NCBI GenBank assembly: GCA_014802625.1
Contig: JAAVBX010000020.1
Location: forward strand, 1-59,148
Source of the DNA: a bacterium
GTDB lineage: Bacteria; Bacteroidota; Bacteroidia; Bacteroidales; Muribaculaceae
DNA length: 59,148 bases
Direction: 5' to 3'
Under the pieces are notes generated by a model. The model had not been told where the DNA came from. It did no database searches and saw nothing but the letters and a program-made list of their open reading frames with translations. Every line of letters begins with the position of its first letter. Positions within the stretch are counted from its first letter, which is position 1. Shown here piece after piece: positions 1-59,148 of this stretch. Both the position numbers and the translations under genes were made by a program.

Positions 1-121
1 GCGACGGCGAGAAAAATATGTATGTGAAGAACGATATTTCGCATTATGCAACCTGTACGTATTAAACAGAGCATAAAGTTAGCCATAAAATCCCATATTT
101 GCAACAACCACTCCAACAGGT

Positions 122-340
122 ACTCCATAGACCATCATCCCATCGTTCCAGCGTAATATTTTTCTATGGCCCTATGGCCTCTGGTCCCTGGAGCCCCCCC
201 CCGCTGCACACCCGACCCCATGGTCCTATGGCCTATGGTCTATGGACAACCCCCCGCTGCTCACCCGACCCCATGGTCCTATGGCCTATGGTCTATGGAG
301 AACCTCCCGCTCGTCCGGCCCCCATGGTCTATGGAGAAAA
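122..340. repeat. Palindromic repeat locus L (inverted arms of the ATGGTCTATGG family)
   Basis: One reverse-oriented unit lies at about 122-147 (CTCCATAGACCATCAT). It is followed by an A+T-rich centre at about 150-163, then forward units. A degenerate first unit starts near 164, good units start at 218 and 271 (53 bp apart), and a truncated unit starts at 322 (51 bp later). The forward core reads GGTCCTATGG, CCT, ATGGTCTATGGA. The inter-core filler is similar between neighbouring units. The arm-centre-arm plan matches the two loci at the right end of the window. The reading frames here are translations of the repeat and show no protein family. Bases 1-121 hold nothing I can assign. Confidence 0.85.
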
Positions 341-344
341 GAAA

Positions 345-373
345 CGGACGCCACCCGAAACGGGCGACGTCCG
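345..373 (-). terminator. Rho-independent terminator of the PpiD-like gene
   Basis: CGGACG (345-350) pairs with CGTCCG (368-373), and inside it CCCG (354-357) pairs with CGGG (361-364) around an AAA loop. On the minus strand the stem is followed by TTTCTTTTCTCC, a U-rich tail. That tail is formed by the end of the last truncated repeat unit of locus L, so the repeat runs right up to the terminator. Confidence 0.75.
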
Positions 374-400
374 ATAGATATGTAGGTCCGAGGACAGCGA

Positions 401-2539
401 TTACTCGCCTGCCTCAAACTTATAAGCATTGTTCTCAACCTTCTTGGAGCCACGGAGCATCTGCTCCATATTGGGCTGGAAGAGCTGCTGATACTGACGC
501 TGGTAAGTGGCGTCATCATATTTGAAGTCCTCCTTAGTGTTACCGTTGACCACGTAACCGTAGATACCGTCGTCACCCTTCACGAGGATTACCTTCTTGC
601 CGCTCTTCGAACCGGCTATCTGACCCATCACCTTCTGATCGTTGACACCTGAACGGGCCGAGAAACGGAACTGGGGAAGATCTCTGGGCTCAACTCCCAT
701 AGCGGATGCCAGTGTGGCGATATCAGAGGCTTTCCCCTGATACTTCTTAATCTCTGCATCACCGGCCTTAGAACGGCGCACCTGCTCTGTGAGAGCACGC
801 TTCACATCGGCGTTGCTCAGGGGCACATAATCGGAGTATTCGCTGTTGACGGCGGCTACATAGAGTGCGGGAGAGGCTGCCTCCTTCGACTCATAAATCT
901 TCGATACCTCACCGGGTTTGCCATCGATCATAACCCAACGAACGACCTGACGGCTGTCGGGATAATACATATTGTAACCGGCCATGCGGGGAACAGCGTC
1001 GGAGCTCTGCGTCAATGCGAAAGTCTGAAGGTTGTAACCCTCCTTGCCGGCGTTTTCGCGGAACTTGGCGGCGGTATTGTTGGAGGCCAGGAACTTCTCA
1101 AGTTTCTCCGTAGCATCGTTGATTGTCTTGGCAGAGGGATGCAGGGCATACTCCACTACCTGATACTCGTAGATCTCCTTCGCGGGGCTCTGCTTGGCAA
1201 GCTGGGCGAGGAGCGCACCCTCTGGTGTCGACATCAGCTTGATGTAACGGCCACCGGCATTCTTGAGGGAGTCAATCTGGCTCTGGGGGAGCTGCTCGGT
1301 CTTACCCTTGTTGTCGTAGAGAGTGATCCACTGCTCGGTCTGTGCCATGACGCTGTCGGTCTTGAATACGCTGGCGAGCGAATCCACGGCCAGACCGCTG
1401 TTGAGACGGGCAAGCACCTTGTCGGGGAGAGTCGCGCCGGCAACCTGCACGAGGTTGAGCTGCACGGAATCCACCTCCGTGTACTTGCGGCCCATCTTCA
1501 CGACGGTGAATCCGCGCATATTGTCGCTGACCACGCTGACACTGTCACGGGGAGCGGAAGTGACGAATGTGCGGAGGGCACCTCCGGGGAGGTCGGAGCC
1601 ACGCAGAGTGCGCTTCTCGACGGCGATACCCTCCTTGCGGAGGTCGCGGGTCAGAGTGCCGGCGCTGTCACGCAGAGCGGAAGCGGTGGCGGCTGCGAGC
1701 TTCGATGCTGCCGCGCGGTCAGCCTCGGAGGGAGCTATGTTGACGGAGAGGAAAGAGATTTCCTTGGTCGGCTCTTCAACTTTATAGCGGGATTTATCGG
1801 CGTCATAAGCCGCTTTCAGCTCGGCGTCGCTGACGGGATACTCCTTCTCGTCGAGCTGTCCGTAGGGGCGGAAAGCGAGCTGCACCTGGGAGAGCTCGAT
1901 GAAGTCGTTGTAGAGAGCTTTCTTATCGAGTTCGTTGGGCTGCATGGCGCCGCTGAGCAACATGGCATAGGTCTGCTCGGCCAGACGGGCCGACGCCTCA
2001 TTCTCAAGGGCGAGCCATGCGCGCTGAAGCGGCTCCACCTGAGCCTGAGTGAGGTTATTGCGCTTGGGATTGAAAATCACATCGTGAGCCTGTGCCATTG
2101 ATGTCACATTGACATTGAGAGCCTGCAGCTGGCGCACGATGGCCATCTGCTCTGCGGAAGGCTGGGGATTTTCAAGCATATAGCGACGAAGCATCTCCGG
2201 GGAAGTGGTGATGCCCATGTTCTTCACAGCCTCCGAGAGAAGTTTCTCGGTGATGAGCTGGTTGAGGGCGATCTGCGGCATGAGCTGCACGTCGAAATTT
2301 GCATACTGGGCCGGATTCTGACGGCGGGCCTCCTCAAGCTGGCGGCTCAACTCCTCACGCTTGCGCTGATAGTCGAGATAGTCGATCTTGTCGCCTCCCA
2401 CCTTGGCCACGGTGGTGTGGTTGCCGAACAGATTGCGTCCGTTGGTGATGGCGTCGCCCAGGATAAAAGCCAGAAGGGCCACGAAAATCACCACCAGCAG
2501 GAACACTGATTTGCTTCTGATTTTCTCTAATGTTGCCAT
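401..2539 (-). CDS. PpiD/SurA-like peptidylprolyl isomerase family chaperone
   Basis: This 712-residue protein is a membrane-anchored periplasmic folding factor of the SurA_N/PpiD family. A short cytoplasmic N-terminus (MATLEKIRSKS) precedes one membrane segment at about residues 12-30. A SurA_N-like helical region covers roughly 40-200, with the typical motif of a VAKVGG strand followed by long helices. A long periplasmic portion follows. The parvulin signature GGDLGWF is not visible, so catalytic isomerase activity is uncertain and a pure chaperone role is possible. Length fits Bacteroidetes PpiD proteins (about 700 residues). The gene is monocistronic, with a good promoter at 2645-2675 and a terminator at 345-373. 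The start is the first ATG and directly precedes the anchor. Family assignment is confident; activity is not. Confidence 0.85.
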   Translation of the reverse strand: MATLEKIRSKSVFLLVVIFVALLAFILGDAITNGRNLFGNHTTVAKVGGDKIDYLDYQRKREELSRQLEEARRQNPAQYANFDVQLMPQIALNQLITEKLLSEAVKNMGITTSPEMLRRYMLENPQPSAEQMAIVRQLQALNVNVTSMAQAHDVIFNPKRNNLTQAQVEPLQRAWLALENEASARLAEQTYAMLLSGAMQPNELDKKALYNDFIELSQVQLAFRPYGQLDEKEYPVSDAELKAAYDADKSRYKVEEPTKEISFLSVNIAPSEADRAAASKLAAATASALRDSAGTLTRDLRKEGIAVEKRTLRGSDLPGGALRTFVTSAPRDSVSVVSDNMRGFTVVKMGRKYTEVDSVQLNLVQVAGATLPDKVLARLNSGLAVDSLASVFKTDSVMAQTEQWITLYDNKGKTEQLPQSQIDSLKNAGGRYIKLMSTPEGALLAQLAKQSPAKEIYEYQVVEYALHPSAKTINDATEKLEKFLASNNTAAKFRENAGKEGYNLQTFALTQSSDAVPRMAGYNMYYPDSRQVVRWVMIDGKPGEVSKIYESKEAASPALYVAAVNSEYSDYVPLSNADVKRALTEQVRRSKAGDAEIKKYQGKASDIATLASAMGVEPRDLPQFRFSARSGVNDQKVMGQIAGSKSGKKVILVKGDDGIYGYVVNGNTKEDFKYDDATYQRQYQQLFQPNMEQMLRGSKKVENNAYKFEAGE

Positions 2540-2644
2540 TTTGTCGTTGATAACTCTGTTAAGAGCCTGATATTATAGCTGTTATTATTATTGATTACAC
2601 GTATGCGCGCGCCCTCCCCGTCGCCGGTGGGCGCTATTATCGGG

Positions 2645-2675
2645 CAAAGATAGTCATTTTCCGTTGGTTACACAA
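2645..2675 (-). promoter_or_regulatory. Bacteroidetes promoter for the PpiD-like gene
   Basis: On the minus strand TATCTTTG (2652-2645) fits the -7 box TAnnTTTG. A TTG (2675-2673) lies exactly 20 bp upstream. The predicted leader to the ATG at 2539 is about 100 nt. Confidence 0.7.
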
Positions 2676-2691
2676 ACTATCTGCCGATTTT

Positions 2692-4152
2692 TTAACAATT
2701 TATAGTTCCGCACTCTCCTTTCGGAGTCTCCTTTTCAAGATTCCCGGCAGCCACCCATCGGTCGAGCCATTCGACGGCTGTATCGTGGTCATTGGGAATC
2801 ACCCCATCGAAGATAGCCTCCTTCACGGCCTCCTTGCATCGGGACACTTTCTCGCACGGTGGGAGCCCGTAACGCTGCATGACCTCGTAGCCGTCGACAG
2901 GGTTCTTCCAGTTGCGATAGTCGTCGGCGGCATTGATCTCATCCATCCGCTGACGCAGGGCCTTGAAACCCGCCAGCTGACGCTTGACTTTCTCCGGTAT
3001 CTTCGATGTGATGTCGGCCTCGCAAAGGAGCATGAGGGATTCTATGTCATCCCCGGCGTCAGTAATGAGCCGGCGCACCCCGCTGTCGCTCACACCGGCA
3101 TCGGCCACCGACTGCGGTCGCATATGCAGCCCGACCATCTTGGCCACGAATTTCATCTTCTCGTTGAGAGGCAGTTTCATCCGGCGGAATATACGCGGAA
3201 TCATCTTCTCTCCGATGAAGTTGTGATTATGGAATGTCCACCCGAGTTTGGGATCGTAACGTTTCACCACCGGCTTGGCGATATCGTGCAGCAGCGCCGA
3301 CCAACGCAGCCATTCATCGTCACTCTTCTCGGCGACATTGTCGAGCACCTTGAGAGTGTGAAGAAAGTTGTCCTTGTGCCCGCGCCCCTCTTGAGTCTCG
3401 ACACCCTTGAGCGCACATAGTTCGGGGAATATTATCTCGAGAAGCCCCGACATGTCAAGAAGCTTGAAGCCTGTGGAGGGCTTTCGGGAGCGGATGATCT
3501 TGCCGAGTTCGTCGTTGATCCGCTCCTTGGAGATTATCTTTATCCGGTCAGCGTTACGTTTAATGGCCTCGAAGGTATCGGGCTCTATGAAGAATCCCAG
3601 TTGGGTGGCGAACCTGATTGCCCGCATCATGCGCAACGGATCATCGGAGAAGGTGATGTCGGGGTCGAGAGGAGTGCGTATGATTCGCCGCTCGATGTCC
3701 CCCACCCCGTCAAAGGGGTCGACGAGTTCGCCGAATCTGTCGGCGTTGACACATAGAGCCATAGCGTTGACCGTAAAATCGCGCCGACGCATGTCGTCGT
3801 CAAGCGTGCCATCCTCCACAATCGGATTGCGGCTCTCGCGATGATATGATTCGCGGCGCGCGCCGACGAATTCAAGTTCCAGCTCCCGGTGATGGAGCTG
3901 TGCGGTGCCGTAGTTGGCGTAGACCGCAAGTCGCGGCTTACGACCGCTCACCTTACGGATACGCGCGGCCACGGCCTCAGCCAGCTCAATGCCGCTGCCG
4001 ACCGTGACGAAGTCAACGTCCTTCGAGGGACGGTTCAGAAACAGGTCGCGGACGTATCCGCCGACCACGTATGCCTCGCGGCCGAGGGTATCAGCCGCCT
4101 CGCCCACGAGCTTGAAAGCCGGGGCTGTCAGTCTTTCCTTAAGATTCATCAA
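2692..4152 (-). CDS. cca: CCA tRNA nucleotidyltransferase with HD domain
   Basis: This 486-residue enzyme is a class II (PcnB-type) nucleotidyltransferase that adds or repairs the 3' CCA of tRNAs. The polymerase head shows GGYVRD at about residues 32-37, then DVDF, which carries the two metal-binding aspartates. RRDFTVNAMAL near residue 125 is the usual RNA-binding/nucleotide motif. The C-terminal half has an HD phosphohydrolase motif (LLHDIAKP, near residue 290), as in Bacteroidetes homologues. Two adjacent methionines make the exact start ambiguous by one codon. It lies 12 bp downstream of the M24 peptidase gene, so the two are probably cotranscribed. Confidence 0.93.
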   Translation of the reverse strand: MMNLKERLTAPAFKLVGEAADTLGREAYVVGGYVRDLFLNRPSKDVDFVTVGSGIELAEAVAARIRKVSGRKPRLAVYANYGTAQLHHRELELEFVGARRESYHRESRNPIVEDGTLDDDMRRRDFTVNAMALCVNADRFGELVDPFDGVGDIERRIIRTPLDPDITFSDDPLRMMRAIRFATQLGFFIEPDTFEAIKRNADRIKIISKERINDELGKIIRSRKPSTGFKLLDMSGLLEIIFPELCALKGVETQEGRGHKDNFLHTLKVLDNVAEKSDDEWLRWSALLHDIAKPVVKRYDPKLGWTFHNHNFIGEKMIPRIFRRMKLPLNEKMKFVAKMVGLHMRPQSVADAGVSDSGVRRLITDAGDDIESLMLLCEADITSKIPEKVKRQLAGFKALRQRMDEINAADDYRNWKNPVDGYEVMQRYGLPPCEKVSRCKEAVKEAIFDGVIPNDHDTAVEWLDRWVAAGNLEKETPKGECGTINC

Positions 4153-4164
4153 TAGGACTAATAA

Positions 4165-5361
4165 TTATAGCAAATCCTGCATCTCCTCCGGGAACGGGGT
4201 GATACACTCAAGTCCATCAGGGCGCACGACATATGTGTTCTCGATGCCGACGGCACCCACTCCGGGGATGACGAATTTCGGCTCTATGGCCAGTGTCATG
4301 TTCTCCTTGAGCAGATCCTTGCAGCGCGGCGTTATAGCGGGTGTCTCGTTGAGCTCTATGCCGACGCCGTGGCCAATGAAAGCCGCCTGCTGGCGATGCC
4401 CCATGAAGTAAGCCTGCAGACCCTCCTCGGCCACGATCTCCTCGGCCCTGCGGTAGAGGGCGCATACCTCGGTGCCGGGGAGTGCCATCCGCTCCAGCTC
4501 ATGCAGTATGCGGCGCGAGCAGTCATGGGCCTTGACGGCGAGGTCGCTGACATCGCCGAGCCGCCAGACGCGCGTCATATCGGTCTGATAACCGTTGAAG
4601 CAGCCGTTGACGTCGACCATCACGGTCTCCCCGACGTGCATGATTTCCCCGTCGGCGCCACCGGGCAGGGCCGGGCTCACACCTCCGCCACCCATGGCGA
4701 AGTCGTAGGGAGCAGGCGTGTCGGCATTGTCTCCGGCTATGACGGAGCCCATATTGATCTCCATCAGCTGACCCGATACACGCAGGAATCCCAGGCTACC
4801 CTCCAGTCGAAGCACACGCTCAATCTCGATCTGGAATTCCACATCCGTCATATCACGCTTGTATAGACGGCTTATTTTATGATAGACCGCTGCCTGATGC
4901 AATCCATCCTCTTTCATGAGGTTGATTTCATAGTCGGTCTTCACCTGCCGGGCCTGACGCAGCAACGGGGAAGCGTTGCTGATACCGGAATCCGGGAATG
5001 CCTTCGAGAGACGCATCACGTCGCTGTAGGGGAGCGTGTCGAGTTCCAGACCGAGATTGGCGGGAAGGGAGAGTCCTTTTTTAGCCAGTTCGGCCGGGAT
5101 GGTTTCCGGTTTGCGGATCATCACGATGTCATCGCCGGCTACAAAGTCGTTGGGGCGGATGACAAAATACAGAGTCCTCCCCTCGGAGGTGATATACACA
5201 TAGCCCCGGAAAACTCTCCCGGCAGCGTAATAAATATTAGCGTTGGAGGCCACCAGCATGGCCTCCATTCCTGCCTCGCGCATGGAGGCGGCCAGGCGGT
5301 CGAGCCGCAGGGCCACTTCCTCGCGCAGTTCAGGTATAATCAGAGGTTTCTTCTTATCCAT
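4165..5361 (-). CDS. M24 family metallopeptidase (Xaa-Pro aminopeptidase-like)
   Basis: This 398-residue cytosolic peptidase has the creatinase/prolidase layout: an N-terminal creatinase-like domain (about 15-150) and a C-terminal pita-bread catalytic domain. The five metal ligands are visible: Asp in VMVDVNG, Asp in YQTDMTR, His in GHGVGIELNE, Glu in LAIEPK and Glu in GIENTY. I chose the ATG at 5361 (MDKKKPLIIP). An upstream in-frame TTG at 5385 gives only eight extra residues and lacks support. The gene starts 30 bp after the upstream secreted-protein gene and ends 12 bp before cca, suggesting one transcription unit. Substrate is likely N-terminal X-Pro peptides, by family. Confidence 0.9.
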   Translation of the reverse strand: MDKKKPLIIPELREEVALRLDRLAASMREAGMEAMLVASNANIYYAAGRVFRGYVYITSEGRTLYFVIRPNDFVAGDDIVMIRKPETIPAELAKKGLSLPANLGLELDTLPYSDVMRLSKAFPDSGISNASPLLRQARQVKTDYEINLMKEDGLHQAAVYHKISRLYKRDMTDVEFQIEIERVLRLEGSLGFLRVSGQLMEINMGSVIAGDNADTPAPYDFAMGGGGVSPALPGGADGEIMHVGETVMVDVNGCFNGYQTDMTRVWRLGDVSDLAVKAHDCSRRILHELERMALPGTEVCALYRRAEEIVAEEGLQAYFMGHRQQAAFIGHGVGIELNETPAITPRCKDLLKENMTLAIEPKFVIPGVGAVGIENTYVVRPDGLECITPFPEEMQDLL

Positions 5362-5390
5362 GTTATTTACATAACAAAAATCCAAGCCGT

Positions 5391-6779
5391 TTATTTCACC
5401 AGGATCTTCCGGCCTCCGGAGATATAGAGTCCTCCGGGCAACGATTCCGTGACAGTGTCGGCCACTTTCACACCCAAAAGCGTATATACGCCACGGGGCT
5501 GCGTGAGGTCAGCCTCGATGCCGGGACAGGAGACTCCAGTGAGGTCGCTCTCTACGGTATAGAAATAATCGTAGGCATCGGAGCCTCCGGTGTATTCCTC
5601 TCCCCCGGTTAGCGAGGGTGCCCAGCTGCCGAAGAGCAGCGAGGGGACCGTCCGGAGGCAATACATACCCGCTGTCGGGGGTGTATAGCTGTCAAGCATC
5701 TGGTGCGTGAGGGGATCATAGAGTCGGAGTGTGATGAAGGGATCCCCCTCCTCATACGGCTGTGCCTTCGCATAGGCATATACCCGAGTGGTGTCGACGA
5801 CTCCATCCTCATCCACACCATACAGGGGCGACTGCCCCATCGTGTCGGGGAACCAGAGATCGAAGCCATCGGGAAGATACATCAGGAATGTGTCGAAACT
5901 CTTCACCGCATAGTCGGGATCGGGATCCATCTCGGGACGGGGGGCATGGGGAATCGTGTATTTGACAAGAATTTCCTGATTCTTCCATTCAGTGTAGTCC
6001 TCGGAGGGAGCGCCATCGGCACTTATACGGAACTCGAAGGCACCGGCCGGAATATTGAGACCATAGACACCGGGGGCCGTCACAACACGCCCGGACTGAA
6101 GGAAGCTGAAGACCACGTCATTGACACGTCCGTCGCCATCCTCGTCGGTTATCTCATAACTGTAGGCATATTCATCGGCGCTATTATCCATATAAAACTG
6201 TATCTCGGAGGCCAGATCCGTCGGGCGCACCTCGAATGCGTCGGGGAAGCGCAGCACGGCCCCGTCGATGCGCTCTACAGTCCCGGAACCGGGCAGCACC
6301 GTGTAGCCACGGTAGATTTCATAATAGAGCGTGACGCCCGGCGCGTGAGCGCTGCCGGTGCGTTCCCCGTCGGCATCCACACCGTCGACAAAAAGGAACA
6401 TCCCTTCGGGTATCTCGATTTTATAGAGGCCGGGAAGTGTCCATACACGCTCCTTGAAGAGCACTCCCCCCGTCATCCAGGTCATGATATCGATCGTGGC
6501 CGTCAGGGTTTGCTCAGCGGGTGTCGAGAAATCCTGATAGTATAGCGTGGCAGGCTCGGTATTCTCCGGATTCGGCATGATTTCCTGCGTGAAAGTCAGG
6601 CCGATGCCGGAGACTCCCTTGGGAAACGCGTTGTTGGACGTATCGACGAAGCCTTGCGCCGGAGCGACGCTTATGCCGTCAGGTAATTCGGCAGGTGGAT
6701 TGACCGGCTCAGGTGAGTGTCCGAACAGAGCCTGAACCGCAGATAGCAGCAGTGATGTCAGGAGTAGATTTCTTTTCAT
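5391..6779 (-). CDS. Secreted protein with T9SS-like C-terminal tail, function unknown
   Basis: This is a 462-residue exported protein that I do not recognise. The start at 6779 (MKRNLLLTSLLLSAV) opens a clear signal peptide with cleavage probably after ALFG or nearby. An upstream in-frame ATG at 6902 would overlap the divergent SulP gene and bury the signal, so I reject it. The body looks beta-rich, with several similar segments: phrases such as GLYKIEIPEGMF and GVYGLNIPAGAF recur, suggesting two or three repeated domains. The C-terminus (LLGVKV, then LPGGLYISGGRKILVK) resembles the short sorting tail of type IX secretion substrates. First gene of a likely operon with the M24 peptidase and cca. 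A surface or secreted location is inferred. Confidence 0.75.
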   Translation of the reverse strand: MKRNLLLTSLLLSAVQALFGHSPEPVNPPAELPDGISVAPAQGFVDTSNNAFPKGVSGIGLTFTQEIMPNPENTEPATLYYQDFSTPAEQTLTATIDIMTWMTGGVLFKERVWTLPGLYKIEIPEGMFLFVDGVDADGERTGSAHAPGVTLYYEIYRGYTVLPGSGTVERIDGAVLRFPDAFEVRPTDLASEIQFYMDNSADEYAYSYEITDEDGDGRVNDVVFSFLQSGRVVTAPGVYGLNIPAGAFEFRISADGAPSEDYTEWKNQEILVKYTIPHAPRPEMDPDPDYAVKSFDTFLMYLPDGFDLWFPDTMGQSPLYGVDEDGVVDTTRVYAYAKAQPYEEGDPFITLRLYDPLTHQMLDSYTPPTAGMYCLRTVPSLLFGSWAPSLTGGEEYTGGSDAYDYFYTVESDLTGVSCPGIEADLTQPRGVYTLLGVKVADTVTESLPGGLYISGGRKILVK

Positions 6780-6832
6780 AAGTAAAACTGTTTTATTGAG
6801 AAGGGCCGAAGGTCGGAATTTTCTCCGCCCGA

Positions 6833-6864
6833 TTTGCAAAGATAGTAAAAATTCCGTACCTTTG
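6833..6864. promoter_or_regulatory. Overlapping divergent promoters between the secreted-protein gene and sulP
   Basis: Plus strand: TTTG at 6833-6836, 20 bp, then TACCTTTG at 6857-6864, a canonical -33/-7 pair leaving a leader of roughly 17 nt to the ATG at 6888. Minus strand: TATCTTTG at 6844-6837 fits a -7 box for the gene starting at 6779, but its -33 element is not obvious. The plus -33 abuts the minus -7, so the two promoters probably compete. Confidence 0.65.
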
Positions 6865-6887
6865 CGGCTTATTTGTAAAAAAGTGTT

Positions 6888-8588
6888 ATGGATTTCATGC
6901 ATGCGCTGGATTTCAAACCGGCATCACTACGCGTTCTAAAACATTACTCCCTCTCCCGATTCAAGTCTGACCTCACGGCGGGTATCGTCGTAGGCATCGT
7001 GGCCCTTCCGCTGGCGATAGCGTTTGCCATCGCCTCGGGCGTCAACCCCTCGGTCGGTCTCATCACGGCCATTATCGGCGGCTTCCTCGTTTCCGCCCTC
7101 GGAGGCAACTCCGTGCAGATCGGCGGCCCCACGGGAGCCTTCATCGTGATTGTCTACAACATCATCGCCAACTACGGCCTGTCGGGTCTGGCTATAGCCA
7201 CTTTCATGGCGGGGTGTCTGCTCGTTATGATGGGAGTCTTCAAACTGGGCACAGTCATCAAGTTTATCCCCTACCCTATTGTCGTGGGATTCACGGCGGG
7301 TATCGCGCTGACGATTTTCTCGACCCAGATGCCTGATTTCTTCGGGCTATCAATCAATGAGAAACTTCCGGGTGATTTCATAGGCAAATGGGGTGTCTAT
7401 TTCCGTCATTTCGCCACAATCGATTGGACGACGACAGCCATCGGAGTCGTGTCGATTCTGCTTATCATCGGGGCCCCGAAAGTATCGCGGCGGCTGCCGG
7501 GAGCGTTGCTGGCCATCGTGGTGATGACGCTCGCCGTGTGGATTCTCACCCGCTTCGGATATTGCACCGGGGTCGAGACAATCGGCATGCGTTTCCGCAA
7601 TCTGACGACCGACATACCCCACCCCCATTCCATCGGAATCAACATGGAGAGTATCAATCTGCTGCTTCCCTCGGCATTCACCATAGCCGTATTGGGCGCC
7701 ATCGAATCGCTTCTTTCCGCAACGGTGGCCGACGGCGTGACCGGCTCCCGCACCAACTCCAACACCGAGCTGATCGGCCAGGGCATAGCCAATATCACGG
7801 TGCCCTTCTTCGGGGGAATCCCTGTGACCGGCGCCATCGCCCGCACTATGACCAACATTACCAACGGAGGCCGCACACCCGTGGCGGGAATCGTGCATTC
7901 GCTCGTGTTGCTGCTTGTGTATCTTTTCCTGATGCCGCTGATCAACCTCGTGCCCATGGCGTGTCTGGGGGCGGTGCTTATCGTCGTGTCCTACAATATG
8001 AGCGGCTGGCGCACAGTCGTCGGTATCTTCAAGGCTCCGAAGAGCGACGTATCGGTGCTTATCGTGACATTCCTGCTGACAGTCATCTTCGACCTCACGA
8101 TAGCCATCGAGATGGGACTGCTTCTGGCCATCGTTCTCTTCCTGCAACGTGTCATGCAGAACACCACGGTGCGCGTTTACGGCGACCAGCTTGACGCGGC
8201 CGAAGGCTCCGACCTTACCACACATGAGTTGCTCGACCTCGACAAAGGAGTCAGCGTCTACGAAATCGACGGCCCGTTCTTCTTCGGCGTGGCCACAAAG
8301 TTTGATGAGGTGATGCGCAATTCGGGTATGCGCGAAAAGCCGAAGGTGCGTATCATACGTATGCGCAAGGTGCCCTTCATCGACGCCACGGGCATCCACA
8401 ACCTTGAGCTGCTCATCGACGCATCGCATGAGGAGAACATCACGATAGTGCTCTCCGGTGTCAACGAGCATGTGTCCGACGCCCTTCACAAGGCCGGCAT
8501 CGACCGTCTTATCGGGTCGGAGAATATCTGCCCGCATATCTCGGTGGCTGTGGCGCGCGCCAACGCCATCGTAGAGGGGAAGGCCTGA
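6888..8588 (+). CDS. SulP family inorganic anion transporter with STAS domain
   Basis: This is a 566-residue inner-membrane transporter of the SLC26/SulP family (sulfate, bicarbonate or related anions). The N-terminal region has the family start (SRFKSDLTAGIVVGIVALPL) and the conserved GGPTGAF in the third membrane segment. About 10-12 hydrophobic segments run to about residue 430. The cytoplasmic C-terminus is a STAS domain (about 440-555) with the diagnostic DATG turn in PFIDATGIHNLE. Length is typical. The substrate cannot be read from sequence. It has its own promoter and is transcribed divergently from the secreted-protein gene. Confidence 0.93.
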   Translation: MDFMHALDFKPASLRVLKHYSLSRFKSDLTAGIVVGIVALPLAIAFAIASGVNPSVGLITAIIGGFLVSALGGNSVQIGGPTGAFIVIVYNIIANYGLSGLAIATFMAGCLLVMMGVFKLGTVIKFIPYPIVVGFTAGIALTIFSTQMPDFFGLSINEKLPGDFIGKWGVYFRHFATIDWTTTAIGVVSILLIIGAPKVSRRLPGALLAIVVMTLAVWILTRFGYCTGVETIGMRFRNLTTDIPHPHSIGINMESINLLLPSAFTIAVLGAIESLLSATVADGVTGSRTNSNTELIGQGIANITVPFFGGIPVTGAIARTMTNITNGGRTPVAGIVHSLVLLLVYLFLMPLINLVPMACLGAVLIVVSYNMSGWRTVVGIFKAPKSDVSVLIVTFLLTVIFDLTIAIEMGLLLAIVLFLQRVMQNTTVRVYGDQLDAAEGSDLTTHELLDLDKGVSVYEIDGPFFFGVATKFDEVMRNSGMREKPKVRIIRMRKVPFIDATGIHNLELLIDASHEENITIVLSGVNEHVSDALHKAGIDRLIGSENICPHISVAVARANAIVEGKA

Positions 8589-8591
8589 AAG

Positions 8592-8630
8592 TAAAAAAGA
8601 GCTCCGGATCGAAAGATCCGAAGCTCTTTG
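8592..8630. terminator. Hairpin terminator shared by sulP and tRNA-Pro
   Basis: AAAGAGCTCCGGATC pairs with GATCCGAAGCTCTTT around a GAAA loop, with one mismatch. On the minus strand it is followed by CTTTTTTAC, a good U-tract, so it terminates tRNA-Pro best. It lies just after the sulP stop and can serve both. Confidence 0.75.
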
Positions 8631-8638
8631 CAACTTTG

Positions 8639-8711
8639 TCGGGGTGAGGCGACTCGAACGCCCGACCTCTACGTCCCGAACGTAGCACGCTACCAACTGC
8701 GCTACACCCCG
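8639..8711 (-). tRNA. tRNA-Pro (anticodon CGG)
   Basis: The minus strand folds as a cloverleaf of about 73 nt. The acceptor stem is CGGGGTG with CACCCCG and discriminator A. The D-arm is GCGC...GTAGCG..., the anticodon stem CTACG/CGTAG closes loop TTCGGGA with anticodon CGG, and the T-loop is GTTCGAGTC. The 3' CCA is not encoded. Ends may be off by one base. Confidence 0.92.
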
Positions 8712-8775
8712 AGTGCTGTTTGCGGGTGCAAAGTTAATACTTTTTTGGGTTTCCACCAAATTTTTCGGGCCTAAA

Positions 8776-8896
8776 TTGCGATTTTACCATTTTTTATGGC
8801 TAATTTTGTGGTTAGAATTCGATTTATAACCCTGAAGTCGTTTCGACTTATATACGAAAATAAGAAAGTTGAATGAGTATGGTCGAAACAACTTTC
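8776..8896 (+). promoter_or_regulatory. Promoter and possibly pseudoknotted leader of yeiH-like gene
   Basis: TAATTTTG at 8801-8808 fits a -7 box, with TTG at 8776-8778 (22 bp spacing, slightly long). The predicted leader of about 105 nt contains a hairpin, AAGTCG 8835-8840 with CGACTT 8844-8849. Mutually exclusive with it, GTTTCGAC 8840-8847 is complementary to GTCGAAAC 8882-8889. A further pairing, GAAAGTTG 8864-8871 with CAACTTTC 8889-8896, crosses this helix and would form an H-type pseudoknot. No known riboswitch class is recognised. Confidence 0.5.
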
Positions 8897-8919
8897 CACT
8901 TATCTCAACAATATAACCT

Positions 8920-9936
8920 ATGAAGGAACGTATCGGCAAATCTCTCTACTGGGTGCTTCTGGTCCTGGTGTTCTTCCCCTTCAAGGCAGTATTCGGGCTT
9001 GAAATAATATCAGCTCCGATAGCCCTCGCCCTCGGGCTTGTGTTTGCCCTGACATTCGGCACCCCCTATCCGGCTGTCAACAAATGGCTCAGCAAGAAGC
9101 TGCTGCAGGCCTCCGTGATCGGCCTCGGATTCGGCATGAATCTTCTGGCAAGCCTTAAGTCGGGAGCCGAAGGAATGATTTTCACTGTGGCTTCCGTTAT
9201 CGGGGTCATGGTCGTGGGTGTGTTGCTCGGCAGATATATGGGCATCAACAATAAGACGAGCTATCTGATATCTTCGGGCACCGCGATTTGCGGCGGCAGC
9301 GCGATAGCGGCTGTCGGCCCGGTCGTGAAGGCCGACCAGAATGAGATGGCCGTCTCTCTCGGAGTGATATTCATCCTCAATGCCATCGCGCTCTTCATTT
9401 TCCCTCCCCTCGGTCATCTGTTCAACCTGAGTCAGGCGCAGTTCGGCACATGGGCCGCCATCGCCATCCATGATACGAGCAGCGTCGTCGGCGCAGGCGC
9501 GGCTTATGGAGCCGAGGCATGCGATCTGGCGACTCTCATCAAATGCACCCGCGCCCTCTGGATTATTCCCCTGGCTCTCTTCTCCATGTGGTTCTTCCCG
9601 AAATTCAATGCGCGCACCGCCGCCAAGTCAGGCGAGGCCATCGACGACACGGGCAAGACCAAAATTTCAATTCCATGGTTTATCCTTTGGTTTGTGGTGG
9701 CGATGATTGTCTTCACCTATACTCCCGATGCATGGCGTCCGGTGCTCGATCCCGTCTACTCGACACTCTATGCGGCTGCCCGCCAATGCCTTATCGCAGT
9801 CCTGTTCGCTATCGGAGCCGGATTGAGCATGAAGGTAATCCGCTCCGTCGGAGTGAAACCTATGATTCAGGCCATTACCCTCTGGATCGCTATCGGGGCG
9901 GTGAGCCTCTTTGTCGTGATGACCACCATGGATTAA
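8920..9936 (+). CDS. YeiH family putative sulfate exporter
   Basis: This 338-residue inner-membrane protein belongs to the Cons_hypoth698/YeiH transporter family, annotated by homology as a putative sulfate exporter. About ten hydrophobic segments are visible. The conserved family motifs are present: VIGLGFGMNL near residue 70, TAICGGSAIAAVGPV near 125, and HDTSSVVGAGA near 185. The substrate is not experimentally clear for the family. The UbiA-like gene follows after 24 bp, so they are probably cotranscribed. The preceding leader may be structured. Confidence 0.88.
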   Translation: MKERIGKSLYWVLLVLVFFPFKAVFGLEIISAPIALALGLVFALTFGTPYPAVNKWLSKKLLQASVIGLGFGMNLLASLKSGAEGMIFTVASVIGVMVVGVLLGRYMGINNKTSYLISSGTAICGGSAIAAVGPVVKADQNEMAVSLGVIFILNAIALFIFPPLGHLFNLSQAQFGTWAAIAIHDTSSVVGAGAAYGAEACDLATLIKCTRALWIIPLALFSMWFFPKFNARTAAKSGEAIDDTGKTKISIPWFILWFVVAMIVFTYTPDAWRPVLDPVYSTLYAAARQCLIAVLFAIGAGLSMKVIRSVGVKPMIQAITLWIAIGAVSLFVVMTTMD

Positions 9937-9960
9937 ATTAACCCGGACATTACTCACAGT

Positions 9961-10920
9961 ATGGATGTATTAGAATTCATGAAACGCCGCGCCGACCTGC
10001 AGTCGCTCATTTTAGGCGCAGGCACGGTTCTGGCCGGCACAGCGGCGGCTGTCATACGTGGCAATATGGAGATTTTCCCGGCGATAATCTGTCTGCTGTT
10101 CGCCCTGTTCGCTCAACTCGGCTGCAACTTATATCATTATTATGTAGCACTTGAACGCACTCCCGAATCAAGCGTGATAGGAAAGGCCCCGGCCAGAGTC
10201 GAGAGTAATATGACAGCTTTGCGTTTGCTGCGCGAAGGGAGCAAATCCTGCCTTATCATCAGTCTTATGCTGGGCATATCGGTGCTTGGTATTGCAAAGA
10301 CATTTTGGCTCCCGGCAGCCTCCGGACTCATAATCTATCTCCTCGCCTATTTCATGGCGCGCAATCCGGGCATTTACAGGAGTCCCTTCTCTTTGGTGAT
10401 AACTTTCCTGGTGTTCGGTCCTCTCGGCGTGATGACGACGGCATTCCTCCAATACCAATCCGAATCGATCGGCACTACGATGTCATTCTTCGACTCCGCG
10501 CCATCCATCTTTCTCGGGCCGGCCATGGGATTCCTCGCATGTTCCCACCACATCACCATGAGCTATTTCAACCGCTCGATCGATCCAAATAAAAATCGTC
10601 CGAGCCTCGCCAAATGTCTCGGCCAATGGGGCACGGTCAGCCTGATATTCTTGAATGGCCTGCTGGCCTTAGCCCTGATGATAGTCATGGTGTTTCTCCT
10701 GGGATTTCCTGATCCGATCATCGCGCTCGTCCCGGGATTCATCGCGTGCTGCATCAACTCCTACATCGCCTGCCGCATACGCCATGCCGGTGTCGGAGAA
10801 TTGGCCTACCTCAATACTCTGAGCCGCGTCAATTTCCTTATGACGGGTCTCGTAAGTTTCATCATATGGTGGATTATCGGTGCGCCCGACGATTCACTGC
10901 GCGTGCTCTTCCCGAGCTGA
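9961..10920 (+). CDS. UbiA/MenA-like polyprenyltransferase family membrane protein, degenerate active site
   Basis: This 319-residue integral membrane protein has eight or nine hydrophobic segments in the UbiA arrangement. In MenA/UbiA enzymes the first catalytic motif is N-D-x-x-D with further Asp. Here the equivalent place near residue 55 reads CNLYHYYVALERTPES and lacks those aspartates. The second motif region near residue 202 reads FNRSIDPNKNRPSLAKCLG, which keeps the shape of the MenA motif (N...D...R..LA..LG) but with fewer acids. It may therefore be a divergent or non-catalytic paralogue of 1,4-dihydroxy-2-naphthoate polyprenyltransferase. It follows the YeiH gene by 24 bp and precedes metK by 90 bp. 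Confidence 0.6.
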   Translation: MDVLEFMKRRADLQSLILGAGTVLAGTAAAVIRGNMEIFPAIICLLFALFAQLGCNLYHYYVALERTPESSVIGKAPARVESNMTALRLLREGSKSCLIISLMLGISVLGIAKTFWLPAASGLIIYLLAYFMARNPGIYRSPFSLVITFLVFGPLGVMTTAFLQYQSESIGTTMSFFDSAPSIFLGPAMGFLACSHHITMSYFNRSIDPNKNRPSLAKCLGQWGTVSLIFLNGLLALALMIVMVFLLGFPDPIIALVPGFIACCINSYIACRIRHAGVGELAYLNTLSRVNFLMTGLVSFIIWWIIGAPDDSLRVLFPS

Positions 10921-10942
10921 CAAATAAATTAAAGAAAAGACT

Positions 10943-10966
10943 ACGGTCGGCACAAAGTGTGACCGT
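10943..10966 (+). promoter_or_regulatory. Hairpin in the metK leader
   Basis: ACGGTC (10943-10948) pairs with GACCGT (10961-10966). An inner CAC/GTG pair closes an AAA loop. It sits in the 90-bp gap before metK and is followed by GCCTCTTTCG, so it could be a weak terminator or an attenuator. I see no match to known SAM riboswitch classes. Confidence 0.45.
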
Positions 10967-11010
10967 GCCTCTTTCGAATAAGACAACTTCAACGATAAAG
11001 TTATTTAGAT

Positions 11011-12342
11011 ATGAATTATCTGTTTACATCGGAATCGGTGTCCGAAGGACACCCCGACAAGGTATCCGACCAGATTTCTGACGCTCTCCTCGATGAATTC
11101 CTCGCCCTCGATCCGCAAAGCCATGTGGCCATAGAGACACTCTGCACCACCGGCCAGGTGGTCGTGGCCGGCGAGGTTTCCTCCGAGGCTTATATAGATG
11201 TACCCTCCGTCACCCGCAATGTCATCAATAATATAGGCTACAACCGAGGCGCCTATCGCTTTGACGGCGACTCGCTCGGCATTCTGACCGCCATCCATGA
11301 ACAGAGCGGCGATATCGACCGTGGTGTACGCCGCCGCGAGAACGCTGATGAGGAGGCTGATCTCCAGGGCGCGGGCGACCAGGGAATGATGTTCGGATAT
11401 GCCGTCGACGAAACGGAGAACTATATGCCTCTTACCCTCGACCTCTCGCATATGATTCTCCGCGAGCTGGCCGACATACGCCGTGAGGGTAAGGAGATGG
11501 CCTATTACCGCAAGGGGAAACTGACGACCTACCTGCGCCCCGATGCAAAGAGCCAGGTGACCGTGGAGTATGACGATGACCACCGTCCGGTCCGCATTCA
11601 CACGATTGTGGTGTCGACGCAGCACGACGACTTCATTCAGCCTCTCAACGATTCAGCAGAGGCTCACGACCGTGCCGACAAGGAAATGCTCGACACTATC
11701 CGCCGCGATGTGGAGCAGGTTCTGCTACCGCGTGTGAAAGCTAAACTTCCCGCCGAGATACAGGCTCTTTTCGACGATAAGCTGACTCTTCATGTCAACC
11801 CGACCGGAAAATTCGTTCTCGGCGGACCACATGCCGACACGGGACTCACGGGCCGTAAGATTATCGTTGACACATATGGAGGTCGCGGAGCGCACGGTGG
11901 CGGTGCATTCTCCGGCAAGGACCCCTCCAAGGTTGACCGCTCGGCCGCCTATGCCTGCCGTCATATCGCCAAGAATCTCGTGGCAGCCGGAGTCGCACGC
12001 GAAGTGCTCGTACAGGTGGCTTATGCCATCGGTGTGGCGCGTCCCGTAAGCCTTTTCATCAACACATTCGGCACTGCCAAAGTAAATATGAGCGATGCGG
12101 AGATAGCAGCCAAGGTAGAGGAGATTTTCGATATGCGCCCCAAGAAGATTGAGGAGCGTCTGAAACTGCGTAACCCCATCTATCTTGAGACAGCTGCCTA
12201 CGGCCATATGGGACGCAAGCCCGAAACCGTAGTAAAGGAATTCGCTACATATTCCAAGAATCCCGTCAAACGCGAAGTCGAACTCTTCACATGGGAGAAG
12301 CTCGACCATACAGAAGCCATCCGCGAGGCCTTCGGTCTCTGA
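11011..12342 (+). CDS. metK: S-adenosylmethionine synthase
   Basis: This 443-residue cytosolic enzyme makes S-adenosylmethionine from ATP and methionine. Signatures are unmistakable: TSESVSEGHPDKVSDQISDA at the N-terminus (ATP/metal site), GAGDQGMMFGYA near residue 123, and the glycine-rich GGGAFSGKDPSKVDRS near residue 297. Length is slightly longer than E. coli MetK but usual for Bacteroidetes. No TAnnTTTG box is obvious in the 90-bp gap, so it may be read from the upstream operon through the leader hairpin. A very strong terminator follows at 12417-12462. Confidence 0.97.
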   Translation: MNYLFTSESVSEGHPDKVSDQISDALLDEFLALDPQSHVAIETLCTTGQVVVAGEVSSEAYIDVPSVTRNVINNIGYNRGAYRFDGDSLGILTAIHEQSGDIDRGVRRRENADEEADLQGAGDQGMMFGYAVDETENYMPLTLDLSHMILRELADIRREGKEMAYYRKGKLTTYLRPDAKSQVTVEYDDDHRPVRIHTIVVSTQHDDFIQPLNDSAEAHDRADKEMLDTIRRDVEQVLLPRVKAKLPAEIQALFDDKLTLHVNPTGKFVLGGPHADTGLTGRKIIVDTYGGRGAHGGGAFSGKDPSKVDRSAAYACRHIAKNLVAAGVAREVLVQVAYAIGVARPVSLFINTFGTAKVNMSDAEIAAKVEEIFDMRPKKIEERLKLRNPIYLETAAYGHMGRKPETVVKEFATYSKNPVKREVELFTWEKLDHTEAIREAFGL

Positions 12343-12416
12343 TGGTGCCATCGCCGGTCAACCCGGAAATGTAAAAACCTTATCGGTCGGGATCTCTTCA
12401 GGGGTCAACCGACAAA

Positions 12417-12462
12417 ACATAGAAATCGGGAGGCGGTAGATACCGCCTCCCGATTTCTATGT
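12417..12462. terminator. Perfect inverted repeat, terminator after metK
   Basis: A 22-bp perfect palindrome (arms 12417-12438 and 12441-12462, core GGCGGTA/TACCGCC) lies about 75 bp after the metK stop. It is symmetrical and may act in both directions. The rest of the 12343-12769 gap contains tRNA-Leu and its terminator and no further gene. Confidence 0.75.
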
Positions 12463-12530
12463 TCTAACCCTCATCACAGAGCGCATTAGACTCAGAACTA
12501 CATTTTAGCAGACCGATTAATTATGGTGAT

Positions 12531-12567
12531 ATAAAAAGAAAAGAGGATTCTCAAAATGAGGATCCTC
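12531..12567 (-). terminator. Terminator of tRNA-Leu
   Basis: On the minus strand GAGGATCCTC and GAGAATCCTC pair (one G-U) around ATTTT, then TTTTCTTTTTATA follows: a classical intrinsic terminator directly downstream of the tRNA. Confidence 0.85.
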
Positions 12568-12575
12568 AATTCCGG

Positions 12576-12657
12576 TACCCTGAGCCGGGATCGAACCGGC
12601 ACGGATTGCTCCATTGGTGTTTGAGACCAACGCGTCTACCGATTCCGCCATCAGGGC
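12576..12657 (-). tRNA. tRNA-Leu (anticodon CAA)
   Basis: This 82-nt class II tRNA lies on the minus strand. The acceptor is GCCCTGA/TCAGGGT and the D-loop is long, with GGTAGACGC. The anticodon stem TTGGT/ACCAA closes loop CTCAAAC with anticodon CAA. A variable arm and a GGTTCGATCC T-loop region follow. Discriminator A; 3' CCA not encoded. Confidence 0.93.
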
Positions 12658-12769
12658 CTCCAAATCACCCTCCATCCGTAGAGGGAGGGCGATTTATGCG
12701 ACAAAGTTAATAATTTTTTTCGTGACTGCAAAATTATTAGCCGATAAACTGTCATCGAATCACGCCCGA

Positions 12770-14230
12770 TTACTCGTAGACAATCTTTGTCTTGCGGATC
12801 ATCCGCCAGCAACCATTCTCGAATATGGCTGTGCCGGCCTGGAGTGTGCGAATCTGCACGGCATCCTCCGTGGCGAGGATATCAGGAGCGGAGCAACCGC
12901 CGGCCAAATAGTGATCGGGGTTGTCAAGACAGCGTTCGATGACCTCGGCAATCTGAAGCACGCGATACGTACCCGTATAGCCATCTGTCGTGTTCAGCAC
13001 AAATACGCTCTTCTCGGCTACAGGACGCTTGTCAGCCCGCACGAAAAGACCCTGATTGTTGACACGCCCCAGATAAATCTCACGCACTTCCTGCTCTCCT
13101 CCGCGCGGAGCACCCTCGACATTATTGGAGTGGCGCACGGGAGCGGCAGCCCTCGGAGCCGTGGCCACAGCCGGCTGACTGCCGACTGCGGCAGTTGTTG
13201 CGGTTGCGGCGGCATTGAGTCGGGCACGCAAAGCCTCGATTTCACGATGTGCCTGCGAAAGATCGGCCTGCAGACGCGTGTTCTCCTCTCCGAGACGCAC
13301 ACATTCCTCGCGCAGGCCTTTAATCTCACGGTCGCGGGCACGAAGCTCGGCCGACTCATCGGCTTTAGGACGGACATCTGCGGCTGAATGCGCGACGGCC
13401 ACAGGCACCTCCGACGGCTCCGGACGCGGTTCAATCCTGCGTCGCGGTGCGACATGAAGCACCTCCGGTTCACGCTCAGGCTCCTCATCCTCCCGTTTGC
13501 GGGCATTCCCCTCCTGCATTGTCTTGGAGGCGAAAATCACGAGCCACACCACGACTCCCACCAAAATGACGAGAGCCACGATATAAATCCACGTGCTTCC
13601 CCCCGAAGATTTGCGACGCGAAGAGGCGGCCTCCGCGTTATCCTCTACCGCCAACGCGGCGGAATCAAGGGCCTCGGCCTGCGCCACTATCTCGGTGGCC
13701 GAAGGGAGTTGCCCCGCCTCCGTCGCCTCAGCCGGCTTTTCGGAGGCGGCTGAAGGAGCTGCCTCCGCCGAAGCGGCGGCCTCCTCCTTGGGAGCGGGGA
13801 GCTGCTCAGCGGGTTTGGCAGCCTCGGCGGGCGCCGGAGCCGCAATCGTCATGGCGTTGAGCTTGCTCTTGACACGCTGACGCGCCACCTTACCCTGCGC
13901 CGAAAGACCCGGCGAGGAGAAGAAGGTGTCACCCCAGTAAGCCACGAGCTTCGCCTTGTCCCAGTCGGCGTATTCCGCCGGAGTCTTGACAGCCTGGAAA
14001 GCCTTGAGATTCTTCTTCTCTGTCTCCTTGAGGATTTTCTCCAGTTCGGCCATCGTGGAGGGCATCTTCGCCTGCTCCATGTATCCCGCTCCGTTATTTG
14101 CGAAGCGGAGATACCAGAAAGCAGTGATTGTGCGAGCCTGCTCCATCTCCTTCTGAGTTACGGCAAACGCCGGCACGACACTTAGGAGACAAAGGAGAGC
14201 GACAACCGGTTTTGTCAGAAGAGAGCGCAT
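12770..14230 (-). CDS. Exported single-pass membrane protein with coiled coil, function unknown
   Basis: I do not recognise this 486-residue protein. An N-terminal signal peptide (MRSLLTKPVVALLCLLSVVPAF, written here in part) ends near residue 23. A small helical domain (about 25-125) follows, then an Ala/Pro/Glu-rich linker (about 130-205) and a membrane segment at about 215-237 (WIYIVALVILVGVVVWLVIF). Then come a charged linker, a coiled coil at about 290-330 (LRARDREIKGLREECVRLGE) and a globular C-terminal domain (about 375-486) that is the best-conserved-looking part. Its ATG overlaps the yebC stop as TAATG, so it is translationally coupled to yebC and lies in a pheT-yebC operon. A link to translation is only suggested by position. 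Confidence 0.75.
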   Translation of the reverse strand: MRSLLTKPVVALLCLLSVVPAFAVTQKEMEQARTITAFWYLRFANNGAGYMEQAKMPSTMAELEKILKETEKKNLKAFQAVKTPAEYADWDKAKLVAYWGDTFFSSPGLSAQGKVARQRVKSKLNAMTIAAPAPAEAAKPAEQLPAPKEEAAASAEAAPSAASEKPAEATEAGQLPSATEIVAQAEALDSAALAVEDNAEAASSRRKSSGGSTWIYIVALVILVGVVVWLVIFASKTMQEGNARKREDEEPEREPEVLHVAPRRRIEPRPEPSEVPVAVAHSAADVRPKADESAELRARDREIKGLREECVRLGEENTRLQADLSQAHREIEALRARLNAAATATTAAVGSQPAVATAPRAAAPVRHSNNVEGAPRGGEQEVREIYLGRVNNQGLFVRADKRPVAEKSVFVLNTTDGYTGTYRVLQIAEVIERCLDNPDHYLAGGCSAPDILATEDAVQIRTLQAGTAIFENGCWRMIRKTKIVYE

Positions 14231-14949
14231 TATTCAGCGTCCTCCTTCATATTATGGAAGACGTTCTGCACGTCGTCATCATCCTCGAAACGCTCCAGAA
14301 GTTTCTCTATAGTCTCGCGCTGTTCGGGAGTCACCTCCTTATAGTCGGTCGGGATACGCTCGAACTCAGCCGACACGATCTCCACACCGCTATCCTCAAG
14401 GAACTTCTGAAGGTTGGCGAACTGATCGAAAGCGCCGTATATGAGCCATTCCTCCTCGTCGGCCTCAAGTTCCGCCTCGAAGTCCATCAGTGCCAGTTCG
14501 AATTCATCCTTGTCAAGAGAATCGTTGGGCTTGATATGGAATACGCTCTTATGGTCAAAGAGGAACGACAGTGAACCCTGAGTGCCCAGCGAGCCGCCAT
14601 GTTTGGTGAAGTAAGAGCGAACGTTGGCTACCGTACGCTGGTTATTGTCAGTGGCAGTCTCCACGACGATAGCGATACCGAAGGGGCCATATCCTTCGTA
14701 GACGATCTCCTTATAGTCGGAGGCATCCTTGTCGGTGGCTTTCTTGATGGCGCGGTCGATAGTGTCTTTCGGCATGTTGGCCGCCTTGGCGTTGTGGATG
14801 AGCACACGCAGACGCGGGTTCATCGAAGGATCCGGTCCGCCGGCCTTGGCTGCGATGGTGATTTCTTTACCGATACGAGTGAACGTGCGGCTCATGTTGC
14901 CCCAGCGTTTGAGCTTGCGGGCCTTACGGAATTCAAATGCTCTTCCCAT
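14230..14949 (-). CDS. YebC/PmpR family protein
   Basis: This 239-residue cytosolic protein of the YebC/PmpR (TACO1) family has the signature N-terminus MGRAFEFRKARK followed by KRWGNMSRTFTRIGKEI. It also has NPRLRVLIHNAKAANMPKD (residues about 42-60) and YEGYGPFGIA near 85. Family members are described both as DNA-binding regulators and as factors that relieve ribosome stalling at proline stretches. Next to pheT, a translation role is plausible. It follows pheT by 43 bp and overlaps the next gene by one base (TAATG). Confidence 0.93.
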   Translation of the reverse strand: MGRAFEFRKARKLKRWGNMSRTFTRIGKEITIAAKAGGPDPSMNPRLRVLIHNAKAANMPKDTIDRAIKKATDKDASDYKEIVYEGYGPFGIAIVVETATDNNQRTVANVRSYFTKHGGSLGTQGSLSFLFDHKSVFHIKPNDSLDKDEFELALMDFEAELEADEEEWLIYGAFDQFANLQKFLEDSGVEIVSAEFERIPTDYKEVTPEQRETIEKLLERFEDDDDVQNVFHNMKEDAE

Positions 14950-14992
14950 GGGAATCTATGTTTTCTTTTTTGTTTGTTTTGTAGTTTGTCTG

Positions 14993-17485
14993 TCAACGGA
15001 GTTCAGCTCCTGTATTTTTCTTCACCGAGTCGATGATTTTGTTCATCACGGCCTCGATCTGTCGGTCGTTGAGAGTCTTCTCATCATCTTGTAGCAACAT
15101 TGCCACGGCATATGATTTCTTGCCCGCCGGCAGATTCTTTCCTTCATATACGTCGAAAAGGCGCACCTCCTTGAGAAGCTTCCTCTCGGCTTTGCGGATC
15201 GCCTCCTCGACCTTCGCGAAGCTCACTCCGCTATCGAGAAGCAGGGCGAGGTCACGACGCACAGGCTGCGTCTTAGGCAGCGGAGCATAAAGGGTCTCGT
15301 TCTTGGCTGCCAGACGGTAAAGCTCGTTCCAGTCAAGTTCGGCGAAGGCCACATCCCCCTCTATGTCGAAGCGGTTCAACTCACGCCGGCTTATGAGACC
15401 GAGATGACCAAGACGCTTCCCCGCTTTCGACTCAATGACAAGGCGGGCGGCGAACACTCCGTCGCTGTCCTGACTGAAACGCAGTGCCCCCTCGGCTATT
15501 CCGAGACGGCGCAGAATCTGCTCAACAGTAGCCTTGAGATCATATACCGTTGCCTCGCTCTCCTTGGTATTCCATCCCGGAAGAGTATAATTGCCGGCCA
15601 GCCATATGCCGAGATGCATCGATTCGGAGTAAGCCGCAAGCGGTTTGTCGGGCTTTGCCTCACCCTTTGCGGCGTCATAGCGATAGACATTACCGAATTC
15701 ATACAGACGCAGGTCAGTGGCCTTGCGGTTGACGTTGTGGCTGATCGTCTCCAGACCACCGTAAAGCAGCGTCTGGCGCATCAGGGAGAGGTCCTGGCTC
15801 AGGGGATTCATCACCGCGACGGAATTGGCGCGCGGATACACGTCGTTATCCTCATAATAAGAGAGGGCCGTCAGCGAATTATTGAGAATCTCCATAAACC
15901 CTCGGGCCGTAAGGGCGTCGCTGATCAGCTGCTGCAGCGCATAGCTGAAGTCAGTGTCGCCGCGACGCGAAAGATTGGCGTGCATCTCGGTGCCGAATTC
16001 CACATTATTGTAGCCGTAGACGCGCAGAATCTCCTCCACGACATCGCAGGGACGCGTCACATCGACACGATATGTCGGGACATGGAGTTTCAGGATATCG
16101 GGGTTCTCAGTCGGCGCGACGCCGAAGTCGAGAGCCTTCAGTATACACATAAGAAGCTGTGTCGGAATCTCCTTTCCTATCAATGAAGCGCAATAGGAGA
16201 GGCTGAAGTCGATTTCGACCGGCTTGATCTCATTCTCATATATATCGACCACCGGACCGCAGACCTCACCACCGGCGAGTTCCTGCACCATCAGAGCGGC
16301 CAGACGGCCGGCGAAGAGGGTGATGTTCGGGTCGGTGCCGCGCTCATAGCGGAAAGATGCGTCGGTGCTGAGGCCATGACGGCGGGCCGTGCGACGCACA
16401 CGGGTCGGATTGAACCACGCGCTCTCGATGAAGATATCGGTCGTAGCCTCCGTCACCCCGGAATCGAGACCGCCGAAGACACCCGCTATGCAGAGAGGCT
16501 TCTCGGAATCGCATATCATCAGATCCTTGTCGGATAGTTTGCGCTCCACCCCGTCAAGGGTGGTGAAGAGTGTGCCGTCGGGACATGTGCGCACCACGAT
16601 TCGCTCATCCTTAACCTTGCCGAGATCGAAACAGTGCAGTGGCTGACCGAGTCCGAGAAGGATGAAGTTTGTGATGTCCACTATGTTGTTGATCGGACGC
16701 TGACCGACTGCCGTCAGCAGATTACGAAGCCATTCCGGAGATTCGGCCACCTTGACACCGCGTATGGTAATACCCGTGTAACGGCCGCAACCCTCCGTGT
16801 CGATTACCTCGACAGGGACTGCGCCGTCGGGACGGTCGACCTTGAATTTACCCTCATCCGGAAGCGTGATTTCAGGAAGCACCGAGTCAGGGTCGGCGGC
16901 ATATAGCTCGCGCCACATATGGGCCTTCAGATCGCGGGCGCATCCGAAATGGCTTGCTGCATCCACACGGTTTGGAGTCAGCTCCACTTCGAGACACCAG
17001 TCGCTCTCCACGCCGAAATATTCGGCTGCGGGAGTGCCGGCCTTGACTTCGGCGGGAAGCACCATTATGCCATCATGGCTCTCCCCCACCCCGATCTCAT
17101 CCTCGGCGCATATCATGCCGAAGGATTCGACACCACGGATTTTCGACTTGCGGATCTGAAACTCCTTGTCGCCGTCGTAAAGAGTCGTGCCGACCGTGGC
17201 GACCACCACCTTCTGGCCGGCAGCCACGTTGGGCGCGCCGCAGACAATCTGCGTAGGCTTTCCATCCCCGAGATCCACCGTCGTGATGTGGAGATGATCG
17301 GAGTCCGGATGATCCTCACACGTCAGCACCTCACCTACGACGATACCGCGAAGGCCTCCGCGGATGCTCTCCACCTCCTCGACATTGTCACATTCAAGGC
17401 CAAGGGAAGTGAAGACAGCCGCAAGCTCACGCGGCGAATAGTTGAAATCGATGTAGCGTTTAAGCCATCTGTAGGATATGTTCAT
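14993..17485 (-). CDS. pheT: Phenylalanine--tRNA ligase beta subunit
   Basis: This 830-residue subunit of the cytosolic (alpha-beta)2 PheRS charges tRNA-Phe. Domain order matches the bacterial enzyme: the N-terminal MNISYRWLKRYIDF, an EMAP-like tRNA-binding fold (about 40-150, with DHPDSDHLHIT), B3/B4 editing region (about 210-380), B5 domain, catalytic-like core, and a C-terminal ferredoxin-fold anticodon-binding domain (about 735-830, with PVRRDLALLLD). pheS is not in the window. It heads an operon with yebC and the coiled-coil membrane protein. Confidence 0.96.
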   Translation of the reverse strand: MNISYRWLKRYIDFNYSPRELAAVFTSLGLECDNVEEVESIRGGLRGIVVGEVLTCEDHPDSDHLHITTVDLGDGKPTQIVCGAPNVAAGQKVVVATVGTTLYDGDKEFQIRKSKIRGVESFGMICAEDEIGVGESHDGIMVLPAEVKAGTPAAEYFGVESDWCLEVELTPNRVDAASHFGCARDLKAHMWRELYAADPDSVLPEITLPDEGKFKVDRPDGAVPVEVIDTEGCGRYTGITIRGVKVAESPEWLRNLLTAVGQRPINNIVDITNFILLGLGQPLHCFDLGKVKDERIVVRTCPDGTLFTTLDGVERKLSDKDLMICDSEKPLCIAGVFGGLDSGVTEATTDIFIESAWFNPTRVRRTARRHGLSTDASFRYERGTDPNITLFAGRLAALMVQELAGGEVCGPVVDIYENEIKPVEIDFSLSYCASLIGKEIPTQLLMCILKALDFGVAPTENPDILKLHVPTYRVDVTRPCDVVEEILRVYGYNNVEFGTEMHANLSRRGDTDFSYALQQLISDALTARGFMEILNNSLTALSYYEDNDVYPRANSVAVMNPLSQDLSLMRQTLLYGGLETISHNVNRKATDLRLYEFGNVYRYDAAKGEAKPDKPLAAYSESMHLGIWLAGNYTLPGWNTKESEATVYDLKATVEQILRRLGIAEGALRFSQDSDGVFAARLVIESKAGKRLGHLGLISRRELNRFDIEGDVAFAELDWNELYRLAAKNETLYAPLPKTQPVRRDLALLLDSGVSFAKVEEAIRKAERKLLKEVRLFDVYEGKNLPAGKKSYAVAMLLQDDEKTLNDRQIEAVMNKIIDSVKKNTGAELR

Positions 17486-17577
17486 GATATTTCTTGAATC
17501 ATTTTTGAAGTCGCCGCGTCAAGGGTGCCCCCTCGGGGGCGGGATACGTCGGGCGGCTGACCTACGCTCCCAAAATG

Positions 17578-17700
17578 CAAAATTAATCAATTTTTGGGTC
17601 ATAATAGGCTCCACGACACCCTTTTTTACATTCCCGACACGCTTTTTTTGATTCTTTTCTGTTTTTAAGGGGGATATTGCAAAGTTTTTTTGTAAATTTG
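17578..17700. promoter_or_regulatory. Divergent promoter region of pheT and psd
   Basis: Minus strand TAATTTTG (17585-17578) fits a -7 box for pheT. Plus strand TAAATTTG (17693-17700) fits one for psd. Neither has a clear TTG at 19-21 bp, so these are weaker predictions. A GCCCCC/GGGGGC hairpin sits at 17527-17540 in the pheT leader. Confidence 0.5.
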
Positions 17701-17767
17701 TGGTTGCATTGGTGGCGTCTTTTCCGACAGCCGCCACGTTTTTCTGCAATTTAGCCTTATCCACGAA

Positions 17768-18436
17768 ATGAAAATACACCACGAAGGAACCAATATACTC
17801 GTAATGCTGTTCATTGTGCTCGCCGCGCTCAATGTGCCGGTGTGGCTGTTCCTGCCACCATGGATACTACCCACTATCCTCTCGGCGCTTTCGCTGCTGG
17901 TGTATTCTTTCGTGTTTAATTTTTTCAGATGTCCGAAGCGTGTCTACCATGGTCCGACCGAGAATCTTGTCGTCAGCTCGGTCGACGGTAAGGTGGTGGC
18001 TTTGGAACGCGTCTATGAGCCGGAATTCCTTAAATCCGACGCCATATTGCTCTCGGTATTCATGTCGCCGCTCAATGTGCATGCAAACTGGTTTCCCACC
18101 TCAGGCGTTGTAGAATATGTGGCCCATCATGCGGGACGCTTCCTATCGGCCTACCTTCCGAAAAGCAGCACCGAGAATGAACGTTCCACCATCGGTCTTC
18201 GTTGCGATAACGGGCAGCTTATCACCGTCCGCCAGATCGCTGGAGCCATGGCCCGCCGCATCGTCACTTACGCCCGGGTCGGCGAAGTGGCCCATATCGA
18301 CGAGCATCTCGGCTTCATCAAGTTCGGCTCTCGGGTTGATATCTACCTCCCTCTCGACTGCGAGATTCTGGTCAGCATGGGTCAGGTCACTCGCGGAGGT
18401 CTCACCCCCATAGCCCACCTCAAGCCTAAAGCATAG
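17768..18436 (+). CDS. psd: Phosphatidylserine decarboxylase proenzyme, short prokaryotic type
   Basis: This 222-residue membrane-associated enzyme makes phosphatidylethanolamine from phosphatidylserine. Two hydrophobic N-terminal segments (about 10-50) anchor it. The catalytic region has the short-form family features: HVNWFPTSG-like NVHANWFPTSG near residue 103, ENERSTIGL near 140, and GSRVDIYLP near 190, where the Gly-Ser bond is the expected self-cleavage site generating the pyruvoyl group. It is followed after 15 bp by pssA, the previous step, forming a phosphatidylethanolamine operon. Confidence 0.93.
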   Translation: MKIHHEGTNILVMLFIVLAALNVPVWLFLPPWILPTILSALSLLVYSFVFNFFRCPKRVYHGPTENLVVSSVDGKVVALERVYEPEFLKSDAILLSVFMSPLNVHANWFPTSGVVEYVAHHAGRFLSAYLPKSSTENERSTIGLRCDNGQLITVRQIAGAMARRIVTYARVGEVAHIDEHLGFIKFGSRVDIYLPLDCEILVSMGQVTRGGLTPIAHLKPKA

Positions 18437-18451
18437 TTTCAAAGAATCGAA

Positions 18452-19168
18452 ATGAATGTAATCCGACGCAACATACCGAATTTCATCACTTGCCTCAATG
18501 TCCTTTCGGGCAGCGTGGCGATTATCCTCGCTTTCACCGCCAATGACCCTGCCTACGCCGTCCCGGCTTGGATATGGGCCTCGATAGCCATCGGGGTTGC
18601 AACCGTGGCCGACTTCCTCGACGGTTTCACCGCGCGATTGCTCAATGCCCGCTCTGAAATCGGGAAGGAACTCGACTCGCTCAGCGATCTCGTAAGCTTC
18701 GGAGTGGCTCCGGCCATGATTCTCTTCACTCTTCTCGATGCCGACGCGGCTCTGCCGGCATGGCTGAAGTGGGGAGCGCTCCTGATTCCGGCTCTCGGTG
18801 CCCTGCGACTGGCCCGATTCAATGTCGACACCCGCCAGACCACATCTTTTATCGGTCTACCCATCCCGGCTAACGCATTGTTCTGGATCGGCTTCGCGGC
18901 TGTCTTCTCATCTTTCCCCTCCTGGGGCTGGCTGCATAGCGCATGGTTTATTCTCCCCCTGATATTTATCGAGGCATGGCTGATGGTTTCGCCAATCCCT
19001 CTGTTCTCGCTTAAATTCCATTCATTCGGTTGGAAAGGCAATGAATTCCGCTGGACCCTTATAATATGCTCGGCCATACTGCTGTGGCTGCTCGGGTTGC
19101 AGGGCCTGATTCCGATTATTCTCCTTTATATAATCCTGTCCCTTTTTGCACCCAAGAATCCCCACTGA
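18452..19168 (+). CDS. pssA: CDP-diacylglycerol--serine O-phosphatidyltransferase
   Basis: This 238-residue integral membrane enzyme condenses CDP-diacylglycerol with serine. The CDP-alcohol phosphotransferase signature is intact near residues 55-82: DFLDGFTAR, then G, ELDSLSD, giving D-x2-D-G-x2-A-R-x8-G-x3-D-x3-D. Six to eight membrane segments are visible. The N-terminus (IRRNIPNFITCLNVLSG) is typical of PssA. It is paired with psd upstream, which uses its product. Confidence 0.95.
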   Translation: MNVIRRNIPNFITCLNVLSGSVAIILAFTANDPAYAVPAWIWASIAIGVATVADFLDGFTARLLNARSEIGKELDSLSDLVSFGVAPAMILFTLLDADAALPAWLKWGALLIPALGALRLARFNVDTRQTTSFIGLPIPANALFWIGFAAVFSSFPSWGWLHSAWFILPLIFIEAWLMVSPIPLFSLKFHSFGWKGNEFRWTLIICSAILLWLLGLQGLIPIILLYIILSLFAPKNPH

Positions 19169-19279
19169 TATAGAAATAAATTCGGCTTATTGATGAATAT
19201 GATTAATCCAACCCACTCCTTTCTCCCCTCAGGAACATATTCTCCATCACGCTGATTTATCATCCATACATGTGAATAT

Positions 19280-19690
19280 ATGACTTTCCTTACAATTATT
19301 CTGGTGACAATAGCCCTCTGGCTTATTTTCTCCCCCTACATAAAACCCTGGTTAAGACGCAGGGCCGAACGCAAACTTCAGGACTATCTCCGCGCGCAGA
19401 TGGGCATGCCTACCGAAAAGGAGCAACGCCGCGCCCGACGTGAAGCCGAGAAGCAAGAGAAGCGCACATCCGGCAAGCGCGGATTCTGGAGCCGCCCGCC
19501 TCACCGGGAGGATCCCTCGCTCCACGCTCCGGCCGAAATTATCCCGCGCGAGTATGCCGTAGATGTGGAATACACCGAGATACGCCAATTCTCGCAGACG
19601 ACCATAGCCTCCGATTCGGATTCAGGCCGGTCATTCGTCACCGAATGTCAGGTCAGCGACGTCGAATACACCGAGATAAAATCAAAATAG
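19280..19690 (+). CDS. DUF4834-like small membrane protein
   Basis: This 136-residue protein has one N-terminal membrane segment (about 2-20, MTFLTIILVTIALWLIFSP). A strongly basic amphipathic stretch follows (about 25-75, rich in Arg, Lys and Glu). The acidic C-terminus has two copies of VEYTEI (about 96 and 127). This matches the look of the Bacteroidetes DUF4834 family; function is unknown. It lies 9 bp before the HAD phosphatase gene. The VEYTEI duplication is a small internal repeat. Confidence 0.65.
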   Translation: MTFLTIILVTIALWLIFSPYIKPWLRRRAERKLQDYLRAQMGMPTEKEQRRARREAEKQEKRTSGKRGFWSRPPHREDPSLHAPAEIIPREYAVDVEYTEIRQFSQTTIASDSDSGRSFVTECQVSDVEYTEIKSK

Positions 19691-19699
19691 GACCCCGGT

Positions 19700-20578
19700 A
19701 TGCCACAGAAGACCTTATACGTATCCGACCTTGACGGCACATTGCTTGATTCATCAATCCGCGTGCCGGAGACAGCCGTCGATGCCCTCAACCGCGCCAT
19801 TGACTGCGGTGCCCTCTTTACCGTCGCGACCGCACGCACGCCCGGCACGCTCTACCATCTTCTGCGTGATGTCCACCTCTCGCTCCCTGCCATCGTAATG
19901 ACCGGAGCCACAATGTGGCAACCCCATTCGGGAATCTATACCGATACGCAGTATTTCGACGCTCCGGTGGCCGAGCGCATACTCGATGTCTACCGTCGCT
20001 ACGGCCTCTCATCCTTCATCTACACACTTTCCGACGGGATGATCAACGTCTATCATCAGGGGCCCCTCTCCGATATGGAGCGCGACTTCATCGCCGCCCG
20101 CGTCAACAATCCTTACAAACGCTTCCACATCTCCCCCTCAGGCGAAAGCGAGTTGCCGGAAAATTGCGACAAGGTGGTGCTGTTCTTCGCCATGCAGCCC
20201 TCCGACATCGGCCATCCCGCCTATGAGGCCCTCGCCGGGATTCCGGATATAAACCCGATGTTCTACAACGATGCCAATTACCCCGAAATCGCCATGATCG
20301 AGGCGTTTCCGCCGGGAGCATCTAAAGCCAAGGCCATCAGGCGTCTGGCCGAGCGCATAGGGGCTGACCGCATAGTCGTCTTCGGCGATAACTTCAATGA
20401 TATCCCTATGTTTGAGATAGCTGATCTCGCGGTAGCCGTCAGCAATGCCATCCCGGAGGTGCGGGAAAAGGCGGATATCATAATCGGCCACCATGATTCC
20501 GGGGCCGTGGCTCGCTTCATCCTCGACGACTTTCTCGCCAATACCCCTCCGGGACGCTCCCCTCTCATTGAATTTTAA
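19700..20578 (+). CDS. HAD superfamily hydrolase, Cof type
   Basis: This is a 292-residue cytosolic phosphatase of the Cof/YidA class IIB. Motif I is DLDGTLLDSS (residues 10-19). Motif II is TARTPGT near 48. The C2 cap lies in the middle, about 80-200. Motif III Lys is in GASKAKAIRRL near 213, and motif IV is FGDNFNDIPMF near 234. Substrates of such enzymes are usually sugar phosphates or flavin phosphates, and none can be named here. It lies 9 bp after the DUF4834 gene and 27 bp before the sensor kinase. Confidence 0.92.
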   Translation: MPQKTLYVSDLDGTLLDSSIRVPETAVDALNRAIDCGALFTVATARTPGTLYHLLRDVHLSLPAIVMTGATMWQPHSGIYTDTQYFDAPVAERILDVYRRYGLSSFIYTLSDGMINVYHQGPLSDMERDFIAARVNNPYKRFHISPSGESELPENCDKVVLFFAMQPSDIGHPAYEALAGIPDINPMFYNDANYPEIAMIEAFPPGASKAKAIRRLAERIGADRIVVFGDNFNDIPMFEIADLAVAVSNAIPEVREKADIIIGHHDSGAVARFILDDFLANTPPGRSPLIEF

Positions 20579-20605
20579 CACTCATCCCGCCTCTCATGGT
20601 TCCTT

Positions 20606-21832
20606 ATGAATAGGCTATCCATCTACGACAACCAGCGCACCGGCAAACTGATATTCCTGGCGATCGGCATAGCGGCTATCGTCACCGTCATGCTCATATC
20701 GAATAATCTCGTCAAGGCCCTCGCCCAACAGGAGCGCGAGCGAATGAACATTTGGGCCCAGGCCACGGAGCGTCTCGCCAAAGCTGACGCCGACGCGGAT
20801 TTCGAATTTCTCCTCTCCATAATAGAGCAGAATAATTCCATACCGGTGCTCGTGGCCGATTCTGATTTCAATATCCTTGAATACAGGAACTTCCATCTCC
20901 CCGACACCCGCGACGAGGCTGAACCGGGATTCGAGCAATTGTCAGAACGAAACCGCAATTACCTCCTCAAACGCCTCAAATCCCCCGGCGGCGACACGCC
21001 ATTGCACGTAATGGCCACTCGCGACCCCCATTTCATCGAGGTCGTCATCTACGAGAATACACGTCAATATATATATTACGAAGACTCTATCCTGCTGCGG
21101 CGTCTGGCATGGTATCCTTACGTGCAGCTCGGTGTGATGATCGTGTTGCTGTTCGTGATATATTTCGCCGTAATTTACACCAAACGCGCCGAGCAGAACC
21201 GTGTCTGGGTCGGCCTTTCGAAAGAAACAGCCCATCAGCTCGGCACCCCCATCTCATCTCTGATGGCATGGACCCAATATCTTGAGCTTACCGGGGCCGA
21301 CAAGGAGGTCACCTCTGAAATCGACAAGGACGTGAAACGACTCTCGGTCATCGCTGACCGTTTCTCAAAAATCGGTTCGATTCCGGAGCTACAGCTTGAA
21401 TATCTGAATGATGTCGTCGAGAACTCGCTCGATTACATGAAAAACCGTATATCAGGAAAGGTGACGATTAATATGCACCTTGATGAGGATGATCATGGTG
21501 TGCGGCTGTCGCGTCCGCTGTTTGAATGGGTAATGGAGAATCTGACTAAAAATGCCGTCGACGCGATGGATGGCGAAGGGCGTATCGACATAACCACGGG
21601 GGCCGACAAAAATATCGCATATATCGAAGTTGCCGATACCGGCAAAGGAATCGCCCGTAAAAATTTCAAAACGGTTTTCAATCCCGGCTATACCACCAAA
21701 AAGCGTGGCTGGGGACTGGGTCTTACGCTCGTGAAACGCATAATCGAGGATTATCATGGCGGCAGGATATTTGTGAAATCCTCCGAACCGGGCCAGGGAA
21801 CCGTATTCCGTATCGAACTCCCCATCCTCTGA
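20606..21832 (+). CDS. Membrane sensor histidine kinase
   Basis: This 408-residue two-transmembrane sensor kinase has membrane segments at about 15-38 and 168-191, which flank a periplasmic sensor domain of about 125 residues. The phospho-accepting His is in KETAHQLGTPISSL (His210). The ATP-binding domain has the N box ENLTKNAVDAM, G1 ADTGKGIA and G2 KRGWGLGLTLVKR. There is no HAMP of obvious form and no response regulator next to it, so it is an orphan kinase in this window. It converges on rpoN with only 12 bp between the stops. Confidence 0.9.
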   Translation: MNRLSIYDNQRTGKLIFLAIGIAAIVTVMLISNNLVKALAQQERERMNIWAQATERLAKADADADFEFLLSIIEQNNSIPVLVADSDFNILEYRNFHLPDTRDEAEPGFEQLSERNRNYLLKRLKSPGGDTPLHVMATRDPHFIEVVIYENTRQYIYYEDSILLRRLAWYPYVQLGVMIVLLFVIYFAVIYTKRAEQNRVWVGLSKETAHQLGTPISSLMAWTQYLELTGADKEVTSEIDKDVKRLSVIADRFSKIGSIPELQLEYLNDVVENSLDYMKNRISGKVTINMHLDEDDHGVRLSRPLFEWVMENLTKNAVDAMDGEGRIDITTGADKNIAYIEVADTGKGIARKNFKTVFNPGYTTKKRGWGLGLTLVKRIIEDYHGGRIFVKSSEPGQGTVFRIELPIL

Positions 21833-21844
21833 ACAGCCGCCGAT

Positions 21845-23245
21845 TCAAAGCTCCCGCCGCAGACGGGCCACAAGAATCCCCGCCCGATCCCGATATTTCG
21901 CCACAGTGCGCCGCGAGACATCATACCCCCTCAGCTCCAGCTCACGCCGAAGCTTCTCATCGCTCAGGGGATGCTTCTTATCCTCGCCGTCGACAAGTTC
22001 ACGCAAGGCTGCCTCAATCTGGCGGTTGGTCAGTATGTCGCCCCCCTCATCCTCGTCGCCACCGGTGGCCGGAGATGTCACCGTGTCGCTGAAGAAGGAG
22101 CGCATCGGCACCACATCCCCCCAGGGCATCGCCGCATATTTATTGTTTGTCGCACGCGAAATCACCGATTTGTCATATCCCGTCAATCGCTCAATATCCT
22201 TGAGCATCATCGGCTTCATGGTGTAGACGTCGCCCGTCTCGAAATATTCGCGCTGATGGCTGACGATGGCTGTCATGATATCCCTCATCGTCTGCTGACG
22301 CTGCCGGATGAGATTGATGAAATCCACGGCGCTCTTATAACGGTCGCGTATGAATTCCGTGCCACGTTTCGGCCGGCCGCGCCGCGCCTCCATGCCACGC
22401 ATCGCCTCGGCAAAGCTCTGACCGACGGACAGCTCCGGAATTCGATTGTTGAGGGTTATGAACAGCTCGTTATCTTCGCGGCTGACGATATAGTCGGGTA
22501 CGATAATCCCCGCCGCCGTCTCCACCGCGCCGCCGAAGGCCGCGCCGGGCTTCGGATTGAGCGTCAGTATAAGGTTGTTGGCCGCGTCGATCCGCTGGCG
22601 TGTCAGATGCAACGCTGATACTATCTTATGACTGTGCCGCATGGAGAACGCCTCGAACTGCTCCTCAAGAATGAGGATAGCGTCGTCTCTCTCTGACGAT
22701 GCCGGAAGACGCCGCAACTGAAGCAACAGGCAATCACGCAGGTTCAACGCCCCCACCCCCGCCGGATCAAGCGAGCGCACCTCCTCAAACGCCTCCTCGG
22801 CCAAAGCGAGCGGGACATCCACTCCACGGCTATACATCAGATCATCGACCAGCGATTCCAACGGTCGGTTGAGATAGCCGTTGGAATCCAGATTGCCGAT
22901 GATATATTGACCGAGAGCCTCCACCTCCGCCGACAACGTACGCTGCGACAGCTGGGTGCGGAGATAGTCATACAGCGACTCGCTGTTGTCCGGCGGAGCG
23001 AACTCCCTGACCTCTCTCTCGCCACGCTCGGTGCCCCCACGGGGATAGAGCGGTTGACGCTCAGCCTCTTTACGCTCAGATTCCTCCTCGGGATCACTCA
23101 CCTCAAGCGCGGGATTATCCTCCAACTCCCGCTCGACGGCATCGTCAAGTTCGGGCGCGTTCATCTCCAGCAGCTCCACGAAGCGAAGTTGCTGCTGAGT
23201 GAGATGGAGACCCATCCGGGTTGTGAGACGCAGATCCTGTGCCAT
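21845..23245 (-). CDS. rpoN: RNA polymerase sigma-54 factor
   Basis: This 466-residue alternative sigma factor directs RNA polymerase to -24/-12 promoters with an AAA+ activator. Region I is Gln/Leu-rich (LTQQQLRFVELLEMNAPELD, residues 15-34). It is followed by the acidic region II and the core-binding domain. The C-terminal RpoN box appears as RRTVAKYRDRAGI near residue 445. Length is near the family norm. Its own promoter probably uses TAAATTTG at 23312-23305. Confidence 0.95.
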   Translation of the reverse strand: MAQDLRLTTRMGLHLTQQQLRFVELLEMNAPELDDAVERELEDNPALEVSDPEEESERKEAERQPLYPRGGTERGEREVREFAPPDNSESLYDYLRTQLSQRTLSAEVEALGQYIIGNLDSNGYLNRPLESLVDDLMYSRGVDVPLALAEEAFEEVRSLDPAGVGALNLRDCLLLQLRRLPASSERDDAILILEEQFEAFSMRHSHKIVSALHLTRQRIDAANNLILTLNPKPGAAFGGAVETAAGIIVPDYIVSREDNELFITLNNRIPELSVGQSFAEAMRGMEARRGRPKRGTEFIRDRYKSAVDFINLIRQRQQTMRDIMTAIVSHQREYFETGDVYTMKPMMLKDIERLTGYDKSVISRATNNKYAAMPWGDVVPMRSFFSDTVTSPATGGDEDEGGDILTNRQIEAALRELVDGEDKKHPLSDEKLRRELELRGYDVSRRTVAKYRDRAGILVARLRREL

Positions 23246-23304
23246 GCTGTTTTAAGTCGGGGTTACATATCGGGGCCGCGGCCTCCGCACGCCTTATGGC
23301 CCTG

Positions 23305-23312
23305 CAAATTTA
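23305..23312 (-). promoter_or_regulatory. Predicted -7 box for rpoN
   Basis: TAAATTTG on the minus strand lies about 60 bp upstream of the rpoN ATG. No well-spaced TTG partner is clear, so support is moderate. Confidence 0.45.
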
Positions 23313-23393
23313 ATTCCAATTTATGGATTTGGAAATTTTCTTAAGATAAATTTTTTTACCGCAGTAAAAAGAATGAAAAAATCACCGAAATAA

Positions 23394-23424
23394 TTGGCTA
23401 TCCCACAAATTATTCGTAATTTTG
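23394..23424 (+). promoter_or_regulatory. Bacteroidetes promoter for the TPR protein gene
   Basis: TTG at 23394-23396, 20 bp, then TAATTTTG at 23417-23424: a textbook -33/-7 pair with a leader of about 108 nt before the ATG at 23539. Confidence 0.75.
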
Positions 23425-23538
23425 CAATTCAGAGTATCCCTAAGCCTCCCACGTATTAAGGAGCAGCCGCCCGATACCCTGAATCGCATAACGACATTGA
23501 AAAATAAACACAACACATAGATTGTTAGAAAAGACACA

Positions 23539-24219
23539 ATGGCAAGCAACGAAACCAACCAGGAGCAGAACGCTATCGACAACCTCAACGACAGCTTGAC
23601 ACGCGCCTCAGAGCATGTGGCCAACAATAAGAAGATCATCTACTGGTGTATCGCCCTTATCGTGATTTTCGCCGCAGGCGGAGCCGCATGGTACTGGGGA
23701 TATCTCCAGCCCTCCTACAAAAATTCGCAGAACGCCTATTTCCAGGTCGAGACCAAAGCCAACGGCAATGATTCCATCGCAGCCGTGGAATATGCAAAAG
23801 TAGCCGACAAATTCGGCAGCTCAGATGCCGGCAAGCTCGCCGCCCTGCAGGCCGGCGAAAGCTTCTATCGTCAGGGCAAATATGAGCAGGCAGCCAAATA
23901 TCTCAAGGAGTTCAAGACCAAGGATGACGTGATGCAGGCTCAGGCCGACGTGCTCCTCGGCGACTCTTACGTCAACATCAAGAAATATGACGAGGCAATC
24001 GCCGCTTATGACGCGGCTCTGCGCATCGCCTCAGGCAATGACCAGATCGCCCCTGTGGTGCTCTGGAAGAAAGCCAACATCTACGATGCCCAGAAGAAGT
24101 ATCAGGATGCCCTCAACTGCTACAAGCAGATCAAGGAAGGTTATCCCACATTCTCCTTCGGCAACGGCATTACCGTAGATGCCTACATCGCTCGTGAAGA
24201 GGCTCGTCTCTCCAAATGA
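23539..24219 (+). CDS. Membrane-anchored tetratricopeptide repeat protein (YfgM-like)
   Basis: This 226-residue protein has a cytoplasmic N-terminus of about 35 residues, one membrane segment at about 36-56 (IYWCIALIVIFAAGGAAWYW), and a periplasmic part with three to four TPR-like helix pairs. These include AGESFYRQGKYEQAAKYL near 110, LLGDSYVNIKKYDEAIAAYD near 145 and ANIYDAQKKYQDALNCYK near 180. The layout resembles YfgM/ancillary SecYEG-associated chaperones, but a specific partner is not shown. It is monocistronic, with a strong promoter and a terminator at 24276-24307. Confidence 0.85.
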   Translation: MASNETNQEQNAIDNLNDSLTRASEHVANNKKIIYWCIALIVIFAAGGAAWYWGYLQPSYKNSQNAYFQVETKANGNDSIAAVEYAKVADKFGSSDAGKLAALQAGESFYRQGKYEQAAKYLKEFKTKDDVMQAQADVLLGDSYVNIKKYDEAIAAYDAALRIASGNDQIAPVVLWKKANIYDAQKKYQDALNCYKQIKEGYPTFSFGNGITVDAYIAREEARLSK

Positions 24220-24275
24220 GAAACCCCCACTGAAGTCTATCCATAAAATAATAAAACACTTTGCTTATTTTATGA

Positions 24276-24307
24276 AAAGGTCTGCGGTTTTCGAGCCGCA
24301 GGCCTTT
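24276..24307 (+). terminator. Terminator of the TPR gene
   Basis: AAAGGTCTGCGG (24276-24287) pairs with CCGCAGGCCTTT (24296-24307), and CCTTTTACTT follows. It lies 56 bp after the stop and 22 bp before crcB. Confidence 0.85.
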
Positions 24308-24329
24308 CCTTTTACTTATCTATATCAAA

Positions 24330-24719
24330 ATGAATATCTGGATTAGAATCGCTTTGGTCGCCATCGCCGGCGGAGGTGGAGCGGTGTTGCGCTACCTGAT
24401 CGAACTGGCCCTGAAGAATTCACCCCTAGGCTTCGCCACATGGGTCATAAACTCCATAGGATGCTTTCTGATAGGCATCTTCGGGGGCTGGCTTGTCAAC
24501 ACCCACTGCGGCTGGAGCGAGGACCTGCGCACAAGCTTCGCCCTCCTCACGATGACCGGATTCTGCGGAGGATTCTCCACATTCTCAAGCTTTACACTCG
24601 ACAGCGTGAAGTATTATGAAGCGGGTCATTTCCTGACATGGGTCATATTCGCCACGATGACGCTATTCGTCGGCCTCTTCGGCTGCGCCCTCGGATATTA
24701 CCTCGGTAAGCATATTTAA
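24330..24719 (+). CDS. crcB: Fluoride efflux channel CrcB/Fluc
   Basis: This 129-residue four-helix inner-membrane protein forms a dual-topology dimeric fluoride channel. Family motifs are clear: GGGGAVLRYLIE near residue 14, WVINSIGCFLIGIFGGW near 37 with the pore Asn, and GFCGGFSTFSSFT near 77, which carries the phenylalanine box. Length is exactly typical. No fluoride riboswitch fold is visible in the short upstream gap, which is filled by the terminator of the preceding gene, so its promoter is unclear. Confidence 0.95.
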   Translation: MNIWIRIALVAIAGGGGAVLRYLIELALKNSPLGFATWVINSIGCFLIGIFGGWLVNTHCGWSEDLRTSFALLTMTGFCGGFSTFSSFTLDSVKYYEAGHFLTWVIFATMTLFVGLFGCALGYYLGKHI

Positions 24720-24780
24720 ACGCCCGGCCGTCCCCTATATAGCGCCCGGCACATCACCTTACACAACCGCCATACAAACA

Positions 24781-24828
24781 CCATCCGCGGGCGATGAGAG
24801 ACTCTTATCTCTCATCGCCCGCGGATGG
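24781..24828. terminator. Perfect 21-bp stem-loop downstream of crcB
   Basis: Arms 24781-24801 and 24808-24828 are perfectly complementary around a CTCTTA loop (CATCCGCGGGCGATGAGAGA on the left). It lies 61 bp after crcB. The U-tract is weak, but this hairpin strength suggests termination or RNA protection. Confidence 0.7.
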
Positions 24829-25309
24829 TCATATTATTCGTTTTCGCCCCCTATCTTCAAATATCGGTAAGGCCGGAACAATCAAGCCTCATGCAGTTGA
24901 TACATCGCATATATAAAGTTGATGCACCGCATATATATATAAAAAAGAAGCAGACCGCTTTCACAAGAAGTCTGCCGCAGTGCGAATCAAATTTATTTCT
25001 ACAAACCTAACATAAACGATTTAGTCGTCAATACTAATTTTTACACCTTTACTAACCTTGTAATCTTTTTCTGCCTTATTGAGAATTTACTTAATCAAGA
25101 GAAAGAGTATGTGATTGTGAATCTTTTTTTCACACCGCAAAATTAATACATTTCTCGGCGTTATCAAAGTATTATATTCGTCATCAAAGTCACAATATAA
25201 ATAATATAAAGTATTTTATCTTGATTATCAGTAAATTAAAAATTCTCAATATAAATCATAATACAAGCGGTATCTAAGTATTTTATACTGTCAGACCCCC
25301 TTATTTCCC
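24829..25309. other. A+T-rich non-coding stretch
   Basis: About 480 bases between the crcB stem-loop and the end of the DUF6377 gene. The composition is strongly A+T-rich from about 25010, unlike its G+C-rich surroundings. Short frames here lack codon bias or family features. I see no RNA gene or clear terminator. Confidence 0.5.
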
Positions 25310-26938
25310 TCATGATTCTTCTACCTTACTACGCCCGATGCGCATCACATCGCGGTCGAAGTTCTCCCGATCAAGGGCTTTGTTGCGCATCCGATTGCGG
25401 TAGGCGTAGACTGTGCTCACACTATAATTCAACATCTGAGCTATGCGTGTCGATTCATCGACACCGAGACGCACGAAAGCATATATCCGGAGTTCAGGAG
25501 TCAGCTCTCCGTCATGCTTAAGCTCCACGGCCTCCTCCGGACGCAGAAGAGCGTTCATATCCTTCAGATAATCCGGGTAGATGTCGAGTATTGCCGAATC
25601 GAAGACACGGTAGAAGTCGTCGATCTGGTCCTCGCCGAATTTTCCGCTCTTGATTAATTTTTGCAGATCCTCGGCCTGTCCGCTGGCGAGTTTGCGCAAC
25701 GCGAGTTTCTGTAGGGATTGCAGGCGGTTGGCATATGTGGAGCAAAGGCCGATGAAATGACCTATGTAAGATTCCTGAAGTTCGGAGATGAGGGCAAGTT
25801 TGCGGGTATTGGCACGGGAGCGTTTATTCATACGCATGAGCACGACCACGAGTCCCCCCGACACTATCAGCAGGAAAGTGACAAGAAGGAAATAGACCAT
25901 CAGCTCATCGCGCGAGGCCTTGATTTTCTCCCGGTAGGCCTCATCGATGACAGGCAGCAGGGCGGCTATGCTGACTGTGCGCATACGCACACTCCCCTCC
26001 ATGGCATCCTCAAGAGCGAAGTTGATATATTGGAATGCGAGATTAAGCTCTCCCTGGCCATAGAGCCATTCGGCCAGAGTAGGCAATGCCAGTCCATCCT
26101 TCACGCAGCCTTTGATGTCGGAGATGGCCGCCTTGATGAGGTAGGTGGCATACTCTGTCTGCCGCCCCTCGTTCTTGGCGATCAGACCGATCTGGAACAT
26201 CGACATTCCATAGAGATTGGCTGATTCCGGAAGGTCGGCGCAGATGGCGTTGAGCATCGACAGGGCCTCTTTGTATCGCCCCTGATTGACGAAACGCTCC
26301 GCCATATAGAATTGCCTTGTCTTGTCCGCTTCCGGCATATACTTCATCAGTGAATCATCCATCTGGTAATATTTGGTGGAGTATTCCTGATAGAACATCG
26401 GCTCCCCCTCCACATAAAGACGCATGTAGCCGTATAGCTTGCGTCCGGCCTGCCAGTAGCGGATCTTCAGATCCTGTGGCACACTGCGTTCATCAATCTC
26501 CCGAAACCGACCGAGTGCCTTTGTAAAAATTCCGCAGGTGCTCAATGCGTTGATTTCCGCCATGGAGCTTTGGAGTTCGAGACGGCGGTCGGCCGCCTGA
26601 CGGGCCAATGATTGTGCCACATAGGCATATTTAAGTGATGAATCTGCCCTGACGGGAAGATATGTCTCGCTGAGAGCCATCGCGCTCTTCCACCTTGCAT
26701 CAAGGTCTGCGGCAGGTATCGATTCGAGATGCCGCCGCATAGAGTCAAGGACATCCGTTTTATCACGCATATAGAGGTCGGAGGCCTTCAGGGTCTTGTT
26801 AAGTCTTTTCAGTTCTTCTGTCGGGAGGGCCTCTTTGTGAAGTATATGGCTATGCCCGGCCGTGCATGTAAGAAAGCCGCAGAAGCCTACCGCGGCGGCA
26901 AGCAGCCGCATAAGGCTTGTCTTGTCAGGGAGTCTCAT
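25310..26938 (-). CDS. DUF6377 family membrane-bound TPR/HTH regulator
   Basis: This 542-residue protein has the Bacteroidetes DUF6377 layout. A signal/anchor comes first (about 1-28), then a periplasmic helical TPR-like sensor (about 30-330, e.g. AERFVNQGRYKEALSMLNAI). One membrane segment lies at about 337-360 (VYFLLVTFLLIVSGGLVVVL). A cytoplasmic coiled linker follows, and a C-terminal LuxR-like helix-turn-helix near 480-515 (ESTRIAQMLNYSVSTVYAYR). It probably senses a periplasmic signal and binds DNA from the membrane; the target is unknown. It is transcribed divergently from the lipid kinase operon, a possible target. Confidence 0.85.
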   Translation of the reverse strand: MRLPDKTSLMRLLAAAVGFCGFLTCTAGHSHILHKEALPTEELKRLNKTLKASDLYMRDKTDVLDSMRRHLESIPAADLDARWKSAMALSETYLPVRADSSLKYAYVAQSLARQAADRRLELQSSMAEINALSTCGIFTKALGRFREIDERSVPQDLKIRYWQAGRKLYGYMRLYVEGEPMFYQEYSTKYYQMDDSLMKYMPEADKTRQFYMAERFVNQGRYKEALSMLNAICADLPESANLYGMSMFQIGLIAKNEGRQTEYATYLIKAAISDIKGCVKDGLALPTLAEWLYGQGELNLAFQYINFALEDAMEGSVRMRTVSIAALLPVIDEAYREKIKASRDELMVYFLLVTFLLIVSGGLVVVLMRMNKRSRANTRKLALISELQESYIGHFIGLCSTYANRLQSLQKLALRKLASGQAEDLQKLIKSGKFGEDQIDDFYRVFDSAILDIYPDYLKDMNALLRPEEAVELKHDGELTPELRIYAFVRLGVDESTRIAQMLNYSVSTVYAYRNRMRNKALDRENFDRDVMRIGRSKVEES

Positions 26939-26963
26939 TGATAATAGGTCTTAAAATCTTTTG

Positions 26964-27011
26964 CAAAATTAATCAAAAATTTGTTTGGTTTTAAAGATTG
27001 AAGTAATTTTG
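26964..27011. promoter_or_regulatory. Divergent promoters of the DUF6377 gene and the lipid kinase gene
   Basis: Plus strand: TTG 26981-26983, 20 bp, TAATTTTG 27004-27011, leader about 27 nt. Minus strand: TAATTTTG at 26971-26964, about 26 bp from the ATG at 26938, without a clear TTG. The overlap would allow joint control. Confidence 0.65.
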
Positions 27012-27044
27012 CACTCCCGAATATATTGAATTTTCAGATTTGCT

Positions 27045-28070
27045 ATGGATACATCACGCCGTCTTATGGCAATAATAAATCCGAAGGCCGGTGTCGTGGC
27101 CAACAAGGGTGCAGACCGCACTATCGTGGCCGAAGCCCGGGAACTGCGTTACTCCCCGCCGGAAGATTCATCGCTGCTGCTTCCCTACGACGTGGAGGTG
27201 CGCTATACGGAGGCCGCCGGACATGCGACACTCCTGGGCCGCGAGGCCGTGCAACGCGGATTCTACGGTGTGCTGGCCTGCGGAGGAGACGGCACGGTCA
27301 ATGAGGTGGCTACGGGTGTGTGCGGCTCCGAGGTTGCGCTCGGTGTCATTCCGCTGGGATCAGGCAACGGGTTGGCACGACATCTGGGTGTCCCGATGAC
27401 CATACGGGGAGCCATGAAGGTTGTGGGGGAAGACCGCATTCTGGAGGCCGACTACGCCACTGCCAATGGCCGACCCTTCTTCTGCACGTTCGGTGTCGGA
27501 TTCGATGCCGAGGTCACCGAGAAATTCAATACTCTCCCGGGGCGTGGTCTGAATAATTATATCCGCGCTGTACTTGAAGAATACTTCAGGTATCGCGCCG
27601 AGACCTACACCATCATCGCCAATGGGCGGCGTCTGACGGAGAAGGCCCTGATTGTGGCCGTATGCAATGCCTCGCAGTATGGCAACAATGCCTATATCGC
27701 CCCCCACGCCTCGATTAAGGATGGCCTGCTCGACGTGACGGTGGTCCATCACGGCAACCTGCTCGAAGATGCGCGAGCGGCGATCGACGTTTTGTGGGGG
27801 TTGGCCGACCGCTCACAATCCACCACTACATTCCGGGCCAAGAATCTCCGGATTATCCGCAATTCCGACGGGCCGGTCCATTTCGACGGAGAGGCCGCCG
27901 TGCTCGACCGTGAGATCGATGTCGTATGCCATCATCAGCAGTTGCGACTCTTCTCCACGGAGAGAAAGACGATGATGCGTCCGATCATGGCCCCGGAGAT
28001 TCCGCTTTTCTCTCCTCTGGTTCTCACGGTCCGTGACCTGAGATATAAACTTTACAATCTGTTCCAGTAA
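27045..28070 (+). CDS. Diacylglycerol/sphingosine kinase-like lipid kinase
   Basis: This 341-residue enzyme of the DAGK catalytic family (YegS/BmrU/DgkB type) phosphorylates lipid alcohols with ATP. The nucleotide-binding GGDGTVNEVATG lies near residues 79-90. It is followed by PLGSGNGLARHLGVP (near 106-120), the second conserved glycine motif. The C-terminal beta-sandwich carries HFDGEAAVLD. Bacteroidetes make sphingolipids, so a sphingoid substrate is possible but not shown. It overlaps the M16 peptidase start by one base (TAATG). Confidence 0.9.
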   Translation: MDTSRRLMAIINPKAGVVANKGADRTIVAEARELRYSPPEDSSLLLPYDVEVRYTEAAGHATLLGREAVQRGFYGVLACGGDGTVNEVATGVCGSEVALGVIPLGSGNGLARHLGVPMTIRGAMKVVGEDRILEADYATANGRPFFCTFGVGFDAEVTEKFNTLPGRGLNNYIRAVLEEYFRYRAETYTIIANGRRLTEKALIVAVCNASQYGNNAYIAPHASIKDGLLDVTVVHHGNLLEDARAAIDVLWGLADRSQSTTTFRAKNLRIIRNSDGPVHFDGEAAVLDREIDVVCHHQQLRLFSTERKTMMRPIMAPEIPLFSPLVLTVRDLRYKLYNLFQ

Positions 28071-29281
28071 TGAAGATAATCACACTCTCCAACGGACTGC
28101 GTGCCGTTATCGATCAAATTCCGGGATACGTCTCGTATATAGGAGTGGCGATCGGCGCAGGAAGCCGCGATGAATCGGAAGACCGTTACGGTCTGGCCCA
28201 TTTCGTGGAGCATACGATTTTTAAAGGCACCACCCGACGCCGTTCCTGGCATATCTCCAACCGAATGGAAAGCATCGGCGGAGAGCTCAACGCTTATACC
28301 TCCAAGGAGGAGACTATGGTCTACACCAACGCTCCGGCAGGATATGCCGAACGAGCCATCGAGCTTCTGGCCGATATAATAGCTGATTCCCGATTCCCGG
28401 CCCGTGAAATAGAGCGTGAGCGCGAGGTGGTGATCGAAGAAATCAATTCTTATCTCGACTCTCCTCAGGATGCGGTCTTCGATGAATTCGAGGAGCGCAT
28501 ATTCGCCGGGTCGGGACTCGCCCACAATATCCTCGGTTCTCCCGAGAGTGTCCGCGCCCTTGACGGGGAGGATTGCCGCGCGTTCCTCGACCGCTTCTAC
28601 ACTCCGGCCAATATGGTTATCTATGCCGCCGATCCCGGAAATCCCGATAAGATTGCCCGTCTGCTTGAACGCTATTTCGGCCCTCTCCATTTCCCGGGGA
28701 GCGCGCCGCTACGCACTCCCCCGCCCCCCTGCCGGGGCTTCGACGATGTCATCCGCCGCGACGGGCATCAGGCTCATACCATCACCGGATTCCGCCTCTT
28801 CGGTCGCCGGGATCCCCGCCGATTCGCCCTGTATCTCCTCAACAATTATCTCGGTGGCCCCTGCATGAACTCGCGCCTTAATCAGGAGCTGCGTGAGAAA
28901 CGCGGTCTGGTCTACACGGTCGACAGTTCGGTGGCCCTGTTAAGCGATGCCGGACTGATGCAGGTCTACTGCGGGTCGGACCCGGAGGCGGCCAACAAAT
29001 GTGTCCGCCTTGTGCGCCGGGAGATTGAGCGTCTCGCTTCCGACACACTCTCCCCCCGCGCCTTCCGCGCCATAGTCGACCAATATTGCGGGCAGTTGCT
29101 CGTCAGCTCGGCCAATCGTGAGAATATGGCCATGTCGATGGCCAAGAGTCTGATGTATTTCGACGAGATAATCGATGTGGCGACATCTGCCGAACGCCTG
29201 CGCCGCGTCACTCCGACAGAGTTGCGCGAAATCGCCGAGCTGCTCGCATCGCAGCCGCTGCAGCGTCTTACTCTCTGCTGA
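28070..29281 (+). CDS. M16 family zinc metallopeptidase
   Basis: This 403-residue peptidase is related to mitochondrial processing peptidase and insulinase. The inverted zinc motif HFVEH lies near residue 44 within GLAHFVEHTIFKGT. The distal Glu ligand is expected in the ERAIELLADII segment near 100. An N-terminal M16 domain (about 10-155) is followed by a C-terminal M16_C domain (about 165-345), so it is the single-unit processing-peptidase type. The start is ATG, overlapping the kinase stop, which indicates translational coupling. No signal peptide is visible, so it is cytosolic. Confidence 0.92.
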   Translation: MKIITLSNGLRAVIDQIPGYVSYIGVAIGAGSRDESEDRYGLAHFVEHTIFKGTTRRRSWHISNRMESIGGELNAYTSKEETMVYTNAPAGYAERAIELLADIIADSRFPAREIEREREVVIEEINSYLDSPQDAVFDEFEERIFAGSGLAHNILGSPESVRALDGEDCRAFLDRFYTPANMVIYAADPGNPDKIARLLERYFGPLHFPGSAPLRTPPPPCRGFDDVIRRDGHQAHTITGFRLFGRRDPRRFALYLLNNYLGGPCMNSRLNQELREKRGLVYTVDSSVALLSDAGLMQVYCGSDPEAANKCVRLVRREIERLASDTLSPRAFRAIVDQYCGQLLVSSANRENMAMSMAKSLMYFDEIIDVATSAERLRRVTPTELREIAELLASQPLQRLTLC

Positions 29282-29351
29282 GAACTCTTTTTTCTCTCTC
29301 TTACCTCGCCTCCGGCTTTAAAGAAATATTTATTACCTAAAATTCATCTAA

Positions 29352-30362
29352 GTGAAGATAGAAAATATCGACCTCGGCCGGCGACCCGTGATGCTCGCCC
29401 CGATGGAGGATGTCACCGACGAGTCCTTCCGTCTCATCTGCCGTGAGCAGGGGGCGGCCATGGTCTACACGGAATTCGTCTCTGCCGAGGCTTTGATCCG
29501 TGATATAAAGTCCACCACCCGCAAACTGCGGGTCGACGACCGTGAACGCCCCGTGGCGATCCAGATTTACGGCCGGGATCCGGAAGCGATGGCACAAGCC
29601 GCCCGGATTGTCGAACAAGCCGGTCCGGATGTACTCGACATCAATTTCGGATGCCCTGTCAAGAAAGTCGCCTCCAAAGGCGCGGGTGCAGGCATGCTGC
29701 GCGATATCCCCAAGATGCTCTCGATTACCCGGGAGATAGTCAAGGCCGTCAGTATCCCTGTCACGGTCAAGACCCGCCTCGGCTGGGATGCCGACAATAA
29801 GATTATCACCGATCTCGGCCCGATGCTGCAGGACTGCGGTATCAAGGCTCTGACCGTGCATGGCCGCACACGCGCGCAGATGTACACCGGACAGGCCGAC
29901 TGGTCGCTTATCGGTCAGCTCAAGGCTGATCCGCGTATGGAGATTCCCGTAATCGGCAATGGCGACATCACATCTCCGGAAGAGGCCCGCGATGCCTTTG
30001 ACCGTTTCGGAGTAGACGGTATTATGATCGGACGCGCAGCCTTCGGACAGCCATGGATTTTCCGTGAAGTGCGCCAGTTCCTTGACACCGGCACATATAC
30101 TCCCGTGCCGCTGCCTGACAAGCTCGCTCTCCTGCGCCGTCAGATAATCGAGAGCGTCGACCGCATCGATGAATATCGCGGCATCCTCCACATCCGCCGC
30201 CATCTGGCCGCCACCCCCCTCTTCAAGGGAATCCCGAATTTCCGCGAGACCCGCATAAAGATGCTCCGCGTCACCAAACTCGATGAGCTCCTCGATCTTA
30301 TCGATGAGATACGGGATAAATTTTTGACATCTGAGAAATCTTTCGAGGCAGTTGAGTTGTAA
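29352..30362 (+). CDS. dusB: tRNA-dihydrouridine synthase
   Basis: This 336-residue FMN enzyme reduces uridines in tRNA D-loops. It has an N-terminal TIM barrel with APMEDVTDESFR near residue 15, catalytic Cys in INFGCPVKKV (about 100), TVKTRLGWD (about 139), VHGRTRAQMYTG (about 168) and the FMN-phosphate site GIMIGRAAFGQPW (about 220). A helical tRNA-binding domain follows. The start is GTG at 29352. No ATG in this frame lies close enough to retain the first strand, so I accept GTG. DusB is the closest Dus type by these motifs. Confidence 0.93.
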   Translation: MKIENIDLGRRPVMLAPMEDVTDESFRLICREQGAAMVYTEFVSAEALIRDIKSTTRKLRVDDRERPVAIQIYGRDPEAMAQAARIVEQAGPDVLDINFGCPVKKVASKGAGAGMLRDIPKMLSITREIVKAVSIPVTVKTRLGWDADNKIITDLGPMLQDCGIKALTVHGRTRAQMYTGQADWSLIGQLKADPRMEIPVIGNGDITSPEEARDAFDRFGVDGIMIGRAAFGQPWIFREVRQFLDTGTYTPVPLPDKLALLRRQIIESVDRIDEYRGILHIRRHLAATPLFKGIPNFRETRIKMLRVTKLDELLDLIDEIRDKFLTSEKSFEAVEL

Positions 30363-30403
30363 TAAATGTGAATTCATTACTATAATTCTTAAAACGCCCA
30401 TAT

Positions 30404-31120
30404 ATGTATTTTCCGGCACGTCGCAACATAATCTCCATGCTGGCTACACTGCTCGCCTCTGTTTTCTCCCTATCGGCAGAGGAATACACCTTCCCTGTCG
30501 AGAGTTTCAAGACTCTTAAGATTCAGGATAATGTCAATGTCATATACCATTGTAAATCCGATGGCCACGGATATGTAAGGTATGAGGGATCGACCGATTT
30601 CGACGATGCCTTCATACTTACGGTGTCCGGCGATGTCCTGAAGATTCAGGTCAATACGGAAGATGTCGGCAAACCGGGTCTTCCGACATTGCACATTTAC
30701 TCCGACAAGCTGGCGAAAGTGGAGAATTATTCCGATTTCGACCTCATTGTGGAGGATGCCTGCGAGACTCAACAATTCTCCGCCTATCTCATCGGCAATG
30801 GCTCGATTACTGTCGACGGATTGCATACGGAGAAGGTCAACGCGCGTGTCACGGCCGGCAACGGCTCGATAACATTGAAGGGCACTGCCGAAAAGGCTAA
30901 TTTCCGGATGACAGGTGCCGGCACTATCAACGCCGAGGATCTGAAGGCAAAAGAGGTGAATTGCAAGATATTCGGAGGCGGATCGATCATATGCGTACCC
31001 GAACGCAGCCTGAAGTCCGTCGGAATCGGTTCGACCAAGATTCAATATCACGGTTCCCCGGAAATTATCCATAAGGGTGGCGGCAAAATCATATCTCTCG
31101 ACAACCCCGACCGCCAATAA
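30404..31120 (+). CDS. Exported GIN-domain (DUF2807) protein
   Basis: This 238-residue protein has a signal peptide ending near residue 25 (SVFSLSAEEYTF). A head-GIN type domain (about 30-225) built of short beta-repeats follows: NGSITVDGLHTEKVNARVT then GNGSITLKGTAEKANFRMT, typical of the right-handed repeat fold of DUF2807. The role is unknown; the family is common in Bacteroidetes and is often called auto-transporter adhesin-like. It lies 41 bp after dusB, which suggests cotranscription. Confidence 0.85.
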   Translation: MYFPARRNIISMLATLLASVFSLSAEEYTFPVESFKTLKIQDNVNVIYHCKSDGHGYVRYEGSTDFDDAFILTVSGDVLKIQVNTEDVGKPGLPTLHIYSDKLAKVENYSDFDLIVEDACETQQFSAYLIGNGSITVDGLHTEKVNARVTAGNGSITLKGTAEKANFRMTGAGTINAEDLKAKEVNCKIFGGGSIICVPERSLKSVGIGSTKIQYHGSPEIIHKGGGKIISLDNPDRQ

Positions 31121-31203
31121 ATTCTCCCCTCCCCCGGCCCTCTTTTAAATTCTCCCCTCTCCCGGCCCTCTTTTAAATTCTCCCCTCCCCCGGCCCTCTT
31201 TAA
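31121..31203. repeat. Three tandem copies of a 28-bp C-rich unit
   Basis: Units start at 31121, 31149 and 31177, each beginning ATTCTCCCCTC and ending CGGCCCTCTTTTAA, with one or two differences. The array follows the GIN-domain gene stop immediately. A GCCCGC/GCGGGC hairpin with TTCA loop (about 31209-31224) follows and may terminate transcription. Confidence 0.85.
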
Positions 31204-31269
31204 CCGTGTGCCCGCTTCAGCGGGCCGCTCTGATGTCCCCGGATTGTCATAAATAACCGAACCGACCTG

Positions 31270-32781
31270 ATGTCTGAACTGAAACTAAAGACCGCACGTA
31301 CACTCAAATGGAATACCATCGACCGCGTAGCCACACAAGTGCTCTACGCGGTCGTCGGCATTGTTCTCGCCAATATCCTGACGCATGAGGAGTTCGGCCT
31401 GGTCGGTGCGCTCGCTATCTTTCAGGCCTTCGCCACGATTTTTGTAGATTCGGGATTCGGCGCCGCGTTGCTGCGTGAAGCGAAGGAACCCTCGGACAGG
31501 GATTACTCCACGGTATTCTGGTTCAACGTGGCTGTAAGTCTCGCCATATATCTCATCCTTTTCATCTGCGCCCCCGTTATCGCCCGTCTCTTCGACAATC
31601 AACGGGAATTGATTCCGATGTCGAAAGTGATGTTTCTGACTTTCGTCATCAACGGACTGGCCATTGTGCAGACCAACCGACTGATGAAGCGTATGGATGT
31701 GCGCATGATCGCAGTCTCCAATTCAGTTGCATTGATCGTTTCCGGTGTCGTGGGTGTCGTGCTGGCCCTGGCGGGTGCGGGGGCATGGGCCATGGTTTGG
31801 TACGCAGTCAGTCAGGCTGCCGTAAAGACCGCCATTCTGTGGGCCACGGGTGGATGGTGGCCACGCCTATGTTTCTCTTTCGCCACGATCAGACGAATAC
31901 ATCGTGTCGGGATGAGCGTATTCCTGTCGGCGTTGCTCAACACGATTTCTCTGAATATCTATAATTTTGTAATCGGAGTGTGGTACAGCGTCGCCTCCCT
32001 GGGTGTCTACACTCAGGCCGATAAGTGGAGCAAGATGGGATCGGCATCGATTTCGCAGATTCTTACATCCACTTTCGTTCCTCTCCTCTCTAAATTCCAG
32101 AAATCCCTACAGGATTTTCACCGATATGTCGATCGGGCAGGTCGCTTCACATCCTTCATTCTCCTCCCCTCTATGACGCTGCTTGCCATCCTGGCCGCCC
32201 CTATATTTCATCTTCTGTTCGGCGATAAATGGGATGCGGCTATACCTCTATTCAGTATGCTGGCCCTGAGGGGAATCTTCGTGGTGCTGATTTCCCTATA
32301 CTCCAATTATCTGCTTTCGCTCGGGCGCGCGAAAAAACTGTTTCTCTCCGAGGCCGTCAAGGATGGATTGATTCTATTTGCCATAGTGCTCACGGTAGGA
32401 TATGGTGATATCGACCTTCTTGTGCTCGGTCAGACAGCGGCTTCAGTCATCACCTGGCTAATTCTGCTTCCCGTCACGGCCCGGGGAATCGGGATGCGAC
32501 CCTTACGACTGCTTTGGCATCTCTTCCCGTTCCTGGCCGCTACTATTTTCGCAGCTTTGGCAGCTATCGGAGCCGGAAATCTCCTCCTCTATGGTCTCGG
32601 CCACCCTGATATGTCGGTGGAGATTGCTCCGCGTATTGGCTGGAATCTTATGCTGATTATAACGCAGACAGCGGCTTTCGCCGCTGTCTATATCATTGTG
32701 CTTCGAAGTCTTCGTGTCGCGGAGCTGCCTGAATCCGCGGGCTATCTATTCGGCCGTTTCCGGCGCCGGCGGAACAGCTAA
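31270..32781 (+). CDS. Oligosaccharide flippase family protein (Wzx/MOP type)
   Basis: This 503-residue polytopic membrane protein has about 12-14 hydrophobic segments and the MOP-exporter polysaccharide transporter pattern. The start TLKWNTIDRVATQVLYAVVG is typical, with LTHEEFGLVGALAIFQAF near residue 40 and LGVYTQADKWSK near 245. It probably flips lipid-linked glycan across the inner membrane. It lies at the head of the surface-glycan region and converges on the acyltransferase gene. The specific substrate is unknown. Confidence 0.88.
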   Translation: MSELKLKTARTLKWNTIDRVATQVLYAVVGIVLANILTHEEFGLVGALAIFQAFATIFVDSGFGAALLREAKEPSDRDYSTVFWFNVAVSLAIYLILFICAPVIARLFDNQRELIPMSKVMFLTFVINGLAIVQTNRLMKRMDVRMIAVSNSVALIVSGVVGVVLALAGAGAWAMVWYAVSQAAVKTAILWATGGWWPRLCFSFATIRRIHRVGMSVFLSALLNTISLNIYNFVIGVWYSVASLGVYTQADKWSKMGSASISQILTSTFVPLLSKFQKSLQDFHRYVDRAGRFTSFILLPSMTLLAILAAPIFHLLFGDKWDAAIPLFSMLALRGIFVVLISLYSNYLLSLGRAKKLFLSEAVKDGLILFAIVLTVGYGDIDLLVLGQTAASVITWLILLPVTARGIGMRPLRLLWHLFPFLAATIFAALAAIGAGNLLLYGLGHPDMSVEIAPRIGWNLMLIITQTAAFAAVYIIVLRSLRVAELPESAGYLFGRFRRRRNS

Positions 32782-32821
32782 AGTAACCGCCTCACTCTTT
32801 CGGCCACCCGACGGGGGGAGA

Positions 32822-33736
32822 TCATTTGCTCAGCGTCGTGACGTGCCGCCCCGAAAGATCATAGGTCTGCATGCGCAGATACCATCCCAAGGCCTCGTAA
32901 TCCTTGCCGAATTCCGCCTGCTTCTCCACGCTTATCGGCTCGCCGATAGTCACCTTCATAGGCTTGTTTTTCTTCTTGAACAGTTCGCGTGCCAGAAACG
33001 CCGTGCGCAGCGGCACGCAATGATGTCCGAGCCAGTTGAAGAGACGTGAATTAGTGCCGTGGAAATAAATCGGAATCACCGGCACCTTTGCCTTCTGGAT
33101 TATCTGGAGCACCGTCGGCTGCCACGGCCTGTCGGTGATGATACCATCCTTGTCGGTCATCCCTATCGCACCGGCCGGGAAGAACCCTACCGGCTTACCC
33201 TCCTTGAGCATCTTTATGGCCTCGCGCACACCTGCCACCGATATACGCCGTTTCTCCGGATCATCGGATGCCGATTGGTCGACGGCAATGAAATTCGGAC
33301 GCATGGCCGAGAGTTTGTTGAGTATCATGTTGACCATGACCTTGTATTCCGGCCTCACCTGAGTGACTATATATATCAGGGCGATACCGTCAATGGAGCC
33401 GAAGGGATGATTGCTGACCGTGATGAAGGGTCCCTCCTTGAAACGCCGGAGGATATCCATCCCCTCCACTTCAAGACCGATGTTGAATTCATCTACCATC
33501 AGATGCTTCACGAAAGCCGGCCCCGGATCCTTGCACCAGGCTCCGTGGACACGGTTGACCTCATCGATTTGGAACAGATGGAGAAGTTTTTTTACCAACC
33601 ATGGATAGTTCGCCGCCTTCGGAACGAGATCCGTCACGTCTCCCATATTGATAACATCGGGCCGCACCTCTATGCCCGGGTATTCATCGAATACCATCAC
33701 TTCCTCTCCCTTAGCATTCAGTTGCCTCTTCATCAT
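32822..33736 (-). CDS. Lysophospholipid acyltransferase family protein
   Basis: This 304-residue PlsC-superfamily acyltransferase has the catalytic His in SNHPFGSIDGIAL near residue 108. The Asp is one residue further than in the classic HX4D, as in the hemolysin-like/ornithine-lipid branch that uses HPxGxxDG. A PVGFFPAGAIG motif (near 183) and a VIPIYFHGTNSR motif (near 225) complete the family pattern. The predicted start overlaps the end of the GtrA gene by 26 bp. A later Met (MVFDEYPGIEV, 33697) would remove the overlap and cannot be excluded. Likely acylates a lipid headgroup or lysolipid at the inner membrane. Confidence 0.85.
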   Translation of the reverse strand: MMKRQLNAKGEEVMVFDEYPGIEVRPDVINMGDVTDLVPKAANYPWLVKKLLHLFQIDEVNRVHGAWCKDPGPAFVKHLMVDEFNIGLEVEGMDILRRFKEGPFITVSNHPFGSIDGIALIYIVTQVRPEYKVMVNMILNKLSAMRPNFIAVDQSASDDPEKRRISVAGVREAIKMLKEGKPVGFFPAGAIGMTDKDGIITDRPWQPTVLQIIQKAKVPVIPIYFHGTNSRLFNWLGHHCVPLRTAFLARELFKKKNKPMKVTIGEPISVEKQAEFGKDYEALGWYLRMQTYDLSGRHVTTLSK

Positions 33737-34325
33737 CTTCTCTTGATTTATTGACGCCGATACCCATCCAATCGAGCATCCGGCTTATATACTTGTCGAG
33801 CCGGGTTTCCTTAAATACGAAATTACGCTGAAGCAGGAAATTCCATCCCAAGGATATCGCCAGGGCCACACTCAGGCGCACCGCCAGAAAGATACCGTCC
33901 TTGGAAATCCAGGGATTATGTTCGAGCCAATGCCAGTCGTGTACCCAGGAATATACAATCTGGGTGCCGAAACTGTTCAGCAGCAGCGAGCCCGCCCAGA
34001 CGAAGAGGAACTTGAATAGTGCCACTCTCCATTGCACACCATAGGCGTGGAAGGTAAATCGGTAGTTGATTATGCAGTTGAAGACACCCCCGACAAATGC
34101 TCCTATGGCAGTCGACAGGAAGGGGGTCAGATGTGCGAGAGAGAATACAAGAAATGCCGTCAGAGTATCTATCCAGCCGCATAATTGCGACGACACGCTC
34201 GAACGCAACAGTGTGAAGAAGAATCCGTCGCTGTGCAGAATCTTATCCTTGACCTTCGCCATCTGTTGTTTCGTCGCAGGATGGTCCGATGTTTTGACCC
34301 TCTCGGTCTTTGTCCGGCGCTCCAC
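33711..34325 (-). CDS. GtrA-like family membrane protein
   Basis: This 204-residue protein has four membrane segments in the GtrA arrangement: SQLCGWIDTLTAFLVFSL, the conserved GGVFNCIINYRFTF turn, FKFLFVWAGSLLLNSF, and LSLGWNFLLQRNFVFK-type ending (here ISLGWNFLLQRNFVFK). GtrA-type proteins move or present lipid-linked sugars for glycan decoration. An unusual soluble N-terminal extension of about 35 residues is present. It lies 6 bp after the CDP-alcohol phosphotransferase gene and overlaps the acyltransferase, so it is the middle gene of a three-gene operon. Confidence 0.85.
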   Translation of the reverse strand: MERRTKTERVKTSDHPATKQQMAKVKDKILHSDGFFFTLLRSSVSSQLCGWIDTLTAFLVFSLAHLTPFLSTAIGAFVGGVFNCIINYRFTFHAYGVQWRVALFKFLFVWAGSLLLNSFGTQIVYSWVHDWHWLEHNPWISKDGIFLAVRLSVALAISLGWNFLLQRNFVFKETRLDKYISRMLDWMGIGVNKSREDDEEATEC

Positions 34326-34331
34326 TGTCTG

Positions 34332-35069
34332 TCAGTTTTTTTTCCTGTAAGGTTTCGCAGGGTCAATCTTGGCCAGTTCGCGGAGATCCTTGATCATGCT
34401 GACTATGTAGATGATGAAGAGAAGGGCTGCGACGGTAGCTCCGGCGAAGTCATAGACACTCCAGTCTGTGCCCCACATATTTACCTGCACGTCAGACCAG
34501 GGATTGTAGATAAAGAGTATGCACACCGCTATGATCAAAAGGCGCATCTCCGTGGGACCCATCTTGGCATACGTCAGTTTGAACTGCCCCAGGATTATGG
34601 TCGAGAGATAGGTATAGATCGACAGGCAGAGATAACCCCCCATGATGAAGAGGGAGATGCTCAGTTGCATCAGCGGACCGAGACCGAGACCCATGCAGAA
34701 GAGACACGTGGTCAATGCGTCGACCGAATGGTCAATGAAAAATCCATATTTCGGGCGTTGCAACTGTCGGACACGCGCCAAATTGCCGTCAAGGCTGTCG
34801 CCATACCAGTTGACAACAAGTGCCAGCGAGGACCACCAGTAGTAGTTGACGTCAAAATTGGCCATCCAGCAGAAGAATGCATAGAAAATTGCGGCCACCA
34901 GCCCGAGATATGTCAGCATATCTGATGTCACCCATGCCGGCTGACGCTTGGCGAGCCATATCGTAAGGCGGCTCTCTGCCGCGTTCAGGAATGAGGTCTG
35001 TATACGATCTGCAGTTTCTTTACCCATGATTTTCAACAGCTTATCTGTTATTGTTAGATTAGTCGCCAC
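34332..35069 (-). CDS. CDP-alcohol phosphatidyltransferase family protein
   Basis: This 245-residue integral membrane enzyme has the full CDP-alcohol phosphotransferase motif near residues 88-112: DSLDGNLAR, then G, FFIDHSVD. About six membrane segments are visible. It joins a CDP-linked donor (usually CDP-diacylglycerol) to an alcohol acceptor. The acceptor is not evident; since pssA is elsewhere (18452), this copy probably makes another phospholipid or modified lipid. It is first in an operon with GtrA and the acyltransferase, hinting at one lipid-modifying pathway. Confidence 0.9.
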   Translation of the reverse strand: MATNLTITDKLLKIMGKETADRIQTSFLNAAESRLTIWLAKRQPAWVTSDMLTYLGLVAAIFYAFFCWMANFDVNYYWWSSLALVVNWYGDSLDGNLARVRQLQRPKYGFFIDHSVDALTTCLFCMGLGLGPLMQLSISLFIMGGYLCLSIYTYLSTIILGQFKLTYAKMGPTEMRLLIIAVCILFIYNPWSDVQVNMWGTDWSVYDFAGATVAALLFIIYIVSMIKDLRELAKIDPAKPYRKKN

Positions 35070-35097
35070 CCTCCGGTGCCGGTTTCCGGCTGAAGCG

Positions 35098-35149
35098 ATA
35101 GGTGGATTCGTTCTGCAAAGTTACTATTTAAATTTGAAATTCCACCTAT
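35098..35149 (-). promoter_or_regulatory. Promoter -7 box framed by a 9-bp inverted repeat
   Basis: Minus-strand TAACTTTG (35123-35116) is a -7 box for the CDP-alcohol phosphotransferase operon. It lies between perfect inverted arms ATAGGTGGA (35098-35106) and TCCACCTAT (35141-35149). The arms may be an operator. An invertible switch is unlikely because the spacer is only 34 bp. Confidence 0.5.
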
Positions 35150-35197
35150 ATTGTTGCATTATATTGCATTTAAGCATAATCAATGCCCGCGCCGCCA

Positions 35198-36511
35198 TCA
35201 ATTTTTCAGAATCTCATCCACCGCCTTAAGAAGGGCACCGGGAGCATCTCGCTCCACGAGTATCGTGCGGCAACCGGCGGCCTCGCCGGCCTTGACATCG
35301 GCTTCGCTGTCGCCTATCATCCACGATGCCGAAAGGTCTATGTTGAAGTCACGCGCGGCCCGCAGGAGCATACCGGGTTTCGGCTTCCTGCAGTCGCAGT
35401 CAATCTTCAGCTCGGCCACCTCCCCCTCGAATCCTTTGTCGGGATGGTGCGGACAGTAATACAGGGCATCCGTATATGCACCCTCCTTGCCCAGCAGCGT
35501 GGCCATCTTTCGATGAATCTCATCGAGTTCCTCTACCGTGGTCTCTCCTCTGGCTATGACGGGTTGGTTGGTGACGACAATGGCCAGGTATCCCGATTCA
35601 TTAATCTTCCTTATAGCCTCGGCCACACCCGGTATCAGCTCCATCTGCTCCGTGCGGCGAAGGAAGCCGACATATCGGTTGATTGTGCCGTCTCTGTCAA
35701 GAAATATGGCTTTCTGCGGATGCGAGAGGTTGCGGGCGCCTACCGTGCCATGAAGGAAATCTCTCTCCACTGCCGCGAACCGCTCCGGTGTCCCCATATC
35801 CTTCACATATTCGGGGCTGTCGTAGCATATGAGACGTCCCGTTCCGGCCAATGGTTTCAGCAACTGTCGGTCGAGGTCCACTTTCACTGTTTTTCCATTC
35901 TCCCCGGGCATCCCCACCATAGCCGGATTAATGCCGCATTCATCCAGCAGCGACGAATTGATGACATGAAGACCGGCGTTCACACGGTTGTCATAAAATT
36001 CCGGACGTGGATCCTCCTTCGTCAGCCATGCCTCGACACGATGCCGGTCATCGGCAATGATGAGTCCGCTGTCATAGGGATGGCTGTTGGGATGGGTGAG
36101 GATCGTTGCCAGGCCGCCGTTGCGCCGGTGATAGTCGACGATACGGCGGAAGTCGATGTCAAACATGGCGTCGGCGTTCAGCAACAGGAAGTCGCCGTCG
36201 AGTCGGTCGCGGAGTTTGAAGAGTGCCCCGGCATTCCCTAAGGGGGTCTCCTCATTGTAGTATTCTATGTTGACACCGAAGGGTTTACCCGTCGCCGGGG
36301 ATATTCCCGAGCCGTCGCCGAAATAGTCCATGATAACATTCCCGAGATGGGATACCGTGATTATGAGATCGGTGAAGCCCTGGTCACGGAGTCGTTCCAA
36401 CTCATGTTCGAGCACAGGTTTCCCGGCTATCCGGATCATTGGTTTCGGAATATCTCCGAAGAGCGAGGCTATACGGGTACCCTTCCCGCCGGCCATTATG
36501 ACTGTCTTCAT
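35198..36511 (-). CDS. Fused heptose-1-phosphate nucleotidyltransferase and heptose bisphosphatase (HddC-GmhB)
   Basis: This 437-residue two-domain cytosolic enzyme begins with a sugar nucleotidyltransferase (about 1-235), with MAGGKGTR (6-13) and PKPMI as the NTP and sugar site. Residues 265-437 are a HAD phosphatase of the GmhB/HisB-N type: DRDGT at 272-276 is the nucleophile motif. CPHH (353-356) with CDC (372-374) forms the usual zinc loop, and IGDSEADV is motif IV. Together with HddA and GmhA upstream it covers the last steps to GDP-D-glycero-alpha-D-manno-heptose. Its ATG overlaps the gmhA stop as TAATG. Confidence 0.88.
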   Translation of the reverse strand: MKTVIMAGGKGTRIASLFGDIPKPMIRIAGKPVLEHELERLRDQGFTDLIITVSHLGNVIMDYFGDGSGISPATGKPFGVNIEYYNEETPLGNAGALFKLRDRLDGDFLLLNADAMFDIDFRRIVDYHRRNGGLATILTHPNSHPYDSGLIIADDRHRVEAWLTKEDPRPEFYDNRVNAGLHVINSSLLDECGINPAMVGMPGENGKTVKVDLDRQLLKPLAGTGRLICYDSPEYVKDMGTPERFAAVERDFLHGTVGARNLSHPQKAIFLDRDGTINRYVGFLRRTEQMELIPGVAEAIRKINESGYLAIVVTNQPVIARGETTVEELDEIHRKMATLLGKEGAYTDALYYCPHHPDKGFEGEVAELKIDCDCRKPKPGMLLRAARDFNIDLSASWMIGDSEADVKAGEAAGCRTILVERDAPGALLKAVDEILKN

Positions 36512-37128
36512 TACTTATTCTCTTTGTTATACTCGGCTCCGAATATCTCCTGCTCCACTATGCAGCAAATGATATGGCCTATCAGAGTGTGGCATTCCTG
36601 TATTCGCGGAGTTTCCCGGCTGGGAGCCTTGATCACTATGTCGGCCGCATCCAATTTACATGGTGCCGCTCCGGTAAAGGCCACTGTGGTTATACCCTTG
36701 CGCCGGCATTCCTCCATAGCCTCCACCACGTTCGGGGAGTTGCCTGAGGTGGATATGCCGATGAACACATCCCCTTCGCATCCCTGGGCCTGCACCTGGC
36801 GCGCGAATACCTTATCGTAGCCGTAGTCGTTGCCGATGGCTGTAAGGATAGATGTGTCGGTCGTCAGGGCGATCGATGGTAATCCGGGACGATCGAAGTA
36901 GAAACGGCTGACGAATTCACCGGCGAGATGCTGGGCGTCGGCGGCGCTTCCGCCGTTGCCGGCGAACATCGTCTTGCGGCCTTTACGATATGCTTCCGTA
37001 CAGGCTTCGGCGGCCCGGCGGATTCCTTCGCGTAGAGTCTCGTCGGCCAGGGCGGCCTCTTTTACCCTTACGCTTTCCGATATCTGGGATATGATGAGTT
37101 CCTGTGTCGTCATATATTGTTGATTCAT
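36511..37128 (-). CDS. gmhA: Sedoheptulose-7-phosphate isomerase
   Basis: This 205-residue SIS-domain isomerase converts sedoheptulose 7-phosphate to D-glycero-D-manno-heptose 7-phosphate. The family motif FAGNGGSAADAQHLAGEF lies near residues 54-71. TTDTSILTAIGND lies near 88, GISTSGNSPNV near 122, and the catalytic His region QECHTLIGHI near 175. I start at ATG 37128 (MNQQYMTTQEL). The longer in-frame start at 37188 would overlap hddA and add 20 unconserved residues. It lies 16 bp after hddA. Confidence 0.93.
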   Translation of the reverse strand: MNQQYMTTQELIISQISESVRVKEAALADETLREGIRRAAEACTEAYRKGRKTMFAGNGGSAADAQHLAGEFVSRFYFDRPGLPSIALTTDTSILTAIGNDYGYDKVFARQVQAQGCEGDVFIGISTSGNSPNVVEAMEECRRKGITTVAFTGAAPCKLDAADIVIKAPSRETPRIQECHTLIGHIICCIVEQEIFGAEYNKENK

Positions 37129-37144
37129 GGTATTGATGCGTGTA

Positions 37145-38185
37145 TCAGATATGGTCTGTGTCGTAGATTTTCCAGCCGTGGGCTCCACCCTCCGTAAACT
37201 GGAAGGGCATCACGAACCCCGACAACGTGCCGAGGGCCTTTATGACATCAGGTTTCTTGACCGGATCCACCATGAACATGATGAATCCGCCCCCGCCGGC
37301 ACCGCTCACCTTTCCGGAGATTGCCCCGGCGGCGATAGCCGTGTCGAATGCCTCCTGAATCATAGGGTTGGTGATTGCGCTGGCCATACGCTTCTTGTTC
37401 TCCCATCCGCGCCCGAGAATCAATGCGAGCGCGTGCATATCCCCCTTCAGTAGGGCATGCTTCATGTCGACGGCAGATTGCTTGATGGCGTGCATGGCCT
37501 CTATGGCCTCGCGATCTCCCTTTTCGGTGTTCTTACGCTGCTCGTTGATAATTTTGGCGCTGCTGCGGGAGGCTCCGGTGAAGTAAAGCACTAGGCATGA
37601 CTCCAGTTCATCGACAATCCAGCGTTTGATTTTCAACGGATTGACAATGACGAGTTCATCCTTATGGAATTCCATAAAGTTGAATCCTCCGAAAGCTGCG
37701 GCATATTGGTCCTGCTTGCCACCCTTCAGAGCGAGATCCTTACGCTCTATCTCGAATGCGAGACGCGAGGTTTCGTAATCACCCAACGGCAGAGAGAGCC
37801 ATTCTATGAATGCCTTGAGTATTCCTACGACCATCGCCGACGATGTCCCGAGTCCGGAGCCGATGGGGGCGTCGTTATAGGTGGTGATACGGAATCCGCG
37901 CGGTTTTATATTGAAATCCTTTACGATTCTGTTGTATACTCCCTTTATGAGCGACGCCTCTCCGTCGATTTCGAGCGCAGGAGCGAGAGGATAGGTCTTG
38001 AAGCAGTTGGCGTCGTATGAATGTATGATTATCTCCGGAGAGTCGAGTTCCTCGATTGTGCAGTAGGCATAAAGATTGATTGTGGCGTTGAGCACGAGGC
38101 CGCCATATATGTCGCTGTATGGCGAGACATCACTTCCGCCACCTGCCAGACCGAGTCTCAGGGGAGATTTACTTCTTATTAGCAT
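37145..38185 (-). CDS. hddA: D-glycero-alpha-D-manno-heptose-7-phosphate kinase (HddA-like GHMP kinase)
   Basis: This 346-residue GHMP kinase starts with RSKSPLRLGLAGGGSDVSPY, characteristic of heptose and related sugar-phosphate kinases. The ATP loop is GSGLGTSSAMVVGIL near residue 110. The C-terminal motif is KVSGAGGGGFIMFM near 300. It phosphorylates heptose 7-phosphate at C1, the alpha-anomer route that leads to GDP-heptose. First gene of the hddA-gmhA-hddC/gmhB operon, driven by a strong promoter at 38250-38280. Confidence 0.9.
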   Translation of the reverse strand: MLIRSKSPLRLGLAGGGSDVSPYSDIYGGLVLNATINLYAYCTIEELDSPEIIIHSYDANCFKTYPLAPALEIDGEASLIKGVYNRIVKDFNIKPRGFRITTYNDAPIGSGLGTSSAMVVGILKAFIEWLSLPLGDYETSRLAFEIERKDLALKGGKQDQYAAAFGGFNFMEFHKDELVIVNPLKIKRWIVDELESCLVLYFTGASRSSAKIINEQRKNTEKGDREAIEAMHAIKQSAVDMKHALLKGDMHALALILGRGWENKKRMASAITNPMIQEAFDTAIAAGAISGKVSGAGGGGFIMFMVDPVKKPDVIKALGTLSGFVMPFQFTEGGAHGWKIYDTDHI

Positions 38186-38249
38186 GGTTCCTTTAGATTT
38201 AAGGAATAAGGTAGTTTAAAAGGGTTTGACGCTGTCACGCATCTATACG

Positions 38250-38280
38250 CAAAATTAATTAAATCCCCCCTAATTTCCAA
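38250..38280 (-). promoter_or_regulatory. Promoter of the heptose operon
   Basis: Minus strand TTG (38280-38278), 20 bp, TAATTTTG (38257-38250). The leader to the hddA ATG at 38185 is about 58 nt. Spacing and both boxes match the Bacteroidetes consensus. Confidence 0.75.
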
Positions 38281-38306
38281 ATATACTCCTATCTTTCAAC
38301 GTAGGG

Positions 38307-39719
38307 TCAGAGATTTCGGGTCAGGTATGCCGCGCGGTTTATGAGCCATTCCCGGAGTTCGGCGGCATGGCGCGCATGTCCCGTTGAAGGCAGGATATAG
38401 CCCCACGTCGACCATGGTCGTTTCTCCGGCCATCTGCGTCCGTTGAGTTCGGCCGACGGACCGATCATTGATGAATATTCATCTATGAAATCAAGAAGGT
38501 CGGGCAGCACCTCATCCCGGAAATAAGCCAGTCGTTCGTTGTATCGCGTCCGGAATTCCGGCGTGGCCAGTATGGCCTCTATAAGCGGCACCTTCACCAT
38601 CCCCCATTCGGGAGCGTCGGGAATATGTCCCCCCTCAAGCGACTGGGTGGATTTGTTGAAGGCATAGTCGAAGTCCCACGCCGGTCCGAAACAATATTTG
38701 TCAGGCGCCCTCAGCGAGCGCTTGTGAATGTAGAGGCTCTTCGGGTGACGGTTCTCCGTATTGCGGACTATGTCGTAAAGCAGCAGATAGTTGACAGCTG
38801 ACTCGATGTCGAAAGCCTTGGCTCCGTCGCCGGCCATAGCCATGGCCTCCGCCCGGTTGAAGTCGGCCTCCCATTTTGCAAGCCGTTGCTGCGGAGTCAG
38901 TGAATCGGGATTATCCTCATACAGTTCGTCAAAATCAGGATCCTTCACCATCACCGGGAGTGCGCCCATGGCCGACTCGAATTTGTAAGGCTCATCAAAC
39001 TCGGTGCTCAACTCCAACAATATGCCTGTCTCCTCATCGATGTCGACGCTCGTGGAATTGATGCCTACTTTTTCGGTCATCGTATAAGCTCCGGCATAGT
39101 GGTCGTTGATGAATACGTGGCATGGCCGCATCGTGTTGGCGAAAGGCACGTCGAGGCGTTTGGCGAGCCACATCGCCACGGCGTTTCGCATCAGTGAGGG
39201 GTCGATATAGTTGGCCAGCAACACATAATTCTTCATCGCCGGGAATCCGTAGATGGAGGTTTTCTTGGAGAATTTCAGCCGCAGCGGTTTCTTGGGCATA
39301 CTCCATGAGGTATTGCCTCGCCCGCGCACCTTAACTTCCAATCCCTCGGCATCTTCCGTAAGCCCGTTGCCATCGATGCTCAGAATGGCGTCGGCATATT
39401 CCTCCTTGCTCCATGGCATATCGGCTTCCGGATAATCGGGGAGCGTGAGGCGCACGACGGGTATCTCAATATGGCGCACTATGCAACTGTCGATTTTCTC
39501 CACCGGCACCTCCACATCGCCAAGAATCCAATCTCTCATCCTTACGGTGGGAGCCTCCGAATCATCTATTCCATGCGATATGGTGGCCCCTCCGGATGTG
39601 AATACCTGATAGAATGTGTTATCGCCGCAATAATAGGAGATATTTGTCTGCGCGCGGAGGATGAGTGCGGTCAGGGCCATCATGGCGCAGGCTACGCCCG
39701 ACATCAGTTTCTTCTTCAT
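38307..39719 (-). CDS. Exported CotH kinase family protein
   Basis: This 470-residue protein has a signal peptide (about 1-22, ends LILRAQ). A CotH-type atypical kinase domain runs from about 120 to 400. Motifs visible are GRGNTSWSMPKKPLRLKFSK near 132, NYVLLANYIDPSLMRNAVA near 165, GAYTMTEKVGI near 212 and GPAWDFDYAFN near 345, the last with the metal-binding DFD. CotH proteins phosphorylate secreted proteins in spore formers; targets in Bacteroidetes are unknown. Its start overlaps the stop of the upstream acidic secreted protein by four bases (ATGA), so the two are coupled. Confidence 0.88.
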   Translation of the reverse strand: MKKKLMSGVACAMMALTALILRAQTNISYYCGDNTFYQVFTSGGATISHGIDDSEAPTVRMRDWILGDVEVPVEKIDSCIVRHIEIPVVRLTLPDYPEADMPWSKEEYADAILSIDGNGLTEDAEGLEVKVRGRGNTSWSMPKKPLRLKFSKKTSIYGFPAMKNYVLLANYIDPSLMRNAVAMWLAKRLDVPFANTMRPCHVFINDHYAGAYTMTEKVGINSTSVDIDEETGILLELSTEFDEPYKFESAMGALPVMVKDPDFDELYEDNPDSLTPQQRLAKWEADFNRAEAMAMAGDGAKAFDIESAVNYLLLYDIVRNTENRHPKSLYIHKRSLRAPDKYCFGPAWDFDYAFNKSTQSLEGGHIPDAPEWGMVKVPLIEAILATPEFRTRYNERLAYFRDEVLPDLLDFIDEYSSMIGPSAELNGRRWPEKRPWSTWGYILPSTGHARHAAELREWLINRAAYLTRNL

Positions 39720-40315
39720 TTGATAAGAATTTTGAGTGTGGTGAGTCGCTCTATCGCAAGCGCGTAGGTTCCGGAGCGGAATTCGGAGAGATACAGGGGG
39801 TCGGAGGTCGTCAGCCGACCCTCGGCGATTATGGTTCCACCCATATCGTAAAGTTTATACGCATATCCCGTCGCGGCATTACCCTCAAGACGCACGGCAC
39901 CACTTTCAAGACACACACGCGGCATATCCACGCTTATCTCCGTGATTTCAGCGGATTGCTCCTCCTCCGGCTCTATTTCCTCCTTGCCGTCCGGGGTTTC
40001 CTCATTGTTATCCGGAGTTTCCCCTATCTCCTCCATCTCCTCTTTGTCATCCGGAACTTCCTCAATCTCTTCGGGGGTTTCCTCGGCGACGGGGATATAA
40101 TTTATTCGGTCGACGGTAAGGAGGGGGATACGGAACGAACCATACTTGTCCCATACCACGATTTCATCATCTTCAAATTCCAGAATCAGGTCGGGAGCCA
40201 CGGTGAATTGCGCCGGGCAGGCATCCTCTCCGGTGATTTCTATTATAAAGTCGCGGGCATACATAATGCCGCCAAGGCATAGAAGATATATTGACAGAGC
40301 TATAAATCGTAACAT
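39716..40315 (-). CDS. Acidic exported protein with T9SS-like tail, function unknown
   Basis: I do not recognise this 199-residue protein. It has a signal peptide (about 1-20, LCLGGIMYA). A short N-terminal domain (about 21-80, DFIIEITGEDACPAQF) follows, then a very acidic low-complexity stretch (about 82-128) of imperfect repeats rich in Glu, Pro and Asp (ETPEEIEEVPDDKEE-like). The C-terminal domain ends YLSEFRSGTYALAIER then LKILIK, resembling a type IX sorting tail. Its stop overlaps the CotH kinase start, which makes it a candidate partner or substrate of that kinase (inference). Confidence 0.75.
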   Translation of the reverse strand: MLRFIALSIYLLCLGGIMYARDFIIEITGEDACPAQFTVAPDLILEFEDDEIVVWDKYGSFRIPLLTVDRINYIPVAEETPEEIEEVPDDKEEMEEIGETPDNNEETPDGKEEIEPEEEQSAEITEISVDMPRVCLESGAVRLEGNAATGYAYKLYDMGGTIIAEGRLTTSDPLYLSEFRSGTYALAIERLTTLKILIK

Positions 40316-40340
40316 GTATTCAGTCAGTTGGATTTGTATG

Positions 40341-40371
40341 CAAAGTTACGATTTTTCCGCGATTTATCCAA
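40341..40371 (-). promoter_or_regulatory. Promoter of the acidic protein/CotH operon
   Basis: Minus strand TTG (40371-40369), 20 bp, TAACTTTG (40348-40341), ending about 25 bp before the ATG at 40315. Both boxes and spacing are consensus. Confidence 0.75.
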
Positions 40372-40419
40372 ATTCCCGACCGGATAGGGACATCCGCGTC
40401 TCCCCCTCTCCGGGCCGCA

Positions 40420-41643
40420 TCAACGCCACGCCGCGCGCACACGGCGTGTCACCGCCACGCAGTTGAGCAGGATTATGATTATCGTCAGCAAGAGGATAAT
40501 CAGCAGCGACCATAAGGTCGTGCCCGGTGTGGCTCCGAGTCCCTCAAGGGGATGGATGTAGGTGCTTCGAAGAAGAAGTAACGTGCCGTAGGCGAGTGCC
40601 CCGGCCAGCACACCGCTCAACGCGGTCACTCTCCAGTAGGGTTTCGCGACGGTTTTGACCGGGAATCCGAGCATAAGGAGGGAGTGAAGCTTCCGGCGGT
40701 TGCGCTCCATCAGCAGCGACAGACTGAGAGTCAGTATCAATGCCGACAACAGGGTAATCATCACTCCTACAGCCATCACCGTGCCGGCCACGACCTTGAG
40801 CAGATAAGCCGCTCCGGATGCCGATTTATCGCCGGCCACTTCCCATCCCCTCTCCTTGAGGTATGGAGCTATGGCGGCGTCGCCGGGGGAGCTGACATCG
40901 ACAATCAGACGGCTCGGGGCGGCTGTCGCGCTGTCGGGGCCGGGAGTGACTCTCCCACCGTTACTCCCGAGTCGGATGTTCATGGTGTCGAGAAAGGTCC
41001 GGGGGACGAGAATAGTGTTGAAGCGGTTGGAATATCCGGCTACCCTGCCAAGCATCTGAATGCGCCGGGACCCATCCTCGCTGACCAACGTCAGCCGCAG
41101 CGGTATACCGCTGACCAGCGACTCCGAGAGGCGAGGAAGACCGGCCGCTCCGGCGAAGCCGAAGTTGTAGAGGGCGAGATAATCCTTGGATATTATGATC
41201 GGCACCTCCTCATCACCCTCCTGCCAGGAGAATGAGTTGCGGTCTACATCAAGGAACCCCTCCGGCACAGATTCAAAAAACATGGCTGTGCTCATCTGCC
41301 GTCCCGTTCCCCCGTCGAGCGCGACGGATGCGTGCACATTGAAGTCGGCGCGCCGGAACTCCCCGACTCTCTTTACCCACGCCTGATGTTCGATGTCGGC
41401 AATCTCCTCTGCCGAGAATTCGGTCGTGCCACCTCCGATCGTGCGCGATGCGTCGATCACCTTGTTTATGGCGAGATAATCGGATTTGAGAAATGAATCC
41501 TCCCGGCTCCATATCGAGCGGGCATCGAGCCAGAACTGCAATCCGGCCCCGATAATGGCGAGACCTATGAAATTGCTGACTAAAAAACCGACGAAACGTG
41601 ACGGCGATATATTCTTTTGAAGTAGTTTATAGACCAGGTTCAT
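40420..41643 (-). CDS. ABC transporter permease, FtsX/MacB-like
   Basis: This 407-residue membrane protein has one N-terminal segment (about 20-40), a large periplasmic domain (about 45-275) and three C-terminal segments. Those segments lie near 280-305, 325-350 and 370-395 and are the FtsX/LolC arrangement of four membrane helices. It overlaps the ATPase gene by four bases (ATGA). Type VII ABC systems of this kind do mechanotransmission or lipoprotein/envelope work rather than transport across the inner membrane. The substrate is unknown. Confidence 0.82.
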   Translation of the reverse strand: MNLVYKLLQKNISPSRFVGFLVSNFIGLAIIGAGLQFWLDARSIWSREDSFLKSDYLAINKVIDASRTIGGGTTEFSAEEIADIEHQAWVKRVGEFRRADFNVHASVALDGGTGRQMSTAMFFESVPEGFLDVDRNSFSWQEGDEEVPIIISKDYLALYNFGFAGAAGLPRLSESLVSGIPLRLTLVSEDGSRRIQMLGRVAGYSNRFNTILVPRTFLDTMNIRLGSNGGRVTPGPDSATAAPSRLIVDVSSPGDAAIAPYLKERGWEVAGDKSASGAAYLLKVVAGTVMAVGVMITLLSALILTLSLSLLMERNRRKLHSLLMLGFPVKTVAKPYWRVTALSGVLAGALAYGTLLLLRSTYIHPLEGLGATPGTTLWSLLIILLLTIIIILLNCVAVTRRVRAAWR

Positions 41644-42311
41644 AGTTTGATGCTGATGGCGGAGTGCAGCAGAAGAGGATTGCCGACGCTCGTCGATATT
41701 ACTCCGGCGCCCTGACGGGCCGCCTCCTCGTCGATGATATCGGCCGCGATACGGTTGTTGGCCGCGTCGAGATGGCTGACGGGTTCATCGAGAAGTATGA
41801 AGTCGAAGGGCATACATAGCGCGCGTATTATGGCCAGACGCTGTTGCTGACCGATTGACATGCGCCCGGCCGGGGTGTCGCGGCGGAAGTCGATGCCGAG
41901 ACGTTCAAGCCATTCGTCGATACGTGCCGGTGGGACATGGCCCGTCAAATCATTCTTCAGTCTTATATTCTCTATGCAGGTCAGTTCGGGGAACAGATCG
42001 AGTTCCTGAGGCAGATATGCTATATGACGCCGGCGAAGCATCTGCCATATCCCCATGGAGAGCGAGCGCGTGTCGCGTCCGTTGAAACTGAGTTTCCCCC
42101 GGTAATCGGTGCGATTGCCGTAGATATAAGCCATGAGCGACGATTTACCACCTCCGGAGGGTGCCTCCACGAGGTAGTGGCGCCCCCGATCAAAGACCCT
42201 GTCGGTCTGCCATATGTCGGAATGCGGCACATGTTCGTTGACAAATACCTCCGGGAGCATATTCTCCAGGCGTATCTGCCTTATGTGGTAGTCTTTGGAT
42301 TCGGGATTCAC
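41640..42311 (-). CDS. ABC transporter ATP-binding protein with variant motifs
   Basis: This 223-residue nucleotide-binding subunit has Walker A as APSGGGKSS (near 51), where the first Gly of GxxGxGKS is Ala. The Q loop is YLPQELDLF. The signature is MSIGQQQR instead of LSGGQQQR. Walker B FILLDEP and the D loop SHLDA are normal. The usual switch His after Walker B is not evident; the C-terminus reads GVISTSVGNPLLLHS. ATP hydrolysis may be slow or altered. It overlaps both neighbours by four bases (ATGA each), so lipoprotein, ATPase and permease are a tight operon. Confidence 0.88.
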   Translation of the reverse strand: MNPESKDYHIRQIRLENMLPEVFVNEHVPHSDIWQTDRVFDRGRHYLVEAPSGGGKSSLMAYIYGNRTDYRGKLSFNGRDTRSLSMGIWQMLRRRHIAYLPQELDLFPELTCIENIRLKNDLTGHVPPARIDEWLERLGIDFRRDTPAGRMSIGQQQRLAIIRALCMPFDFILLDEPVSHLDAANNRIAADIIDEEAARQGAGVISTSVGNPLLLHSAISIKL

Positions 42312-43627
42312 TTCAGGTTGAGTTTGAAGTCAAGGCGCAGGCTGCCGTCGGCAGGCACAAGCGCCATCGAGAACATATAATAAGGCGGACGATCCTGAAA
42401 ATTCATTTTCCCGGCCAATCCGAGCCACGCTCCGTTGAAGTCTTTGGCCACATCGGCCAGAGGGGCGATGCCGGTGCCGTAGCCTTCGTTGCCGAATCGG
42501 AAAGTGTTGCCATCGACCTGCACCTTGCCTACTACCGGCTCAAGCACCTGCAACAGGCGGGCATTGTTCTTCCCCGATGTCTGTACGGCCCCCTTGAAGC
42601 CCAAGCCCGAGAAGCCGTCGCGGGGCACCATTGTAGCGGCGAATGTCAGGGTGCCGTCAATCGGCTCAAGAGCCGAAGCGTAAGGCTCGGGGAGACTCCC
42701 GCCGAATGATGAGGCGAGATTGAGGAGCTGCTTCACGAGTTTCTGCGACACGCCTGCTGCAAAGACGAAATTGGCGTTTCCTCCAAGTGATTCCACAAGT
42801 TTTGTGTCGATTTTGCTGACAGCCAACTCACACTTCGCCGGTTTGAGATCGGCATCGAGAATACGCATCGTCGATTTGACCATATCTTTCTCCACATTGG
42901 CGCTGATAGCGACACAGCTCGGATTGTTGAAGAACATTCCGAGTGCCATCCGTGCGGTGGCCTGCTGCGTAAAGGCCATTCCGGAGGTCTTCATCAGTCC
43001 CTCGATCGAGGCCCATACCGTCAGGGCATCGGTTGATTTCGACATTGTCTCGGCATATGCGTTGCTGCGGAAACTCTCCACTTCCGATAGATTGGCGAAT
43101 CTCTCCACACTCTCTATCATGCCGTTAGGCATAGTCCAGAAGCGGTTCTCACGTATCACGAACTCTCCGTTGACCTGCGCCTTTCCCACCTTTTCCCAAT
43201 CTCCGGGGGCGATACGTCCGACGGCGTTCTTGAGCTGTGCCTCATCGGCCACGAGGGCCGACAGGAAGGTGGAGCCTTTGTAGCTGAACACTATCACTGA
43301 ACTTGCCTCCAGTCCTGATTCGGGAGAGAAGAACAGTTCATGGTATTTTACATTTATTGATCCGACGGTGGCGTAGAGCTGTTCGCAGGCATCTTTAAGG
43401 GAGGTGGCATCCTCTATTCTACCATCCTTGATTTTTCCGCCGGTCTGATCTACAAGGGTATTCACCTGAAGCACCCCGACAGCTTCGGCATCGGCCGGGA
43501 CAGTCCCCAGCAAATCGAGTGTGTCAGCTCCGTCGTTGCCGGTGCATCCGGTCAGCGACACTATGCACAGCACCATCGAAAGAAGTGGCAGGATTGTGGA
43601 GAGTAGAGAGGAAAACGGCTTCTTCAT
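42308..43627 (-). CDS. DUF4836-like lipoprotein
   Basis: This 439-residue lipoprotein has a signal peptide with lipobox LTGC (Cys near residue 28). The opening DLLGTVPADAEAVGVLQVN and the long body with IPADA-type strands resemble Bacteroidetes DUF4836 proteins of unknown function. No catalytic motif is visible. Genetic coupling to an FtsX-like ABC pair suggests it is the envelope partner of that system. It is transcribed divergently from the aminotransferase gene, with a well-formed promoter at 43698-43727. Confidence 0.7.
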   Translation of the reverse strand: MKKPFSSLLSTILPLLSMVLCIVSLTGCTGNDGADTLDLLGTVPADAEAVGVLQVNTLVDQTGGKIKDGRIEDATSLKDACEQLYATVGSINVKYHELFFSPESGLEASSVIVFSYKGSTFLSALVADEAQLKNAVGRIAPGDWEKVGKAQVNGEFVIRENRFWTMPNGMIESVERFANLSEVESFRSNAYAETMSKSTDALTVWASIEGLMKTSGMAFTQQATARMALGMFFNNPSCVAISANVEKDMVKSTMRILDADLKPAKCELAVSKIDTKLVESLGGNANFVFAAGVSQKLVKQLLNLASSFGGSLPEPYASALEPIDGTLTFAATMVPRDGFSGLGFKGAVQTSGKNNARLLQVLEPVVGKVQVDGNTFRFGNEGYGTGIAPLADVAKDFNGAWLGLAGKMNFQDRPPYYMFSMALVPADGSLRLDFKLNLK

Positions 43628-43697
43628 ATGGGTCGTTGATATATGTTTTTTAACAATTGAAGCGGTAAATCATTAGATTTCCCTTTTTAAATTGCCA

Positions 43698-43727
43698 CAA
43701 AATTAAAATAAATTCCTATCTTCGCAA
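43698..43727 (-). promoter_or_regulatory. Promoter of the lipoprotein/ABC operon
   Basis: Minus strand TTG (43727-43725), 19 bp, TAATTTTG (43705-43698). The leader to the ATG at 43627 is about 65 nt. A near-match for the opposite direction (TATCTTCG, 43717-43724) may drive the aminotransferase gene. Confidence 0.7.
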
Positions 43728-43796
43728 AATATTAGGGGAAATAAAATAATGGTCTACCCCAAATATATCTATCACAACCATAAAAAACACATAGAT

Positions 43797-44993
43797 ATGA
43801 GCTTTATCTCACAGCGTATCGAGCGTCTGGCGGTCTCTGCGACGCTCGCCATGTCGCAGAAAAGCGCCGAGCTCAAGGCGCAGGGCATCGACGTCATCAA
43901 TATGTCGGTCGGGGAACCCGACTTCGACACTCCCGACCACATCAAGGAGGCGGCCAAGCGTGCCATCGATGACAATTTCTCCAGATACAGTCCCGTGCCG
44001 GGTTATCTGAGCCTGCGCAAGGCTATCTGCGGCAAACTTCTCAATGAGAACAATATCGAGTTCACCCCCGATCAGATTGTCGTCGGCAATGGCGCGAAGC
44101 AGGAGCTGGCCAATGCCCTGCTCGCCACCATCAACCCCGGAGATGAAGTCATCATCCCGACTCCGGCATGGGTGAGCTATGTGGAGATGGTCAAGCTGGC
44201 CGAAGGCGTCAGCGTGGAAGTGGCCGCCGGTATCGAGAATAATTTCAAGATTACTCCGGCGCAGCTTGAAGCGGCAATCACACCCCGCTCCAAGATGATC
44301 ATGCTTAACTCCCCCTCCAATCCTACCGGCTCTGTCTATACTTATGAGGAGCTGAAGGGTCTGGCTGAGGTTCTGGCCAAGTATCCTCAGATTCTTATCC
44401 TGGCTGATGAGATTTATGAGCATATCAATTTCGTGGAGAAGGTTCACAGTATCTCGGAATTCCCCGAGGTGCGCGACCGCGTGATTATCGTCAACGGCGT
44501 CTCCAAGGCTTATGCGATGACCGGCTGGCGAATAGGCTATCTCGCCGCCCCGCTTCCCATAGCCAAGGCGGTTTCGAAACTTCAGGGCCAATATACGAGC
44601 GGTGCCTCTTCAATCGCCCAGAAGGCTGCCGAAGCTGCCTACACCGGAAGCCAGCAGTGTATCGAGGATATGCGTCTGGCGTTCGAACGCCGCCGCGACC
44701 TTATCGTGGAACTCGCCAAGGAGATTCCCGGCTGGGAGGTGAACCGCCCGGAGGGTGCATTCTATCTTTTCCCGAAGGTCGAGAGCTATGTGGGCAAGAT
44801 CAAACCCGATGGCTCCAAGATTGAGAAAGTGGCCGATTACGTGATGTATATCCTTGAGGAGGCTCATGTGGCATGCGTTGACGGTGAGGCGTTCTGCGCC
44901 CCGGGTTACATGCGCCTGAGCTACGCCACTTCCGACGACAATATCCGCGAGGCAATGCGTCGCATCGCCGAGGCATCAGCCAAGCTGAAGTAA
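43797..44993 (+). CDS. PLP-dependent class I aminotransferase (aspartate aminotransferase-like)
   Basis: This 398-residue cytosolic fold-type I enzyme fits subgroup Ib aspartate aminotransferases. MSVGEPDFDTP lies near residue 36. The PLP lysine is K237 in NGVSKAYAMTGWRIGY, SPSNPTGSVY is near 173, and the substrate carboxylate Arg is in MRLSYA near 370. I start at ATG 43797 (MSFISQRIERL). An earlier in-frame ATG at 43749 adds 16 atypical residues. Probably transaminates aspartate; aromatic or prephenate substrates are also possible in this subgroup. Confidence 0.92.
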   Translation: MSFISQRIERLAVSATLAMSQKSAELKAQGIDVINMSVGEPDFDTPDHIKEAAKRAIDDNFSRYSPVPGYLSLRKAICGKLLNENNIEFTPDQIVVGNGAKQELANALLATINPGDEVIIPTPAWVSYVEMVKLAEGVSVEVAAGIENNFKITPAQLEAAITPRSKMIMLNSPSNPTGSVYTYEELKGLAEVLAKYPQILILADEIYEHINFVEKVHSISEFPEVRDRVIIVNGVSKAYAMTGWRIGYLAAPLPIAKAVSKLQGQYTSGASSIAQKAAEAAYTGSQQCIEDMRLAFERRRDLIVELAKEIPGWEVNRPEGAFYLFPKVESYVGKIKPDGSKIEKVADYVMYILEEAHVACVDGEAFCAPGYMRLSYATSDDNIREAMRRIAEASAKLK

Positions 44994-45062
44994 TCCCGCC
45001 GAATCCCGATTAATCCTGATCAATCCCGATTAATCTTGATAAATCTTGATAAACCCCGATTA
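44993..45062 (+). repeat. Seven 10-bp tandem repeats ending at the GH13 start codon
   Basis: Degenerate units of ATCCCGATTA start at 44993, 45003, 45013, 45023, 45033, 45043 and 45053. The next base starts the ATG of the GH13 gene at 45063. Units vary (ATCTTGATAA, ACCCCGATTA). The array begins within the aminotransferase stop codon and fills the whole intergenic gap. No promoter box is visible in it, so GH13 may be cotranscribed with the aminotransferase gene. Confidence 0.85.
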
Positions 45063-46901
45063 ATGTTAACCTCTATTCTTCTGGCGGCGGCTTCGGCCGC
45101 CGCCCCCGCTTTAATAGATAAAGTGGAGCCCCCATATTGGTGGACCGGCATGCGCAACGACACCCTCCAGCTGATGGTCAGCGGACCCGGAGTCGCGAAT
45201 GCCTCCGTGCGTCTTGATTATCCGGGCATAACCCTGCTCGATGATATCAATCTTGACAGCCCTAATTATAAGTTCCTGTATCTGAAGCTGTCACCCGATA
45301 CAAAACCGGGCGAAGTGCCCATCACGTTCACTTTAGGCAACCAAAGTCAGACTCTGGACTACGAACTACGCGCCCGTAAGGCTCCCGGTGAGGCCCACGA
45401 GGGCTTCTCCGCCTCCGACGTGCTCTATCTTCTCATGCCCGACCGTTTCGCGCAGGGGGAGGCAGCGGCTACGGATCCTTATGCCGACCTTGAGTTCAAG
45501 GCGCGTCCCGACAGAGCCAACCCCAATGCCCGCCATGGCGGAAATATAGCGGGAATCATCGACAGGCTCGATTATCTCCATGACCTCGGGGTGACGGCTA
45601 TATGGGTGTGCCCCGTGCTGGAGAATGATATGCCGGGTGGTTCCTACCACGGTTACGCCACGACCGACTATTATCGCGTCGACCCGCGTTTCGGCACCAA
45701 TGAGGAGTGGAACCGTCTTATCGAAGAGGCCGGAAAACGCGACATGAAGGTGGTGATGGATATGATTTTCAATCATTCCGGTTCGGCCCATCCCTGGATG
45801 GAGGATATGCCCTCGGCCGATTGGTTCAATCATCCGGAGGGTGATGTGATGACCAATTTCCGCCTCAGCACGGTCCATGACCCCTATGTCTCTTCATATG
45901 ATAAGGATGCCACGGTCAACGGTTGGTTCGTACGCAGTATGCCCGACCTCAACCAGCGTAACCCTCATCTTATGAAGTATCTGACCCAGAACAGCATATG
46001 GTGGGTGGAATCAAGCGGCATCAACGGTATCCGGATGGATACCTACCCCTACGCCGATATGGATGGCATGGCCGGATGGATCGATGCCGTCATGGAGGAG
46101 TATCCCAATTTCAATATCGTCGGCGAGTGCTGGTATGACAATGAAGGTGGAGCCGCATTCTGGCAGAAGGGGAATTCCATTAACCCGACCGACACCCGTC
46201 TCCCCTCAGTGATGGATTTCCGCCTCACCACGCAGGGACATAAATACTTCGACGAGCCCACCACACCATGGACCGGACTCAATGGCCTCTACGACCATCT
46301 GGCAATGGATTTCCTCTTCCCGGAGCCTCAGAAAATACTGACGTTCCTCGACAATCATGACACCGACCGATTCCTGCTCTCGGAGCCCGATAATCTCGAT
46401 ACGTGGAAACAGGCCGTCAGCTTCCTGCTGACATCACGCGGCATCCCCCAGATCTATTATGGCACCGAGCTGCTGATGAACGGCTCGAAGGAGGGTAGCG
46501 ACGGATATGTGCGCCGCGACTTCCCCGGCGGCTTCCCCGGTGATACCGTCGACGCTTTCACTCCCGAAGGGCGCACTCCGATTCAGAACGAGGCGTGGGA
46601 TTATCTGTCATCGCTCCTGAAATGGCGACGCGACACGGCCAACGATGTGATAGCCAAGGGCACCCTCAAGCATTTCATGCCTATAAATTGCGCCTATGTT
46701 TATGAGCGCCGCCTCGGCGACCGTCAGGTGGTGGTCATGATCAACGGCACCGATCAACCCCTCGACCTCGATATGGCCCGCTACGCCGAGATTCTCCCCG
46801 CCGGCACCAGACTCCACCGATCGCTCGGGGGTGAGGATGTGGAGATTACGGAAACCATGACCCTCGCGCCACGCGAGACTCTCCTGCTTCAAAATTTCTG
46901 A
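45063..46901 (+). CDS. GH13 alpha-amylase family enzyme, SusA/neopullulanase-like
   Basis: This 612-residue exported glycosidase acts on alpha-1,4-glucans or maltooligosaccharides. A signal peptide (about 1-18, MLTSILLAAASAAAPA) precedes an N-terminal Ig-like cyclomaltodextrinase domain (about 20-110). The catalytic barrel has all four GH13 regions: DMIFNHS, GIRMDTYPY with the nucleophile Asp, VGECWYD with the acid Glu, and FLDNHDTDRF. A C-terminal beta domain ends the protein. There is no lipobox, so it is periplasmic, like SusA. The TTG at 45036 would extend it upstream into the repeats; the ATG is preferred. It likely digests sugars imported by the Sus system downstream. Confidence 0.92.
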   Translation: MLTSILLAAASAAAPALIDKVEPPYWWTGMRNDTLQLMVSGPGVANASVRLDYPGITLLDDINLDSPNYKFLYLKLSPDTKPGEVPITFTLGNQSQTLDYELRARKAPGEAHEGFSASDVLYLLMPDRFAQGEAAATDPYADLEFKARPDRANPNARHGGNIAGIIDRLDYLHDLGVTAIWVCPVLENDMPGGSYHGYATTDYYRVDPRFGTNEEWNRLIEEAGKRDMKVVMDMIFNHSGSAHPWMEDMPSADWFNHPEGDVMTNFRLSTVHDPYVSSYDKDATVNGWFVRSMPDLNQRNPHLMKYLTQNSIWWVESSGINGIRMDTYPYADMDGMAGWIDAVMEEYPNFNIVGECWYDNEGGAAFWQKGNSINPTDTRLPSVMDFRLTTQGHKYFDEPTTPWTGLNGLYDHLAMDFLFPEPQKILTFLDNHDTDRFLLSEPDNLDTWKQAVSFLLTSRGIPQIYYGTELLMNGSKEGSDGYVRRDFPGGFPGDTVDAFTPEGRTPIQNEAWDYLSSLLKWRRDTANDVIAKGTLKHFMPINCAYVYERRLGDRQVVVMINGTDQPLDLDMARYAEILPAGTRLHRSLGGEDVEITETMTLAPRETLLLQNF

Positions 46902-46940
46902 CTCAATCTCTGAAACCGATTTTTAACACACACGACATGA

Positions 46941-46979
46941 AAAAAAGCGCGGATTCCTATACGGGATTTGCGCTTTTTT
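46941..46979 (+). terminator. Terminator after GH13
   Basis: AAAAAAGCGC (46941-46950) pairs with GCGCTTTTTT (46970-46979), with a run of T directly at the end. It is about 40 bp after the stop. Confidence 0.9.
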
Positions 46980-46982
46980 GCT

Positions 46983-46990
46983 TAATTTTG
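46983..46990 (+). promoter_or_regulatory. Predicted -7 box for the PurF-like gene
   Basis: TAATTTTG lies just after the GH13 terminator and about 75 bp before the ATG at 47065. No TTG at 19-21 bp is present, because the expected -33 position falls in the terminator loop. Confidence 0.45.
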
Positions 46991-47064
46991 CACTTTGTTT
47001 CAGTTCGGAGCAACTCTGATATGAGGACCTCTGACAGGTAAAAGTTCAAACTAATCATCTTCTT

Positions 47065-48519
47065 ATGGGAGGTATAATGGGCGTCGCAGCCCGCGAAAAT
47101 TGCCGCACCGATCTCTTCTACGGTACGGACTATCATTCACATCTTGGCACACGTCGCGCCGGTATGGCCACCTACGACCCGACCGAACAGCGCTTCTGCC
47201 GCTCTATCCACAGTCTGGAAAGTTCCTATTTCCGCACCAAATTCGAGCATGAGCTTCCTAAGTTCATAGGCCCCTCCGGAATCGGAGTCATTTCCGACAC
47301 TGATCCACAGCCAATCATCATCAATTCCCATCTCGGGAAGTTCGCGATTGTCACAGTGGCCCACATCGAGAATATGACGGAGCTTGAACGCGAGCTTATC
47401 GACAAGGGAGTGCATTTCGGCGAACTCAGCTCCGGCTCTACCAACCAGACCGAACTCGTGGCGCTGCTCATCAACGAGGGACGCACTTTCGGCGAGGGTA
47501 TCGAACATATGTTTGATAAAGTCAAAGGCAGCTGCACTCTCCTTATCCTAACTGAGAAAGGGGATATAATCGCCGCCCGCGACCGCCTCGGCCGCACACC
47601 TCTCGTGCTCGGCCGTAAAGAGGGCGCATGGTGCGCCGCATCTGAAAGCACGGCCTTCGCGAATCTCGGATATGAACATGTCCGCGACCTCGGCCCCGCT
47701 GAAATCGTCAGGCTGACAGCCGACGGCCCCGAGACCCTGCGCGAACCCGGCGAGGATATGCAGGTCTGCTCCTTCCTATGGGTCTACTACGGCTTCCCGA
47801 CATCCACTTACGAGGGACGAAACGTGGAGGATGCCCGCTTCATCTCCGGCTATGAGATGGGACGCACGGATGACACGGAAGTCGACTGCGCCTGCGGCAT
47901 ACCCGACTCCGGTGTCGGCATGGCGCTCGGCTACGCCGCCGGCCATGGTGTCCCCTACCATCGTTGCATCTCGAAGTACACCCCCACATGGCCCCGAAGC
48001 TTCACGCCGAGCGAGCAATCGACCCGCAATCTCGTCGCCAAGATGAAACTCGTGCCCAACCGCGCCATGCTGACCGGCAAACGAGTGCTTTTCTGCGATG
48101 ACTCTATCGTGCGCGGCACTCAGCTCAACGACAATGTTTCCGACTTCTTCGAGAAGGGTGCGCGTGAGGTGCATATGCGCATCGCCTGCCCACCCCTCAT
48201 CTACGGTTGCCGCTACATAGGATTCACCTCCTCCAAGAGTGATATGGAACTTCTCACACGCCGTATAATCGGTGAACTCGAAGGGGACCCCAACAAGAAT
48301 CTTGACAAGTACGCCACGACAAATTCGCCGGAATACAACACTCTCGTAGAGAAAATCCGCGACCGTTTCGGCCTGACATCCCTCAAGTTCAATCCGATCG
48401 AGACCCTTATCGAGTCAATCGGTCTGCCGAAAGAGAAGGTCTGCACCCATTGTTTCGACGGCAGCTCCTGCTTCGGTTGCCACCGACGCGACACCAACAC
48501 CAAGTCCTACAAGTCCTGA
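47065..48519 (+). CDS. PurF (amidophosphoribosyltransferase) paralogue lacking the glutaminase nucleophile
   Basis: This 484-residue protein aligns with PurF in overall order. An Ntn-type glutaminase domain (about 1-235) is followed by a phosphoribosyltransferase domain with GIPDSG (278-283) and the PRPP loop VLFCDDSIVRGT (341-352). The canonical start MCGI is MGGI, so the N-terminal Cys nucleophile is absent. The usual AHNGN is AHIEN, and the RYST segment near residue 75 is not recognisable. Glutamine hydrolysis should therefore be lost. The C-terminus carries Cys 460, 463, 469 and 472 (CTHC...CFGC), perhaps a metal site. Similar Gly-start homologues occur in Bacteroides (from memory). It may use ammonia or have another role. 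Confidence 0.85.
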   Translation: MGGIMGVAARENCRTDLFYGTDYHSHLGTRRAGMATYDPTEQRFCRSIHSLESSYFRTKFEHELPKFIGPSGIGVISDTDPQPIIINSHLGKFAIVTVAHIENMTELERELIDKGVHFGELSSGSTNQTELVALLINEGRTFGEGIEHMFDKVKGSCTLLILTEKGDIIAARDRLGRTPLVLGRKEGAWCAASESTAFANLGYEHVRDLGPAEIVRLTADGPETLREPGEDMQVCSFLWVYYGFPTSTYEGRNVEDARFISGYEMGRTDDTEVDCACGIPDSGVGMALGYAAGHGVPYHRCISKYTPTWPRSFTPSEQSTRNLVAKMKLVPNRAMLTGKRVLFCDDSIVRGTQLNDNVSDFFEKGAREVHMRIACPPLIYGCRYIGFTSSKSDMELLTRRIIGELEGDPNKNLDKYATTNSPEYNTLVEKIRDRFGLTSLKFNPIETLIESIGLPKEKVCTHCFDGSSCFGCHRRDTNTKSYKS

Positions 48520-48543
48520 CGCCGATAATCGGCGCGACATACA

Positions 48544-48593
48544 CGCGAAACCCCGGCGACGCAACATCAGATTTGCGTCGCCGGGGTTTCGCG
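48544..48593. terminator. Perfect 21-bp stem-loop after the PurF-like gene
   Basis: Arms 48544-48564 and 48573-48593 (CGCGAAACCCCGGCGACGCA begins the left arm) are perfectly complementary around an 8-nt loop, 25 bp after the stop. The T-run is absent. Confidence 0.8.
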
Positions 48594-48703
48594 CATCGCG
48601 TATATGGAGACGTGCCTTTCACGTGTAGCAACCGTTGCTCTTAAACTTTTTCACATTCTTTAATTTTTTCGGCAAAAAATTCTTTAAAATTCTTTTTTTT
48701 CGT

Positions 48704-49018
48704 TACATTTGCAGTGACTTTCCCGCAATAGCGTGCATCCGAAAGGCCGCAACACCACTAAGTGACTGATTTGCATTATATTAATCCAAATCAACTCACC
48801 GATTCCTGTTTGTGTACCTACCCTGCGATTGCACGCATGTTGCAGAGAAGCCCAAAATTCGTTCATAGCCCGGAATTACCTACCTTGAAAGACTCAAATT
48901 TTTCTCCACAGCTCTGCGGACCATGTGCAGGAAACCGGGTCATTGACCGCAACACTCACCATGAAAAGAGATAAATAACAGCAATAATTAACAAATGTAG
49001 AACTAAATTCATTCCTGC
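48704..49018 (+). promoter_or_regulatory. sus promoter and long leader
   Basis: TACATTTG (48704-48711) is a -7 box behind a T-rich tract; no TTG is obvious, as in activator-dependent promoters. This gives a leader of about 300 nt before the SusC ATG. Short frames in the leader (a GTG-started 70-codon frame at 48762 and a 5-codon ATG frame at 48961) show no family features. The region 48594-48703 before the promoter holds only A+T-rich sequence. Confidence 0.55.
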
Positions 49019-52000
49019 ATGAAAAACTACAGTTTTCATCTGAATCGGAAGTTCTGGGTCACTGTCGCTATGGTGATTGCCCTGGCATTTCCGGCTTTAG
49101 CTCAGAAAATCACCGTGCGCGGTACGGTAATTGATGAGTACGGCGACCCGCTGATCGGCGCAACGATCATGCAAAAGGGTACTTCCAACGGCACCGCCGC
49201 TGATCTCGATGGTAACTTTGAGATCAATGTCGAGCCCAACGCTACTCTCGTAGTCAGCTATGTAGGCTACGACCCCATGGACGTTCACGTCAACGGACGC
49301 CATGAACTCCAGATTGAAATGAAGGAGAACGCGCAGATGCTTCAGGAGACCGTCGTAATCGGTTACGGCTCCGTAAAAAAATCGGATGCCACAGGTTCTG
49401 TGGCCGTCGTTACCCCTGACGATGTCGACGCCGGTATCTCCACTTCCGCCCAGGACCTCCTGGTCGGCGCAAGCCCCGGTGTCGTGGTGACTACATCCGG
49501 CGGTGACCCCTCCGGCAACGCAAGCATCCGTATCCGTGGCGGTTCCTCTCTGTCAGCCTCCAACGATCCTCTTATCGTAATCGACGGCGTGCCCCAGAGC
49601 AACCAGAGCAACGCCGGCGGCACAAACGCCCTCACGATGCTCAATCCCCAGAACATCGAATCGATGACCATCCTCAAGGACGCATCCGCAACCGCCATCT
49701 ACGGTTCCCGCGCATCTAACGGTGTGATTATCATCACAACCAAGAAGGGTTCCAGCGGTCGTCCGCAGGTCAACTTCGCCGCGAACTTCCACGTCAACAC
49801 CGCCCGCAAGACGCTCAAGATGATGAACGCCAGCGAGTATGTAGGTCTGATCGAGGAATACGGCAACGACCGCGCCAAGCAGATGCTCTACTCCAACCCC
49901 GTCAATCCCGAGCTCGGCACAGAAGCAGGCTCCGCCTTCAACCTCTACGACACCGATTGGCAGAAAGAGGTGCTCCGCACTGCATTCTCGCAGGACTATT
50001 CTCTCAGCGTCGGCGGCACAGCAGGGTTCCTCCCCTACCGCGTCAACGCATCTTATACCAATAATCAGGGTATCGTGAAGACCTCCTCGATGGAACGCAC
50101 CACCGTAGGCTTCAACCTTACACCCTCGTTCCTTGAGAACCACCTCAAAGTGGCTCTTAACGCCCAGGGTTCTTACGTACGCACCGGCAACGCCGCAGGT
50201 GTTGTCGGCAACGCCGTAGGCATGGCCCCCGTTTATCCCGTCTACAAAAACTATGACATGGCGTCGTCCGACATGCCCATGGCATTCAACGGTTACTACA
50301 ATATCCTCCAGACTACCGGTAACCCCGAGGAAAATGCTTCCGAGAACCCCCTTCAGCTCCTCATGGATCAGAAGACCGTAGGCAAGACTCTCAACTCCAC
50401 CGGTAACATCGCCATCGATTACTCTCTGCACTGGCTCCCCGAGCTCCACTTCAACCTCAACATGGGTTATCAGGTGTCGAAGAATACATCCAACACCATC
50501 ATGGATGCCAATTCTATCATGGCTTGGCGCAGCAACTATAAGGATGGCGCAGGAACAAAGTACAACTGGTATGAGCTTCAGCGCAACACCAACCTCTCAT
50601 TCTTCATCAACTACAAGAAGGAGTTCGATGCCATCAAGTCTAACCTTGACGTGACACTCGGTTACGACTGGCAGCGTTTTGACTACCACGGTCGTTCCGA
50701 AACTCTGATGAATACTCTCGGCTACAACATGTCGTATTCCGGCGGTATCTACAGCATCACTCCCAATCCCGCGACTGCCGACCGCATCGGCCACTCCTAC
50801 GAGAACGCACCCATGAGCCAATGGGGCAACATCAACCAGCTCGTTTCATTCTTCGGTCGTGTCAACTATATCTTCGACGATACCTACCTGCTGACATTCA
50901 CTCTGCGTGACGACGGCTCCTCCCGCTTCTCCAAGGACAATCGCTGGGGTCTCTTCCCCGCCCTCGCCCTCGGCTGGAAAATCAACAACATGCCCTTCAT
51001 GCACAACGCCAGCAGCTGGCTCAACGACTTCAAGCTCCGCCTCGGCTGGGGTGAGACAGGTCAGCAGGATATAGGTCAGTACTTCGCTTACCTCCCCATC
51101 TACACTGAATCTTATCAACTCGGTTTCCAGTATCTCAATCCCGCTATGCCGATCAATCCCGACGGCTCCTACAACTGGATCAACCCGCTCTATCCCCAGT
51201 CTTACAACTCCGACCTGAAGTGGGAGACTACCACCACCTGGAACGTAGGTCTCGACATGGGCTTCCTCAACAACCGCTTCACTCTCGCAGCTGACTGGTA
51301 TCTCCGTCAGACACGCGACCTCCTCGCATACGTTCCCACCGCCACTACCAACACCGCCAACTACGGCTGGCGCAATATCGGTGAGATGGAGAATATCGGT
51401 GTCGAGGTGACTGTAGGCGCAAAGCCCGTCGTGACTCACGACTTCACCTGGAACACCAGCCTCAACGTAGCCTGGAACAAGAACAAAATCACCAAGCTGC
51501 AGGGTGAGGGCACCGACTCGGCTATCTCCGCAATCGGTCTCCCCTCCGGCACCGGCGGTAACCTCGGATGGCACATCGTCGGCCAGCCCGCCTTCACATT
51601 CATGGTCTACGAGCAGGTCTATGACTCTAATGGCGATCCTCTCGAAAACCAGTATGTCGACCAGAACGCCGACGGCGTTATCGATAGCCAGGACCTCATC
51701 ATGTACCACTCCAAGGATCCGAAAGTGACCCTCACATGGAACAACAACTTCTCCTGGAAGAACTGGGACCTCGGCATCTCGTTGCGTGCCAACCTCGGCA
51801 ACTACGTCTACAATAACCTGAAGTACTCCAACTCCCGTATCTACAACGTGTCAGCCGCACAGTATCAGCTCGGCAACCTGCTCTCCGATACATATCTCTT
51901 CAAGAACGCATCGAGCGCATCACTCCTCCCGCTGTCAAGCTACTTCGTAGAGAACGCCTCGTTCCTGCGTTGCGACAACATCACTCTCGGCTACACATTC

Positions 52001-52168
52001 CGCGACATCGCCAACGGCAACATGATGCTCCGTCTCTTCGCGGCTGTCCAGAACCCGTTTGTCATCACTACATTCTCCGGTATCGACCCCGAAGAATTCG
52101 GCGGTGTGCAGAGCGACCCCTATCCGCGTCCCATCACCACCACTCTCGGTATCGTGGCAACTTTCTAA
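49019..52168 (+). CDS. SusC/RagA family TonB-linked outer membrane transporter
   Basis: This 1049-residue outer-membrane beta-barrel imports oligosaccharides using TonB energy. The signal peptide (about 1-28) ends ALAQ. A carboxypeptidase-D regulatory-like domain follows (about 32-110, VRGTVIDEYGDPLIGATI). The SusC plug has ETVVIGYGSVKKSDATGSVA (about 118-137) and SIRIRGGSSLSASNDPLIVI. The 22-strand barrel ends with a C-terminal aromatic residue (VATF). It is paired with SusD 27 bp downstream. Starch-type substrate is inferred from SusE/F-like genes and the nearby GH13. Confidence 0.96.
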   Translation: MKNYSFHLNRKFWVTVAMVIALAFPALAQKITVRGTVIDEYGDPLIGATIMQKGTSNGTAADLDGNFEINVEPNATLVVSYVGYDPMDVHVNGRHELQIEMKENAQMLQETVVIGYGSVKKSDATGSVAVVTPDDVDAGISTSAQDLLVGASPGVVVTTSGGDPSGNASIRIRGGSSLSASNDPLIVIDGVPQSNQSNAGGTNALTMLNPQNIESMTILKDASATAIYGSRASNGVIIITTKKGSSGRPQVNFAANFHVNTARKTLKMMNASEYVGLIEEYGNDRAKQMLYSNPVNPELGTEAGSAFNLYDTDWQKEVLRTAFSQDYSLSVGGTAGFLPYRVNASYTNNQGIVKTSSMERTTVGFNLTPSFLENHLKVALNAQGSYVRTGNAAGVVGNAVGMAPVYPVYKNYDMASSDMPMAFNGYYNILQTTGNPEENASENPLQLLMDQKTVGKTLNSTGNIAIDYSLHWLPELHFNLNMGYQVSKNTSNTIMDANSIMAWRSNYKDGAGTKYNWYELQRNTNLSFFINYKKEFDAIKSNLDVTLGYDWQRFDYHGRSETLMNTLGYNMSYSGGIYSITPNPATADRIGHSYENAPMSQWGNINQLVSFFGRVNYIFDDTYLLTFTLRDDGSSRFSKDNRWGLFPALALGWKINNMPFMHNASSWLNDFKLRLGWGETGQQDIGQYFAYLPIYTESYQLGFQYLNPAMPINPDGSYNWINPLYPQSYNSDLKWETTTTWNVGLDMGFLNNRFTLAADWYLRQTRDLLAYVPTATTNTANYGWRNIGEMENIGVEVTVGAKPVVTHDFTWNTSLNVAWNKNKITKLQGEGTDSAISAIGLPSGTGGNLGWHIVGQPAFTFMVYEQVYDSNGDPLENQYVDQNADGVIDSQDLIMYHSKDPKVTLTWNNNFSWKNWDLGISLRANLGNYVYNNLKYSNSRIYNVSAAQYQLGNLLSDTYLFKNASSASLLPLSSYFVENASFLRCDNITLGYTFRDIANGNMMLRLFAAVQNPFVITTFSGIDPEEFGGVQSDPYPRPITTTLGIVATF

Positions 52169-52195
52169 TCTCCCATCTTCAGATTTGATTTCTAT

Positions 52196-54088
52196 ATGAA
52201 AACATTAAATAAGATTTTCTTCAGCCTCGGAATCGCAGGAGCAGCTTTCGGCATGTCTTCCTGTGTGGGCGATCTGGATCTCCAGCCCCGCGACCCTAGC
52301 GAAAATACAGATGTGACATCCGATATCGATGCGGTCTTCGCCGATATCTATCTCAACTTCTCCACATATGGAGCCAACGGCTCAAGCCCCGTGTCCGGCT
52401 TCGACGGCGGTATGGCCGCTTTCCAGCGCGCTATGTTCATAGCCGAGGAAATCCCCACCGACGAGGCCTCCTGGCTCTGGGACCCCGCCGACTACGGCAC
52501 TTTCAACTACGGCACCTTCAACGCCGACCAGGGCTGTCTCTACGGTTTCTACTCTCGTCTGCTGATCAACATCACGCTCTGCAACCAGTTCATCCAGAAC
52601 GTCGACAACGGCTATTTCAATCTCGACGCCGAAGGTCAGGCCAGAGCACAGCAGTATAAACTGCAGGCCAAGGCCCTCTGGGGCGCATGCTATTATTACA
52701 TGCTCTCCTTCTATGACAAGATTCCCTATGCCGACGAAACTCTTCCCATCGGCGCCGAGCCCACTCAGCTTCCCCGTAAGCAGGTATATGACCTCGTGAC
52801 ATCCGCCCTCGAGCAGGTGGTGACAGATTTCGGTGCTAACCAGAAGCCTCTCTATGGTTTCGTAGGCCTCGACATGGCTGAATCCGTACTGGCCAAGATC
52901 TACCTCAACGCCGAGGTATTCACCGGAACAGCCGATTGGCAGAAATGCTACACCCACAGTAAGAACGTCATCGATCGTCTCGGCCACGGCGGCTACTATG
53001 GCAACGGACTCGCACGCAGCTACAACGCCCTTTTCGGTGCCAACAACGACAAGTATGTTATCGGCAACCCCGGCTCCGACGTCAACGAAATTATCTGGAG
53101 TATTGTCGGCAACAACGTCAATCTGACATCTTTCTCCGGCTCGGGCTTCCTCCAGGCCGGCTGGATAGGCACTAACGCCGTGCAGGAGACTATGGGCACT
53201 CCCACCCAGGTCGCTGCCGACAACAACAAGGTCTACGAGAATGCCGACGGCACTCAGTCTTTCTATCAGTATTATGCTGATGCCACTGAATATCAGAATG
53301 CCAAAACAAAATATGATGAGGCTGTAGGTGATTCAAAGACTGCCTGGACTGCCCAGATCTCCGAGACAGTCAATGGTGTCCACTACTCATTCGACCCCAA
53401 CGGCGCCGGATATGTGGCTCAAGACTGGTACAACGCCGGCTACGGCTGGAAGTGTATGGTAGCTCGCAAATCTTTCGTCCGCAAGTTTGAATGGGACGAC
53501 GTGGCCATGAGCGTAAGCTCCGACCGTCGCGTCAGCCTCTGGCAGACTTCAAAACATGGCTTCAGCTCCGAGAACATTTCGCTCGTCGGCGACGACTGGG
53601 GTAACAACGGCTACCTCTGCCCGAAGTATTCCAACTGGGCCTACAACGACGACGGCACTATCAACAAGGCTGAATCTCCCACAAATATCGCCAACGCCTC
53701 CGGCGACTACGCCGCTATCCGTCTGGCAGAGATCTATCTGACCGCAGCCGAGGCCATCCTTAACGGTGGCGGCGGCTCCGAGGCAGAGGCACTCCAGTAT
53801 GTCAACTGGATCCGTCAGCGTGCCTATGGCGATGCCGTCGGCGACGAATCTCACTTCTGGAGCCGTCTCGCCATGCAGGACCTCCGCGACGAGCGCTGCC
53901 GCGAGCTCTATCAGGAGAATGTACGCCGTTCTGACCTCATCCGCTGGAACCAGTGGTGCACAGGTTACACCTGGGAATGGAAGGGCGGCCTGCAGAACGG
54001 TACAAACCTCCCCACTTACACGAAGCTCTACCCCATCCCGACACGTACGATGACAGCTTCCAACTTCGAGCAGACTACCGGTTATTAA
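52196..54088 (+). CDS. SusD/RagB family nutrient-binding lipoprotein
   Basis: This 630-residue surface lipoprotein caps the SusC barrel and binds glycan. The lipobox is SSC near residue 23 (FGMSSCVGDLDL). SusD features are the DLDLQPRD start, TPR-like helices (e.g. QYKLQAKALWGACYYYMLSF), and the C-terminal motif with LAEIYLTAAEAIL, YVNWIRQRAYG and LRDERCRELYQENVRRSDLI. It is somewhat longer than B. thetaiotaomicron SusD. It follows SusC in the operon. Confidence 0.95.
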   Translation: MKTLNKIFFSLGIAGAAFGMSSCVGDLDLQPRDPSENTDVTSDIDAVFADIYLNFSTYGANGSSPVSGFDGGMAAFQRAMFIAEEIPTDEASWLWDPADYGTFNYGTFNADQGCLYGFYSRLLINITLCNQFIQNVDNGYFNLDAEGQARAQQYKLQAKALWGACYYYMLSFYDKIPYADETLPIGAEPTQLPRKQVYDLVTSALEQVVTDFGANQKPLYGFVGLDMAESVLAKIYLNAEVFTGTADWQKCYTHSKNVIDRLGHGGYYGNGLARSYNALFGANNDKYVIGNPGSDVNEIIWSIVGNNVNLTSFSGSGFLQAGWIGTNAVQETMGTPTQVAADNNKVYENADGTQSFYQYYADATEYQNAKTKYDEAVGDSKTAWTAQISETVNGVHYSFDPNGAGYVAQDWYNAGYGWKCMVARKSFVRKFEWDDVAMSVSSDRRVSLWQTSKHGFSSENISLVGDDWGNNGYLCPKYSNWAYNDDGTINKAESPTNIANASGDYAAIRLAEIYLTAAEAILNGGGGSEAEALQYVNWIRQRAYGDAVGDESHFWSRLAMQDLRDERCRELYQENVRRSDLIRWNQWCTGYTWEWKGGLQNGTNLPTYTKLYPIPTRTMTASNFEQTTGY

Positions 54089-54112
54089 TCTGACTAATTC
54101 TGACAAGAAAAA

Positions 54113-55141
54113 ATGAAAAAATTATCGATAATCATGGCGATGGTCGCTCTGGTGCTCGGTTTCTCTTCATGCAAGCAGGAGTCTGATCCCCAATACCACG
54201 CCCCCACCACTTTCACGGTCAACGAGCCGGCTCTCAAGAACCAGGCTTTCCGTTGTGCCACCGATATGACCGATGCAGAGACTTTCAACCTCTTCTGCTC
54301 TCAGCCCGACTACGGCTACTCAGCGGTCTGCAAGTATTCTGCGCTCGTATCGCTTGATCCCAACGCTCCCATCGATGAGTGGTTGCCCCTCCCCAACCAG
54401 AACAGCACTTCAGCCGCTATGGCCATCAAGACTTTCGAGCTCGGCAGCGCGGTCAACAAACTGCTCGGTGTGGTAGACCAGGAGGATTTCGATGCCCATG
54501 GCTACGGCAATCAGGAATTCAAGTGCTATTTCAAGGCCGCATGCGAGATTGAAGGCGTCGAGGGTTCCTACATCGTCAGCGACAATACTGTCAGCTACGA
54601 CAAGGTCATGATCTACTATGCAGTCAAGACTCCGGCATGGATCTATATCTGCGGTGATGTACAGAACCCCGTCACGATGATCAACAACGGCTTCACTGCT
54701 CCCAGCATGGCTAACTTCGATCTCTATAAGAACAACTTCGCCCTCTACGAGCCCGAGGATATGATCGGCGAGAAACTCTACGTCGGCGTCTTCAACGTAA
54801 CTCCCAAAGAAGATGCCGCCAATCCCGCCACATCCGATCCCGGCAACGTTGACCAGTGCGCGCAGTTCCGATTCTTCACTGAGCTTCTCGGCTGGACTGC
54901 CGACGCTTCTCTCGGTTCGAATGAGGCCGACTTCTACTGTCTCCCCATCACCGACAAGTGGCAGGCCGGATTCAGCGGCGACATCGTCAACCAGGGTCTC
55001 GGCAACTGGGGTGTATTCGTGACCGAACCCCAGCCCCTCACTATTGTCGTCGATCAGGTGAACAACAAGATTTTCGTCAAGGAGGGTAGCAACACCGTCA
55101 CTTTCGTGGGCCGTGAACCCGAGTTCACTCCCGCAGAGTAA
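54113..55141 (+). CDS. SusE-like outer membrane lipoprotein
   Basis: This 342-residue lipoprotein has a lipobox (GFSSC, Cys near residue 20). An N-terminal SusE-type Ig-like domain (about 25-150, FTVNEPALKNQAF) is followed by a C-terminal carbohydrate-binding-like domain (about 175-340, WIYICGDVQNPVTMINNGF). In starch loci SusE binds maltooligosaccharide at the cell surface. Its place directly after SusD (24 bp) supports the call. Sequence identity to the prototype looks low, so specificity is inferred. Confidence 0.85.
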   Translation: MKKLSIIMAMVALVLGFSSCKQESDPQYHAPTTFTVNEPALKNQAFRCATDMTDAETFNLFCSQPDYGYSAVCKYSALVSLDPNAPIDEWLPLPNQNSTSAAMAIKTFELGSAVNKLLGVVDQEDFDAHGYGNQEFKCYFKAACEIEGVEGSYIVSDNTVSYDKVMIYYAVKTPAWIYICGDVQNPVTMINNGFTAPSMANFDLYKNNFALYEPEDMIGEKLYVGVFNVTPKEDAANPATSDPGNVDQCAQFRFFTELLGWTADASLGSNEADFYCLPITDKWQAGFSGDIVNQGLGNWGVFVTEPQPLTIVVDQVNNKIFVKEGSNTVTFVGREPEFTPAE

Positions 55142-55172
55142 TCCGCTCCGATTCGATCTGAACATCATTATG

Positions 55173-55204
55173 CGCCGGGTGGCGCGGTAAAGCACCACCC
55201 GGCG
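55173..55204 (+). promoter_or_regulatory. Hairpin between susE-like and susF-like genes
   Basis: CGCCGGGTGG (55173-55182) pairs with CCACCCGGCG (55195-55204) around a 12-nt loop. No T-run follows, so it is more likely a processing or attenuation element that lowers expression of the downstream gene. Confidence 0.6.
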
Positions 55205-55236
55205 TCTCCTAAAAAGAAAAATCTTTTTACCCAACT

Positions 55237-56712
55237 ATGAAAAAAATCAAATTCATATCAGCCATAGCTCTGACCTTGATGCTGGGAGCCTGTGAAAACT
55301 ACGATCTCCCCAATCCTCCCGGTCAGACCAATCCGGCACCCGACGGCTACTTCGAGAACAGCAGCATCGCTCTGGAGCCGGTAACCGCTACCCTCGATCT
55401 CACTCAGCTCAACGCTGACAATAAGTTCGCAACAGTGGCCAACATCACCACTCTTGAGAACTTCCCAGAGGGCTACACTCTTGAGATTGACATGCAGGTC
55501 GGCTCTAACGATCAGTTCGCAAATGTCACTACACTCTCCACTGTCATCGAGGGCGACGCAGTCACTGTCAACCCGGACCTCGTCAACGGTGCGATCCAGG
55601 ATATTATTACACGCGAACCCGGCACTCTCAACGTGCCCGCACGATTCATCGCCTACGCCACACGTGAGACAACACGCATGCGCCTCGGTGGTGTCGACGC
55701 ATTCTTCGGTCAAGAGCTCCTCTCTGTGAAGACTCTTGATTATGGTAAGGTCATCGAAGATAGCTACTACTTCGTTCCCTGCAATGCATCCGGCACACCC
55801 GAACTGACCAAAGCCGTACGCATGGAGAATACAGCAGGCTCCGGCGTATCACCCTACGACAACCCTGAATTCGCTATCAAGCTCGACATCCCCGCTGACA
55901 CAGAATACCGTTGGGTGATCGCTCCCGCAAGCTCCATGTCGGCAGGCGTATCCGCAACCTTCTTCGGCTGCAACGCAACGGAAGATGGCATGAGCGGTAA
56001 ACTGGCCACAGGCTACACCGCAGGTCTTATGCCTATCAACGGTGCTGTCCTCGTGACTGTCAACATGGATGAGGAATCCTACACTCTGAGCTACGCATTC
56101 GACATCATCTATCCTCTCTACAGCGGTAAGACTGACGCCGTGCTTCCCCTCTACACGACCAACTACATCAACTACACCGGCGTGACAGCCATCAACCAAC
56201 GCTGGAATATCTACACTCAGGCCGACAAGGAGGGTGTGATATTCAAGGTTGACGATGAAGTTGAAGCAGAAGTTAGCGAGGATGGCCTCGTGCAGACCGG
56301 CGGTATCAGCCAGAGCGGCTCGACCGCTATCTCAGCTCCCGTAAAGGGTAACACTCTCTATTGGGCCGACGTAAATCTCGTGCAGAAGACTTACTCCATC
56401 AGCGCAATCCAGACTATCTCTGTCATCGGTGCCCACAACGGTTGGGACCTCGCCACTGCTCCGGCATTGACTCCCTCGAAGAACCTCCACACCTGGACCA
56501 TCTCCGATGTAGAACTCGACGGCGAGTTCAAGTTCAACTGCAACAACGACTGGACTCTCGACTTCGGCGGAACTCCCAACCCCGATTACTCCGGACAATC
56601 CGTCTACACTCTTGCATTCAAGGGTGGCAACATGAGCATCGAGAAGGGCAAATATGACATCGAGATTAACTTCGAAACATATCCCTATATCGCTACTTTC
56701 ACCAAAAAGTAA
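55237..56712 (+). CDS. SusF-like outer membrane lipoprotein with carbohydrate-binding modules
   Basis: This 491-residue lipoprotein has a lipobox (MLGAC, Cys near 19). An N-terminal DUF5115/SusE-like region (about 35-190) is followed by two or more CBM58-like modules. The last one is best seen in SVIGAHNGWDLATAPALTP (near 395) and LDGEFKFNCNNDWTLDFGG (near 425), typical of SusE/SusF starch-binding domains. It probably holds starch at the cell surface. It is the last gene of the sus operon, before a strong terminator. Confidence 0.85.
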   Translation: MKKIKFISAIALTLMLGACENYDLPNPPGQTNPAPDGYFENSSIALEPVTATLDLTQLNADNKFATVANITTLENFPEGYTLEIDMQVGSNDQFANVTTLSTVIEGDAVTVNPDLVNGAIQDIITREPGTLNVPARFIAYATRETTRMRLGGVDAFFGQELLSVKTLDYGKVIEDSYYFVPCNASGTPELTKAVRMENTAGSGVSPYDNPEFAIKLDIPADTEYRWVIAPASSMSAGVSATFFGCNATEDGMSGKLATGYTAGLMPINGAVLVTVNMDEESYTLSYAFDIIYPLYSGKTDAVLPLYTTNYINYTGVTAINQRWNIYTQADKEGVIFKVDDEVEAEVSEDGLVQTGGISQSGSTAISAPVKGNTLYWADVNLVQKTYSISAIQTISVIGAHNGWDLATAPALTPSKNLHTWTISDVELDGEFKFNCNNDWTLDFGGTPNPDYSGQSVYTLAFKGGNMSIEKGKYDIEINFETYPYIATFTKK

Positions 56713-56741
56713 GTACCCGGGATAAATTCACCCACCTATGA

Positions 56742-56776
56742 ATAAGGGGAGGCTACCTCAGATAGCCTCCCCTTAT
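56742..56776 (+). terminator. Terminator of the sus operon
   Basis: ATAAGGGGAGGCTA (56742-56755) pairs with TAGCCTCCCCTTAT (56763-56776), then CTGTTTTC. It lies 30 bp after the stop. Confidence 0.88.
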
Positions 56777-56862
56777 CTGTTTTCAAAACGCCGGCAAATC
56801 TACCGAATTATCTCAACAACATAGACTCACGAAAAATTCAAGGGAAAAAATTCATAAATATT

Positions 56863-56893
56863 TTGCAGATTTAAAAAAATTTATATAACTTTG
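56863..56893 (+). promoter_or_regulatory. Promoter of the secreted CBM-like gene
   Basis: TTG (56863-56865), 20 bp, TAACTTTG (56886-56893): an excellent match, with a leader of about 110 nt to the ATG at 57010. Confidence 0.78.
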
Positions 56894-57009
56894 TCACCAA
56901 ATACAAGAAGCGCGATTTTGATGCTAAATGAAAAACTCGGCATTACGCTACTTCCTCAACTTGTGCTGATAAAACTAAATAAATAACTTAACCAAAAATC
57001 TACTTCACG

Positions 57010-57918
57010 ATGAAGAAATTTTACGCTTTCGCAGCAGCAGCTGCTATAGCTATCTCAGCTAACGCACAGGCGCTCTACATGACAGGTGCAAGCGACAACG
57101 GTCCAGAAGAGGGTGGTCTCCCCGCACAGTGGGCACCCAGCAACCCCGCAGAGTTCGAGATAGTTAACGGTGTATATCAGATCACTGTCAACGGTCTCTC
57201 TCAGTTCAAGGTTTCCACTGCGAAATCCGAGGTAGAGGGTGACTGGACCGACTTCAATGCAGGTGCTCTCACTTGCAATTATGGCGAAGAAGCCGGCGCA
57301 ACTGTAGCACTGACTGAAGGCGACGCCAATATCATGTGCCCCTGGACAGGCGACTGGACTGTAGTGGTAGCAGCCGACCTCTCCACAATCACAATGACAA
57401 CTGACACTCCCAAGCCCACCGGTGGCCCTGAGCTCTATCTCCGTGGTGACATGAACAGCTGGGACAACATCGAGGGCTGGATGTTCGAGCAGGTCAGCGA
57501 CAACGTATTCAAATTCGTCTGCGGCGAGGATCAGAAGATCCAGGCATCCGAGACTTTCAAGGTAGCTGACGCAAGCTGGGCGAAATACAACTTCGGTGCA
57601 GGTGAGGAAGCAGAGATTCTTCTCGACCTTGAGACTGAGATTTTCCAGGGCAGCAATACCAACATGACTGTCGGTGAGGAATGGAACGGCGTTGCATGGC
57701 TCTGCCTCGACTATGAAGGTGCTGTTATGTTCGTTCTTTCCAACGACAAGGAGTACGTTCCCGAATTCTTAGACTCCAATGCAGTTGAGACTGTTGCAGT
57801 TGAGAACGCTCCCGTTTACTACTACAACCTCCAGGGTGTTCGTGTTGAGAACCCCGTTAACGGCATCTACGTTAAAGTCGTAGGTGAGAAGGCTGCGAAA
57901 GTCCTCTTCAACAACTAA
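57010..57918 (+). CDS. Secreted protein with starch-binding-like module and T9SS-like tail
   Basis: This 302-residue exported protein has a signal peptide (about 1-19, Ala-rich, ends SANA). The middle contains ELYLRGDMNSWDN near residue 142, like the first strand of SusE/F or CBM48-like modules. An earlier related segment starts LYMTGASDNG near 22, suggesting two tandem modules. The C-terminus (YYNLQGVRVENPVNGIYVK, then KAAKVLFNN) resembles a type IX secretion sorting tail. Codon use favours highly expressed forms by eye. It sits downstream of the sus operon with its own promoter and may help hold glucan outside the cell (inference). Confidence 0.78.
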   Translation: MKKFYAFAAAAAIAISANAQALYMTGASDNGPEEGGLPAQWAPSNPAEFEIVNGVYQITVNGLSQFKVSTAKSEVEGDWTDFNAGALTCNYGEEAGATVALTEGDANIMCPWTGDWTVVVAADLSTITMTTDTPKPTGGPELYLRGDMNSWDNIEGWMFEQVSDNVFKFVCGEDQKIQASETFKVADASWAKYNFGAGEEAEILLDLETEIFQGSNTNMTVGEEWNGVAWLCLDYEGAVMFVLSNDKEYVPEFLDSNAVETVAVENAPVYYYNLQGVRVENPVNGIYVKVVGEKAAKVLFNN

Positions 57919-57947
57919 TCCATAGAACCCATCTTCCAACGTATATC

Positions 57948-57978
57948 AAGCGGCGTCATCCCCCCGATGGCGCCGCTT
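57948..57978 (+). terminator. Terminator-like stem after the secreted CBM-like gene
   Basis: AAGCGGCGTCATC (57948-57960) pairs with GATGGCGCCGCTT (57966-57978) around CCCCC, with one G-T pair. The sequence between the stop and this stem (about 57920-57945) looks like a decayed repeat unit (CCATAGAACC ... CCAACGTATA). Confidence 0.65.
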
Positions 57979-58003
57979 CCCGTATTCCTCCAGTGACCAC
58001 TGG

Positions 58004-58310
58004 CCAGGGATCCAACGTACACAAGGATTCTCCATAGACCAACAACCAGAGAACCAACGTACACAAGGGTTCTCCAGAGACCAACAACCAGGGAACCATA
58101 GTATACGAGGATTCTCCATAGACCAACAACCAGAGAACCAACGTATACGAGGATTCTCCATAGACCAACAACCAGGGATCCAACGTACACAAGGGTTCTC
58201 CAGAGACCAACAACCAGAGAACCAACGTATACGAGGATTCTCCATAGACCTATAACCAGGGATCCAACGTATACGAGGATTCTCCATAGACCAATAACCA
58301 GAGAACCATG
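58004..58310 (-). repeat. Reverse array A: seven 42-bp units of the ATGGTCTATGG repeat family
   Basis: Units begin at 58004, 58046, 58088, 58130, 58172, 58214 and 58256 with an exact 42-bp period, plus a partial unit at 58298. Each contains CCAGAGAACC or CCAGGGATCC, AACGTATACG and TTCTCCATAGACCAACAA. All three minus-strand frames stay open because 42 is divisible by three, giving a 14-residue peptide repeat; this is a by-product, not a protein. It forms the left arm of a palindromic locus whose A+T-rich centre is 58309-58330. Confidence 0.95.
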
Positions 58311-58330
58311 ATAATATATAGAAGAGAACA

Positions 58331-58508
58331 GTTGGTCCTATGGTTTAATGGTCTATGGAGTACCCACACGGTCCCGGCAAGAACCGATGGTCCCATGGTA
58401 TAATGGTCTATGGAGAACCCACACGGTCCCGGCAAGAAACGTTGGTCCTATGGTTTAATGGTCTATGGAGAACCCACACGGTCCCGGCAAGAACCGTTGG
58501 TCCTATGG
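58331..58508 (+). repeat. Forward array B: three 55-bp units leading into the GxxExxY gene
   Basis: Units start at 58331, 58386 and 58441 (55 bp), with a partial fourth at 58496. The core is TTGGTCCTATGG, TTTA, ATGGTCTATGGAGAACCC; the filler CACACGGTCCCGGCAAGAA is conserved between units. The core is the reverse complement of array A's core, so A and B make a large interrupted palindrome. The fourth, partial unit ends in TCCTATGG, whose ATG (58505) is in frame with the GxxExxY gene. Confidence 0.95.
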
Positions 58509-58906
58509 AACGTAAATATAATGAAACTATGGATATAAAAGAATTGATTGATCGTATTCACGATGCCGCATTCGAAGTTCGTAAACATCTGTTACCCGGA
58601 TACTTAGAGAATGTTTATAAGACTGCTTTACTACTAGAATTAAGGAGCAACGGTCTGAAGGTGGAAACCGAAGTAGAAACAAATGTAAAATATAAAGGAG
58701 TCAATGTAGGGAAATACCGCATAGATATGCTGGTGGAGGATTGTGTCATAATTGAATTGAAAGTTGCTTCTATGCTTACTACCGCCCATACATTTCAGAT
58801 TGTCAACTACCTAACTACCACGGGAATCAACGACGGATTACTCATAAACTTCGGAACTGAATTCCAGTTTCAGCACAAGACACGTATCTACAACAAGCAC
58901 TCATAA
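58505..58906 (+). CDS. GxxExxY protein (PD-(D/E)XK nuclease fold) embedded in repeats
   Basis: This 133-residue protein (or 125 if the ATG at 58529, MDIKELIDRIH, is used) has the name-giving motif G-Y-L-E-N-V-Y. A PD-(D/E)XK-like active site follows: Asp in YRIDMLVED and E-x-K in VIIELKVAS (Asp66, Glu76, Lys78 in the short form). Length fits the PDDEXK_3/GxxExxY family, whose biochemical role is unknown. The gene is visibly more A+T-rich than the surrounding genes, suggesting transfer. It is flanked on both sides by inverted repeat arrays with no other gene. The 58505 start lies inside the last repeat unit. No promoter or terminator of usual form is seen. Confidence 0.88.
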   Translation: MERKYNETMDIKELIDRIHDAAFEVRKHLLPGYLENVYKTALLLELRSNGLKVETEVETNVKYKGVNVGKYRIDMLVEDCVIIELKVASMLTTAHTFQIVNYLTTTGINDGLLINFGTEFQFQHKTRIYNKHS

Positions 58907-58918
58907 AACTCCATCGAT

Positions 58919-58990
58919 CCTCCATAGACCATTAACCATAGAACCAGCGTTCTCGAAATTTCTCCATAGACCATTAACCGTAGAACCATG
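58919..58990 (-). repeat. Reverse array C1: two 42-bp units
   Basis: Units start at 58920 and 58962 (CTCCATAGACCATTAACC, then ATAGAACCA or GTAGAACCA). It begins about 13 bp after the GxxExxY stop. It is the left arm of a second palindrome whose A+T-rich centre is 58991-59010. Confidence 0.9.
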
Positions 58991-59010
58991 TGCATATATG
59001 AAAATTTAAC

Positions 59011-59148
59011 GATGGTCCCATGGCCTGATGGTCTATGGAGAACCTCCCGACGCAGCAAGATCCGCTGGTCCCATGGCCTGATGGTCTATGGAGAACCTCC
59101 CGACGCAGCAAGATCCGCTGGTCCCATGGCCTGATGGTCTATGGAGAA
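59011..59148 (+). repeat. Forward array C2: 53-bp units, cut by the window end
   Basis: Units start at 59011, 59064 and 59117, with core GGTCCCATGGCCTG, ATGGTCTATGGAGAACC and filler TCCCGACGCAGCAAGATCCG identical between the two complete units. The third is cut by the window edge, so the array probably continues. With C1 it forms the second palindromic locus beside the GxxExxY gene. Confidence 0.92.

Follow-up and report, generated by a model that had tools for sequence, protein, structure and literature searches.

A GxxExxY nuclease gene enclosed by its own palindromic repeats: a candidate one-gene mobile element in Bacteroidota

A gene of the GxxExxY protein family and the repeat palindromes on either side of it form a unit with a matching repeat family of its own, and this unit is acquired, maintained by selection and lost through decay. 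These observations point to a widespread and apparently undescribed kind of one-gene mobile element. We think it rather probable that the block described here is a selfish element bounded by palindromes, similar to a REPtron but equipped with a Cas4-like PD-(D/E)XK nuclease; that this nuclease cuts the arms and that the element moves is what we infer. A preliminary description of the same DNA had suggested a self-contained unit, either a mobile or selfish palindrome or a nuclease together with its target, and this suggestion is supported by the enrichment of palindromes beside GxxExxY genes and by empty sites.

The nuclease block and its insertion sites

The stretch of DNA analysed (the window) is the 59,148-nt contig C20 of genome G000, an assembly of 24 contigs that is 69% complete. 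An open reading frame close to its end matches PF13366 with 122 bits (cut-off 22) and TIGR04256 with 125 bits (cut-off 35). The GxxExxY motif and the Asp...Glu-x-Lys residues attributed to it beforehand are both present, as GYLENVY and D...ExK, and the catalytic D, E, K and Q are 100% conserved across 109 proteins wherever a residue is present. The protein contains a single cysteine in 133 residues. Since homologues begin near the second ATG, its true start may be at 58529. A profile search of the sequences of solved structures returned nothing significant (best E value 0.65; Cas4 chains at 0.72 and 0.91), and a single-sequence match to a ketol-acid reductoisomerase chain (E value 8e-4) was taken as chance. 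The features of the block, and a further array at the other end of the window, are as follows.

121..338, no strand: second, gene-less array of the block's repeat family, at the opposite window end; an orthologous array occurs in genome G056 (L382)
57917..57929, no strand: left outer inverted repeat AATCCATAGAACC; it overlaps the upstream gene's stop codon
57988..58302 (approximate), minus strand: outer arm of the left palindrome, reverse units with a 42-bp period (CCATAGACCA...)
58306..58328, no strand: A+T-rich centre of the left palindrome, GC 0.26
58329..58504, plus strand: inner arm of the left palindrome, forward units with a 55-bp period (GGTCCTATGG...ATGGTCTATGGAGAACC)
58505..58906, plus strand: gene for the GxxExxY protein, PD-(D/E)XK nuclease family; alternative start at 58529
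58918..58987, minus strand: inner arm of the right palindrome, reverse units
58988..59010, no strand: A+T-rich centre of the right palindrome, GC 0.22
59011..59148, plus strand: outer arm of the right palindrome, forward units with a 53-bp period; the contig ends within this arm, which resumes on contig C14 (L033, base 87 onwards)
Contig C14, L033 124-136: right outer inverted repeat GGTTCTATGGATT, the partner of AATCCATAGAACC, just before the sufB promoter region

The arrangement of reverse units, an A+T-rich centre and forward units on both sides of the gene agrees with the preliminary description. With up to two mismatches allowed, the core TGGTCTATGGAGAA occurs 19 times in the window compared to 0.38 matches expected, and none of 100 shuffles reached 19. 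Folding gave z-scores of -11.6 for the left locus (57985-58512, folded as DNA) and -8.3 for the right locus (58907-59148, folded as RNA). The gene is also A+T-richer than its surroundings, as noted before, with a GC content of 0.376, whereas the two flanking palindromes have 0.485 and 0.500 and the whole window has 0.541. Contigs C20 (window 1-119) and C9 (L032 1-119) of this genome start with the same sequence of about 119 bp and diverge in the repeats, like a branch of an assembly graph.

The first 86 bp of contig C14 of the same genome are identical to the end of the window, and this contig extends to sufB, which was assigned by the SufB/D Pfam match of the gene on that contig. The block is thereby placed between the gene for a secreted-looking protein upstream and sufB. 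It spans approximately 1.28 kb as assembled with contig C14 completing it, a length in which the array copy number may be collapsed. Its outer inverted repeat is perfect over 13 bp, so that terminal inverted repeats are present as in an insertion sequence or transposon; no transposase or recombinase gene known as such was found inside the block. The PF13366 gene is the sole gene between the upstream stop codon and sufB, as the preliminary description had it. The join of C20 and C14 is supported by locus L034 of G056, a bank-vole-derived MAG (host inferred from the isolate code), where a single contig shows the same order, with a protein that is 72% identical and repeats that have diverged. Here, the block measures 1,088 bp and is bounded by a 14-bp version of the outer inverted repeat.

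Empty sites, which had been proposed for comparison between strains, were found at two unrelated loci, sufB and scpB. The sufB query was found in 51 of 61 genomes of the same genus, and the best 30 loci were read. In five genomes (G039, G007, G047, G035, and G017) the neighbours are separated by 186, 184, 161, 153, and 139 bp, respectively; these sites keep a similar tail of the upstream protein and similar sequence before sufB, and the nuclease is absent. The words CTATGG and CCATAG do not occur in any of the five, compared to ten of each at 57919-59148 of the window. In G046 (L134), 281 bp before sufB contain a different short repeat (of the CCTCTACGAGAA type) that does not belong to the window's family. 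Most other fetched sufB loci are uninformative because the upstream gene differs.

The scpB site belongs to one genus of another Bacteroidota family and was present in all 8 genomes searched. It is empty in three of the 8 (G184, G129, and G125), where the upstream stop codon overlaps the scpB start or lies within a few bases of it, and filled in four, where the gene sits between ACCACAGAG... and ...TTTGTGGT. One of the four filled sites, that of G086, has lost the ATG as well as the G and the Y of the motif, and in G098 both repeat ends are retained around a decayed gene. Among the three intact orthologues dN/dS ranges from 0.02 to 0.13, and pairs that include G086 give 0.13-0.16. Thus, the GxxExxY gene at scpB is under purifying selection, and the alleles of this site represent a cycle of gain and decay. 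No clear target duplication was seen between filled and empty sites at sufB and scpB, where the divergence is high enough to mask one.

Recurrence of the layout beside GxxExxY genes

Enrichment of palindromes beside GxxExxY genes, a check that had been put forward with the preliminary description, was assessed by an inverted-repeat test in which 220 bp from each side of a gene, one of them reverse-complemented, were aligned locally and compared to 200 dinucleotide shuffles (p≤0.01). Among Bacteroidota GxxExxY loci, 22 of 29 passed and seven failed, compared to none of 24 ParE loci (Fisher 3.5e-9). Within the genus 8 of 17 loci passed and nine failed. Too short for the test were 1 of 30 phylum, 9 of 26 genus and 6 of 30 ParE loci. 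Further copies in multi-copy genomes passed at 22 of 31 loci. Of 22 matches in five MAGs found via L035-L039 (two Chloroflexi, two Acidobacteria, and one Prevotellaceae, thus four from other phyla), 14 were tested and ten passed. Records of a plasmid collection passed at three of seven loci and failed at four. A sufB fragment gave 0 of 24, but this control is weak since the query comprised the first 156 residues only and one 'flank' therefore lies inside the gene. An earlier version of the test, which used poorer start codons and z>4, had yielded 17/29 for the phylum, 8/17 for the genus, 11/30 for genes of the TIGR02436 four-helix-bundle family and 0/24 for ParE.

When similarity in either orientation was scored over 450 bp, 15 of 17 genus and 18 of 29 phylum loci were flagged, along with 6 of 30 TIGR02436 loci and 8 of 120 neighbouring genes (chosen at random from 287). 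This version also flagged 7 of 24 ParE loci, all seven by direct and not by inverted similarity. Counting of exact 12-mers (IR≥40) separated the groups poorly, with 14/56 GxxExxY loci in total (3/30 phylum, 10/21 genus and 1/5 other loci) versus 29/287 control genes. Exact counting was too blunt, because it misses degenerate units and picks up noise from terminators, and was replaced by flank alignment.

Upon inspection of flanks (26 genus loci, 14 of the 30 phylum loci, and five loci of other MAGs), repeats that differ in sequence were seen beside nearly all genes. They share a theme of units of 7-9 nt, for example CACAGAG, CGCAGAG, CGCAAAG or CCATAGA, forming arms of opposite sense upstream and downstream. 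Across 83 loci the unit CRCNRAG was found 129 times in sense and 55 times in antisense orientation upstream, and 42 and 137 times, respectively, downstream (expected from the genes themselves, 15.6 and 3.7). The arms run right up to the nuclease ORF, as far as its start codon on one side and its stop codon on the other. In Gemmatirosa kalamazoonensis, a member of another phylum (L123, NZ_CP007129.1), the GxxExxY gene was retrieved in two tblastn pieces with a complete palindrome on each side; judged by eye, this layout matches that of the window. GxxExxY domains also lie, possibly as fusions, in open frames of 883 and 402 codons (G086:C9:91044, G114:C1:72354, G098:C22:338277; G182:C424:251). 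No match was obtained among 50,697 phage records; a pattern scan of IMG/VR returned one viral contig, where inverted ends were again seen by eye.

Elsewhere the gene occurs inside tight gene pairs; a record of Sphingomonas, for example, has it between fabD and fabG, and one of Bacteroides finegoldii has it after radA. Both neighbours were found at 78 loci, and at 55 of these the gene is co-directional with both; where the neighbours share one direction, this corresponds to 55 co-directional cases versus five (of 60; p 1e-11). Such strong co-directionality and the stable folding of the arms would suit an element that acts on the RNA level, in which the transcribed arms form a long stem, as an RNase III site or a terminator, and render insertion into operons harmless while the nuclease is separate cargo. 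The intervening sequence (IVS) in the 23S rRNA of Coxiella offers a parallel (PMC4990558). However, counts in four genomes gave more gene-less palindromes than gene copies, such palindromes occur between genes whatever their orientation, and the matching of repeat family and nuclease would be left unexplained. As an alternative we regard this reading as improbable, but it does not exclude a selfish element and is compatible with it.

Repeat families, nuclease subfamilies, and hosts

GxxExxY genes are distributed unevenly: half of the Bacteroidota sample (59 of 118 genomes) carries them and, counting matches of any kind, so do 34 of 111 genomes of the genus. The repeat pattern of the window occurs in two of these 111 genomes, G000 and G056. 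No other genome among the 111 has a nuclease with 69% identity or more, and the next-closest nucleases show 53% identity and below. This result partly reflects kinship, since G000 and G056 are each other's closest sufB matches (97%). G056 contains 22 pattern matches on 8 contigs and one nuclease gene, and two of the contigs share a flank and may be one locus.

A broader comparison was based on recurrent 7-mers in the flanks of 109 distinct proteins, which were present at 103 loci; some of the shared words consist largely of A and T and may coincide by chance. The proportion of between-genome pairs sharing such a word rises from 11% at <40% protein identity to 37% at ≥60%. For 5,147 between-genome pairs below 70% identity the Mantel r between repeat words and protein identity was 0.18, a value reached in 0 of 2,000 permutations. 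Pairs within one genome shared a word in 8 of 17 cases at ≥50% identity versus 9 of 75 below (p 0.0025). Sharing of k-mers over the whole flank climbs only slightly with protein identity below 70%, a less clear signal than that of the 7-mers. Repeat words track nuclease similarity more than the host. Within-genome nuclease copies have a mean identity of 43%, compared to 42% between genomes, and bursts of recent multiplication within a genome, which had been expected, were not seen.

These patterns bear on a reading in which the palindromes belong to the host, which retains the nuclease for hairpin processing in the manner of SbcCD or a resolvase, and not because the gene spreads itself. A patchy distribution, empty and decayed sites, and repeat words that follow the nuclease and not the genome all argue against such host-side repeat maintenance, which we consider unlikely.

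A strict CACAGAG tandem pattern was detected in 30 of 59 Bacteroidota genomes with a GxxExxY gene versus 3 of 59 without. All 18 genomes with at least three matches to this pattern hold GxxExxY; all 18 also hold TIGR02436 and 16 hold ParE, so that shared ancestry or genome type may contribute to the co-occurrence. Copies of the pattern mostly stand alone: in four genomes, 4 of 56 lie 0.8 kb or less from a GxxExxY gene on the list used, in which two GxxExxY places of G095 are missing. Twenty regions containing repeat copies were inspected, some of them selected because opposite matches lay close together; both orientations were present in 16, and two of these 16 contain a PF13366 gene.

Other genes occur in similar surroundings. 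In L032 1-1420 (contig C9 of G000) and in L385 (G056), an HTH gene and a short fragment matching the HipA N-terminal domain lie between arrays of the window's family, and one array pair in G056 flanks a flavin-reductase-like gene. At the TIGR02436 loci L160-L189, which lie in Bacteroidota outside rRNA, inverted repeats of other units of approximately 7 nt often hug the gene, for example GTACCAAGTACAATGTACCAAGTA. Since 14 of 30 TIGR02436 loci share the layout by the inverted-repeat test, the nuclease is not the sole possible partner and the layout may be broader. The expectation of the preliminary description, namely that the repeats are enriched beside GxxExxY genes and do not lie equally near unrelated ones, thus held in its first part; the second was borne out incompletely, given the solitary strict-pattern copies and the 8 contigs with one nuclease in G056. 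The TIGR02436 loci are a further qualification.

The layout at TIGR02436 genes, the arrays around the HTH gene with its HipA-like remnant on C9 and the array pair around the flavin-reductase-like gene would fit palindromes that arise and multiply through some other process and mark permissive intergenic positions, at which small genes such as GxxExxY and TIGR02436 land as passengers. Against this speak the absence of the layout from all 24 ParE loci, the arms that abut the nuclease at its start and stop codons, the lack of repeats at empty sites, and a repeat family that follows the nuclease subfamily. The chance that the nuclease is a mere passenger appears small to us.

Proposed mechanism and comparison with known systems

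For the favoured reading, a selfish element, we propose that the hairpin arms are the substrate of the nuclease and that repair spreads them, by analogy with known systems. A GxxExxY nuclease, probably a minimal Cas4/RecB-like PD-(D/E)XK enzyme, is matched to its own family of repeat arms. Gene and arms insert as a unit between genes, usually co-directionally and with the neighbours unbroken; the gene can later decay while the arms remain, and gene-less palindromes of the family are scattered genome-wide, like REPs beside RAYT. In exposed single strands or at forks the arms may fold into hairpins or cruciforms, which the nuclease would cut or trim, and repair from another copy could then place further arms, in some cases along with the gene, at new positions between genes. 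GxxExxY has so far been a named but functionless family. If it drives a repeat family, there would be one explanation for unexplained intergenic palindromes, for small orphan nuclease genes, and for assembly breaks at palindromes; three contigs of G000 end or start in the palindromes described here.

The preliminary description knew of no system with such a layout, and no description was found in open PubMed Central papers either, although one could exist elsewhere. Two of those papers mention GxxExxY, both incidentally, and six typical repeat strings, TIGR04256, IPR026350, and TIGR02436 are absent from them. Among the closest known systems is XisH, the fdxN element excision controlling factor (2okf, 2inb). 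Nucleases of the Cas4 or RecB type with a PD-(D/E)XK fold, such as SSO0001 (4ic1), are another. Cas4 has a four-cysteine iron-sulphur site; the window protein has one cysteine and is linked to palindromes, and no CRISPR was seen in 56500-59148.

Intervening sequences of 23S rRNA provide a further comparison. That of Coxiella has inverted ends, one small ORF and excision by RNase III (PMC4990558). The window block resembles an IVS with an S23p four-helix-bundle ORF in being short, with complementary ends bounding a single small ORF, a tolerated insertion and an ORF that decays. In contrast to an IVS, the element lies outside rRNA (Rfam gave no match in 56700-59148, so that this region is not inside a 23S rRNA gene), encodes another protein, occupies many loci and has gene-less copies. 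The window ORF matches PF13366, and G000 contains no TIGR02436 match. As TIGR02436 genes show the same layout outside rRNA, they offer a possible lead on the old question of the origin of 23S rRNA intervening sequences, of which these loci may be the chromosomal counterpart.

The block also resembles the REPtron of the REP/RAYT systems, in which tnpA-REP genes are flanked by repetitive extragenic palindromes (PMC6006769). Both have one palindrome-flanked gene, many gene-less palindromes, a patchy distribution, and a palindrome type for each protein subclass; flanking palindromes that also stand alone in the genome were found here. A GTAG or CGTC tag at the palindrome end is given as a REP/RAYT feature in PMC3733652. 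The enzyme of the REPtron is an HUH/Y1 transposase (TnpA-REP), whereas the window gene belongs to the PD-(D/E)XK nucleases with PF13366 as its only match, and the arms here consist of tandem degenerate units of 7-9 nt and occur as whole gene-plus-arms blocks with empty sites. We tentatively suggest, at somewhat less than even confidence, that these elements form a phylum-spanning class, in which each GxxExxY subfamily copies its private palindrome family as an independent second solution of the RAYT/REP kind, with TIGR02436 elements as a possible sister class. If GxxExxY is what drives a repeat family, it would also provide a testable non-HUH route to REP-like proliferation.
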